Positions 1 through 43,652 of a DNA stretch of 43,652 nucleotides are shown one piece after another. The position numbers were made by a program, and so were the translations under genes. Positions within the stretch are counted from its first letter, which is position 1, and the number at the start of each line of letters is the position of its first letter. The notes under the pieces were generated by a model, which was given only the letters and a program-made list of their open reading frames with translations, was not told where the DNA came from and did not search any database. Origin of the DNA: Chloroflexi bacterium OHK40 (GTDB lineage Bacteria; Chloroflexota; Chloroflexia; Chloroflexales; Chloroflexaceae); NCBI GenBank assembly GCA_004367505.1, contig SFCB01000195.1, forward strand, positions 1 through 43,652, written 5' to 3'.

Positions 1-65
1 CCCTGCCAACCACGCGAGCCGGAACCGAAGCAGGGCCATCCCTGGCGTCGTCCTTGGAGCGTGCG

Positions 66-85
66 CCGCCAGCGTGAGCTGGCGG
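66..85. repeat. perfect hairpin upstream of the sigma gene
   Basis: An 8-bp perfect inverted repeat (CCGCCAGC / GCTGGCGG) surrounds a GTGA tetraloop. No T-run follows on either strand, so a terminator of an upstream gene outside the window is possible but not shown. The rest of 1-140 shows no gene. Confidence 0.4.
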
Positions 86-143
86 GTGCCGCGTAAGTGT
101 CACACCCCTTCTGCGGGCCGCCGTAACTTTGAGCGCCCGTCTG

Positions 144-152
144 TGTTATCCT
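144..152 (+). promoter_or_regulatory. extended -10 promoter of the ECF sigma gene
   Basis: TG-T-TATCCT reads as an extended -10 element. Transcription would begin near position 159, only a few bases before the ATG at 163, so the message would be nearly leaderless if that start is used. A GTAAC motif at 123-127 resembles the -35 box of ECF-dependent promoters, but no -10 partner lies at the right spacing. Confidence 0.4.
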
Positions 153-162
153 CGTACTGCGG

Positions 163-741
163 ATGAATAGCGCAGCCCCAGGTGCCCCCTCAATGGACGA
201 TGCGGAGCTCGTCGCCCGGCTGAAACAGTTCGACCCGCAGGCAGTCAGCTACGTCGTGGGCCACTTCGGCCCCCCACTGTATCGCTACGTTGCGGCAATC
301 GTCGGCGACCACCACCTTGCCGAGGATATCGTGTCGGAGACCTACGTACGGATGCTGGAGCGCATTGGCGATTATACCTACACGGGCGCGCCATTCCGAG
401 CCTGGCTCTACCGCGTCGCCCACAACCTTGCCATGAATGCGGTCACACGCACCCGGGCGGTGCACGACGACGAAGCCCTGGCCCGCGCCGAGTTGCCCGA
501 GGGCGACCCGGCGATCGCAGCGGTGCGCAGCGAGGAGCATGCCGCAGTGCGCGCGGCCCTCACGAGCCTGACGGAGGAGCAGCAGCAGGTACTCTTGCTA
601 CGTTTCGTGGCCAGGCAGCCCGTGGCGGAGGTGGCCCAGCAACTCGGTCGATCGGAGGGCGCGGTAAAGCAGTTGCAGCTGCGGGCCTTGCGCTCGCTGG
701 GGCGCCTGCTTGGCGCGGAGGATGGCGGCCATGGACGATAA
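163..741 (+). CDS. RNA polymerase sigma factor, ECF / sigma-70 family
   Basis: A 192-aa protein with the two-domain layout of ECF sigma factors. Region 2 lies at about residues 25-96 and includes the acidic stretch HLAEDIVSETYVRM and the following FRAWLYRVAHNLAMN, which match core-polymerase and -10 binding segments. Region 4 lies at about residues 130-185 (LTEEQQQVLLLRF, then the helix-turn-helix GRSEGAVKQLQLRALRSL). It should direct RNA polymerase to a small regulon, most simply in response to a signal sensed by the membrane protein encoded by the overlapping next gene. Start: ATG 163 lies just after a -10 box; ATG 193 (MDDAELVARLKQFD) is an alternative giving 182 aa. Neither has a clear Shine-Dalgarno sequence. 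The last codons overlap the next gene by 11 bases, which suggests translational coupling. Confidence 0.93.
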   Translation: MNSAAPGAPSMDDAELVARLKQFDPQAVSYVVGHFGPPLYRYVAAIVGDHHLAEDIVSETYVRMLERIGDYTYTGAPFRAWLYRVAHNLAMNAVTRTRAVHDDEALARAELPEGDPAIAAVRSEEHAAVRAALTSLTEEQQQVLLLRFVARQPVAEVAQQLGRSEGAVKQLQLRALRSLGRLLGAEDGGHGR

Positions 742-1429
742 GCTGCTCGAGGTTCTCGACAACTGCCTGGAGCGCCTGGAGCAGGGGGCCTCGGTCGAGG
801 CGTGCCTGCAAGCCTACCCAGGCGAGCGGGCCGCGCTCGAGCCGTTGCTCCGTGCCGCCGTGGCGGTGAGCAGCCTGCCGCCGCCGCCGCCGCTGAGCCT
901 GGCCGGGGTTGAGCAGCGGGCGCTCTTGCGGGCCGCAGAACTGCGCGCCGGGGCCGTGCCCGCGACACCGGCCCCCGCCCCGAAGCCGCCAGTGGCTGGC
1001 CTGCCGCTCCTCCCGTTGATCCTGATCGTGGCCGCCCTGCTGCTAGCACTCTTGCTCGCCGGGCTGCTTGGCTTCGTGCTCTGGACTGTCCGGGGGACTT
1101 CGCCGGGCCAGCCGGTGGCGCCCCCGGCCCTGATGACAGCTCCGCCAGAGCGTACGGCCAGGCCGACCAGGCCACCCACAGCGACAGCCGTGCCGCCGAG
1201 TTCCACGCCCGTGCCGCCGAGCTCCACGCCCGTGCCGCCGAGCTCCACGCCCGTGCCGCCGCCACCGCCACCACCACTACCACCACCGCCGCCGCCACCT
1301 ACGGTGCAGCCCCCGCCGGCGCCAGCACCTCCGGCGCCAGCGCCCCCGGCGCCAGCACCCCAGCCGCCATCAGATGGAGGGGGCGGGGGAGATGATGATG
1401 ATGACGATGGCGGTGATGATGACGACTGA
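731..1429 (+). CDS. single-span membrane protein, probable anti-sigma partner
   Basis: A 232-aa protein. The N-terminus (about residues 1-45: DDKLLEVLDNCLERLEQG..., then a YPGERAALEPLLR segment) resembles the short cytoplasmic domain found on proteins next to ECF sigma genes in Chloroflexota. One strong hydrophobic segment (about residues 91-120) follows, then an outside stalk of Pro/Thr/Ser repeats and a tail of Asp/Gly only. The function as an anti-sigma factor is inferred from the N-terminal domain, the topology and the 11-base overlap with the sigma gene; the classic zinc-binding ZAS motif (HxxxCxxC) is absent. The start at 731 is chosen because GGAGG (717-721) is 9 bases upstream; the in-frame ATG at 722 abuts that site. 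No enzymatic domain is visible. Confidence 0.75.
   Translation: MDDKLLEVLDNCLERLEQGASVEACLQAYPGERAALEPLLRAAVAVSSLPPPPPLSLAGVEQRALLRAAELRAGAVPATPAPAPKPPVAGLPLLPLILIVAALLLALLLAGLLGFVLWTVRGTSPGQPVAPPALMTAPPERTARPTRPPTATAVPPSSTPVPPSSTPVPPSSTPVPPPPPPPLPPPPPPPTVQPPPAPAPPAPAPPAPAPQPPSDGGGGGDDDDDDGGDDDD
1190..1252 (+). repeat. three tandem 21-bp units coding VPPSSTP repeats
   Basis: Units 1190-1210, 1211-1231 and 1232-1252 are nearly identical (one T/C difference) and encode VPPSSTP three times in the extracytoplasmic stalk. A looser GGCGCCAGC-based repeat follows at about 1316-1362. Copy number is likely to vary between strains by slippage. Confidence 0.85.
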
Positions 1430-1497
1430 ATGACGGGCGCACCGTCATCCGAACGTACCACCCGGGACCTGAATCCTGCTCGAAGGAGCCCCGACTC

Positions 1498-2286
1498 ATG
1501 CACATCCTCGTGACGAACGATGACGGGATCGAAAGCCCTGGCCTCTGGGCCCTCGCCGGCGCCCTGCAGGACGCCGGGCTTGGCACGGTAACGGTCGTAG
1601 CGCCTGAGGAGGAGCAGAGCGGCACCAGCATGGCCCTACCGCCACGGCGCGATCTCACCCTCCGCCCGGTGCCCGCGCCAGACCCGGCCCACGCCGGGAT
1701 CCGGGCCTACGCCTTCAACGGCACGCCGGTGGGCTGTGTGCTGGCGGGGGTACTGGGCGATCTGGCCTCTACTCCCCCCGATGTCGTCGTCTCCGGCATC
1801 AACCGGGGGCTCAACAGCGGCACCAACGTGCTGCTGAGCGGCACGGTGGGCGCGGCGATGCTCGGGGCGCTCTGGGGCCGCCCGGCGATGGCCGTCTCGC
1901 AGATGTTCGTCGGCGACGCGCCGATGCCCTGGGCTACCGCCACCTGGGCCGCCGTGCGGGTCTTTCCTCTGCTGGAGCGGCTCCGGGGCCGTGGGCCGCT
2001 GGTGCTCAACGTCAACGTGCCGCACCTGCACGATCGCGGCGAGGTGCGGGGCTTCCGCCAGACGAGCCTCTCGAGCTTCTTCTACGGCAACGTAGTTGAC
2101 CTCGACCTGGAGCCCGAGCCGGCGGACCCTGACGGGCGCCGGCGACTCGTCTTCCGTTTCGTGCGCGAGCGGTTGCCGGAGTTTCCAGAGGACACCGACG
2201 ACGGCGCCGTGCGGGCCGGTTACGTCTCGCTCACGGTGCTCACGCCCACCGGCGTCGCCACTGAGGTGGATCTCGGGGAGCTGTGA
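1498..2286 (+). CDS. surE: 5'/3'-nucleotidase SurE
   Basis: A 262-aa protein, the usual SurE length. SurE is a metal-dependent nucleoside monophosphate phosphatase of the cytoplasm, linked to stationary-phase survival. The sequence opens with ILVTNDDGIESPGL, whose paired Asp (residues 8-9) bind the metal. It also has the GTSMALP loop, NGTPVGCV, and SGINRGLNSGTNVLLSGTV, which carries the conserved Asn ligand and the substrate loop. The ATG at 1498 has AAGGAG a few bases upstream. The gene stands 68 bp after the anti-sigma-like gene and could be cotranscribed with it. It ends 9 bp before the convergent LLM oxidoreductase gene. Confidence 0.96.
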   Translation: MHILVTNDDGIESPGLWALAGALQDAGLGTVTVVAPEEEQSGTSMALPPRRDLTLRPVPAPDPAHAGIRAYAFNGTPVGCVLAGVLGDLASTPPDVVVSGINRGLNSGTNVLLSGTVGAAMLGALWGRPAMAVSQMFVGDAPMPWATATWAAVRVFPLLERLRGRGPLVLNVNVPHLHDRGEVRGFRQTSLSSFFYGNVVDLDLEPEPADPDGRRRLVFRFVRERLPEFPEDTDDGAVRAGYVSLTVLTPTGVATEVDLGEL

Positions 2287-2295
2287 TGCCGGGCC

Positions 2296-3291
2296 TCAGC
2301 GCCGGAAGTAGGGTAGTACCTCCCGTCCGAGCAGCGTGATCGCCTGGAGCGGCTCGGGTCCGAGGGGTGGCCCGAAGCTGAGGTGGCGGGCGCCGGCGGC
2401 TACCAGTCCTTCGAGCCGGCTGATCAGTGAGCGGGCATCACCGGCCACCCCGAGGCGCAGCAGCTCCGGCGAGATGAGAGCAGCGGCCCGCGCGAGGTCG
2501 CCGTCCGTCTGGGCTGCCCTGGCGATCGCCTCGACCTCGGCGCGCGGCACGCCCAGGCGGGCCAGGATGTCATCGCTCATGGCGTTGGCGTAGTAGGCCA
2601 CCTTGGCCCGCATGGCCGCCTCGGCACGCCCGCCATCCGCATCGATCGACACCCAGATGCACGCCGCCAGGTCGATCGACGCCGGGCTGCGGCCGACACT
2701 GGATGCGCCGTCGCGCACCCGGGTGGCCACTTCGGCGTACTGCTCGGGCGGGAAGAGTAGCGGCAGACCGCCGTCGGCCACGGTGCCGATCAAGGTATGC
2801 ATGCGTGGGCTGAGCGCCGCCAGGTAGATCGGCAGCGGGCGTGTCGGGAAGCGCATGCTGGCCTCTACCGTCCAGTCGGGCCAGGCCGGCCCGGCGAAGG
2901 GGCCGCGCTCACCCGCAAACAGCGCGCGCAGGCGCCGGACGGCCTCGGCCATGGTGGCCAGCGGCTGGCGGTGGTTCAGGCCAACCCAGCCGAGGAACTC
3001 GCCGGCGCCCGCACCAAGGCCGAGCGCCAGCCGCCCGCCGCTCAGTTCGTCCAGGGCGGCCGCCTGCATGGCCAGTTCGGCCGGGTGGCAGGTGGCAGGA
3101 TTGACCACGCACGTCCCGAGCCCGATCCGTTCGGTGGCCAGCGCGCAGGCGCTCAAGATCGGCCAGACGCCGCGCAAGAAGAGGTCGTTGCTTACCCAGA
3201 GCTGGTCGAAACCGGCCTCTTCAGCGGCCCGTGCGAGGGCCACATATGTGGACACTGGCAGATCGTTGTTGAGGCGGAGCGAAAACTTCAC
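2296..3291 (-). CDS. LLM-class (F420/flavin-dependent) oxidoreductase
   Basis: A 331-aa protein of the luciferase-like TIM-barrel family, closest in pattern to the F420-dependent methylene-tetrahydromethanopterin reductase-like group: LARAAEEAGFDQLWVSNDL near the N-terminus, IGLGTCVVNPATCHPAELAMQAAALDELSGGRLALGLGAG in the middle, and PIYLAALSPRMHTLIGTVADGGL. The substrate is unknown, and choice of F420 rather than FMN is an inference. The GTG start at 3291 overlaps the stop of the RidA-family gene (GTGA), so the two are translationally coupled. The reading frame is open for another 165 codons upstream, but that part lies over the RidA gene and has no family similarity, so it is excluded. Confidence 0.88.
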   Translation of the reverse strand: MKFSLRLNNDLPVSTYVALARAAEEAGFDQLWVSNDLFLRGVWPILSACALATERIGLGTCVVNPATCHPAELAMQAAALDELSGGRLALGLGAGAGEFLGWVGLNHRQPLATMAEAVRRLRALFAGERGPFAGPAWPDWTVEASMRFPTRPLPIYLAALSPRMHTLIGTVADGGLPLLFPPEQYAEVATRVRDGASSVGRSPASIDLAACIWVSIDADGGRAEAAMRAKVAYYANAMSDDILARLGVPRAEVEAIARAAQTDGDLARAAALISPELLRLGVAGDARSLISRLEGLVAAGARHLSFGPPLGPEPLQAITLLGREVLPYFRR

Positions 3292-3677
3292 CCTTCCCTC
3301 ACGATCGCCTCGGCCTCGATCTCGACCAGCATCGGCGGCTCGATCAGTTCGGCGCTCACGAGGGTGCAGGCCGGTCGGATGGCGCCAAAGAACTCGCCGT
3401 GGGTGCGGGCCACGGCTGGCCAATCGGTGATGTGGCGCACGAAGATGCGGGTACGCACAACATCGGCCAGGCTCGCCCCGGCCTGCGCCAGAGCGGCCTC
3501 GATCTTGCCGATCACGTAGCGAGTCTGGGCGGCTGCATCGCCCTCGTGCTGCACGTTCCCGTCGGCGTCCGAGGCGGTGGTGCCCGACACATACACGTGG
3601 TGGCCCACGCGCACGGCGCGCGCGTAGCCGGCCATGGCCTCCCAGGGCGTCCCGCTCCCAATCAACTGGCGATCCAT
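3288..3677 (-). CDS. RidA-family (YjgF/YER057c/UK114) protein without the catalytic Arg
   Basis: A 129-aa protein with the chorismate-mutase-like RidA fold: VGHHVYVSGTTASDADG near the N-terminus, QTRYVIGKIEAALAQAGASLADVVRTRIFV, and a C-terminal VEIEAEAIV strand. Archetypal RidA hydrolyses reactive enamine/imine intermediates using an Arg in the motif PARSxVEV. Here the matching stretch reads RPACTLVSAEL, so that Arg is a Cys. This places the protein among the Rid subgroups not expected to deaminate 2-aminoacrylate. The ATG at 3677 has GGAG seven bases upstream. Coupling to an LLM oxidoreductase recalls the RutA/RutC pairing in pyrimidine breakdown, but no other Rut gene is present. Confidence 0.88.
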   Translation of the reverse strand: MDRQLIGSGTPWEAMAGYARAVRVGHHVYVSGTTASDADGNVQHEGDAAAQTRYVIGKIEAALAQAGASLADVVRTRIFVRHITDWPAVARTHGEFFGAIRPACTLVSAELIEPPMLVEIEAEAIVREG

Positions 3678-3803
3678 CGCTTCTCCTTGCTCTGTGGGTG
3701 GTGGGCGGCGTGGGCCGGCGCCGGGGTGAATCGGGTTGGCCCGCCCATGCGTGGCTGGCGCCCCGGCCAGTGCTCGCAATCAGCACGGCTTCCCGGGCGG
3801 TGA

Positions 3804-3812
3804 TGATAGGAT
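3804..3812 (+). promoter_or_regulatory. extended -10 promoter toward the IMPase-family gene
   Basis: TG-A-TAGGAT precedes the GTG start at 3855 by about 40 bases. No -35 box is evident. Confidence 0.35.
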
Positions 3813-3818
3813 ATTGTA
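3813..3818 (-). promoter_or_regulatory. -10 box toward the RidA/LLM operon
   Basis: TACAAT on the minus strand, directly beside the plus-strand -10 box, would give a divergent start with a leader of about 125 nt before the ATG at 3677. The -35 region is weak. Confidence 0.35.
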
Positions 3819-3854
3819 CAGGAAGACGCAGGGGCGAACGCGAGAGGAGCGAGC

Positions 3855-4625
3855 GTGAGTAGCGAGGTCGATCTAGCCGGGGTTCGGGCGTGGGTGCGTG
3901 AGGGTGGTGCCCACGCCCGCCGCTACTTCAACAACGTCCGCGTGGAGCGCAAGGCCGACCGGAGCTGGGTGACGCAGGCCGACCAGGAAGTGGAGCAGCT
4001 CCTGCGGGAGCGGATCGCGGCCCGCTATCCCCACCACGGCGTGATGGGCGAGGAGCAGGGCGTCGGGGCGATCGACCGCGAGTTCGTCTGGTGTATCGAC
4101 CCGATCGATGGCACGGGGGCCTTCGTATCGGGGCTGCCGCTGTGGTGCGTCTCGCTTGGCCTGCTGCACCGTGGCGTGCCCTACCTCGGCGCGATCTACC
4201 TGCCCATCCTGGACGACTGCTACTGGGCTGGCCCGTCCGGCGGGGCCTTCCGCAACGACGAGCCGATCGCCGTGAGTGGCGCCACGACGATCGATAGCAA
4301 CGACTGGATCGGCATCACCTCCTATGCCCACCGCCAGTTCCAGATCGATTTTCCCGGCAAGACTCGCGGCCTGGGCAGCGTCGCTGCCGATTGCTGCTAC
4401 GTAGCCCGCGGCAGTGCCCTGGGCGCGCTGATCGGGCGGGCGCGGCTGTGGGATCTGGCGGCTGGCCTGGCGATCCTGCGGGCGGCGGGCGCGGCCATGG
4501 TCGGCCTGAGTGGTGCGCCGGTGGCGGTGGCACCCCTGCTCGACGGGAGCAAGCTCCCGGAGCCGATCATCATCGGCGCGCCGCAGCTGCTTGAGCGTCT
4601 GCGCGGCTATATCACGCGGCGCTGA
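3855..4625 (+). CDS. inositol monophosphatase family phosphatase
   Basis: A 256-aa protein of the Mg-dependent, Li-sensitive sugar-phosphatase superfamily. Metal ligands are visible: VTQAD (residues 39-43), GEE (Glu66-Glu67), DPIDGT (Asp82-Thr87) and WDLAAG (Trp199-Asp200). The family includes inositol-1-phosphatase, histidinol-phosphatase and 3'-nucleotidases; the sequence does not decide which. The two-base step from histidine genes cannot be checked because none are in the window. GTG 3855 is preceded by GAGGAGCGAGC. The gene converges on the glycosyltransferase at 4674. Confidence 0.92.
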   Translation: MSSEVDLAGVRAWVREGGAHARRYFNNVRVERKADRSWVTQADQEVEQLLRERIAARYPHHGVMGEEQGVGAIDREFVWCIDPIDGTGAFVSGLPLWCVSLGLLHRGVPYLGAIYLPILDDCYWAGPSGGAFRNDEPIAVSGATTIDSNDWIGITSYAHRQFQIDFPGKTRGLGSVAADCCYVARGSALGALIGRARLWDLAAGLAILRAAGAAMVGLSGAPVAVAPLLDGSKLPEPIIIGAPQLLERLRGYITRR

Positions 4626-4673
4626 GGAGGGCCGCGTGAGCGCTGCTGGGCGTCCCGTGGCGCTCCCGGACGA

Positions 4674-5834
4674 TCACTCCACGAGGCGCACCTGGTCGAG
4701 GCCTACTTCGAGGCGCCACTCAGCGATCGCCGAGCCCGTGGCGGCGGCGTAGACATTCTCAAGCGCCGCCAGGGCGCGCATCGGGCCGTGGGTGAGCTCC
4801 AGGCGTCGCCGCCCCGCGCGCCCGAGCTGCCCACGATAGGGTGGGTCGTCGATGAGTGTCAGGGCCGCCCGCGCGATCTCCTCGGGCGTGTCGGCGACCA
4901 GCAGATCGTAGCCGGGCATGCCCCCCAGATCGCTGGCCACCGACCGTCCGGCGATCAAGCCGGCAGCGGTGGCGATGGCCTCCACGGCCCCGTGGGGCGC
5001 GCTCGTCGCGGGAGCCAGGGGCGCGATCACGACGCTGGCCGCCATCAGATGACCCCTCGGATCGCGGACGGGCCCGGTGACGACCACGCGCGGATCACCG
5101 ATCAGGCGGCCGCCGGCGCCGAGTGGCACGGCCCCGAGGATCGTCAGCCGCGCGTCGGCGCGCTCGTCCCAGACGAGGGCCATCGCGGCGCCAGCGAGGC
5201 GTAATGTCGTCCAGGCCTCGGCCCGGTCCAGTTCGCGCAGATCGACCAGTAGTGTCGCCGGGTCACGCAGCTGGAGCGGCGGCGCGAAGCGCTGGAGATC
5301 CACCGGACCGGGCACGACGTGGATGGTGTTCTGGGTCTCATCGGTGGCGCCAACCAGCTCGCGGAGGGCGCGAGCATCCACATCGGTGGCCATCATCACC
5401 CGCTGGTAGCGTGCCACGAGGGCCGCCTCGGCGCGGCGCAGGCCAGCCAGGCCAGTGCTGTGCGTTACCCGCCCGACGGGCCCAAGAGTATGAATCGACC
5501 GGCCACGGCGTAAGCTCACACAGGTGACGGCGTCGAGCACGGTGGGGATGGGCAGCGGAGCCGGGAGAAACTCGGCGGCGGCACGCTCCAGGTGTGCCAC
5601 ATCGAAGGAGCTAGCGGCGAGCTCGGCAGCCACGGCCTCGGCAAGCTGCCGGCGACGGGCTGGCACAAGTTTGCGGCAGTGCTGGCTCAGGTCGTCGAAG
5701 GTGGTCCCGGCCTCATCACCGAACACCACGGTCACACTGTGGCCCCGTTGGACGAGGGCCGCGATCAGACCATGAGAGCGGGGGCGCTCGCCGGTGGGCG
5801 CCTCCGCGCAGACGAACAGGATGTCCATCATCAA
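4674..5834 (-). CDS. GT4-like glycosyltransferase
   Basis: A 386-aa protein with the two-Rossmann (GT-B) layout: an N-terminal MDILFVCAEAPTGERPRSHGL start with a GHSVTVV strand, and a C-terminal half with VVVTGPVRDPRGHLMAASVVIAPLAP and a GAVEAIATAAGLIAGRSVASDLGG donor-site region. The usual EAMA-type Glu-rich motif is degenerate. It probably transfers a sugar to a lipid or polysaccharide acceptor; donor and acceptor are unknown. Three consecutive ATG codons (5834, 5831, 5828) follow a GGGGGA site, so the exact start is ambiguous. It lies 58 bp downstream of the next glycosyltransferase gene on the same strand and is probably cotranscribed with it. Confidence 0.8.
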   Translation of the reverse strand: MMMDILFVCAEAPTGERPRSHGLIAALVQRGHSVTVVFGDEAGTTFDDLSQHCRKLVPARRRQLAEAVAAELAASSFDVAHLERAAAEFLPAPLPIPTVLDAVTCVSLRRGRSIHTLGPVGRVTHSTGLAGLRRAEAALVARYQRVMMATDVDARALRELVGATDETQNTIHVVPGPVDLQRFAPPLQLRDPATLLVDLRELDRAEAWTTLRLAGAAMALVWDERADARLTILGAVPLGAGGRLIGDPRVVVTGPVRDPRGHLMAASVVIAPLAPATSAPHGAVEAIATAAGLIAGRSVASDLGGMPGYDLLVADTPEEIARAALTLIDDPPYRGQLGRAGRRRLELTHGPMRALAALENVYAAATGSAIAEWRLEVGLDQVRLVE

Positions 5835-5892
5835 TCCCCCCTGTCGGGTCGTACCGGCCCCTATTCCCCCCGGGCGGGCAGACCCTCGCGTT

Positions 5893-7149
5893 CTATGGGC
5901 TCACCACCGGCTCGCCGATGGGGGCCTCATTGCCAATCGGCGCGCTGCGGGTGGTGAGGTGGGCGTAGATGCGATCAACCGCGGAGTAGACAGCGCGCCA
6001 GTCGTAGCGTTCGAGCACGCGCCGCCGGCCGGCGGCGGCCAGGCGGGCGCCGAGCTCCTGGTCGCGGAGCAGTAGGGCCACCGCGTCGGCGAACTCACTG
6101 GGCGTATCGGCTACCAGGAGGTGCTCGCCGGGCGTCAGGTCGAGGTCGGCGCAGGCGAGCCCGGTCGCAACCACCGGGATCTCGCGGGCCAGCGCTTCGA
6201 GCAGCATCACTCGCATCCCACCCCGGCTGCGCAGCGGCGCGATCAGCACGCCGGCTTGCTCCAGGTAGGGCTGCGGATCGACAAAGCCGGTCACCTCGAT
6301 AGCTGGTTGGCGCTCGGCCAGGGAGCGCAGTTCGGCAGTGGGATTGGCGCCACAGATGAAGAGGGTGCTCTCGGGGACGGCGCGGCGCACGAGCGGGAAG
6401 ACCTCGCGGGCGAACCAGGCGATGCCCTCGGCATTGGGCGGCCAGCCCGGGGTGGCGAGGCTCAGCACCGAACGTGGCGCGCTGATCCGTTGCACAGGCT
6501 TGAGCGCGCTACCGTCCACGCCGATGGGGACGACCGTGATGGGGCACTCCTGGCCGGCGGCTGCCAGCAGGGCCTGGCGATCCTCCTCGCTGACCGCCAT
6601 CACCGCCTCGAAGCTGGCGCAGATCTGACCCTCGTACGCGCGGAGCAGGGCGGCCTCGTGTGTGGCGAGCCAACTCCCGAGTGGACCGCGCTGCCGTGCC
6701 AGCTCGGCGAAGATTTGCCAGACGGCATTGTGGGCGTCCAGCAGCCGTGGGAGTGGTAGCGCCTCGGCGTAGGGCGCCATGACAATCTGGTCAACATGGG
6801 CCAGGTCGAAGGGGTTGCCGTGTGCGGCAGCCTCGTCCAGTAGCCGGGGCAGTAGCGTCCGCAACTCCTGGCTCTCCAGGCGGGCCAGCGTGTAGGGGCG
6901 TGAGCCAAGCAGGCTGCCCAGCAGGGCGCCGAGGTCCGTCCAGCGCGACTCGGGCGATGGGACGAGGTGGACGTCGGCGCAAAGGGGCCGCAGCGCGGCG
7001 GCCCGGATCGGCCCTGTGTCGTCCTGGCCAAGGCAGACGAGCGTCAGCCGGTGGCGCTCGGCGAGGTGGCGAATGAGCCGGTAGGTCTTCGCACGTGGCC
7101 CGGTATCGGGCGGGTAAGGGACGCCATGGGTGAGTAACAGGATGTTCAT
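5893..7149 (-). CDS. GT4-family glycosyltransferase
   Basis: A 418-aa GT-B enzyme. The N-terminal domain begins MNILLLTHGVPYPPDTGPRAK, typical of transferases that bind the acceptor through a Gly-rich loop, and includes LLDAHNAVWQIF. The C-terminal donor domain has VVPIGVDG, VTGFVDPQPYLEQAGVLIAPLRSRGGMRVMLLEALAREIPVVAT and a LLVADTPSEFADAV segment, all standard for GT4. The start at 7149 (ATG) begins family similarity; the frame stays open 96 codons further upstream without similarity. It probably acts with the transferase at 4674-5834 in one cell-envelope glycoconjugate pathway. No sugar-nucleotide synthesis gene is nearby. Confidence 0.9.
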   Translation of the reverse strand: MNILLLTHGVPYPPDTGPRAKTYRLIRHLAERHRLTLVCLGQDDTGPIRAAALRPLCADVHLVPSPESRWTDLGALLGSLLGSRPYTLARLESQELRTLLPRLLDEAAAHGNPFDLAHVDQIVMAPYAEALPLPRLLDAHNAVWQIFAELARQRGPLGSWLATHEAALLRAYEGQICASFEAVMAVSEEDRQALLAAAGQECPITVVPIGVDGSALKPVQRISAPRSVLSLATPGWPPNAEGIAWFAREVFPLVRRAVPESTLFICGANPTAELRSLAERQPAIEVTGFVDPQPYLEQAGVLIAPLRSRGGMRVMLLEALAREIPVVATGLACADLDLTPGEHLLVADTPSEFADAVALLLRDQELGARLAAAGRRRVLERYDWRAVYSAVDRIYAHLTTRSAPIGNEAPIGEPVVSP

Positions 7150-7793
7150 CGCCGCTTCTAACTCGCTACTCTGCGCGCCTGTCGCCTGTGGGCGGGGCCC
7201 GCGCCGGCGCCGTGGCCGGAACCGGGGCTCCGCGACTCTCCCGCCGTTGCTGCGTGACTGACGCCGCCTCGCCATTGAGGTCGCCAGTTGGCCGTGGAGA
7301 TGGCGGCAAACGGCGCCGTGGCCGTTTGGTTCGCTGATTGTAGTCCCCGGTGATGAACACCTTCTGGCGGGGTGGTAGCGCGCGATTGCGGTCTTGTCAT
7401 CGCAGGCGGTGGGGTGTGCTACCATAGCGCCACCCATGCGGGCGTTCGGGTTGGAACGGGAGTACCGCCAACGAGAGGCGGGCAGGCAAGAACCAGAAAC
7501 CGGAGCGCCACTGGCGGATGATGTGCTGACGCGCGCCAGCCTTCCGCAGAGGGCTCAGCCGCTCCGAAACGTGCGTCCCATGGAACCACCCACGTTGATG
7601 TGCTGCGTTGACGAGGGGCGGGACGCGAAGCGGGAGCGCACGGCCGTGGGCTGGCCGGCAGACGTTCAGGCGCGACCATCGGGCGCACCGCTAGCGCTGG
7701 CGTTTCTGGCGGAACCCTGGCCCATGTGCTGCCCGAGGCTGGTGGCACCTCCAGGCCGGGGGCCTGGCTGAACAGGTATGTGCGAGGTGGCGG
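7150..7793. other. 644-bp spacer with no convincing gene
   Basis: No open frame here shows codon structure or family similarity; the longest (7394-7771, plus) reads as low-complexity Pro/Arg. Visible items are a possible promoter at 7394-7425, three copies of ATGTGCTG (7521, 7598, 7724), and a hairpin 27 bp before aroK (7751-7767, CCAGGCC-GGG-GGCCTGG) without a T-run. A structured leader RNA for aroK is possible but no known family is recognised. Confidence 0.6.
7394..7425 (+). promoter_or_regulatory. possible promoter reading toward aroK
   Basis: TTGTCA at 7394-7399 and an extended -10 TG-C-TACCAT ending at 7425. The spacer is 20 bp, longer than ideal, so the extended -10 would carry the recognition. 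It would give a leader of about 360 nt before aroK. Confidence 0.3.
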
Positions 7794-8315
7794 ATGAGCG
7801 GAACGCGGCGGCCAATTGCGCTGGTGGGGCTGAGTGGTGCAGGGAAGTCGACCACGGCGCGGGCCCTGGCTGCCCGGCTGGGCTGGCCGGTTGTTGACAC
7901 GGATGCCTGTGTGGCTGAGCGGGCCGGGCGCCCCGTGGCGGCGATCTTCGGCGAGCAGGGCGAGGACTACTTCCGCGAGCTCGAGGCCATGACGCTCGCC
8001 GAGGCCCTCACGGCGGGTCCCCGGGTCGTGGCCACCGGCGGGGGGGTCGTGCTGCGGGCCGCGAGCCGGGCACTGCTGCGCGAACGGGCCTTCGTGGCCT
8101 GGCTCGACGCGCCCGACCTGGCGCTGATCGAGCGGCTCCGGACCGATGCCGACGAGCGCCCCCTGCTTGCCGGCGACGCGCTCGCCCGCCTGGCCATTAT
8201 GCGCGCCGCCCGCGCGCCGCTCTACGCCGAGGTGGCCCACCTCACCGTGCAGACTGCGGGCCTTAGCCCGGGCGAAGTGGCCGCGCTCATTCTGAGGGAT
8301 TACGGCGAAGATTAG
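7794..8315 (+). CDS. aroK: shikimate kinase
   Basis: A 173-aa P-loop kinase that phosphorylates shikimate at the 3-hydroxyl with ATP in chorismate synthesis (cytoplasm). Visible are Walker A GLSGAGKST (residues 12-20), the Mg/shikimate Asp motif VVDTDACV, FGEQGEDYFRELE (substrate-binding Arg), ATGGGVVLR (Gly-rich shikimate loop) and the lid DADERPLL. Length is typical. ATG 7794 has GAGGTGG just upstream. No other aro gene is adjacent; mutS follows after 100 bp with its own promoter. Confidence 0.96.
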   Translation: MSGTRRPIALVGLSGAGKSTTARALAARLGWPVVDTDACVAERAGRPVAAIFGEQGEDYFRELEAMTLAEALTAGPRVVATGGGVVLRAASRALLRERAFVAWLDAPDLALIERLRTDADERPLLAGDALARLAIMRAARAPLYAEVAHLTVQTAGLSPGEVAALILRDYGED

Positions 8316-8323
8316 TACATGTG

Positions 8324-8332
8324 TGCTATACT
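8324..8332 (+). promoter_or_regulatory. extended -10 promoter of mutS
   Basis: TG-C-TATACT lies between aroK and mutS, about 80 bases before the mutS ATG. No -35 match lies at 17 bp, so it is an extended -10 type. The same nonamer recurs at 32840, 36652 and 41899. Confidence 0.55.
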
Positions 8333-8415
8333 GTACTGACACCCCTCGATTGGTGATAGGGACGCCGCGTGAGACCCCGGGGACGAGCCTGTACGTGTGA
8401 GCCGGAGTATGTCCG

Positions 8416-11400
8416 ATGGCAAAGATCACCATCCACGCCTGGTACCGCCAGTATCGCAAGCTCAAGGAGCAGGCCGCCGACGCCATCCTGCTCTTTCGCT
8501 TCGGCGACTTTTACGAGACGTTCGACGACGATGCCAAGCTCGTGGCCGAGTTGCTGGATGTCGTGCTCACGCGCAAGGACTACGCCGTTGATAAGAGCCA
8601 GCCCAGGGAGGCCCAGAAGCTCTATGCGCCCATGGCTGGCATGCCGTACCACGCCGTCGAGCGCTACGTAAGCGAACTGGTAGGTCGGGGCTACCGGGTG
8701 GCGATCGCGGAGCAGCTCACCGAGACGGAGGCGAGCCGCAGCGATACCCGGCCACGCTCGATCTTTGCCGCTGGCATCCAGCCGGGCGCGCCGGGCGAAA
8801 TCGAGCGTGGCATGGTCCACCGCGAGATCGTGCGGGTGATCACTCCGGGTACCGTGGTGGACCAGTCGATGCTCGCCGCGACGGCCAATACCTATCTGGC
8901 CGCCGTGATCGCCGACGATGAGGCGCTCGGCCTGGCCTATGCCGATCTGAGCACCGGCGAGTTTGCCTGCGCCGAGTTCGGCGGCGAGCGTGCGCATACC
9001 CAGCTCCAGGCCGAGCTCGCCCGGCTACAGGCCGCCGAGGTCCTCGTGCCCGACGTGGAGGGCCTGCGCCTGCCCGGGCTCGCGCCCGCCGAGGCCCGCC
9101 TGACCCAAGACCTCGCCCCGCTGACGAAGGGCGAGCGCGATGTGCTGCTGCCCCATGAGCGCGTGGCCCGCCGGCTGGATCGTGAGAGCGCCGCCCGCTG
9201 GACGCGCGGCCACGTTACGGCCTGGCCTGCCTGGCGCTGGGATCTGGCCGAGGCCCGCGAGACGCTTCAGCGCCAGCTTCGGGTGGCCTCACTGGCCGCC
9301 TTCGGCCTGGATGCTCGTCCCCTCGCCGCACGGGCTGCCGGCGCCCTGCTCCAATACGTCCACGAGACGCAACGCCACCAGGCCCCCCAGCTCAGCACCC
9401 TGCGGGTCTACACGACCAGCAGCTTCATGTTTCTCGACCCGCAGACGCGCCGGAACCTGGAGTTGCTGGAGCCCAGCCGTCAAGGCGGGAAGACCTCGCT
9501 CGTGGGCGTGCTCGACCGCACCCGCACGCCGATGGGGGCCCGTCTGCTACGCCGCTGGATCGCCCAGCCCCTGCTTGAGCTCGAGCCGCTCCTGGCTCGT
9601 CAGGCTGCCGTGGCCCATCTCGTGGACGAGACGCTGCTCCGTGCCGCCCTGCGCGAGGCCCTCGGCCCCGTGGGCGACATGGAGCGAGCCCTCAACCGGA
9701 TCGCCCAGGGCCCTGCCGTCGCCACCCCCCGCGATATGGTGCAACTCCGCGCCAGCCTCCGCGCCCTGCCGGCCGTACTGGAGGCTGCTGGCGCGGCGAT
9801 TGGCACGCTGATCCCGGAGGAGACAGGCAGTCTGCGGGAGCCGGCGCGTCCGCGCCCGGACGCTCACGTAGCGCGCGGGGATCTCGCTTCCCCGCCGCCG
9901 GACGCGGAAGCAGAGGAGGACCTGTTTGGCGATGAGGAATCTCAGGCGCACCTTACGCCCGTCGCCGATCTCCAGGCGCCACTCCTCGATCCCTGCGCCG
10001 ACCTGCTGGCGCTGCTGGAGCGGGCCCTGGACGATGACCCGCCGGCGCTGCTCGGCGCCTCCAACTACTTGAAGGTGGCTGAGGAGGGCGGCGAGCGTCC
10101 GCGCCGCGTGATCCGGTCGGGCTATGAGCCGCGCATCGACGCGCTGGTGCGGGCCAGCCGCCACGCCCAGGAGTTCATCGACCGGCTTGAAGGGCGGGAA
10201 CGCGAGCGTACCGGCATCCGCTCGCTGAAAGTGGGCTACAACAACGTCTTCGGCTACTTCATCGAGGTGTCGCGCAGCGCCGATGAGAAGCTCATCCCAC
10301 GGGACTACGAACGCAAGCAGACCCTGGTGGGCGCCGAGCGCTATATCACCGCAGAGCTGAAGGAGTACGAGCAGATCATCGATCGGGCCAGGCTCCAACT
10401 GAGCGACCTGGAGCGCGAAGCCTTTGGCCGGCTCTGTGAGGCAGTGGCGGCGGCGGTGCCCCGCCTGCGGCTGGTGGCCCGGCAGCTAGCCCAGCTCGAT
10501 GCGCTCGCTTCGCTGGCTGAGGCCGCCGTGCGCGGGCGCTACACCCGGCCGGAGCTGAACGAGAGCACTGCCCTGCGGATCGTTGGCGGTCGCCACCCGG
10601 TAGTGGAGCAGGTGCTCGACGAAGCCTTCGTGCCCAACGACGTCACCCTCGATACCGAAGACGCCCAGTTGCTGATCATCACCGGCCCGAACATGGCCGG
10701 TAAGAGCACTGTCCTGCGGCAGGTGGCGCTGATCGTGCTGATGGCCCAGATCGGCTCCTTCGTGCCCGCCGAGCAGGCCGAGGTGGGGCTGGTGGACAGG
10801 ATCTTCACCCGCATCGGCGCCCAGGACGACATCGCTACGGGCCAGAGCACCTTTATGGTGGAGATGACCGAGACGGCGGCGTTGCTGCTGCAGAGCACCA
10901 GGCGCAGCCTGATCATCCTCGATGAGGTCGGCCGTGGCACCTCCACGTACGACGGCATGGCGATCGCGCGGGCGGTGGTAGAGTACATCCACAATGAGCC
11001 GCGCCTCCAGTGTCGCACGCTCTTTGCCACCCACTACCACGAGCTCACTGCCCTGGAGGGCGAGCTGGCTCGGGTGCGCAACTATCATATGGCCGCCGTC
11101 GAGCAGGAGGGCCAGGTCGTCTTTCTGCACCAGCTGCGGCGGGGCGGGGCCGATCGCTCCTACGGCATCCACGTGGCTGAGCTGGCGGGCATTCCCCGCA
11201 GCGTGATCCGCCGGGCAAGCGAGTTGCTGGCCGAGTTGGAGGGCCATCGGGCTCGCAGAGGTCAGGGGAATCCGGGGCCAGGGGGCCAGGAGCCGGAGGT
11301 GACGGCGCACAACGGCGCGGCGAGTGGCCGGCCCGCCCGCGCGAGCCGGGCGGGCGGGTCCCGGTCGCCGGATGCTGGCCGCCAGTCGTCGGGCGCGCAG

Positions 11401-11526
11401 CTCTCACTCTTCGAGCTGGCCCCGAGCCCCGTGCTGGAGTATTTGCGGCGGCTGCGGATCAACGAGCTCACACCGCTGGAGGCGCTGATCAAGCTGAGCG
11501 AACTGCAGAAACTGGCGGAAGAGTGA
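8416..11526 (+). CDS. mutS: DNA mismatch repair protein MutS
   Basis: A 1036-aa MutS, longer than the usual 850-900 aa. It recognises base mismatches and, through ATP hydrolysis, starts repair with MutL. The N-terminal mismatch-reading Phe-x-Glu motif is present in FGDFYETF. The ATPase domain shows Walker A TGPNMAGKST (residues 756-765), IATGQSTFMVEM, Walker B/signature LDEVGRGTSTYDGMA (from about 835) and the switch FATHYHELTALE. Extra length comes from an acidic, proline-rich insert at about residues 474-525 in the lever region and a low-complexity Gly/Arg/Ser linker at about 945-1000 before the C-terminal helices. The start ATG 8416 has GGAG ten bases upstream. Confidence 0.98.
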   Translation: MAKITIHAWYRQYRKLKEQAADAILLFRFGDFYETFDDDAKLVAELLDVVLTRKDYAVDKSQPREAQKLYAPMAGMPYHAVERYVSELVGRGYRVAIAEQLTETEASRSDTRPRSIFAAGIQPGAPGEIERGMVHREIVRVITPGTVVDQSMLAATANTYLAAVIADDEALGLAYADLSTGEFACAEFGGERAHTQLQAELARLQAAEVLVPDVEGLRLPGLAPAEARLTQDLAPLTKGERDVLLPHERVARRLDRESAARWTRGHVTAWPAWRWDLAEARETLQRQLRVASLAAFGLDARPLAARAAGALLQYVHETQRHQAPQLSTLRVYTTSSFMFLDPQTRRNLELLEPSRQGGKTSLVGVLDRTRTPMGARLLRRWIAQPLLELEPLLARQAAVAHLVDETLLRAALREALGPVGDMERALNRIAQGPAVATPRDMVQLRASLRALPAVLEAAGAAIGTLIPEETGSLREPARPRPDAHVARGDLASPPPDAEAEEDLFGDEESQAHLTPVADLQAPLLDPCADLLALLERALDDDPPALLGASNYLKVAEEGGERPRRVIRSGYEPRIDALVRASRHAQEFIDRLEGRERERTGIRSLKVGYNNVFGYFIEVSRSADEKLIPRDYERKQTLVGAERYITAELKEYEQIIDRARLQLSDLEREAFGRLCEAVAAAVPRLRLVARQLAQLDALASLAEAAVRGRYTRPELNESTALRIVGGRHPVVEQVLDEAFVPNDVTLDTEDAQLLIITGPNMAGKSTVLRQVALIVLMAQIGSFVPAEQAEVGLVDRIFTRIGAQDDIATGQSTFMVEMTETAALLLQSTRRSLIILDEVGRGTSTYDGMAIARAVVEYIHNEPRLQCRTLFATHYHELTALEGELARVRNYHMAAVEQEGQVVFLHQLRRGGADRSYGIHVAELAGIPRSVIRRASELLAELEGHRARRGQGNPGPGGQEPEVTAHNGAASGRPARASRAGGSRSPDAGRQSSGAQLSLFELAPSPVLEYLRRLRINELTPLEALIKLSELQKLAEE

Positions 11527-11706
11527 GGCTCCCGCCTGTGGGCGCTACGGGGCGGGCGACCCGACGGCACCGCCCGGCGCGATCGCTCTCATCCGGCGTT
11601 GTCCGTGTGGGGCGCCCCGCGCGGCTGGTCGGGAGAAGGGGCTCACGCAGGCCGGACGCTCCACGCTCCGAAATCAAATCCGTGCGCGGGCGGGAGTGCG
11701 AAGTTA

Positions 11707-11715
11707 TGGTACACT
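11707..11715 (+). promoter_or_regulatory. extended -10 promoter of ribF
   Basis: TG-G-TACACT, with initiation expected near 11722. No -35 box is visible. The 180 bp between mutS and this site show GC-rich inverted repeats but no gene. Confidence 0.45.
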
Positions 11716-11748
11716 CCAGAGCGGAAGCGCATGCGCTGGAGAGTGATC

Positions 11749-12669
11749 GTGGAAGTTGTCTACGCCCTTGCGCCAGGGCTCGCGGCTCGCCCAACTGTGC
11801 TCACCATGGGTAAGTTTGACGGGCTGCACCTCGGCCACCAGCAGCTGGTGAGCACGACTGTGGAGCGGGCCAACGCCCTGGGCTTTCTGAGCGCGGTGCT
11901 CACCTGGGAGCCACACCCGAACAAGGTGCTGCGCCCTGACCAGCCCCTTGAGTTGCTCACCAGCCTGGAAGAGAAGGTTGAGCTGATCGGTCGCCTTGGG
12001 CCCGATCTGCTGATCGTGGCGCCCTTCACCGCCGAGACGAAGGCGACGAGCGCCGAGGCCTATATGCGGCAGATCGTCGCCGCTGTGCCGCTGCGCGAGC
12101 TGTGGGTAGGCGAAGACTTCGCGATGGGCCGTGGGCGGGCCGGGGATGTGCCGAGCCTGATGGCGATCGGCACGGAGCTTGGCTTTGCCGTGGGCGCGGT
12201 GCGCAAGGTGCTGGTGGATGGCCAGCCGGTGAGCGCCTCGCGGGTGCGTGAGGTGTTGCGGGCCGGCGAGGTGGAGCGGGCCGTGGAGTTGCTCGGGCGG
12301 CCCTTCGGGCTGCGTGGGGTGGTGGTTCCAGGCGACAAACGCGGTCGCGAGATCGGCTTCCCAACGGCGAATATGGCGATCGCCCCTGAGCACGTGCTCC
12401 CCGCCGATGGCGTCTATGCGTGCCGGGTGTATCTGGACGGCCAGGGTCTGCCCGCCGCCACCTATGTGGGTCCCCGCCCGACCTTCGATGGCCTGCGGCG
12501 CACGGTTGAGCCCCACCTGCTCGACTGGAGCGGGGATCTGTATGGCCAGTCGATCCGCGTGGAGTTTCTGTACCGCCTGCGGGGCGACCAGAAGTTTACT
12601 GGCGTCGATGAGCTTGTGGCCCAGATCCAGCGCGACGTTGCCCGGGCGCGGGAGCTGCTGGGCCTGTGA
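11749..12669 (+). CDS. ribF: bifunctional riboflavin kinase / FAD synthetase
   Basis: A 306-aa RibF. The N-terminal adenylyltransferase domain has TMGKFDGLHLGHQQL (the HxGH nucleotidyltransferase motif), VGEDFAMGRGRAGD and the later VSASRVREVLRAGEV. The C-terminal flavokinase domain has VVPGDKRGREIGFPTANMA (ATP/riboflavin loop with the TAN motif). It makes FMN and then FAD from riboflavin. GTG 11749 is chosen because GGAGAG lies 7 bases upstream and family similarity begins at VEVVYAL; ATG 11731 is an alternative that adds six residues. The stop overlaps the GTG start of the next gene (GTGA). Confidence 0.95.
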   Translation: MEVVYALAPGLAARPTVLTMGKFDGLHLGHQQLVSTTVERANALGFLSAVLTWEPHPNKVLRPDQPLELLTSLEEKVELIGRLGPDLLIVAPFTAETKATSAEAYMRQIVAAVPLRELWVGEDFAMGRGRAGDVPSLMAIGTELGFAVGAVRKVLVDGQPVSASRVREVLRAGEVERAVELLGRPFGLRGVVVPGDKRGREIGFPTANMAIAPEHVLPADGVYACRVYLDGQGLPAATYVGPRPTFDGLRRTVEPHLLDWSGDLYGQSIRVEFLYRLRGDQKFTGVDELVAQIQRDVARARELLGL

Positions 12670-14633
12670 GCACGACGGTTCGCGGCGGTAGCGCTGCCAC
12701 TACCCGCCCCACGGCTCGCGCCGCCGCTCCGGCGATCTCGCGCCCCCGCGCCGCGCTGCTGGCCGCCATCGCCGCCGTGCTCTTCTGGCTCACCCTGCTG
12801 CCCCCGCGATCCTTCAGCCTGGATGTGGGGAGCGTGGGCTCGGGCGACCTGATCTTTCTGCGGGGGGTCTACCACCCGGAGCGGGTGGAGACGCGCACTT
12901 ACCGCTGGGCGCGGGGCGACGCCGAGTTGATCTTGCCAGTGGGGCAGGTTGGCCCCGCGATCTTCACCGGCGAGCTCCATAGCGCGCCCCAGCCCGCAGG
13001 CCGGCCCCTGCCGCTCACACTGTGGGCAGGATCCACTGCCATCAGCTTCGGTGTCGGCGAGACAGAGCGGGTCTACCGGGTGCTGCTGCCGCCCTCGGCG
13101 GTGAGGGGTGGCCAGATCCGGCTGAAGGTCGATAGCCCGACGGTCACGCCGCCCGGCGACGATCGGCTGCTGGCGGTGGCCCTGGACCGGATCGCGCTGC
13201 GGCCGGCGGCGGGTGTCGCCGCGCCAGCACCGGCCTGGACGCTGATTGGCGTGGAGTTGCTGGCGGCTGTGGCCGTGGTGGTGTTGCTCTGGGCCAACCA
13301 GGCGCGACCCGCTCTGGCGCTGGCGGGCGGCGTGGGCTTTGCGGCGCTGCTGGCGGCCCTGAACCTGGGGCAACGCTACTGGGTGGGGCTCGGGGCCTGG
13401 GCGCTGCTAGCTACCGGAGCCGCCCTGGCGGGCGCTAGCCTGGCGGCGCGGCGGGTGCTGCCGCGAGCACCTACGGCTGAGTCCCGCTTTGCCCGGCGCC
13501 TCTGGTTGATCGCACTGGGGGGCCTGGGGCTGCGGCTGGCCGGTGTGAGCATGCCCGGCTTCGAATTCCACGACCTCGACATCCAGACGATCCTCTTCAC
13601 CCGCGTGCTGCGCGGCGAGGTGTACCTCTTCGAGACGGCTCACGAGTTTGCGGGGGGGCAGACCTTCTACCCCTCGGGGCCGTACACCTTCATCCTGCCG
13701 CTGCTGCTGCTGCGGCCGCTACCCGCCTTTGCCCTGCATATCGGTGGTGCCGTCGTGGACGCCTGCGCAGTGCCGCTGGTGGCGCTGCTGGCGCGCGAGT
13801 TGGGCCTGAGCCGTCGGGCGGCGCTGCTGGCGGCGGCCACGCTGGCCGTGCTGCCCATGCAGTTCACGGCGATCTGGTGGGGCTTCTTCACCAACATGAG
13901 CGGGCAGACGCTCTTCCTGCTGCTGGCCTGGCTGTTGCTGCGCTACGCGCGGGCACCGGGCGGACAGGCTGCGGCGCTGCTCTGCGTGGCCCTGAGCCTG
14001 GTGCTCGTCTCCCACGTAGGTGTGTTGCTGCTGGCGAGTTGTACGCTCGCGCTCGCGTTCGCGCTCAGCTGGCTGCCGCCACGGCTCTCGGCTCGGGGCT
14101 GGCGGGGGCTGCTGCTCGCCTTTGTGGTGGCGGGTTTGTTCTTCCTGGCGAGCTACGTGAGCTTTGTGGCGGCGCCCATGCTCGGCTCGGCCCAGGGGGT
14201 GCTGGCGAACGATGGCCGGCTCTCGGCTGAGCGGCTGGCCGAGGAGCGCGCCTATATCACGCGCATCCTGCCGGTGGCCCTGTGGCGGGGAATGGGCATG
14301 CTCCCCTTCCTGATGCTCGCGCCCGGCCTGCCGCTGCTCTGGCGTGCCGCCACGCGACCGCTCGGGCGGCCGCTGTTGCTGGCCTGGCTGGCCACGCCGC
14401 TGATCTTCTGCGCGGTGGAGTTCGCGGTGCTGTTGCAGGTGCGCTACATCTACTTTCTGGGGCCACTGTGTACCCTGGCCTTCGCCGCCGTGCTGGATCG
14501 GCTGCTCGGGCGCCGTGCCGGTCGGGTGGTGGCGCTCACAGCCTTCGCTCTGGTGGCCTGGCTCGGGCTCTTCCTCTGGTTCAACGCGGCGGTGGTCGGG
14601 ATCAAGCCGTCGCTGGTACCGCTCACCCACTAA
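12666..14633 (+). CDS. polytopic membrane protein, GT-C glycosyltransferase-like
   Basis: A 655-aa protein with about a dozen hydrophobic segments. After one N-terminal membrane segment comes a soluble beta-rich region (about residues 45-180), followed by a run of helices. Between membrane segments lies an acidic loop (FEFHDLDIQTILF, about residue 300) and then the QTFYPSGPYTFILPLLLL stretch, a layout like ArnT/RgtA-type GT-C transferases that use polyprenyl-phosphate sugars. No firm family match can be claimed. The GTG start at 12666 overlaps the ribF stop, so translation is coupled, though a functional link with RibF is not obvious. Confidence 0.7.
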   Translation: MSTTVRGGSAATTRPTARAAAPAISRPRAALLAAIAAVLFWLTLLPPRSFSLDVGSVGSGDLIFLRGVYHPERVETRTYRWARGDAELILPVGQVGPAIFTGELHSAPQPAGRPLPLTLWAGSTAISFGVGETERVYRVLLPPSAVRGGQIRLKVDSPTVTPPGDDRLLAVALDRIALRPAAGVAAPAPAWTLIGVELLAAVAVVVLLWANQARPALALAGGVGFAALLAALNLGQRYWVGLGAWALLATGAALAGASLAARRVLPRAPTAESRFARRLWLIALGGLGLRLAGVSMPGFEFHDLDIQTILFTRVLRGEVYLFETAHEFAGGQTFYPSGPYTFILPLLLLRPLPAFALHIGGAVVDACAVPLVALLARELGLSRRAALLAAATLAVLPMQFTAIWWGFFTNMSGQTLFLLLAWLLLRYARAPGGQAAALLCVALSLVLVSHVGVLLLASCTLALAFALSWLPPRLSARGWRGLLLAFVVAGLFFLASYVSFVAAPMLGSAQGVLANDGRLSAERLAEERAYITRILPVALWRGMGMLPFLMLAPGLPLLWRAATRPLGRPLLLAWLATPLIFCAVEFAVLLQVRYIYFLGPLCTLAFAAVLDRLLGRRAGRVVALTAFALVAWLGLFLWFNAAVVGIKPSLVPLTH

Positions 14634-14926
14634 CGAGAACATCGCCGATAGCGCCGCTGTTCATCGCGGCAGGGCGCGCACGGCCCATGGGCGTCTGAGA
14701 GCAATGGATTGGCGGCATCGGATGGTCCGGCGTGAGCTCCACCGCGCTCCGGCCCCCGGGACAGGCGTTGTGGTGCCGTGGGGCGCTGGGCGTGGCCAAG
14801 CCTTGCTCGTCTGCTTCCAACGGTCACACATCGGGATCGGTCTGCATTCGTGGGTCGCTCCGCTGATGCGCATATGCGGTTCAACCAGGGATGCCGGCAA
14901 CCTTCGCCGGCGGCGAGGAGGTGCTG
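14634..14926. other. 293-bp spacer before the amidase gene
   Basis: No gene is supported. An inverted repeat GCCGGC / GCCGGC (14893-14911) sits just before the amidase ribosome-binding site and could affect its translation. Otherwise nothing is recognised. Confidence 0.4.
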
Positions 14927-16348
14927 ATGACTGACGCGATCTGTATGCTGCCGGCCACCGAGCTGGCCGCCCGCATCCGCGCTCGCGAGCTCTCGGCCAC
15001 CGAGGTGATGGAGGCCCACCTGCGGCGGATCGAGCGCCTCAACCCGCTGGTGAACGCGATCGTCACGCTGGTGCCCGATCAGGCCATGGCCGAAGCCCGA
15101 GCCTGCGATGCGGCCCTGGCCGCCGGTACAGCCCCGGGCCGCGAGCGTGCCCCGCTGCTCGGGCTGCCGGTGGCCCACAAAGATCTGGCGGAGACGCGGG
15201 GGGTGCGCACCACCTACGGCTCGCCGATCTTTGCCGACCACGTGCCCGACTTCGACGCGCTGATCGTCGCGCGGCTCAAGGCGGCGGGCGCGCTCACTGT
15301 GGGCAAGACCAACACCCCCGAGTTTGGCGCTGGCTCGCAGACTTTCAACCCTGTCTTTGGTGCTACCCGCAACCCCTACGATCTGTCGAAGACATGTGGT
15401 GGCAGCAGCGGGGGCGCGGCGGTGGCCCTGGCCTGCGGTATGGTTCCCCTTGCCGACGGTTCGGATCTGGGCGGCAGCCTGCGCAACCCCGCCAGCTTCT
15501 GCAATGTGGTCGGCTTCCGCACGACGCCTGGGCGGGTGCCGGTCTGGCCCTTCAAGGCGCCCTATCTGCCCCTCTCCGTGGAGGGGCCGATGGCTCGCAC
15601 CGTGGGCGATGTTGCCCTGATGCTGAGCGCCATCGCCGGGCCGGACCCGCGCGTGCCGCTGTCGCTCGACGAGCCGGGGCATGGCTTCGCGGGCCTGTCC
15701 GTGGACGACGTGCGCGGCCTGCGGGTCGCCTGGAGCGCCGATCTCGGCGGCCTGCCGGTGGACCCACGGGTGGAGGCGGTGGTGGGCGGGCAGCGGGCGA
15801 CCTTCGAGGCCCTGGGGTGTACCGTCGAGGAGGCCGCGCCCGACCTGCGCGACGCCGACGAGATCTTTGTCACGCTACGGGCGCTGGGGTTTGAGCTGGG
15901 CCTGGGAGCGTTGCTGGAGCACGAGCGCGAGCGCATGAAGGACACCGTCGTCTGGAACATTGAGCAGGGCCGCCAGCTGACGGGCCCCCAGGTCGGGCGG
16001 GCCATGCGTCTGCATGGCGAGCTGCTTGGCCGGGTCCATCAGTTCTTCGAGCGCTACGACTACTTGGTGCTGCCGGTGAGTCAGGTGCCGCCCTTCCCGG
16101 TCGATCAGCCCTATGTGACGGAGATCAATGGCGTGGCCATGGGCAGCTACCTGGAGTGGATGCGCTCCTGCTACCAGGTGAGTGTTATGTGCTGCCCGGC
16201 GATCGCGGTGCCGGCGGGCTTCACGCCCGAGGGCTTGCCGGTGGGCTTGCAGATCGTTGGGCGACCCCGGGATGAGCGCGGCGTGCTGCGGCTGGCCCTT
16301 GCCTACGAGGCGGCAACCGGGCTGTGGCGCAGGGCGCCCGCCCTGTAA
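14927..16348 (+). CDS. amidase signature family enzyme
   Basis: A 473-aa amidase with the Ser-cisSer-Lys triad: Lys85 in PVAHKD, the cis-Ser in CGGSSGGAAVAL (residues 160-161), and the nucleophile Ser184 in GSDLGGSLRNPA. These enzymes hydrolyse carboxamides; GatA of the Glu-tRNA amidotransferase is in the same family, but no gatB or gatC is nearby and the C-terminus (MGSYLEWMRSCYQVSVMCCPAIAVPAGF) fits a stand-alone amidase. Substrate is unknown. ATG 14927 is chosen because GAGGAG is seven bases upstream; an earlier ATG at 14891 has no such site. Confidence 0.92.
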   Translation: MTDAICMLPATELAARIRARELSATEVMEAHLRRIERLNPLVNAIVTLVPDQAMAEARACDAALAAGTAPGRERAPLLGLPVAHKDLAETRGVRTTYGSPIFADHVPDFDALIVARLKAAGALTVGKTNTPEFGAGSQTFNPVFGATRNPYDLSKTCGGSSGGAAVALACGMVPLADGSDLGGSLRNPASFCNVVGFRTTPGRVPVWPFKAPYLPLSVEGPMARTVGDVALMLSAIAGPDPRVPLSLDEPGHGFAGLSVDDVRGLRVAWSADLGGLPVDPRVEAVVGGQRATFEALGCTVEEAAPDLRDADEIFVTLRALGFELGLGALLEHERERMKDTVVWNIEQGRQLTGPQVGRAMRLHGELLGRVHQFFERYDYLVLPVSQVPPFPVDQPYVTEINGVAMGSYLEWMRSCYQVSVMCCPAIAVPAGFTPEGLPVGLQIVGRPRDERGVLRLALAYEAATGLWRRAPAL

Positions 16349-16569
16349 GTGTTCAGCATTGCGCTAAACCATGGGCCTGGGATCGCGGGCATCGCGCCCG
16401 CATCCGGGCCATTGCGGTGGGCTACCCACACGTCCAGGGCAACGCTGAAGGGGGCCCCCGCCCTCGGGTGACCCTCGCTGGAAAGCAACGGAGGAATACG
16501 GCACGGGGCGAGCATAGGAGGCGAGGCCGGGCCGCCAATCCAGCGCCGGGAGGTAGGCGCTGGTGGGGC

Positions 16570-17361
16570 TCATCCGAGCCGGAAGGTGGTGAGCGCAAAG
16601 CGCTCCGCCGGCCAGAACCCCAGCGCGCGGTAGGCCGCAAACGCCGCCTCGTTCCCGGCTGCCAGCATCAGATAGACGCGCGGTGCGAGCCCGAAACACG
16701 CTTCGGCCAGGGCACTGATACACGCGCTCGCCAGCCCGTAATGCCGGTGAGCCGGGTGCAGCACAACGGCGCCGATCTCCACCACATCGGGCGTGGCGAA
16801 GTGAGTCGCCGCCATGGCTACGAGCTGCTCGCCAGCGAAGGCGCCGAAGGCCGGCCCGTGGCTCAATCCGCCTGGCCAGAGGGGCGCCGGCCCGCCCCGG
16901 GCGCTCAACTCGATCATCGCGGGCAAGTCGTCGGGGCGGAGGCGCCGCACCTGCTCCTGAGGTGCAGGGCGCAGCGTCTCCGGCTCGACCACCATCTGGT
17001 ACGCGGCGGCAAGGGAGACGATCTCGGCGCAGGCTGCGAGCCGCCGCACGCGCTGTTCGGGGAGCGTAGTACTGAGCTCGGCGGCGCGTAGCGCGGGCGC
17101 CCGTGTTGCGAGGGCCGCCAGGGCCAGAGCTAGGGCTTCGTCGAGCTCGGCCACGAGCGCCAGGAGTGGGTGCGCCCCGTCGCGATACCACGCGGCGACA
17201 CCCTGCACCGCGCCGCCGCTGTGGGCCAGCACTACCTCGCAGCGCGGGCGCAGCTGGGTGACGCTCGAGAGCGGCAGGGCGTTGCGGTAGGGGGAGCGGC
17301 GCAGGTAGGCCAGCACCTCCGGCTGCCAGCCTGCGTCCAGATCGGCCGTCTCCAGGGGCAT
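16570..17361 (-). CDS. GNAT-family N-acetyltransferase
   Basis: A 263-aa protein. The C-terminal half (about residues 130-263) is a GNAT domain: [59 protein letters not shown] (the acetyl-CoA pyrophosphate loop, here HRHYGLA for the usual Q/RxxGxG/A) and [19 protein letters not shown]. The N-terminal half is a weaker second domain, as in FR47-like proteins. Substrate is unknown. Start: the frame runs to an ATG at 17406, but an extended -10 lies inside that extension; the ATG at 17361 has GGAG six bases upstream and is preferred. The 220 bp downstream (16349-16569) show no gene. Confidence 0.83.
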
Positions 17362-17396
17362 CGGCGGCTCCGGGGCTGTCCACAGTTCCGCGAGAT

Positions 17397-17405
17397 ATTG
17401 TAGCA
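17397..17405 (-). promoter_or_regulatory. extended -10 promoter of the GNAT gene
   Basis: TG-C-TACAAT on the minus strand, about 36 bases before the chosen start at 17361. It lies between two divergent genes. Confidence 0.5.
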
Positions 17406-17446
17406 TGGCGCTGGGGACCCGCCCGTGCTGCCCGGAGATCGCGACC

Positions 17447-18277
17447 ATGCCGGAGAATCCAACGAACGCGCCCGATGCCCTGCCCGCCACCGTCGAGTCG
17501 CTGCGGGGCGACCTCGCCGCCCTCGGTGTGGAGCCAGGGATGACCCTGCTCGTCCACTGTTCCCTCAGCAAGCTCGGCTGGGTCTGCGGCGGAGCGGTGG
17601 CGGTGATCCTGGCGCTGGAGGAGTTGCTCGGCCCCGAGGGCACCCTGGTGATGCCCACCCACAGCGGCGATCTCTCCGAACCCTCGGCCTGGGTTGCGCC
17701 ACCTGTCCCCGCAGCCTGGTGGCCGATCATCCGCGCGACGATGCCGGCCTTCGACCCCGATCTGACGCCGAGCCGCAAGATGGGTGTGGTGGCCGAGACC
17801 TTCCGGCGCCAGCCGGGCGTGCTGCGCAGCGCCCACCCGCAGGTCTCGTTTGCGGCCTGGGGGCGCCACGCCGCATTCGTCACCGCCGATCACCGGCTGG
17901 AGGTGAGCCTGGGCGAGGGCTCGCCGATCGCCCGGATCTATGAGCTCGACGGCTTCGTGCTGCTGCTCGGGGTGGGCCACGGCAACAACACCTCGCTGCA
18001 CCTTGCCGAATACCGGGCCGCACTGCCGGGGCAACGGCGCATCACCACCGGAGCTCCCATGCTCGTGGACGGCGAGCGCCGCTGGGTGACCTTCGACGAC
18101 GTGGACTGGCGCGACGACGACTTTCCGCAGCTCGGCGCTGATTTCGCCGCCGACACCGGCCTGGAGCGCCGTGGGCGCGTTGGCCAGGGCCAGGCCATTC
18201 TGGTGCCGCAACGGCCGCTGGTAGACTATGCCGTGGCCTGGATGGAGCGCTTTCGTGGCGCGGGAGCTGAGCGATGA
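17447..18277 (+). CDS. AAC(3)-family N-acetyltransferase-like protein
   Basis: A 276-aa protein of the family named for aminoglycoside 3-N-acetyltransferase: [48 protein letters not shown] and [19 protein letters not shown]. These regions bind acetyl-CoA and the amine substrate. Many chromosomal members in environmental bacteria have no shown role in resistance, and the operon context (RraA-family protein, beta-glucosidase) does not suggest one. ATG 17447 has GGAG upstream; the ATG at 17405 would overlap the divergent promoter. The stop overlaps the next start (ATGA). Confidence 0.85.
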
Positions 18278-18750
18278 GCCTGAAGACGACCGATCTGAGC
18301 GATGCGAATGAGGACGTGCAGGTGGGTGAGCCGGGGCTGCACCACTTCGGGGGGCGCCGGCGATTCGGCGGCCCGGTGGCCACCCTGCGCGTGTTCGAAG
18401 ACAACGCCCTGGTGCGGGCGGCCCTTGAAGAGCCGGGCGAGGGCCGGGTGCTGGTGATCGATGGCGGGGGATCGCTGCGCTGCGCGCTCCTCGGCGATCA
18501 GCTCGGTGCGCTCGCGGTGCGGAATGGTTGGGCCGGCGTCGTCGTGAACGGCTGTGTGCGCGATACCGCCGAGCTCGCCGGGCTGCCCCTGGGGGTGCTC
18601 GCGCTGGCACCCCATCCCCGGCGGAGCATCAAGCGCGGCGAAGGCGTTCGTGGCGCCACCCTGCGCTTCGCCGGCCTGACAATCGCGCCGGGTGCCTACC
18701 TCTATGCCGACGAGGACGGCGTGATCGTCGCCGACCGGGCACTGGGGTAG
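18274..18750 (+). CDS. RraA family protein
   Basis: A 158-aa protein of the RraA / HMG-aldolase fold: [43 protein letters not shown] contains the Gly-rich loop and the RD metal/substrate motif, followed by [19 protein letters not shown]. Members are either inhibitors of RNase E (RraA proper) or 4-hydroxy-4-methyl-2-oxoglutarate/oxaloacetate aldolases; the sequence keeps the RD motif used by the aldolases, so catalysis is possible. Length is typical. The ATG overlaps the previous stop, and the GH1 gene follows after 7 bp. Confidence 0.9.
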
Positions 18751-18757
18751 GGCGCAC

Positions 18758-20131
18758 ATGGACAACGGGCTGATCTTCCCGCCCGGATTCCTCTGGGGCG
18801 CCGCTACGGCCGCCTACCAGATCGAGGGCGCCTGGAACGCCGATGGCAAGGGCGAGAGCATCTGGGATCGTTTCACCCACACCCCGGGCAAGATCCGCGA
18901 TGGGAGCACGGGCGATGTGGCCTGCGACCACTACCACCGTTGGGAGGAGGATGTCGGCCATATCGCGGCGCTCGGCCTCCGTAGTTACCGGCTAAGCATC
19001 GCGTGGACGCGGATCTTCCCCGACGGAACGGGCCGGCCGAACCAGCGCGGGCTCGATTTCTACCGCCGTCTGCTCACGGCCCTGAACGCCCGTGGCGTGG
19101 CCCCGGCTGTCACGCTCTACCACTGGGATCTTCCTCAGGCTCTGCAAGAGCGCGGCGGCTGGCTGCGCCGTGATACCGCCTATCGCTTCGCCGAGTACGC
19201 CGCAACGGCCTTCCGGCACCTCGGGCGCGAGGCGGCACTCTGGATCACCCATAACGAGCCCTTCATCCAGGCCTTCTATGGCCACGGCACCGGCGAAAAC
19301 GCCCCGGGAGAGCGCAACCCCTGGGCGATATTGACCGTAGGCCACCACCTGCTGCTCTCCCACGGCCTTGCCGTGGACGCCTTCCGCGCCGAGTTTGGCG
19401 CGCGGCCGTTGGTGCCTGGTCAGGGACCACAGGTGGGGATCGTGCTGATGATCTGGCCGCACCACGCTGCCTCGGAGCGTCCAGAGGATCAGGCGGCCAA
19501 CCGGATCGCCGACGGCGGCATGAACCGGCTCTTCCTCGAACCACTCTTCCGCGGCCGCTACCCCGACGACATAATGCGCCACTTCAAGTGGCGCGGCATG
19601 CGGCCCGCCGTCGCGCCGGGCGACATGGCCATTATCGGGCGGCCGATCGACTTCCTGGGCGTCAACACCTACACCAGGCTGATCAATCAGGCCAACCCGC
19701 GCGACCTGTTGAGCGGCGCGCGCCAGGTAACGCCACCGGGCCCGACGACGGCCATGGGATGGGAGATCTACCCGGACTGTATCATCGAGGCGTTGAACAA
19801 GGCCCGCGCTTACACCAATCTGCCGCTCTACATCACCGAGAACGGAGCAGCCTACGACGATGTCGTTGGCCCTGGCGGCGAGATCGACGACGTAGCCCGG
19901 ATCGACTACCTGCGGGCCCACATCGCCGCCGCCCACCGCGCGATCGCCCAGGGGATCGACCTGCGCGGCTACTTCGTCTGGAGCCTGCTGGACAACTTCG
20001 AGTGGGCGCATGGGCTGAGCAAGCGCTTCGGGCTGATCCACGTGGACTACGCGACCCTGCGGCGGACGTGGAAGCGCTCGGCTTACTGGTACCGCGCGGT
20101 GATCGCCCGCAACGGGCTGGAAGCGGCGTGA
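18758..20131 (+). CDS. GH1 beta-glucosidase
   Basis: A 457-aa family-1 glycoside hydrolase, typical length, without signal peptide, so cytoplasmic. It opens FPPGFLWGAATAAYQIEGAW. The acid/base Glu167 lies in THNEP and the nucleophile Glu361 in ITENG; SWSLLDNFEWAHG-type substrate residues appear as FVWSLLDNFEWAHG. It should split beta-linked glucosides (cellobiose or similar). It ends the AAC(3)/RraA operon and is separated from the amino-sugar operon by a long-range stem-loop and a new promoter, so it is probably regulated separately. Confidence 0.96.
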   Translation: MDNGLIFPPGFLWGAATAAYQIEGAWNADGKGESIWDRFTHTPGKIRDGSTGDVACDHYHRWEEDVGHIAALGLRSYRLSIAWTRIFPDGTGRPNQRGLDFYRRLLTALNARGVAPAVTLYHWDLPQALQERGGWLRRDTAYRFAEYAATAFRHLGREAALWITHNEPFIQAFYGHGTGENAPGERNPWAILTVGHHLLLSHGLAVDAFRAEFGARPLVPGQGPQVGIVLMIWPHHAASERPEDQAANRIADGGMNRLFLEPLFRGRYPDDIMRHFKWRGMRPAVAPGDMAIIGRPIDFLGVNTYTRLINQANPRDLLSGARQVTPPGPTTAMGWEIYPDCIIEALNKARAYTNLPLYITENGAAYDDVVGPGGEIDDVARIDYLRAHIAAAHRAIAQGIDLRGYFVWSLLDNFEWAHGLSKRFGLIHVDYATLRRTWKRSAYWYRAVIARNGLEAA

Positions 20132-20235
20132 GATCACGCCCGGTGCGCGCAGGGCGCAAGGCGGGGCGGCGCGAAGGGGAAGCAGGCCCCTCCCGGCCGT
20201 CCCGCTGCGGCATCGCATCCTGCCGGACGTGATCT
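20131..20235 (+). terminator. long-range stem-loop after the GH1 gene
   Basis: The arms AGATCACGCCCGG (20131-20143) and CCGGACGTGATCT (20223-20235) pair over 13 positions with one mismatch and are followed by TT. The large GC-rich loop can itself fold. It plausibly ends the upstream operon just before the gntR promoter. Confidence 0.4.
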
Positions 20236-20246
20236 TTCCCCTCCCC

Positions 20247-20275
20247 TTGACAGGGCCACGGCGCTCTTGTACAAT
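20247..20275 (+). promoter_or_regulatory. consensus promoter of the amino-sugar operon
   Basis: TTGACA (20247-20252), a 17-bp spacer and TACAAT (20270-20275): a near-perfect housekeeping promoter. Initiation is expected near 20282, inside the first GntR-type operator. Confidence 0.85.
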
Positions 20276-20277
20276 CC

Positions 20278-20287
20278 GGTATATACC
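20278..20287. promoter_or_regulatory. operator 1, DasR/NagR-like
   Basis: GGTATATACC is a perfect palindrome covering the expected transcription start and continued by ACC. It matches the core of HutC-subfamily GntR (DasR/NagR) sites of the form TGGTCTAGACCA. Binding here would block initiation. Confidence 0.65.
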
Positions 20288-20330
20288 ACCCTACACGTGC
20301 CTATCACCCGGCCAGCTATGCTCATGAGCA

Positions 20331-20353
20331 GGTGGAGCTCCTGGAGCTCCGCC
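20331..20353. repeat. leader inverted repeat between the two operators
   Basis: Two copies of the palindrome GGAGCTCC (20334-20341 and 20343-20350) separated by one T. With flanking bases they form a stem of about 11 pairs in the leader RNA. Role unknown. Confidence 0.45.
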
Positions 20354-20365
20354 TGGTCTATACCA
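20354..20365. promoter_or_regulatory. operator 2, DasR/NagR-like
   Basis: TGGTCTATACCA is an 11-of-12 match to the DasR core TGGTCTAGACCA. It shares TATACCACCCTA with operator 1, 76 bp upstream, and lies 27 bp before the gntR start. Two sites this far apart could allow cooperative binding or looping. Confidence 0.7.
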
Positions 20366-20391
20366 CCCTAGCGTGCTTTTCAGGGGAAGCC

Positions 20392-21132
20392 ATGGCGACG
20401 ATCGACAAGGAGAGCGCGGTCCCGATCTACCTGCAGCTCAAGCGCCTGATCGAGCGACAGGTGATCAACGGCAGCCTGCAGCCGCACAGCCGCATCCCCT
20501 CGGAGCGGGAGCTGAGCGAGCAATTCGACATCAGCCGCATGACGGCGCGGCGGGCGTTGCTCGAACTCACCCGGGAGGGCTGGATCTACACCAGCGTCGG
20601 CAAGGGCACCTTCGTCGCCGAGCCCAAGATCAGCCAGAGCCTCCAGGCGCTCACCAGCTTCAGCGAGGACATGCGCGCGCGTGGGCTGCGCCCGAGCGCG
20701 GCGCTCCTGCGCCATGCCATGCAGCCGGCCGACGACGAGGTGGCCGCTGGCCTGCGCATCCCTGCGGAGACGGCGGTGCTCTGCGTGGAGCGCCTGCGCA
20801 TGGCCGATGTGGAGCCCATGGCACTGGAGCGGGCGCACTACCACTTCCCGGGCATGGAGGAGTTGCTCAGCAGCAGCCTGGATGGCTCGATCTACGAGCT
20901 GCTGCGCGAGCGCTTCCGGATCATCCCCACCGAGGCGATCCAGGAGTTTGAGGCCCGGCTGGCTACGCCCCCCGAGCAGGAGTTGCTGCGGGTGAGCGCG
21001 GGCGCGCCGGTGCTGACGATCGCCCGCACGACGTTCGACAGCGCCGGCCGGCCCTTCGAGTTCGTGCGCTCCGTGTACCGTGCCGACCGTTACCGCTTCG
21101 TGGCCAGGCTCATTCGGGAGGGCGAGCGATGA
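20392..21132 (+). CDS. GntR-family regulator, HutC/UTRA (DasR/NagR-like)
   Basis: A 246-aa transcription factor. A winged helix-turn-helix lies at about residues 8-75 (PIYLQLKRLIERQVINGSL, RIPSERELSEQFDISRMTARRALLELTREGWIYTSVGKGTFV), followed by a UTRA effector domain (QALTSFSEDMRARGLRPSA to the C-terminal RTTFDSAGRPFEFVRSVYRADRYRFV). The best-known relatives, DasR and NagR, release DNA on binding GlcNAc-6-P or GlcN-6-P, both made by this operon. Two matching operators lie in front of it, so it probably represses its own operon. ATG 20392 has GGGGAA upstream; 20 more in-frame codons upstream run through operator 2 and are not family-like. The stop overlaps nagZ (ATGA). Confidence 0.95.
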   Translation: MATIDKESAVPIYLQLKRLIERQVINGSLQPHSRIPSERELSEQFDISRMTARRALLELTREGWIYTSVGKGTFVAEPKISQSLQALTSFSEDMRARGLRPSAALLRHAMQPADDEVAAGLRIPAETAVLCVERLRMADVEPMALERAHYHFPGMEELLSSSLDGSIYELLRERFRIIPTEAIQEFEARLATPPEQELLRVSAGAPVLTIARTTFDSAGRPFEFVRSVYRADRYRFVARLIREGER

Positions 21133-22673
21133 GCGCCCACCCGCGCGATCTGGCCGGGCGCGGGCTGATGATCAGCTTCCCTGGCCCGACGCTTACTCCG
21201 GCCACCGCCGAGCTCCTGGCGCGCACCCGCGCCGCCGGGGTCGTGCTCTTCGCTGGCAACATCCGTGGCCCGGCCCAGCTCGCCGAGCTCTGCGCCGCAC
21301 TGCAGGCCGAGGCGGCAGCGCTGGGTCTGCCTCCACTACTGATTGCGATCGACCAGGAGGGGGGGACGGTCAGCCGGTTGCCGGCGCCCTTTGTGGTGCC
21401 ACCGAGCCCGCAGGCGCTCGCGGCCACGGGCGACGAGCAGGCCGCTTACGCCGCCGCCCGGATCAGCGGCCTGCAACTGCGGGCCCACGGCGTGAACATG
21501 AACTTCGCGCCGGTGCTCGATGTGAACTGCAACCCGGCCAACCCGGTGATTGGCACGCGCGCCTTCGGCGCCGATGCCACCACTGTGGCGCGCTTCGGGC
21601 TGGCGGCTCTCGGTGGCTATCGCGACGCGGGCGTGATCGCGGTGGCGAAGCACTTCCCCGGCCACGGCGATACGACGGTTGACTCGCACCACGGCCTGCC
21701 GGTGCTGCCCCACGACAGCGCGCGCCTGGAGGCGCTGGAACTCGTGCCCTTCCGCGCCGCGCTCGCCGCCGGGGTGCCCGCGCTGATGAGCGCGCATGTC
21801 GTCTTTAGCGCGCTTGATGATGCCCCGGCCACGCTCTCACCCCTGGTGTTGCGCGGGCTGCTGCGCGGCCGGCTCGGCTTCGATGGGCTGATCGTCACCG
21901 ATGCGCTGGATATGGCCGCGATCGCGGGCCGCTACGGCGCGGTCGAGGCCGCAGTGCTGGCCCGCCGCGCGGGCGCCGATATCGTTTTGCCGCTCGGCGA
22001 CGCGGCCAATCAGCTAGCGGTGGCCGAGGGCCTCGCCGCCGCGATCGAGGCTGGCCGGCTCGACGCCGCCGACTTCATGGCTACCGCGCGCCGCATCGCC
22101 GACCTGAGCGCCGTCTACCACCTGGCCGCTTCGCCTCCCGCTGCCCCCGACATGGATGCCCTGGAGCGCGAAGCCGCCGCGCTGGCCCGCCGTAGCCTCA
22201 CCGTGAGTGACCGCGCCGGCCTGCTGCCACTGCCGCGCGCGGCCCGTCTCGCCGTGATCGACTGTTTGCAGCCGCGATGGAACAACGCTGAGGAGGCCAC
22301 CGATCGCTCGGCATGGCTGCGCACCCGCCTGCTGGAGCGCTTCCCCGCAGCGCAGTACTGCGCGCTGCTCCCGACGGACCCGGCCGAGGCCTGGGCCCGG
22401 GCCTCCGCCAGTGCTGGTGGTGGTGCGGCCACCCTGCTGATTACTCGCAACGCCTGGGCCGACGAGCGCCAGCAAGGCATGATTGCCGCGCTCGCGGCCA
22501 CCCCTACCCCGATCATTCATCTGGCCGCCCGTGGCCCGCAGGATGCCAGGTTGTTGGACGCGGGCGCCACCCTGCTCAGCTATGGTGACCCGCCGCTTTC
22601 GCTGGAGGCGGCGCTCGCACGGATCGCCGGGGAGCCCGGAGAGCCACGACCCGATCACCGCGCCGTGCGGTGA
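21129..22673 (+). CDS. nagZ: GH3 beta-N-acetylglucosaminidase (NagZ type)
   Basis: A 514-aa GH3 enzyme that releases terminal beta-GlcNAc, classically from GlcNAc-anhydroMurNAc muropeptides. The NagZ signature KHFPGHGDTTVDSHHGLP (residues 174-191) contains the Asp185/His187 acid-base dyad, and the nucleophile Asp258 lies in VTDALDM. IDQEGGTVSRL is the substrate loop. Residues about 340-514 form a second, GH3-C-like domain, as in two-domain NagZ proteins of Gram-positive bacteria. No signal peptide is visible, so it acts in the cytoplasm after import. The ATG overlaps the gntR stop; the lipoprotein gene follows after 35 bp. Confidence 0.93.
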   Translation: MSAHPRDLAGRGLMISFPGPTLTPATAELLARTRAAGVVLFAGNIRGPAQLAELCAALQAEAAALGLPPLLIAIDQEGGTVSRLPAPFVVPPSPQALAATGDEQAAYAAARISGLQLRAHGVNMNFAPVLDVNCNPANPVIGTRAFGADATTVARFGLAALGGYRDAGVIAVAKHFPGHGDTTVDSHHGLPVLPHDSARLEALELVPFRAALAAGVPALMSAHVVFSALDDAPATLSPLVLRGLLRGRLGFDGLIVTDALDMAAIAGRYGAVEAAVLARRAGADIVLPLGDAANQLAVAEGLAAAIEAGRLDAADFMATARRIADLSAVYHLAASPPAAPDMDALEREAAALARRSLTVSDRAGLLPLPRAARLAVIDCLQPRWNNAEEATDRSAWLRTRLLERFPAAQYCALLPTDPAEAWARASASAGGGAATLLITRNAWADERQQGMIAALAATPTPIIHLAARGPQDARLLDAGATLLSYGDPPLSLEAALARIAGEPGEPRPDHRAVR

Positions 22674-22708
22674 GGGGAATAGATCGCCCAGATGCCTAAG
22701 GAGGACAG

Positions 22709-24175
22709 ATGAAGCGTCGTTCGTACGTCGCCCTGCTGCTCGTACTGCTGACCGGCCTCGTACTGGCTGCATGCGGCAGCGCGCCCGCCGCCGAGCCGAC
22801 CACCGCGCCCGCCGCGAGCGAGCCCACCAGCGCGCCCGCCGCGCCAACTCAGGCACCCACGGAGGCCCCCGCGCCGACGGAAGCCCCCGCGCCGACCGAG
22901 GCCGCCGCGCAGCCTACTGCCGGCACGGCCGCCGACGCCGAAGACGACATCCGGGTGAGCACCAGCGGCTATCAGGGGACGCTGAACTACTGGGTGCTTG
23001 GCTTTACGCCCGGCAACCAGTTCGCCACACCTATGGAGCAGGCCATCGCGAAGTTCGAGGAGGCCAACCCCGGCATCGATGTGGAGATTATCGGCTACCC
23101 GCCGAACGACGAGGGCTTCACCAAGCTCAATACCGCTGTCCAGAGTGGCCAGGGCGTCGATGTGCTGCGCCTGCCCTCGGACCGCCTGCTGGCCTTTGCT
23201 GCCGAGGGCCTGGTGGCGCCGATCGACGACTACATGACCGAGGAGGATATCGCCGACTACTACCCCAATGTGCTCGACCGCGTGCGGGTGACGGGCGACG
23301 GCAGGGCCTACGCCTGGCCGCTCTGGGTGGTGCCCATGGGCATGTACCTCAACGTCGATGTCTTTGAGGAGCGGGGCGTGACTCTGCCGCCGAAGGACTG
23401 GACCTGGGACCAGTTCGTGGAGACGGCCAAACAGCTTACCTTCACCCGTGACAATGGTGAGCAGGTGTACGGCTGGGCCGGCTTCGTCGATCCCGGCGTG
23501 GTCAACACCTGGGGCCTGTTCATGAATGAGTCGCCGAATGTCCAGCCCCTGGTTGAGAACAACACTAAATTTGGCCTGGATACCCCTGAGGCCACCGCCG
23601 CCATCCAGCGCTACGCCGACCTTGCCCTGGTGCATAAGGTCACGCCTCCCGACTTCGGGGCCATGGCCGACGCCGATGTGAAGGGTGGCTTCACCACCGG
23701 CCAGATCGCCATGATCGTGGACGCCACCGGCCCGGCGGCCCAGTTCCGCGCCGACGGTGTGAACTTCGAGATCTACCCCATTCCGAGTGTGAACGGCTAC
23801 ACCACCACGGTTGGCGCCGTTGGCCTGATCGCGGTGGTGGAGACCGATGACACCGCCCGCAAGCAGGCCGGTATGGACCTGGCCCGCTACCTCACCAGCG
23901 CGGCGGTGCAGGAAGATGTGCCTCCCAGCGATACCGCCCCGGTGGGCTTCTACCTCGCGCCCGGCGCGCGCGCCTCGGTGCAGGTGGCCCCGCCGCTGGA
24001 CCAGTTCCTGCCCTTTGTGGAGTATATGTACGTCACCCCGATCATCAGGCCCTGGTCGGAGTTTACCCGCCTGGTGCATCCCGCGCTGCAGAACGTGATC
24101 TTCGGCGAGCAGACGGCCGAGGAGGCCATGACCGCGATCGCGCCGGAGGTGAACGCGCTCCTGGCAGATGAGTAG
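22709..24175 (+). CDS. ABC sugar-binding lipoprotein (family 1)
   Basis: A 488-aa binding protein. The N-terminus MKRRSYVALLLVLLTGLVLAAC carries a lipobox (LAAC, acylated Cys22). Residues about 27-75 form an Ala/Pro/Thr/Glu linker, then a periplasmic-binding-protein fold: TPMEQAIAKFEEANPGIDVEIIGYP, a WPLWVVPMGMYLNVDVFEE substrate-cleft segment and GGFTTGQIAMIVDATGPAAQF. Family-1 proteins bind di- and oligosaccharides. From the operon, the ligand is inferred to be a GlcNAc-containing sugar such as GlcNAc-anhydroMurNAc or chitobiose. ATG 22709 has AAGGAGG upstream. A G-rich element begins at its stop codon. Confidence 0.95.
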   Translation: MKRRSYVALLLVLLTGLVLAACGSAPAAEPTTAPAASEPTSAPAAPTQAPTEAPAPTEAPAPTEAAAQPTAGTAADAEDDIRVSTSGYQGTLNYWVLGFTPGNQFATPMEQAIAKFEEANPGIDVEIIGYPPNDEGFTKLNTAVQSGQGVDVLRLPSDRLLAFAAEGLVAPIDDYMTEEDIADYYPNVLDRVRVTGDGRAYAWPLWVVPMGMYLNVDVFEERGVTLPPKDWTWDQFVETAKQLTFTRDNGEQVYGWAGFVDPGVVNTWGLFMNESPNVQPLVENNTKFGLDTPEATAAIQRYADLALVHKVTPPDFGAMADADVKGGFTTGQIAMIVDATGPAAQFRADGVNFEIYPIPSVNGYTTTVGAVGLIAVVETDDTARKQAGMDLARYLTSAAVQEDVPPSDTAPVGFYLAPGARASVQVAPPLDQFLPFVEYMYVTPIIRPWSEFTRLVHPALQNVIFGEQTAEEAMTAIAPEVNALLADE

Positions 24176-24199
24176 GGGACAGGGGACGGGGGACAGGGG
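24175..24199 (+). promoter_or_regulatory. G-quadruplex motif at the 3' end of the binding-protein gene
   Basis: Four runs of four or five G separated by ACA, AC and ACA, starting with the G of the TAG stop. This is an ideal intramolecular G-quadruplex pattern in the messenger strand. It could protect the upstream message or slow polymerase, giving more binding protein than permease. Confidence 0.6.
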
Positions 24200-24235
24200 C
24201 TAGCTGGTGAGTGGTGCGGCCCGTGTTCCCTGTCC
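24191..24235 (+). promoter_or_regulatory. intercistronic hairpin between binding protein and permeases
   Basis: GGACAGGG (24191-24198) pairs with CCCTGTCC (24228-24235) in a perfect 8-bp stem with a loop of about 29 nt. It uses the last G-tract of the quadruplex motif, so the two structures are mutually exclusive. No T-run follows. Confidence 0.5.
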
Positions 24236-24298
24236 TGAGCGCAGGACGGATGAGCCTCTGGTCTCTGGAGCGCCCGGTGTGAGGAAAGGAGTCGCCCC

Positions 24299-25252
24299 GT
24301 GACAACCGTTGAGAAGATCGACCCTCAGGCTGCACCTCAGCGGGAGCGCGGGGCCACTGCATCGCTCCGCCGCTTCGCGCGCCGCCACGGCTGGAGCTAC
24401 GTCTTTGTTGTGCCCAGCCTGATCACCTTCACTCTCTTCACCCTCATCCCGGTGCTGTGGTCGTTCGTGATCTCGTTTCAGCGCTTCAGCCTGGCCCGTG
24501 GCGGGCAGTGGCAAGACCCGCTCTGGGAGAACTATATCGACGCCTTCACCAAGCAGGGTGGGGTTTTTGTCGTCGCCATTCAGAACACGCTGATCTACAG
24601 CTTCTTCACGGTGATCGCCAACATCCTCTTCGGGCTGGTGCTGGCGAGCCTGATCCAGCCGCTCTCCAACCGGCTAAAGACCTTTTTTCGGGCCGCCTAC
24701 TACCTGCCGGCGGTCACCTCGGCGCTGATCATCGGCATGACGTGGCGCTACATCTTCAATGCGCAGTGGGGCTTCGCCAACTATCTGCTGCGCCTGGCGG
24801 GGATGGAGCCGGTGCGCTGGCTCTCCGACCCCGACATTGCTCTGACCAGTGTCACCCTCTCGGCGGTACTGACGATGCCGGCCACGGCGGTGGTGCTCTT
24901 CAGCGCGGCGATGGGGAGCATCCCTGCGGAATACTACGAGGCCGCCGAGCTCGACGGCGCCGGCCCGATGATGCGCTGGTGGCGGATCACGGTGCCGTTG
25001 ATCCGCTCCACCACCCTCTACCTGGTCGTGCTCTACACGATCGCGAGCTTCGAGGTCTTTGAGCGGGTGTACGCGATGGTGCCGAGTGGTGTGGGCAATA
25101 GCACCCAGACGATCGTGACCCAGATTTATAACAACGGCTTCAAGGATCTGGACTTCGGTGTGGCCTCGGCTCAGGCGTTTATCCTCTTTCTGATGATCGC
25201 TGCGCTGGCCGTGGTGCAGTTCCGGGCGCTCAAGAGCGATGTGGAGTACTAG
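24299..25252 (+). CDS. ABC sugar permease, MalF type
   Basis: A 317-aa inner-membrane protein with six hydrophobic segments. The EAA loop that docks the ATPase reads EYYEAAELDGAGPMMRWWRITVPLI (about residues 215-240). The N-terminus (30 residues, charged) is cytoplasmic. It pairs with the next gene to form the translocation path for the sugar captured by the lipoprotein. GTG 24299 is preceded by GAGGAAAGGAG. The gap of 123 bp to the binding-protein gene is the largest inside the operon and holds a G-quadruplex and hairpin. Confidence 0.94.
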   Translation: MTTVEKIDPQAAPQRERGATASLRRFARRHGWSYVFVVPSLITFTLFTLIPVLWSFVISFQRFSLARGGQWQDPLWENYIDAFTKQGGVFVVAIQNTLIYSFFTVIANILFGLVLASLIQPLSNRLKTFFRAAYYLPAVTSALIIGMTWRYIFNAQWGFANYLLRLAGMEPVRWLSDPDIALTSVTLSAVLTMPATAVVLFSAAMGSIPAEYYEAAELDGAGPMMRWWRITVPLIRSTTLYLVVLYTIASFEVFERVYAMVPSGVGNSTQTIVTQIYNNGFKDLDFGVASAQAFILFLMIAALAVVQFRALKSDVEY

Positions 25253-25330
25253 GGACCTTCCGGCGGGGCGTTTGGACCGGTGGCGTGGGGTAATCTGGTA
25301 GCTGGGCACGTGTGGAGGAGGGGCGCGCGT

Positions 25331-26185
25331 ATGGCAGTGGCATCGATGAGGCGACGGGCGGGCGGCAGGCGCAGCAGGCTCCCCTGGACAGGGTGGGTGG
25401 TGCTGGTCGTGACCTCGGTGATAGCGCTCTTCCCGATGTACTGGCTCTTCGTGAACGCGCTCACGCCGATCACCTCGAACCCGCCGCTCACGCCCATCCT
25501 CTGGCCGGCGTGGAGCCTCGACAACTTCCGGCGGCTGCTGGATGGCAACGTCTACTACGTCAACTGGATGCTCAATAGCCTGGTCATCGCGCTGGCGATC
25601 ACGGTCTGGCACGTGATCTTCGATAGCATGGCCGGCTATGCCTTCGCCAAGCGGCGTTTCCCCGGGCGCGAGGTGCTGTTCTGGCTGATGCTCAGTACGC
25701 TGATGATCCCCATCCACGTGACGGTGATCCCGCTCTTCATCGTGACCAATCGCCTCGGGCTGATCGACAACATCCTGGCGGTGATTCTGCCGGGCACCGC
25801 CAATGCTTTCGGGATCTTCCTGATGCGCCAGTACATCCAGACGTTGCCCTCGGAGCTGGAGGAGGCGGCCCGAATCGACGGCGCCAGTGAGCTGCAAGTC
25901 TTCTGGAACGTGATCCTGCCGCTCGCGCGGCCGGCCCTGGGGGCGCTGGCGATCTTTACTTTTGTGCGCCACTGGAACGACTTTCTCTGGCCGCTGATCG
26001 CGCTCACCCGCCCGCAGAACTATACGCTCACGGTGGGCGTGGCTAACCTGCAGGGCGAGTTCGCCACCGACTACGGGGTAATCTTCGCCGGTGCCGCCCT
26101 GGCCGCTCTGCCGATGATCGCGTTCTTCTTCGTCTTCCAGCGGCAGTTCCTCGAAGGGGTGCGGATGGGAGCGGTCAAGGGGTGA
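25331..26185 (+). CDS. ABC sugar permease, MalG type
   Basis: A 284-aa protein with six hydrophobic segments and the EAA motif ELEEAARIDGASELQVFWNVILPLARPAL. FPMYWLFVNALTP after the first segment is typical of MalG-type permeases, and the C-terminus FQRQFLEGVRMGAVKG is the family's usual end. ATG 25331 is chosen with GGAGGAGG upstream; the frame is open from 25280 with no similarity in those 17 codons, and ATG 25346 is another possibility. No ATPase gene lies in this operon; the UgpC/MsiK-type protein at 34078 is the likely partner. Confidence 0.93.
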   Translation: MAVASMRRRAGGRRSRLPWTGWVVLVVTSVIALFPMYWLFVNALTPITSNPPLTPILWPAWSLDNFRRLLDGNVYYVNWMLNSLVIALAITVWHVIFDSMAGYAFAKRRFPGREVLFWLMLSTLMIPIHVTVIPLFIVTNRLGLIDNILAVILPGTANAFGIFLMRQYIQTLPSELEEAARIDGASELQVFWNVILPLARPALGALAIFTFVRHWNDFLWPLIALTRPQNYTLTVGVANLQGEFATDYGVIFAGAALAALPMIAFFFVFQRQFLEGVRMGAVKG

Positions 26186-26218
26186 GCCAGAGCGCGACGA
26201 ACGCGAAGGGATGTGTGT

Positions 26219-27250
26219 ATGGAGCGGGTTGGGGTGGCGCTGATTGGGGCGGGGGTGTTTGGGGAGCGACACGCGCAGGCGTATAGCCGCCACCACGGGG
26301 TGACGTTTGTGGCGGTGTGTGATCTGAACACCGAGCGGGCGCAGGCGGTAGCCGGGCGCTATGGCGCCCACTATGCCACCGGCGATTATCGTCAGGTGCT
26401 GGCCGATCCGGCGGTGCGGGCGGTGTCGATCGCGTTGCCCGACCATCTGCACCGTGAGGTGGCCGTGGCCGCAGCTCGGGCCGGCAAGGATCTGCTCGTG
26501 GAGAAGCCGCTCGCCACCACGGTGGAAGACGCCGAGGCGATTGTGGCAGCTGCCGAGCAGGCTGGAGTGCGCCTGATGGTGGATTTCCACAACCGGGTCA
26601 ATCCGCCGATGGTCAGTGCCCGCGATGCGATCCAGCGTGGGGTCATCGGACAGCCAAGCTATGTCTATGCCCGCCTCAGCAATACGACGCTGGTCCCCAC
26701 CGAGATGCTGCGCTGGGCCGGCCAGTCCTCGGCGCTCTGGTTCCTCGCCAGCCACATGGTGGACGTGGTGCGCTGGATGCTTGACGACGAGCCCGCCAGG
26801 GTCTATGCGGTGCGCCGCGATGGGGTGTTGCGGGAACTGGGCGTGGATACGGCCGATTTCCACGTGGCGACGGTGGAGTTCCGTGGCGGCGCAGTGGCGG
26901 TGTTTGAGCACGCCTGGATCTTGCCCCGTAGCCAGGCTACGGTGAAGGACCTGAAGCTGGAGATCCTCGGTAGCCATGGTCAGATCAATATCGATGGCTC
27001 CCATCACCGTACACTGGAGATCTACAGCGCGGATACGGCGAGCTTCCCCGACCTGCTGGCGCCCCCCACAGGCGAGCATCTGACCGGTTTTGTGCTCGAT
27101 AGCATCGCCTACTTTGTGGACATGCTCACCCGCGACGCTCCGCCCCTGGCTACCGGCGCCGATGGGGTCGCCGTTACGCGCATCCTCTGTGCGATCGAGG
27201 AGTCGGCGCGGCAGCGGATGCCGGTGGAATTGTCCCCTGTCCCCTACTGA
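26219..27250 (+). CDS. Gfo/Idh/MocA-family oxidoreductase
   Basis: A 343-aa NAD(P)-dependent sugar dehydrogenase-like protein. The Rossmann motif is VALIGAGVFGERHAQAY (residues 7-22), the acidic residue after beta-2 is in AVCDLNTER, and EKP (95-97) is the family's catalytic-lysine motif. A second domain begins VDFHNRVNPPM and includes WFLASHMVDVVRWML. Typical reactions oxidise a ring hydroxyl of a cyclic sugar, and GH109 relatives use NAD for glycoside hydrolysis; the substrate here is unknown, but its place between the importer and anmK suggests an amino sugar. ATG 26219 is preferred over GTG 26213 because GAAGGGA is correctly spaced. The last few codons lie in a repeat shared with 24171-24187. 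Confidence 0.9.
   Translation: MERVGVALIGAGVFGERHAQAYSRHHGVTFVAVCDLNTERAQAVAGRYGAHYATGDYRQVLADPAVRAVSIALPDHLHREVAVAAARAGKDLLVEKPLATTVEDAEAIVAAAEQAGVRLMVDFHNRVNPPMVSARDAIQRGVIGQPSYVYARLSNTTLVPTEMLRWAGQSSALWFLASHMVDVVRWMLDDEPARVYAVRRDGVLRELGVDTADFHVATVEFRGGAVAVFEHAWILPRSQATVKDLKLEILGSHGQINIDGSHHRTLEIYSADTASFPDLLAPPTGEHLTGFVLDSIAYFVDMLTRDAPPLATGADGVAVTRILCAIEESARQRMPVELSPVPY
27232..27248 (-). repeat. inverted copy of the GGGGACA repeat at the oxidoreductase C-terminus
   Basis: The reverse complement of 27232-27248 is identical over 17 bases to 24171-24187, which spans the stop codon of the binding-protein gene. In this copy the repeat supplies the last codons (SPVPY) of the oxidoreductase. Confidence 0.8.
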
Positions 27251-27259
27251 GAGCGAACG

Positions 27260-28462
27260 ATGCGCATCGTTGGCCTGATGGCGGGCACATCGCTGGACGC
27301 GATCGACGCGGCGCTGGTGGAGCTTGAGCCGGTGGATCCGCCGGGGACGCTGCGCATGGCCGTGCGCGCCTTCGCCATGCTGCCCTTCGCCGAGGAGTTA
27401 CGGGAGCAGGTGCGGACGTTGTTGCCGCCGGCGCGGGGCTCCACTGCTGAGGTTTGCGCGGTCAACTTCCTGCTGGGCGAGGCCTTTGCCGAGGCCGCCA
27501 TGCGGGTGATCGCCGATGCCGGATTCCGGCCTGACCAGGTCGATCTGGTTGCCTCCCACGGCCAGACCGTCTACCATCAGGTGGCGCCAGGTGAGCTGCG
27601 CAGCACGCTGCAGATCGGGGCGCCTGCGGTGATCGCGGCGCGCACCGGGCGTACGGTAGCCAGCGACTTTCGTCCGGCCGATATGGCCCGTGGCGGAGAG
27701 GGCGCACCGCTCGTCCCTTATCTGGACGCGCTGCTCTTCGCGCACGCAACGCTGCGACGCGCGGTACAGAACATTGGCGGGATCGGCAACGTGACCTACC
27801 TCGCGCCCGGCCAGCCCGTCCGGGCCTTCGATACCGGCCCCGGCAATGTGCTGATCGACGAGGCCGTGCGCTATCTCAGCGGTGGTGCGCGCGCCTTCGA
27901 TGAGGACGGCCGGATGGCCGCTGCTGGCCGGATCGACGAAGGGTTGCTCGACGAGTTGATGGCTCATCCCTACTTCGACCGCCCGCCGCCACGCTCGACC
28001 GGCCGCGAGCTGTTCGGCCCCGCCGAGGCCCGGGCACTTGTTGAGCGCGCCACCGCCAGGGGCTTACGTCCGGAGGATACCGTGGCGACGCTCACCGCGC
28101 TGACCGCCTGGAGCATCGCCGAGAGCTACCAGCGCTTCTGCGGTCCGGTCGACGAGGTACTGCTCGCCGGAGGCGGCGCCCGTAACCTCACGCTCAGGGC
28201 CATGATCGCCGCCGCGTTGCCCGAGGCCCGGGTGCGTGTGGCCGATGAGCTCGGCCTCGACGCCGATGCCAAGGAGGCTGTGGCCTTCGCCGCCCTCGGC
28301 TACGCCTGCCTGCACGGCTACCCCTCCAGCCTGCCCGCCGCCACCGGGGCGCGCGCCCCCGCCGTGCTCGGCAGTATCACCCCGGGTGACAACTACCGCG
28401 CCCTGATCGCCCGTGTTGCCGCCACGCCAGCTCAGCCGCCAGAGCGGATGGTGCTGGCGTAG
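27260..28462 (+). CDS. anmK: anhydro-N-acetylmuramic acid kinase
   Basis: A 400-aa AnmK, which hydrolyses the 1,6-anhydro bond of anhydroMurNAc and phosphorylates it to MurNAc-6-phosphate with ATP. Visible are GLMAGTSLDAIDAALVEL (ATP loop, residues 5-22), VASHGQTVYHQ, QIGAPAVIAARTGRTVASDFRPADMARGGEGAPLVPY, NIGGIGNVTYL, and FDTGPGNVLID with Asp191 at the place of the E. coli catalytic Asp182. AnhydroMurNAc arises only from lytic transglycosylase action on peptidoglycan, so this gene ties the operon to cell-wall turnover. Length is slightly above the usual 370 aa because of the C-terminal tail. It follows the oxidoreductase by 9 bp. Confidence 0.97.
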   Translation: MRIVGLMAGTSLDAIDAALVELEPVDPPGTLRMAVRAFAMLPFAEELREQVRTLLPPARGSTAEVCAVNFLLGEAFAEAAMRVIADAGFRPDQVDLVASHGQTVYHQVAPGELRSTLQIGAPAVIAARTGRTVASDFRPADMARGGEGAPLVPYLDALLFAHATLRRAVQNIGGIGNVTYLAPGQPVRAFDTGPGNVLIDEAVRYLSGGARAFDEDGRMAAAGRIDEGLLDELMAHPYFDRPPPRSTGRELFGPAEARALVERATARGLRPEDTVATLTALTAWSIAESYQRFCGPVDEVLLAGGGARNLTLRAMIAAALPEARVRVADELGLDADAKEAVAFAALGYACLHGYPSSLPAATGARAPAVLGSITPGDNYRALIARVAATPAQPPERMVLA

Positions 28463-28505
28463 CTCGTGTGCGCCGCCCTGCACCCCTGTGGATCTGGAGA
28501 ACCGT

Positions 28506-29411
28506 GTGACCGAGTACACTCCGCTGACCGAAGCCAATAACCCCGCCACCCGGGCGATCGATAGCCTGAGCGCCGCCGAGATCGTGGCGCTGATCAATGC
28601 CGAGGATCGCAAGGTAGCCGAAGCGGTGGCGGCTGTGGGCGGCGCGATCGCTACCCTGGCTGAGTTGACGGCCGAGCGCATCCGGCGCGGCGGCAGGCTG
28701 ATCTACATCGGCGCGGGCACCTCGGGCCGGCTCGGTGTGCTCGACGCCGCTGAGTGTCCCCCGACCTTCAGCACTCCGCCCGAGCTGGTGCTCGGCCTGA
28801 TTGCCGGGGGTCCACGCGCCCTCACGAGCGCCGTCGAGGCCGTCGAGGATGACCCGGCAAGCGGCGCCGCCGATATTGCCGCCGCCGGGGTTGGTAGTGC
28901 CGACGTGGTGGTGGGCCTTGCGGCCAGTGGCCGTACGCCCTATGTGCTTGGCGCCGTAGCCGAGGCCAGGCGCCGTGGCGCCTTCGCCGCCGGGGTTGCG
29001 TGCTCTCACCCCTCGCCGCTCGGCGATGCCGTCGAGTTGATCATCGCGCCGATCGTCGGGCCGGAGGTGATCGCTGGCTCCACCCGCATGAAGGCAGGCA
29101 CCGCCGAGAAACTGGTGCTCAACACGCTCAGCACCTGCGTGATGGTGCTGCTCGGCAAAACCTACGGCAACCTGATGGTCGATCTCCAGCCGCTCAACGA
29201 GAAGTTGCGCCGGCGGGCGGTGGGCATCGTGGCCAGCGCCACCGGGCTGGGGCAGGAGCAGGCCCGCGCCGCCCTGGCCGTGGCCGGTGATGTGAAGACG
29301 GCGATCGTGATGGTACTTGCTGGTATCGACCGGGACGAAGCCCGCCGTCGTCTCGCCGCGAGCGGCGGGCACGTTCGCCCCGCGCTCGGTGGGTGTGGAC
29401 CGTTGGGTTAG
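28506..29411 (+). CDS. murQ: N-acetylmuramic acid 6-phosphate etherase
   Basis: A 301-aa MurQ, which removes D-lactate from MurNAc-6-phosphate to give GlcNAc-6-phosphate. The sugar-isomerase (SIS) domain has GRLIYIGAGTSGRLGVLDAAECPPTF and VGLAASGRTPYVLGAV, and the later GPEVIAGSTRMKAGTAEKLVLN. The catalytic acids Glu83 and Glu114 of E. coli MurQ fall at exactly the same numbers here. Start: GTG 28506 with GGAG seven bases upstream gives the standard length; the frame is open 31 codons earlier but without similarity. It takes the AnmK product directly. Confidence 0.97.
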   Translation: MTEYTPLTEANNPATRAIDSLSAAEIVALINAEDRKVAEAVAAVGGAIATLAELTAERIRRGGRLIYIGAGTSGRLGVLDAAECPPTFSTPPELVLGLIAGGPRALTSAVEAVEDDPASGAADIAAAGVGSADVVVGLAASGRTPYVLGAVAEARRRGAFAAGVACSHPSPLGDAVELIIAPIVGPEVIAGSTRMKAGTAEKLVLNTLSTCVMVLLGKTYGNLMVDLQPLNEKLRRRAVGIVASATGLGQEQARAALAVAGDVKTAIVMVLAGIDRDEARRRLAASGGHVRPALGGCGPLG

Positions 29412-29441
29412 GGCTACGGCACGGCGCGGGACATGCATTCC

Positions 29442-30359
29442 ATGAGCGAGCTCCTCCTTGGTATCGATGGTGGCGGAAGCAACACCCGCGCGCTCCTGGC
29501 CAGCCTCGACGGCACCGTGCTCGGGCGCGGCTACGCCCCATCGAGCAACCTCCAGTCGGTTGGCTTCCCGGCGGCCACCGCCGCCATCCGCCAGGCGATC
29601 GCCGCAGCGTTCGATGCGGCCGGGATCGCCGCCGACACCCCGATCGCCGCAGCCTGCCTTGGCCTGGCCGGGGTGGGCCGCCCGGCTGACCACACCCGGA
29701 TAGCCGCGTGGATTGAGCACGAGGCGATCGCGCGCCGTAGCGCCATCGTCACCGACGCCGAGCCGGTGCTTGCAGCCGGTACCCCGGAGGGCTGGGGCGT
29801 GGCCCTGATCAGTGGTACCGGCTCGGTCTGCGTTGGGCGGGACAGGCAGGGCCGCGCGGTGCAGGTGGGCGGCTGGGGCTATCTGCTTGGCGATGAGGGC
29901 AGCGGCTACGATCTGGCCATCCGTGCATTGCGCCTGGCCACCCAGACGGCCGATGGCCGGGCTGAGGCCCACGCCTTGCTGGACGCGGTGCTGCGCCACT
30001 GGAACCTCGCCGCGCCTGTCGACCTGGTGGGCCACGTCTACCGCACCGCGATTATGCGTCCGGCAATCGCCGACCTGACGCGACCGGTAGTGGCGCTGGC
30101 CGCGCAGGGCGATCGCGACGCGCTCGATTTGCTCGAAGGGGCCGCCGTCGAACTGGCTCGCGCCGCGCGCGTGGCCGCCCGTCGGCTGGGCTTGCACGAG
30201 CCTCCAGTGGCTCTCGCCGGTGGCCTGCTTGGCGCCAGCCCCGAGCTGCGCGCAGCGCTTGCCGAGTGCCTGGGGCCAGGCTGGGGCCCGCTGCGGTACG
30301 TTGACGACCCGGCCCTCGGCACGCTCGTACTGGCCCGCCGGCTGCTCACGGAGAGCTGA
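29442..30359 (+). CDS. BadF/BcrA-type kinase, probable N-acetylglucosamine kinase
   Basis: A 305-aa actin-fold ATPase of the BadF/BadG/BcrA/BcrD family. Phosphate-binding loops are LLGIDGGGSNTRALLA (residues 5-20) and ALISGTGSVCVGRDRQG; the GlcNAc-kinase segment GGWGYLLGDEGSGYDLAIRALR is present, and VALAGGLLGASPELRAAL is the adenosine motif. It should phosphorylate the GlcNAc freed by NagZ to GlcNAc-6-phosphate; MurNAc kinase activity, known in relatives, is also possible. ATG 29442 is preferred; the ATG at 29433 is only two bases from the GGGAC site. The stop is 2 bp before nagA. Confidence 0.9.
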   Translation: MSELLLGIDGGGSNTRALLASLDGTVLGRGYAPSSNLQSVGFPAATAAIRQAIAAAFDAAGIAADTPIAAACLGLAGVGRPADHTRIAAWIEHEAIARRSAIVTDAEPVLAAGTPEGWGVALISGTGSVCVGRDRQGRAVQVGGWGYLLGDEGSGYDLAIRALRLATQTADGRAEAHALLDAVLRHWNLAAPVDLVGHVYRTAIMRPAIADLTRPVVALAAQGDRDALDLLEGAAVELARAARVAARRLGLHEPPVALAGGLLGASPELRAALAECLGPGWGPLRYVDDPALGTLVLARRLLTES

Positions 30360-30361
30360 AG

Positions 30362-31546
30362 ATGCGCTTCGTCCTGAACAATTGCCGCCTGATCGATGCA
30401 ACGGGCACTCGGCCCGGCCCGCTGCTCGTGGATGCCGGGCGGATCGCGGCGATCGGCGGCATCTACGAGGTTCCAGCGCTCGACCTGGGTGGGGCACTCG
30501 TGGCGCCTGGCTTCGTAGACGTGCACACTCATGGCGGCGGCGGCTACAGCCTGCACACCGAGCATCCCGACGAGATCCGCGCCTACGCGGCCTGGGCCCC
30601 CTCGACTGGGGTCACAGCCTTTCTCGCCGGGATCGTCGGCGTGCCCGGCGGGTTGCCCGAGACCCAGATCCGGGCGGCCCTGGCTGCTGCCACCGGGCCC
30701 GCTGCCGGCGCCGAACTGGCTGGAATGCATCTCGAGGGGCCGTATATCAACGTGGCTCGCCGTGGTGCCCACGCGCCAGAGTGGCTGCGCGTGCCTGATC
30801 CGGCGGAGACCGAGCGACTGCTGGAGCTGGCTGGCAGCCACCTGCGCATCATCACCGTGGCCCCGGAGTTGCCGGGCGCCAAGGCCATGATTCGCCGGCT
30901 CGTTGCCGCCGGGGTGACGGTGAGCCTGGGCCATACCGACGCCACCTACGAGCAGACCCGGGCGGCCATCCCGCTCGGTCTCACCCACGCCACCCACTGC
31001 TTCAATGCGATGCGCCCGCTCCATCACCGCGAGCCCGGGCCGCTTGGAGCGATCGTCGAAGACGCGCGGGTGAGCGGCGAGCTAATCGCCGACGGCGTTC
31101 ACGTACACCCGGCCGCGCTGCGCCTGCTGCTGCGCGCCCTGGGCCCGGATCGCGTCATCGTCGTCACCGATGCGCTCTCCTGTGCCGGTCTGCGCGACGC
31201 CGTCTTTAGCTTCGGCGGCCAGCCCGCGCGCGTTGTGGATGGCGTGGCCAGGCTTGCCGACGGCACCCTCACCGGCAGCGTGCTGACGATGGATCGCGCC
31301 CTGCGCAACCTGGTTGGAATGCTGGCCCTGCCTTTATCCGATGCCCTGGCCGCATTGAGCGCCAACCCGGCCCGCGCTGCCGGGCTCGCCCATCGCAAGG
31401 GCCTGTTGCGCGCCGGCTATGATGCCGATCTGATCGTCCTCGATGAGACGCTCACGCTCCAGGCCACCTTCTGCCGTGGCATCCTGGCCTACGCGGCCGA
31501 GGCCTTCCGGCGGCGCCACCCGCAGCTCCAAATCGCGCCCGGGTAA
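30362..31546 (+). CDS. nagA: N-acetylglucosamine-6-phosphate deacetylase
   Basis: A 394-aa amidohydrolase that removes acetate from GlcNAc-6-phosphate, giving glucosamine-6-phosphate. Metal and catalytic residues are visible: HTH (His55, His57) in VDVHTHGGGG, Glu125 in HLEGPY, His191 in LGHTDA, His209/His212 in LTHATHCFNAM, the substrate loop IADGVHVHP and the catalytic Asp270 in VVTDAL. It is the last enzyme of the operon and joins the MurNAc and GlcNAc branches. No nagB lies in the window, so the product may go back to UDP-GlcNAc as well as to glycolysis. A GC-rich hairpin follows the stop. Confidence 0.97.
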   Translation: MRFVLNNCRLIDATGTRPGPLLVDAGRIAAIGGIYEVPALDLGGALVAPGFVDVHTHGGGGYSLHTEHPDEIRAYAAWAPSTGVTAFLAGIVGVPGGLPETQIRAALAAATGPAAGAELAGMHLEGPYINVARRGAHAPEWLRVPDPAETERLLELAGSHLRIITVAPELPGAKAMIRRLVAAGVTVSLGHTDATYEQTRAAIPLGLTHATHCFNAMRPLHHREPGPLGAIVEDARVSGELIADGVHVHPAALRLLLRALGPDRVIVVTDALSCAGLRDAVFSFGGQPARVVDGVARLADGTLTGSVLTMDRALRNLVGMLALPLSDALAALSANPARAAGLAHRKGLLRAGYDADLIVLDETLTLQATFCRGILAYAAEAFRRRHPQLQIAPG

Positions 31547-31573
31547 CCCTCTGGTCACACGCGCCGTGCCGCC

Positions 31574-31601
31574 GTTGGGCCGCTGCGCGCTGCGGCCCGA
31601 C
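31574..31601 (+). terminator. hairpin after the amino-sugar operon
   Basis: GTTGGGCCGC (31574-31583) and GCGGCCCGAC (31592-31601) pair over 10 positions with one G-T pair and an 8-nt loop. There is no T-run, so it is only a candidate end of the operon. A palindrome TGAGGCGCCTCA (31680-31691) overlaps the yvcK stop from the other side. Confidence 0.45.
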
Positions 31602-31688
31602 AGGCTCCCGAACAACGAATCGCGAGAAGTGTCGGTCCGACTCTCGGTGAACGTCCACCGCGTGGTCCGATAGTGCCCTTGAGGCGCC

Positions 31689-32723
31689 TCAGGCGCTTCG
31701 GTCGAGCGCAATCTTCCAGAGTGCCAGGCCGAGCAAGGTCGGGTCGTGGCGGATGGTGTCCTGCTTATTCCAGAGGGTCCGTTTCCCCTCGCTGATCTCG
31801 GCAAAGTTCCGCACCAGCGGCGTGACCCCGAGCTCGGCAATCTTGAGCAGCTCATCGTCGGAGGGGCGGAGCAGATGCAGACCCTCGGCGGCGTACTGCG
31901 CAACCTGCGAGGCCGGGATCGTATCACTACGGTTGATCAAGGCGATGTCGAGGGTGTCGGGGCCGAGCAAATCGACGATCCGGCGCACGTGGTCGTAGAT
32001 CGTAAAGCCGTCGGTCTGGCCGGGCTGGGTAGTCGTATTACAGACGAACACAACGGTCGCGCTCGTCTGGCGCAGCGCCTCCGCCATGCGGTCGAAGAGC
32101 AGGGTGGCGAGCACTGAGGTGAAGAAGCTGCCGGGCCCGATCACCACCACATCGGCCTGGGCGATCGCCTGGAGGACGGGTGGATAGGCGGGGGCGTTGG
32201 GGGTGGAGAGGTAGAGGCGACTGATCGGCGCTTTGTTCAGCGCCCGCACGGCCAGCTCGTTCTCGGCCGTGCTGCCGTCCTCCAGGTCGGCGCAGAGGTG
32301 CGTGTTGACCGTCGAAACGGGCAAAATACGCGCGGTGCAGCCGAGCATCAGGTTGGCCGCCTCCACCGCCTCGGCGAAGTCGCCGGTCATCTGGGTCAGC
32401 GCGGCGATCAGCAAGTTCCCAAAGGCCATGCCGTCGAGCAAGGGCACCTCGGGCGAGCGGAGGCGATGCTGCATGAGCCGGGCCAGGAGCGAATCCGGGT
32501 CGCGGGCGAGTGCGGAGAGCGTATTGCGCACATCGCCGGGGGCGGGCATCGCCGCTACGGCCCGCGCGGTGCCGGTGCTACGCCCCGTATCGGTAACGGC
32601 GATTACTGCGGTGAGCGAGCCAAAGTAGGGGCGAGCGCCGAGCAGCACCTGGCTCACGCCGCCGCCGCCGCCAATGGCCACCAGGCGGTGCCCGCCCTGG
32701 TGGTTGCCGCTCTGAGTGGACAT
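31689..32723 (-). CDS. yvcK: YvcK/CofD-like protein (GlmR-type)
   Basis: A 344-aa protein of the YvcK family, which in Bacillus binds UDP-GlcNAc and steers carbon into cell-wall precursors, and is also named gluconeogenesis factor. Family blocks are present: LVAIGGGGGVSQVLLG, PAPGDVRNTLSALA, MAFGNLLIAALTQMTGDFAEAVE, ADVVVIGPGSFFTSVLATLL and VFVCNTTTQPGQTDGFTIYDH. Two N-terminal motifs differ from the Bacillus form as I recall it: GGGGGVS for GGGTGLS and TDTGRSTG for ADDGGSSG. These lie in the nucleotide-sugar binding region. It is divergent from lacI and convergent with the amino-sugar operon. Confidence 0.9.
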   Translation of the reverse strand: MSTQSGNHQGGHRLVAIGGGGGVSQVLLGARPYFGSLTAVIAVTDTGRSTGTARAVAAMPAPGDVRNTLSALARDPDSLLARLMQHRLRSPEVPLLDGMAFGNLLIAALTQMTGDFAEAVEAANLMLGCTARILPVSTVNTHLCADLEDGSTAENELAVRALNKAPISRLYLSTPNAPAYPPVLQAIAQADVVVIGPGSFFTSVLATLLFDRMAEALRQTSATVVFVCNTTTQPGQTDGFTIYDHVRRIVDLLGPDTLDIALINRSDTIPASQVAQYAAEGLHLLRPSDDELLKIAELGVTPLVRNFAEISEGKRTLWNKQDTIRHDPTLLGLALWKIALDRSA

Positions 32724-32782
32724 ACTTGTGGCCCTTATGCTACGCGCCGAGCAACGGGCGATGCGGCGCTGACAACGGCAGC

Positions 32783-32788
32783 ATTATA
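32783..32788 (-). promoter_or_regulatory. -10 box of yvcK
   Basis: A perfect TATAAT on the minus strand, with TTGCAC 19 bp upstream. Initiation near 32776 would give a leader of about 50 nt. The divergent lacI promoter starts 32 bp away. Confidence 0.55.
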
Positions 32789-32819
32789 GAGGAGATAGTC
32801 CGGGCGCGTGCAAAGGAGC

Positions 32820-32848
32820 TTGACATCTGCATCGCTGCCTGCTATACT
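32820..32848 (+). promoter_or_regulatory. consensus promoter of the lacI-family gene
   Basis: TTGACA (32820-32825), a 17-bp spacer ending in TGC, and TATACT (32843-32848): a strong promoter with an extended -10. Confidence 0.88.
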
Positions 32849-32852
32849 CCCG

Positions 32853-32882
32853 CTTAACCGATTAAGTACTTAATCAATTAAG
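32853..32882. promoter_or_regulatory. paired LacI-family operator at the transcription start
   Basis: A 30-bp near-palindrome with the perfect core GATTAAGTACTTAATC (32860-32875). It contains two LacI-type half-palindromic sites, TTAACCGATTAA (32854-32865) and TTAATCAATTAA (32870-32881), separated by GTAC. It begins at +1, so binding would block initiation; autoregulation by the LacI protein encoded next is the simplest reading. Confidence 0.8.
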
Positions 32883-32901
32883 TGGCAGAGCGGAGCACCC
32901 C

Positions 32902-33912
32902 GTGGCGACGATCAAGCAGGTAGCGGAGCGGGCGGGCGTCTCGACGGCCACCGTCTCCTACGTGCTGAACGGGACGGGCTCGGTCACTGCCGCGACGCGG
33001 CGTCGCGTGCTCGAGGCGGTCGAGGCGTTGAGCTATCAGCCCAACCACGCCGCCCGCAGCCTGCGAACCCGCTCGCGAACTCTCGGCCTTGTCCTTCCTG
33101 TCTCGGCTGCCGGGCTGGGTGATCCGGCCCTGGCCGAGCTGGTAGCTGGAGCCGCGGAGTGTGCAGCCGGGCGAGGCTACTACCTGCTGCTAGCGTCGGT
33201 GGCGTCCGGTCAGCAGGAGGATGAGCTTGAAACCCGGCTCGCGGCCAGCGGGCGGGTGGATGGGATCATCCTGCTGGACTTGCGTACCGACGATGAGCGC
33301 CCGGCACGGCTGGCCGCCGCAGGCGTGCCCTTCGTCGGCGCGGGCGCGTCGGGACGGGCTGGCGAGGCCAGGCTAGTGGGGTTCGCCATGTACCACGGCG
33401 CAGTTGATGCAACCCGCCATCTGCTCGCCCTGGGTCACCGGCGTATCGGCATGATCGCCTTGCCCTCCGACCGGCTGGACAGCGAGCCCTTCTACCAGGG
33501 CTTTGCTGATGCCCTGGGCGCCGTGGGTCTGGAGCCCGACCCGGTGCTCATCGTTGAGGCTGGAACAGCCGAGGACGATGGCATCGCCGCGATGCAGGAA
33601 CTCCTCGCTGCGCCGGAGCGCCCCAGCGCAGTGATCGCCGCGAGTGATGCTCTCGCCTTCGGCGCGATGCACGCCCTGCGAGACGCTGGTCTGGAGGCTG
33701 GGCGCGAGCTCTCGATCGTCGGCTGCGGCGACTTACCACTGGCGGCCCATAGCCACCCGCCACTCACGACCCTGCGGGCCCCGCGCCGGGCCCTCGGCGC
33801 CGAGCTCGCCCGGCGCCTGGTTGCCCTGGTTGAGCGCGAGCCATTGCCCGAGCCCACCACTCTCGCGCTCCAGTTGATCGTTCGACGCAGTACTGCCCCG
33901 CCAGAACGGTAG
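32902..33912 (+). CDS. LacI-family transcriptional regulator
   Basis: A 336-aa regulator. The helix-turn-helix is ATIKQVAERAGVSTATVSYVLNG (residues 2-24), followed by the hinge helix RRRVLEAVEALSYQPNHAARSLR and a periplasmic-binding-protein-like effector domain (LGHRRIGMIALPSDRLDSEPFYQGFADAL, AVIAASDALAFGAMHAL, LTTLRAPRRALGAELARRLV). The ligand is probably a sugar; which one cannot be read from the sequence. GTG 32902 has GGAG six bases upstream. It lies between yvcK and the ABC ATPase, so it may control either or both; the two-site operator is at its own promoter. Confidence 0.95.
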   Translation: MATIKQVAERAGVSTATVSYVLNGTGSVTAATRRRVLEAVEALSYQPNHAARSLRTRSRTLGLVLPVSAAGLGDPALAELVAGAAECAAGRGYYLLLASVASGQQEDELETRLAASGRVDGIILLDLRTDDERPARLAAAGVPFVGAGASGRAGEARLVGFAMYHGAVDATRHLLALGHRRIGMIALPSDRLDSEPFYQGFADALGAVGLEPDPVLIVEAGTAEDDGIAAMQELLAAPERPSAVIAASDALAFGAMHALRDAGLEAGRELSIVGCGDLPLAAHSHPPLTTLRAPRRALGAELARRLVALVEREPLPEPTTLALQLIVRRSTAPPER

Positions 33913-34077
33913 CCCGGAGAGCCAGGATGCCGCGCCGTGGTGGTTCCTGCGGCGTACACGCACTGGTACGGTACATCGCACGCGCTCCGGGCACGATACG
34001 TGGAACCATATCGGCCCGCCGCAACCCTCATCGGCGAACTAGAGAACCAATGAAGGCACTGAGATCAAGGAGGTACC

Positions 34078-35184
<1,107 letters not shown>

Positions 35185-35207
35185 AACCGGGGACCGGGAA
35201 CCGAACA

Positions 35208-35256
35208 CCGGGGACCGAGGAGCAGGATTACCTGGTTCTCGGTCCCCGGTTTTTTT
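35208..35256 (+). terminator. rho-independent terminator after the ABC ATPase gene
   Basis: A perfect 12-bp stem (CCGGGGACCGAG / CTCGGTCCCCGG), extended inside by further pairs around an ATTA loop, followed by seven T. It ends three bases before the argC stop on the opposite strand. The left arm is part of a run of GGGGACCGGGAACC-type repeats. Confidence 0.95.
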
Positions 35257-35258
35257 GG

Positions 35259-36260
35259 CTACTGGAGCGCGGTCGTTTCTTCAAACCCCAGCATCAGGTT
35301 CATGTTCTGCACTGCTTGACCTGAGGCGCCTTTCAGCAGGTTGTCCAGCGCTGCGACGATAATGTAGCGCCCGTGCTCCGGCTCCACTGGCTGCAGGCCA
35401 ATCGCGAGGTGCATGCTGTTCTGTACCAGTCGCAGTTCGGGTAGCCGGCCCGGCGGCAAGAGCCGCACGAATGGCTCGCCAGCATAGACCCCGTAGGCTG
35501 CCCGGGCCTCCTCCAGACTCACGCCTGGCCGGAGGGTGACGTAGATCGTCGAGAGGATGCCGCGAAACACCGGCAGCAGGTGCGGCGAAAAGATGATGTG
35601 CAGCCCCGTTTCCTGCTCCATCTCGCCGAGGTGGCGGTGGCTGCGGCCAATAGTGTAGGCGCTGAAGGTCTCGTGCGTCTCGCCGAAGTGGGTCTTCAGG
35701 CTGAGCGAGCGTCCGGCACCCGACACACCCGACTTGCTGTCCACGATCACGGTGCGGTCGGCGATGAGCCCTGCCCGCTCCAGCGGCCAGAGCGGGAGGA
35801 TGGCAGTGAGGGGGTAGCAGCCGGTATTGGCAACGAGCCGCGCCCGCCGGATCGCGTCGCGGTGGAGCTCGGGCAGACCGTAGACGGCAGTGCTCAGGAG
35901 CTCGGGTGCCGGGTGGGGCTTGCCGCGCCGTCGCTGGTAATCGTCGGGGTCGCGCAGGCGGAAGGTGTCTGAGAAGTCGACGACCTTCACGCCACGCTCC
36001 AGGGCCTGCTGGACGATTGGCAACAGCTCGGCCGCCCCATGGGGCAGGCAGGTGAAGATCAAGTCCACCCCCGCCAGGTTCGCCTCATCCGCGCTCACGA
36101 GCTGCTGATCGATCAGCGTCGGGAAGATGTCGCTCAGGCGCTGCCCGGCGGCTGAGCGGGCCGTCGCAAAGGCGATCTCGACGCCGGGGTGGCGCGTAAG
36201 GATCTTGATCAGCTCGAATCCGGTGTAGCCGCTCGCCCCGTAGATGCCAACCCGTGCCAT
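35259..36260 (-). CDS. argC: N-acetyl-gamma-glutamyl-phosphate reductase
   Basis: A 333-aa ArgC, the NADPH-dependent third step of arginine synthesis. The nucleotide motif is GIYGASGYTGFEL (residues 5-17); the catalytic Cys148 lies in VANTGCYPLTA; SGVSGAGRSLSLKTHF and the substrate-binding SRSHRHLGEME-like segment (TIGRSHRHLGEMEQE) follow. Length is typical of the short ArgC form. ATG 36260 has AGGAG nine bases upstream; 19 more codons upstream are open but not family-like. No other arg gene is adjacent. The mRNA probably starts near 36627. Confidence 0.97.
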   Translation of the reverse strand: MARVGIYGASGYTGFELIKILTRHPGVEIAFATARSAAGQRLSDIFPTLIDQQLVSADEANLAGVDLIFTCLPHGAAELLPIVQQALERGVKVVDFSDTFRLRDPDDYQRRRGKPHPAPELLSTAVYGLPELHRDAIRRARLVANTGCYPLTAILPLWPLERAGLIADRTVIVDSKSGVSGAGRSLSLKTHFGETHETFSAYTIGRSHRHLGEMEQETGLHIIFSPHLLPVFRGILSTIYVTLRPGVSLEEARAAYGVYAGEPFVRLLPPGRLPELRLVQNSMHLAIGLQPVEPEHGRYIIVAALDNLLKGASGQAVQNMNLMLGFEETTALQ

Positions 36261-36485
36261 CACGCTTCTCCTGTAAATCCTGTCTTCAGGGTGGTCCCCT
36301 GGCATAACCAGAGCCATCCTCCCCAGCCCGCTCGCCCCTGCTCACGCGAGGGGGCGAGTGTGTCGAGTGAAACAGGGTGCGGGCGCCGGGCGCCCTGCCC
36401 TGGGAGGTTCGCCAACGGAGGTGCCACGACGCGCGTCTGTCGTCGGTGTCTGTATTCTGACGGACTGAGTTCCACCCGTTCGCGC

Positions 36486-36538
36486 AGGAGCGGGTCCTCA
36501 CCTGCGCGGGGCGGGGCTCCGCCCCCGCGAAAGCGGGG
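36486..36538. repeat. spacer hairpin element, copy 1
   Basis: A 53-bp element beginning AGGAGCGGGTCCTCAC and ending in a GC hairpin (GCGGGG ... CCCCGC) and GCGAAAGCGGGG. Copy 2 at 36794 shares about 80 per cent of positions, with one deletion. Confidence 0.75.
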
Positions 36539-36622
36539 GACGCCAGATTTGGCTTTGCCGTCCAGGCTCCCGGCTACGCGAGGGTAGGCTTGTACTCCTG
36601 GCTGCCGCCGACCCACGCCGAA

Positions 36623-36654
36623 GCATGCGCGCATTATACCCCGATGGCGCATGC
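36623..36654. promoter_or_regulatory. inverted repeat bracketing divergent promoters
   Basis: GCATGCGC (36623-36630) and GCGCATGC (36647-36654) form a perfect 8-bp inverted repeat, with CAT / ATG extending it after a one-base bulge. It encloses the minus-strand -10 and touches the plus-strand -10, so a bound protein could shut both genes. Confidence 0.5.
36633..36638 (-). promoter_or_regulatory. -10 box reading toward argC
   Basis: Perfect TATAAT on the minus strand; initiation near 36627 would give an argC leader of about 370 nt. The -35 region is weak. Confidence 0.45.
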
Positions 36655-36660
36655 TATACT
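36652..36660 (+). promoter_or_regulatory. extended -10 promoter of the MGDG-synthase-like gene
   Basis: TG-C-TATACT, identical to the boxes before mutS, lacI and the 42529 gene. It gives a leader of about 240 nt that contains copy 2 of the hairpin element. Confidence 0.5.
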
Positions 36661-36793
36661 GCCGCCGGGCGGTGTGGAACAGGGCTCGTGTAACGTCCGA
36701 CACCGCCACAAGCCCGCATTCCTCAGCACTCACTCCCAAAGCGGGATCGGGAGAGCCGGAGGCGTCCTGCTGCGGAGGCACCCTTCGCCCGGG

Positions 36794-36845
36794 AGGAGCG
36801 GGTTCTCACGCGCGTGGGGAGGGCTCCGCTCCCGCACAGGCGGGG
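36794..36845. repeat. spacer hairpin element, copy 2
   Basis: A 52-bp relative of 36486-36538. Differences in the two stem arms (for example the right arm CCCCCGC in copy 1 and CTCCCGC in copy 2) largely keep base pairing, which hints at a selected RNA or DNA hairpin. Confidence 0.75.
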
Positions 36846-36905
36846 CGTGGGGAACGGACGGCGGTGCATCCGCCTGCGGTATAGATCCAGCGCAAGGACG
36901 TTTCT

Positions 36906-38363
36906 ATGGCCACCAGGGTGCTCATTCTCTCCGCGAGCGTCGGAACGGGCCACAAATCGGCTGCCGCCGCGCTCGAGCAGGTCTTTCGTGAGCGGCCCGA
37001 TGTCGAGGTTGTCAACCAGGACGCCCTCAAGCTCACCTCACGCCTCTACCAGGCGACCGCCGCCGACGCCTACTTCGCGATGGTCAAAGGCAACCCCTGG
37101 GCCGTCGGCTGGCTCTATGACTTCAACGACGAGCCCTTCAAGAACGAGATCGGCCTCAACCGCCTCTGGAACGACCTGAATGCCCAGCCACTGGCCCGCT
37201 TCATCGAAGACTTCGACCCCGACATTACCGTCTGCACTCACTTTATGCCCGCCGGCATTGCGGCCCAGTTGCTCACCGCCGACAAGATCGAGGGCCGGCT
37301 GGCGATTGTTACCACCGACTACGACTTCCAGGGCATGTGGTTGAGCCACGCCTTCAACCGCTATTTCGTGGCCATCGAGGAGGCCCGTGAGCAGCTCGCC
37401 GTGCTCGGGATCGACCGTGAGCGGATCACCGTCTCCGGGATTCCGGTGACGCCCGCGCTCAGCGCCCCGCTGGACGTAGCGGCCGTGCGCGAGCGCTTCG
37501 GCCTGCGCGACGAGCTGCCGACGCTGCTCGTCTCGGCTGGCGCACTGGGCGGCGGCCCCGCCCGCGAGATCGTCGCGCAGCTCCTGGGCCTCACCATCCC
37601 GATGCAGACGGTGGTCGTCTGCGGGCGCAACGAAGCCCTGCGCGAGGATGTTGTGGCGCTCACCACCGCGCACAGCGAGCGCTTCCGGGTGCTCGGCTTC
37701 ACCCCCGAGATGCCCGCGCTCATGCGCGTGGCCTCGCTCTTTATCGGGAAGCCCGGTGGGCTTACCTCGGCCGAGTGTATGGCTGCCGGCCTGCCCATGC
37801 TGATCGTTGCCCCCATCCCCGGCCAGGAGGAGCGCAACAGTGATCACCTGCTCGAGAATTGTGCCGCAGCGCGCTGCAACAACCTCGGGACGATCGGCTA
37901 CAAAGTGGCGCGCATCCTGGAAGAGCCCGGGCGCCTGGAGCGCATGCGCAAGGCGACGGCCCGCCTCGGCCGGCCGGATGCCGCTCGGGTGGTGGTGGAT
38001 ACGCTCCTCGCCGATACGGCCGAGCCCAGGCGCTTCACCCCCGAGGAGCGGCGCCAGATCATTGCTGCCGCCCGCAGCGGCCTGACCGTGGCGCCGCCGC
38101 CCCTTGCCGACGAGGTACCGCTCTATAACGATGCCACCGGCGTGTACCTCGGCGCGATCAGCCACCACCAACTCCAGTTCCTCATCGACCAGCTTGAGGA
38201 AGAGCACGAGCACGACACGACCTACTTTCTCGACCAGCCCACCCTGCAGTTCCTGGCCGAACGTGGCGCCGACCGGGAACTGATCGAGACGCTCTACCGT
38301 GCCCTCGGCGATGCCGATCACGTCGAGATCCGCTATGTGAAGCCCCAGGCCCCTCCGGCTTGA
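36906..38363 (+). CDS. MGDG synthase-family (GT28) glycosyltransferase
   Basis: A 485-aa enzyme of the monogalactosyl-/processive glycosyldiacylglycerol synthase family, which adds a hexose from a UDP-sugar to diacylglycerol at the membrane surface. The N-terminal lipid-acceptor domain starts VLILSASVGTGHKSAAAALEQ; the donor domain has LLVSAGALGGGPAREIV, VVVCGRN and the signature LFIGKPGGLTSAECMAAGLPMLIV. MurG is a distant relative. Residues about 370-485 form a C-terminal extension (acidic, with HHQLQFLIDQLEEEHEHDTTYF) not needed in the core family. Sugar (Gal or Glc) cannot be told. ATG 36906 has AAGGA eight bases upstream. The GH5 gene follows after 13 bp. Confidence 0.92.
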   Translation: MATRVLILSASVGTGHKSAAAALEQVFRERPDVEVVNQDALKLTSRLYQATAADAYFAMVKGNPWAVGWLYDFNDEPFKNEIGLNRLWNDLNAQPLARFIEDFDPDITVCTHFMPAGIAAQLLTADKIEGRLAIVTTDYDFQGMWLSHAFNRYFVAIEEAREQLAVLGIDRERITVSGIPVTPALSAPLDVAAVRERFGLRDELPTLLVSAGALGGGPAREIVAQLLGLTIPMQTVVVCGRNEALREDVVALTTAHSERFRVLGFTPEMPALMRVASLFIGKPGGLTSAECMAAGLPMLIVAPIPGQEERNSDHLLENCAAARCNNLGTIGYKVARILEEPGRLERMRKATARLGRPDAARVVVDTLLADTAEPRRFTPEERRQIIAAARSGLTVAPPPLADEVPLYNDATGVYLGAISHHQLQFLIDQLEEEHEHDTTYFLDQPTLQFLAERGADRELIETLYRALGDADHVEIRYVKPQAPPA

Positions 38364-38376
38364 GCAGAACCTCCCG

Positions 38377-40236
38377 ATGACCCTCACGCTTGTTGGCCCC
38401 CGGCTGATCGATGCCCAGGGCCGGACTCTCATCCTCCGTGGCGTGAACCTCGGCGGCTCCAGCAAAGTGCCCCGCACCCCCGACGGCGCCACCTATCGCC
38501 GCGACGGCTTCTTCGACCACCGCAACGTCTCGTTCGTCGGCCGGCCCTTCCCCCTCGACGAGGCCGACGAGCATTTCGCGCGCCTGCGGGGCTGGGGCCT
38601 CACCGTCGTGCGCCTGATCGTCACCTGGGAAGCCGTGGAGCACGCCGGGCCCGGCCAGTACGACGAAGCCTACCTCGACTATCTGACGGCGATCGTCCGC
38701 CGGGCCGGCGAGCACGGCCTGACGCTCTTTGTCGACTTCCATCAGGACGTGTGGGGGCGGCACTCGGGTGGCGATGGCGCGCCCGGCTGGACCTACGAAG
38801 CCGTCGGGCTCGACATCACGCGCTTTCAGGAAACCGGCGCCGCGATCGTCCACGCGACCTACGGCGATCCCTTCCCACGCATGATCTGGCCAACCAACGG
38901 CTGGAAACTTGCCGCCGCCACGATGTTCACGCTCTTCTTTGGCGGCGACGACTTCGCCCCTGGGCTGACCGTGGCGGGTGAGCCAGTGCAAGGCTACCTG
39001 CAGCGCCATTACCTCGGGGCGCTGCGGCAGGTCGCGGCTCGGCTGCAGGGCTTCGCGCACGTGCTTGGCTACGACGTGATGAATGAGCCGATGCCCGGCT
39101 TCATCGGCAACGCCCGGCTGCACCTGCCTGCCTCGCCCATTCCACAGGGCGAGCGGCCGAGCCCCTTCGAGATGATGCTCCTGGGTGCGGGTTACCAGCG
39201 TGACGTAGAGCTCTGGGCCTCGGGGCTGCACCCGCGGCGCATCGGTCGCCGTACCCTGAACCTGGCCGGAATGCGGGCGTGGCTGCCAGGACGGGAGTGT
39301 GTATGGCGCCAGGCAGGCGTATGGGATGTTGGCGCCGATGGGGAGCCGAAGCTGCTGCGGCCGCACCACTTCAGCTATGTGCGCGGGCGGCGCGTAGCGT
39401 TCGGGCGCGACTACTGGCGGCCCTTCGTGAACCGGGCAGCCGCTGCCCTGCGCGAAGTTCACCCCGGCGCGCTGATCTTCGTCGAGCCCGAGTTCGGCGC
39501 CGTTGGGCCGGCATGGGGCCCCGACGACGCGCCCGCGATTGTCTATGCGCCCCACTGGTACGATCTGCTCACCCTCTACCTGAAGCGCTACCTCCCTGGC
39601 CTGGCGGCCGACCTGACACGGCGGGGACTGGTGGTCGGTATCGGGAACGTTGGCCGCCACTTTGCGGGCGAGCTACGGGCCCACGTGCGCCACGGCGCCG
39701 AGCAGATGGGCGCCCCGACCCTGATTGGCGAGTTTGGCATCCCCTTCGACCTGAACGGCAGGCTGGCCTATCGCACGGGCGATCTGCGTGTGGCAGAGGC
39801 CGCCATGGCCCGCAGCTTCCGGGTCCTCGATGATGCGCTTGCGAGCGGGACGCTCTGGAACTACACCGCCGACCACAGCATCGCCCGTGGCGACCAGTGG
39901 AACGGCGAGGACCTCTCGATCTTCAGCCGGGAGCATGGCGGCCCGGAGGGTGGGCGGGCGCTACGGGCGGTGGTGCGGCCCTACGGGCGAGCGACCGCCG
40001 GCACGCCCCTTGCCATGAGCTTCGACGTGGCGAGCCGGCGTTTTCGCTATCGCTTCCGTCACGACCCGGCCGTAACCGCGCCGACCGAGATCTTCGTGCC
40101 ACAGCTCCAGTACCCGGACGGCTGCATCGTGCATGTCTCCGATGGACGCTACGAACTCGACATGGCGGAGCAGGTGCTGCGCTACTGGCACAGCGCCGAG
40201 CGTGAAGAGCACGAACTCTGGTTCATGCCAGCGTAG
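38377..40236 (+). CDS. GH5 glycosidase, endoglycoceramidase/glucocerebrosidase-like
   Basis: A 619-aa (beta/alpha)8 glycosidase of family 5. The opening LIDAQGRTLILRGVNLGGSSKVP, the strand LFVDFHQDVWGRHSGGDGAPGW, the acid/base Glu237 in DVMNEPMPGF, APHWYD and the nucleophile Glu452 in LIGEFGIPFD match the group containing endoglycoceramidase and fungal glucosylceramidase (EGCrP2-like, GH5_12), which act on glycolipids. Residues about 520-619 form a C-terminal beta-rich domain. No signal peptide is present, so it is probably cytoplasmic. Its gene follows the glycolipid synthase by 13 bp, so the two may make and trim or turn over the same glycolipid. Confidence 0.9.
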   Translation: MTLTLVGPRLIDAQGRTLILRGVNLGGSSKVPRTPDGATYRRDGFFDHRNVSFVGRPFPLDEADEHFARLRGWGLTVVRLIVTWEAVEHAGPGQYDEAYLDYLTAIVRRAGEHGLTLFVDFHQDVWGRHSGGDGAPGWTYEAVGLDITRFQETGAAIVHATYGDPFPRMIWPTNGWKLAAATMFTLFFGGDDFAPGLTVAGEPVQGYLQRHYLGALRQVAARLQGFAHVLGYDVMNEPMPGFIGNARLHLPASPIPQGERPSPFEMMLLGAGYQRDVELWASGLHPRRIGRRTLNLAGMRAWLPGRECVWRQAGVWDVGADGEPKLLRPHHFSYVRGRRVAFGRDYWRPFVNRAAAALREVHPGALIFVEPEFGAVGPAWGPDDAPAIVYAPHWYDLLTLYLKRYLPGLAADLTRRGLVVGIGNVGRHFAGELRAHVRHGAEQMGAPTLIGEFGIPFDLNGRLAYRTGDLRVAEAAMARSFRVLDDALASGTLWNYTADHSIARGDQWNGEDLSIFSREHGGPEGGRALRAVVRPYGRATAGTPLAMSFDVASRRFRYRFRHDPAVTAPTEIFVPQLQYPDGCIVHVSDGRYELDMAEQVLRYWHSAEREEHELWFMPA

Positions 40237-40398
40237 GGGCGCCACCCTCGCGCACCGCCTCAGCGACAGCTACCGGATCAGCGCGGCGAATGGCGGCCTG
40301 CCGTGAGAGCGCGAACCGGGCCCCAGAAAACTACCCCTGGATGGCGTTCTGAGGCACCCAAGCCCTCCGCAGGCGGCGCAACCACGCTGGCAATGGCG

Positions 40399-41736
40399 CT
40401 AGAAGATCGACAGATAGCGCTCTACCTCCCAGGCCGAGACATAGGCGCGGTAGCTCTCCCACTCCTGCTGCTTGGCGTCGAGGAAGCGCTCAAGCGCATA
40501 GGGGCCAATCGCCTGCTGGATCACCTCATCCTCGCGCAGGGCATCGAGCGCCGCCCCCAGCGATGACGGGAGCATCGTGAGCCCCCGGGCACGCGGATCG
40601 ACGTGAAAGAGATCCTCCTCGGCGGCCTCGCGCAGCGGCAGCTTACGGCGGATGCCGTCCAGTCCCGCAGCGAGCATCGCCGCGTAGGCCAGGTAAGGGT
40701 TACAGGACGGATCGGGGCAGCGCAGTTCAACCCGCGTACTCTGGTGGCGGCCACCCGTAATGCGCGGCACACGCACGAGGGCCGAGCGGTTCGTGCGGCC
40801 CCAGGAGATATAGACGGGGGCCTCGAACCCGGGCACCAGGCGCTTGTAGGAGTTCACCAGGGGCGCCAGCAGCGCGCACATACCCCGGGCGTGAGCCAGC
40901 AGCCCGGCGATGAAGTGGCGGGCCGTAGCCGAGAGCCCGTACGGATCATCCGGGTCGGCGAAGGCGTTCTGCCCCGTCACCAGGTCCACCAGGCTCTGGT
41001 GGACGTGCATCCCGCTGCCGTTAACATGGGCGAAGGGCTTGGGCATGAAGGTCGCGTAGAGCCCATTGATCTGCGCGATAGCCTTCAGGGTCACCCGGGC
41101 CGTCACGGTGTGGTCGGCCGCGCGCAGCGCCTCATCGTAGCGCAGGTCGATCTCGTGCTGGCCGGCGGCCACCTCGTGGTGCGCGGCCTCCACACTGATC
41201 CCCAGCCCGTGCAGGGCCCGCACCATCTGGCGGCGGATCAGCGTCGCCTGATCGGTCGAGACATCGAAATAGCCTGCATTATCGTGCGGCAGGGGCAGAA
41301 CATCACGCTCCGGACTCGTCTTGAAGAGGAAGAACTCGAGCTCCGGCGCCACGTTGAAGCCGAACCCCAGGCTGGCGGCCTGCTGGGCAACACTTGCCAG
41401 CACAAAGCGCGGGTCACCGCCGAAGGGCTTCCCGTCAGGGGTCACGATATTGCAGATCAGCCGTGCCGTTGCCAGGCCCTCGTGCTGATCCCATGGGATC
41501 AGCGCGTAGGTCGCCAGATCGGGCACGAGGTACATATCGCTCTCAACGATCCGGGCGAAGCCCTCGATCGCCGAGCCATCGAACCAGACGCCGTGGTCCA
41601 GCGCGTCGGGCAGTTCGGCGCTGGGGATCGTCACCGTCTTGACCATGCCGAGGACATCGGTGAACTGGAGGTTCACGAAGGCGACGCGCTGCTCCTCGGC
41701 ACGCTGCAGCAGCGCCTGGCGGGGGTCGTCGCTCAT
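40399..41736 (-). CDS. glnA: glutamine synthetase, type I
   Basis: A 445-aa type-I glutamine synthetase, which makes glutamine from glutamate, ammonia and ATP. Signature blocks: FVNLQFTDVLGMVKTVTIP, FDGSAIEGFARIVESDMYLVPD, AAHHEVAAGQHEIDLRYDEAL, HVNGSGMHVHQSL, VPGFEAPVYISWGRTNRSALVRVP and RVELRCPDPSCNPYLAYAAML. Length fits the short GSI-alpha form; the adenylylated Tyr loop of GSI-beta is not seen. ATG 41736 has GAGGAG about ten bases upstream. The gene stands alone; the 162 bp after the preceding GH5 stop and its own stop show nothing else. Confidence 0.97.
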   Translation of the reverse strand: MSDDPRQALLQRAEEQRVAFVNLQFTDVLGMVKTVTIPSAELPDALDHGVWFDGSAIEGFARIVESDMYLVPDLATYALIPWDQHEGLATARLICNIVTPDGKPFGGDPRFVLASVAQQAASLGFGFNVAPELEFFLFKTSPERDVLPLPHDNAGYFDVSTDQATLIRRQMVRALHGLGISVEAAHHEVAAGQHEIDLRYDEALRAADHTVTARVTLKAIAQINGLYATFMPKPFAHVNGSGMHVHQSLVDLVTGQNAFADPDDPYGLSATARHFIAGLLAHARGMCALLAPLVNSYKRLVPGFEAPVYISWGRTNRSALVRVPRITGGRHQSTRVELRCPDPSCNPYLAYAAMLAAGLDGIRRKLPLREAAEEDLFHVDPRARGLTMLPSSLGAALDALREDEVIQQAIGPYALERFLDAKQQEWESYRAYVSAWEVERYLSIF

Positions 41737-41868
41737 ATGGGCCGGGCTCCTCGCTCGTTCGTGCCGCGCCAGGGTTGGCGAAAGGAGGTGCGCTTGGCCA
41801 CGGTCACGCGCGTATCTCGCGGTCCGCGTCCGAGGCGTTTCCTGGTGGCGCACGAAGCTGTTGCTCCC

Positions 41869-41877
41869 ATTGTACCA
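41869..41877 (-). promoter_or_regulatory. extended -10 promoter of glnA
   Basis: TG-G-TACAAT on the minus strand gives a leader of about 125 nt before the glnA ATG. It lies beside the divergent promoter at 41879. Confidence 0.5.
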
Positions 41878-41878
41878 C

Positions 41879-41907
41879 TGGACAAACAAGAACATATGTG
41901 CTATACT
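41879..41907 (+). promoter_or_regulatory. strong promoter into the 620-nt leader
   Basis: TGGACA (41879-41884), a 17-bp spacer ending in TGC, and TATACT (41902-41907). It reads away from glnA; the next gene on this strand starts only at 42529. Confidence 0.75.
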
Positions 41908-42528
41908 CATGCGTGCAACGCCTCGCGAAGCGCCGGATCGGCATCCGCGCCTCCCCCTTCTCCGTTCAGGGGCGGACAGGTCAATACTACGACTAGCGGT
42001 TTGCCTCATCCTGAAGGGCTATCCAACCCTTCTCCCAGGCCCGTAGCGGACAGAACCCGGATTCGATCGGCGGTTTGTCTTATCCTGATGGGCTACACGC
42101 GCTGCTCCCGGAGCGGAGGTTTGGCAGCCTGCCCCGCGTAAATAGGGGGAGAGCCAGAAGTGCGGCCCAACGCCGTGAACCACACGTCCGACCAGGCGGG
42201 CTGTCCGCCCTCGAACCATTCTGCGGAGGGGGTTGCGCGGCGATCCCGGGTGCTACGTCCAGTAGCCACGCTGGCCTCGGGAGCAACCACGGCCCGGCAT
42301 GGCGATGCGAGCGCGCCCGGGCACGAGGCCGGGGGCACCAATCGCGTTCAGCCCGGCTCTGGCCGTGATCGAGGGAGGGCCGGCTGGCAGCCAGCGACGG
42401 CCTGTATCGTAGCGGAGGGTCGTGCGGGAGTGCCCGGTTGACACCGGCGGGGTCCTACCGGCCGCGCGGGTGCTCAGGAGCATCGAAGGATCCACGAAGA
42501 AGCACGAGCACAGCTAAGGAGCACCAGC
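41908..42528 (+). other. long untranslated leader or non-coding RNA region
   Basis: No open frame here is convincing. It contains the diverged 74-bp tandem duplication (41972-42119), a hairpin GAAGGG / CCCTTC (42013-42032) inside the first copy, GGCAG / CTGCC (about 42123-42134), GGCGG / CCGCC near 42200 and GCTGG-CAG-CCAGC near 42388. No known RNA family is recognised. It may be a structured 5' leader of the 42529 gene or an independent RNA. Confidence 0.5.
41972..42119. repeat. diverged 74-bp tandem duplication
   Basis: Units 41972-42045 and 42046-42119. Each starts GCGGACAG and, 24 bases in, carries a 26-base block (41996-42021 and 42070-42095) matching at 23 of 26 positions. The bases between are mostly different, so only two blocks are conserved at fixed spacing. 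Confidence 0.75.
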
Positions 42529-43356
42529 ATGATCGGCCGCAACCGCGTGCGCCAGGCCCAGGACGTCATCACCCTGCAGTACGCAAACGGCAAAAGCATG
42601 GCCCGCCAGGTAGGCAGTAGCGGGCGCTTCGCCCCCTACGTCGGCTTCCACATCGAAGTCGGGAAGGACTCGGAGATCGACACGGCCCTCAGTGCTGCCA
42701 GGGTCACCCAGATCGAGATCAAGCACCAGCGCCCCGGCGGGGCGGAGATCATCCGGCACTGGGGCCTCGGGGAAACCGTACGGCTCTACCCCGTCACCAG
42801 TGGCCCGGTGGCGCCGACGGTGGCCGCCTCGCTGGCAGGCAAGAACGCCGACGCGACGGCTGAGGCCGGGATCGGTCTGCGCTGGGGAGAGCACGAGCGC
42901 AGCAAGCTGGCCATTCGGGGCTACCTGGATCTGCTGGTGCAGGCCGGGTCGTTGCGGCTCGTACAACTCTCCGTACGCTCCCGGATGACCGACGAACTGC
43001 TCAAGGCGCTGATCGACCACGGGCGTGTCTGCGAGGCCGCCGACAGTCTGGTTGACCGAGCGCGCCACCCGGAGGTCGTCTGCTTCCACGAGATCGCGCT
43101 TCCCCTTGGCCCCGGCGAGGAGGAGCTCTGGGGCAAGACGGACACCACCTCGGTGACGCCCTTCCGTAGCATGCACCCGGCGCTGATCGACGCCGACTAC
43201 CTGCGGGGGGGCTGGCGCCCCGATAGTGTCCACGCCGCCGCCCTGCGCGACTGGGATGGGATCCAGTTCTGGGCCCGCGAGTACGCCTCCCAGGCCGAGG
43301 AGGCCGGGCGTGGCCCCGAGGCCGTGGCCGCCAATGGCGCCGAGGACGTGCTCTAG
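42529..43356 (+). CDS. protein of unknown function, 275 aa
   Basis: I do not recognise the family. The protein is soluble, with no signal peptide or membrane segment. It begins MIGRNRVRQAQDVITLQYANG, has a likely beta-rich first half (IEVGKDSEIDTALSAARVTQIEIKH, HWGLGETVRLYPV), a middle with RGYLDLLVQAGSLRLVQLSVRSRMTDELLKALIDHGRV, and a C-terminal part with FHEIALPLGPGEEELWGKTDTTSVTPF and DWDGIQFWAREYA. Codon use matches its neighbours, so recent transfer is not indicated. AAGGAG lies eight bases before the ATG. It follows an unusually long leader and is followed by a repeat cluster. Composition would fit a nucleic-acid-related or phage/plasmid-like protein, but this is not supported by a motif. 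Confidence 0.8.
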   Translation: MIGRNRVRQAQDVITLQYANGKSMARQVGSSGRFAPYVGFHIEVGKDSEIDTALSAARVTQIEIKHQRPGGAEIIRHWGLGETVRLYPVTSGPVAPTVAASLAGKNADATAEAGIGLRWGEHERSKLAIRGYLDLLVQAGSLRLVQLSVRSRMTDELLKALIDHGRVCEAADSLVDRARHPEVVCFHEIALPLGPGEEELWGKTDTTSVTPFRSMHPALIDADYLRGGWRPDSVHAAALRDWDGIQFWAREYASQAEEAGRGPEAVAANGAEDVL

Positions 43357-43388
43357 CGGGTTGCCTATCGTGGCCCCGCCTATCCTCT

Positions 43389-43431
43389 CCCCCGTTTGCG
43401 CGGGGGCAGGCCCCCAGCTTGCGCGGGGGCC
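43389..43431. terminator. two adjacent GC hairpins after the 42529 gene
   Basis: CCCCCG / CGGGGG (43389-43406) and GGCCCCC / GGGGGCC (43409-43431), each with a loop containing TTGCG. The block TTGCGCGGGGGC occurs twice. No T-run follows, so termination is only likely by position. Confidence 0.45.
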
Positions 43432-43458
43432 AGGGTGGAGGCAGACTCGCCGTGGTCG

Positions 43459-43497
43459 CTCCCTGGACGCCCGCCTGCGCGGGTGTGACAAAATGCG
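43459..43497. repeat. 39-bp direct repeat, copy 1
   Basis: Starts CTCCCTGGACGCCCGCCTGC and continues GCGGGTGTGACAAAATGCG, with a CGCCCGC / GCGGGTG hairpin. Copy 2 lies 148 bp downstream at 43607-43644. Confidence 0.85.
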
Positions 43498-43513
43498 CCG
43501 AGGTGTCGTTCCC

Positions 43514-43581
43514 GCGCAAGCGGGAACCTCGCGCAAGCGGGAACCCAGCGAAAGCGGGCACCCGGCGCACGCGGGCACCCG
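43514..43581. repeat. 17-bp tandem repeat, four units
   Basis: Units 43514, 43531, 43548 and 43565, consensus GCGCAAGCGGGAACCNN, with drift toward GCGCACGCGGGCACCCG in the last, and a degenerate fifth from 43582. The leading GTTCCCGC and each GCGGGAAC can pair as short hairpins, like widespread CCCGCGnAAGCGGG intergenic repeats. Confidence 0.85.
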
Positions 43582-43606
43582 GCGCCCGGGGGATTCGCCG
43601 GCGCCC

Positions 43607-43644
43607 CTCCCTGGACGCCCGCCTGCGCGGGCGTGACAAATGCG
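43607..43644. repeat. 39-bp direct repeat, copy 2
   Basis: Nearly identical to 43459-43497, differing by GGGCGTG for GGGTGTG and one A fewer before TGCG. The two copies flank the 17-bp tandem array. No gene is seen in 43357-43652. Confidence 0.85.
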
Positions 43645-43652
43645 CTGGCCGC

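Follow-up and report, generated by a model that had tools for sequence, protein, structure and literature searches.

An oxidoreductase gene within a MurNAc salvage operon

The window, which is the whole 43,652-nt stretch of Chloroflexi bacterium OHK40 DNA analysed here, carries a run of genes in the order GntR regulator, NagZ-like GH3, solute-binding protein, two permeases, Gfo/Idh/MocA oxidoreductase (GFO), AnmK, MurQ, BadF-type kinase and NagA-like amidohydrolase (Table 1). Judged by its predicted products, which bring together MurQ, a MurNAc-6-phosphate-forming kinase and an importer, this run is a MurNAc salvage operon. The BadF-type kinase belongs to the same Pfam family as MurK of Tannerella (PMC5790795). 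The operon is predicted to be able to convert anhydroMurNAc, through AnmK, and free MurNAc, through the kinase, to MurNAc-6-phosphate for MurQ, a route free of redox steps. The operon genes include no AP_endonuc_2 lyase, SDR or second Gfo, and NamZ is absent from the window genome. The importer's run encodes no ATPase, and a MalK-type ATPase at 34078-35184, 2.5 kb downstream of the operon, is likely the missing one. A gene for an aminoglycoside 3-N-acetyltransferase-family protein (PF02522) lies at 17405-18277, upstream of a GH1 gene.

Table 1 Features of the operon in the window
Feature	Position	Strand	Evidence
GntR/UTRA regulator, operon head	20332..21132	+	PF07702, PF00392
GH3, NagZ-like beta-N-acetylhexosaminidase	21129..22673	+	PF00933; NF003740 above cut-off
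Importer solute-binding protein (SBP)	22709..24175	+	PF01547/PF13416; co-segregates with GFO
ABC sugar importer permease A (PermA)	24299..25252	+	PF00528; co-segregates with GFO
ABC sugar importer permease B (PermB)	25280..26185	+	PF00528; 33-bp gap to GFO; co-segregates with GFO
GAAGGGA, Shine-Dalgarno-like	26205..26211	+	7 bases 5' of GFO ATG at 26219; sequence
Gfo/Idh/MocA oxidoreductase (GFO), 343 aa	26219..27250	+	Open ORF; Pfam; K96, H179, F175, N125, N155, H231, D35
AnmK, anhydroMurNAc kinase	27260..28462	+	PF03702 3.2e-111; NCBIfam NF007148 above cut-off; 9-bp gap after GFO
MurQ, MurNAc-6-phosphate etherase	28506..29411	+	TIGR00274 346 bits (cut-off 302); start from simple home-made gene caller, longest ORF begins 28413
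BadF/BcrAD-type MurNAc/GlcNAc kinase (MurK/NagK-like)	29433..30359	+	PF01869
Amidohydrolase, NagA-like by position	30362..31546	+	PF01979; NagA identity inferred

The GFO gene is intact, with a GTG at 26213 as the longest alternative start. Its product is a member of the Gfo/Idh/MocA superfamily, in which both the Rossmann domain (PF01408, 1.5e-31, 110 bits; cut-off 24) and the C-terminal domains (PF22725, 67.2 bits, cut-off 27; PF02894, 66 bits, cut-off 22.9) score above the Pfam cut-offs. The GxGxxG motif reads GAGVFG (10-15; G10, G12, G15) and the EKP motif is E95-K96-P97, both invariant in the orthologue clade described below. The first-pass annotation had placed here a Gfo/Idh/MocA protein with intact Rossmann and EKP motifs between the permeases and anmK, and reading frame, Pfam domains, motifs and neighbours all agree with it. 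Because about 20 relatives from this superfamily are encoded in the window genome, a single GFO beside a sugar importer is unremarkable alone. Two antisense ORFs, at 24674-27079 (-, 801 aa) and 28377-30497 (-, 706 aa), span the permeases, GFO and MurQ; they were rejected as genes, their composition fitting high-GC read-through.

Linkage of the orthologue clade to murQ and the importer

The proteins of 80 related loci were extracted and a maximum-likelihood tree was built. All 10 tree rows with MurQ near GFO fall in a single 18-row clade (support 100/99), and none in the 51 sister rows. Counted over independent loci (the window and 15 others, with second copies from the same genomes left out), murQ is present in the flanking DNA of 9 of the 16 clade loci versus 0 of 51 sister loci (Fisher p = 2.7e-7, uncorrected for kinship); flank lengths differ between loci, so that murQ absence near GFO may reflect short contigs, and genes were called by a simple script that gives approximate starts. 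Clade loci with no murQ in the flanking DNA include Devosia ZB163 L025, Alsobacter L027 and Caldilineaceae L023, L026, L032 and L020. At genome level, 14 of the 15 clade genomes searched contain a MurQ-like match scoring 258 bits or more (10 above the curated cut-off), and one clade genome (G105) has no MurQ at all. Clade members come from Chloroflexota, Hyphomicrobiales/Acetobacteraceae and Actinomycetota, and murQ linkage is seen in Chloroflexota, Hyphomicrobiales and Actinomycetota. Since isolates are among them (Devosia insulae DS-56, Microbacterium, Jiangella endophytica), a MAG artefact is ruled out. The recurrence of GFO beside murQ in three phyla is thus above chance, and the clade and murQ statistics rule out GFO as a chance neighbour of MurNAc genes. 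The clade is rare: only the window genome among 400 Chloroflexota has a member at E <= 1e-125, and only 1 of 398 Microbacterium-family genomes at E <= 1e-100. Plasmid records gave no match at 60% identity or above, and the matches obtained are probably sister-clade members only.

Gene order varies among the clade loci. In Microbacterium (L058), MurQ (8066-9046) is followed by a BadF kinase (9048-9995) and by GFO (9992-11011), whose gene overlaps that of the MurK-type kinase by 4 bp, and then by a beta-lactamase-fold (AmiE-like) hydrolase, a NagB-type protein and an FAD/FeS D-lactate-dehydrogenase-type protein; the first genes are the same in Microbacterium EST19A (L061). The order is regulator-GFO-MurQ-importer in Devosia (L024, L173), kinase-MurQ-importer-GFO at L028 and MurQ-GFO-BadF in Jiangella (L059), and GH3, NamZ and GFO lie together in Oscillochloris (L174). 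In Roseilinea-type Chloroflexota (L018:2096-4039 (-), matching genomes G100, G101 and G103), AnmK and MurQ occupy one ORF (724-770 codons open), so that two successive enzymes of the pathway are naturally fused. A xylose-isomerase-like TIM barrel (AP_endonuc_2) and a second Gfo/Idh/MocA protein are encoded near the orthologue at L018:12115-14271 (also L019, L021), the gene pair of 3-keto-sugar pathways.

The sister groups, about 43-61% identical, adjoin other importers without anmK or murQ. The first-pass annotation would have doubted a salvage role had close orthologues of known unrelated function lain beside other importers without anmK; no such close orthologues were found, the relatives with such neighbours forming this separate sister clade, of undescribed function. 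In the neighbouring sister group, an FGGY sugar-kinase cluster lies near the gene in 24 of 26 loci. Sister-group loci of Chloroflexota MAGs (L029:11032-12564 and similar) carry an importer, an FGGY kinase, a BtpA-family protein and an M29-type peptidase, a cluster that is an unassigned sugar pathway. The importer settings of the sister groups, together with the GFO-importer units lacking murQ in the flanking DNA at L025 and L027, are consistent with an importer-GFO cassette whose sugar has nothing to do with MurNAc and which is only incidentally located in MurNAc operons. This reading is nevertheless improbable, as the cassette would have had to land next to murQ repeatedly, in three phyla and with three importers only about 20-35% identical to each other, and as the GFO gene of Microbacterium is in translational overlap with that of the MurK-type kinase.

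The importer and GFO share a history in Chloroflexota. For the SBP and the two permeases, identity between the window and distant GFO-bearing Roseilinea/Anaerolineae loci is 66-68%, 78-80% and 77-78%, versus 49-56%, 63-68% (one fragment of 44% length gives 76%) and 67-70% between the window and relatives of its own order lacking GFO. AnmK, GntR and the kinase display the opposite pattern (AnmK, 51-53% to the distant GFO-bearing loci versus 54-67% within the order). In a tree of SBP, PermA and PermB, loci with and without GFO separate with 100/100 support, and grouping by taxonomy is rejected (log-likelihood difference 255, AU 4.7e-7); the AnmK-MurQ tree rejects the grouping by GFO (log-likelihood difference 37, AU 2.5e-4). 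In Chloroflexota, therefore, GFO travels with a distinct importer subtype, and AnmK-MurQ has a different history. Importers at the Devosia and Microbacterium loci share only about 20-35% identity with one another. The co-inheritance of GFO with the importer subtype suggests that GFO probably acts on the importer's cargo, for which the AnmK-MurQ core would be the sink.

GFO is tied to MurQ, a MurK-type kinase and an importer, and not specifically to anhydroMurNAc. Devosia ih3, Microbacterium CFH 31415 and Jiangella all have GFO and murQ and no convincing AnmK match (none at all in two of these genomes, a 20-bit fragment in the third). AnmK-MurQ and GFO-MurQ lie in separate clusters both in Devosia insulae (L160, L024) and in Microbacterium EST19A (L163, L061). 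Moreover, the closest operons function without GFO: permease B and AnmK are spaced by 10-32 bp in close relatives (L149, L150, L153), and their genomes contain no GFO match anywhere at E <= 1e-50. Of the earlier view that an unexplained redox enzyme sits in an anhydroMurNAc salvage operon with no known need for one, operon membership thus stands, with chance excluded, and the specific tie to anhydroMurNAc falls away. In a set of 100 relatives, 20 have AnmK and 18 have MurQ, and both genes are present in the two that carry a close GFO orthologue. Since at least 12 of 15 clade genomes have AnmK as well, the two are not complementary, and GFO as an AnmK replacement was rejected, as was GFO as a NamZ replacement, because Oscillochloris (L174) and Roseilinea (L018) have both. 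A GNAT-type acetyltransferase of about 160 aa is encoded between AnmK (or the permease) and MurQ in Chloroflexales operons lacking GFO (L149:6320-6820, L153:6216-6680, L155:1293-1784), and is absent from the window operon.

Active site and fold of the oxidoreductase

The predicted pocket contains K96, H179, F175, N125, N155 and the clade-typical H231. K96 of the EKP motif and the catalytic H179 are invariant, and the canonical Lys-Asp-His triad (DxxxH) is lacking, the stretch reading F175-L-A-S-H179; in place of the triad Asp, all 16 clade members and nearly every sister have F175. The whole clade shares H231, at a position that is mostly Asn in the sisters; this residue sits on the strand that aligns with the NSR stretch of inositol dehydrogenases, where it might contact the lactyl carboxylate. 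To judge from sequence, D35, which follows the second strand, suggests use of NAD over NADP. GFO scores below the equivalog cut-offs for inositol 2-dehydrogenase (TIGR04380, 164.8 bits; cut-off 355) and UDP-GlcNAc 3-dehydrogenase (NF040723, 143.3 bits; cut-off 450), and below the curated cut-off for levoglucosan dehydrogenase (NF052479, 109 bits; cut-off 650). In fold comparisons of an AlphaFold2 model (mean pLDDT 90, pTM 0.89), GenD2, levoglucosan dehydrogenase, anhydrofructose reductase, DgpA, inositol dehydrogenases, NanOx and NAD-dependent sulfoquinovosidases all match at Z 36-39, where dozens of family members tie, so that the fold does not discriminate between substrates. Of the two families proposed for comparison in the first-pass annotation, inositol dehydrogenases share the Lys and His with GFO, F175 departing at the triad Asp, and no GH109 entry appears among the matches listed in the sequence and fold comparisons.

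The O3 of MurNAc is etherified by the lactyl group, which makes C3 oxidation impossible on this sugar, and GH4/GH109-like cleavage begins by C3 oxidation. Oxidation at C3, as carried out by levoglucosan dehydrogenase, GH4 and GH109, is consequently inapplicable to MurNAc itself. This weighs against GFO as an NAD-dependent, GH109/GH188-like glycosidase splitting GlcNAc-MurNAc, even though NAD-dependent sulfoquinovosidases are among its structural matches (8qc2, Z 36.9) and the Microbacterium run contains no recognised NagZ or NamZ. The lactyl ether bars MurNAc as the leaving sugar, and attack on the GlcNAc unit alone, although possible, is covered by the NagZ-like GH3 in the window, as it is by GH3 and NamZ beside GFO at L174. 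The glycosidase idea of the first-pass annotation is accordingly very improbable.

Proposed role in MurNAc catabolism and comparison with known systems

GFO probably has a role in the MurNAc pathway. As to its substrate and chemistry, which we infer, our tentative assignment is that it may serve MurNAc catabolism as an accessory, NAD-dependent enzyme, handling the cargo of its partner importer before the MurK-type kinase and MurQ act. By analogy with NanOx/YjhC on 2,7-anhydro-sialic acid, a self-contained, NAD-cycling and redox-neutral adaptor is the leading candidate, though a rather uncertain one. In such a mechanism, the partner importer would deliver a muramyl sugar, of which NAD+ would oxidise a free hydroxyl, at C4 or the anomeric position because O3 is etherified. 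The activated intermediate would then rearrange or lose a group and be reduced back by the same NADH to plain MurNAc, from which the kinase and MurQ would make GlcNAc-6-phosphate and D-lactate. The levoglucosan pathway needs three partners to process its oxidised intermediate (PMC7676230), whereas the window operon has no lyase or reductase partner, which favours, without proving, self-contained NAD cycling that yields MurNAc. Against this overall assignment, some clade loci carry no murQ in the flanking DNA and G105 shows no MurQ, the triad-Asp position is Phe here and His in NanOx, Roseilinea-type loci do have the AP_endonuc_2 protein and second Gfo nearby, and the FGGY kinases adjoining sister-group relatives fit an ordinary net dehydrogenase.

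Such a dehydrogenase, NAD-dependent and performing a net C1 or C4 oxidation of MurNAc, GlcNAc or another imported hexosamine, is unlikely and yet a close rival. The FGGY kinase clusters would be expected for ketose formation, the closest folds are plain sugar dehydrogenases nearly tied with levoglucosan dehydrogenase, and a Sinorhizobium locus (L056) carries a run of GFO, SDR, BadF kinase, SIS and NagA-like genes. However, MurQ needs the C1 aldehyde of MurNAc-6-phosphate, so that oxidised MurNAc would no longer fit it, and neither the window operon nor the Microbacterium run encodes an enzyme for an oxidised product. Returning to transient oxidation, a bolder form, in which GFO would open or rewrite a muramyl sugar without ATP, is very doubtful. 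AnhydroMurNAc might be oxidised at C4, lose the O6 bridge, be rehydrated and be re-reduced to MurNAc; alternatively, C1 oxidation of MurNAc might expel the lactyl ether. If true, this would be a new entry into MurNAc catabolism beside AnmK or MurQ, and the C1 form one kind of non-MurQ etherase. An etherase other than MurQ has been proposed for mycobacteria without a gene (PMC13041923).

The occurrence of GFO beside an importer and a MurNAc-degrading enzyme in at least three phyla points to a possible redox step in the scavenging of cell-wall sugars. MurNAc recycling is much studied and relevant to cell-wall antibiotics, and a partial literature search found no description of a redox step in MurNAc catabolism or of this GFO group. 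The conserved linkage to MurQ and the importer implies that some natural muramyl sugar probably needs oxidation or NAD cycling before use, and the small gene set, some of it in cultured Devosia, Microbacterium and Jiangella, is directly testable.

Compared with AnmK/MurQ and MurK/MurQ catabolism, the window operon has the same AnmK, MurQ, MurK-type kinase, NagZ-like GH3 and NagA-like protein, and GFO is an addition to described routes that contain no redox step. The 2,7-anhydro-Neu5Ac oxidoreductase NanOx/YjhC (PMC7535918, PMC7315737) shares with GFO the superfamily, the fold (6o15, 6z3c, Z ~38), the EKP Lys and catalytic His, and a salvage cluster for an N-acetylated acidic sugar with varied importers; a transporter with a NanOx-type enzyme is a known design (PMC7535918). 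However, identity to GFO is only about 21-22%, NanOx has a His at the triad-Asp position (HxxH; PMC7535918) instead of Phe175, and GFO is linked to MurQ and MurK/AnmK rather than to the nan pathway. Levoglucosan dehydrogenase LgdA (PDB 6a3f-6a3j, PMC7676230), which acts on a 1,6-anhydro sugar, gives the best sequence match in the PDB (E 2.9e-27) and one of the best fold matches (about 28% identity), but it keeps the triad Asp, oxidises C3, which is blocked in MurNAc, and needs LgdB1, LgdB2 and LgdC, which the window operon lacks. IolG/scyllo-inositol dehydrogenase (PMC5969746) likewise shares the fold, the NAD Rossmann motif and the triad Lys and His, whereas GFO has Phe for the triad Asp and lies in an amino-sugar rather than an inositol context.
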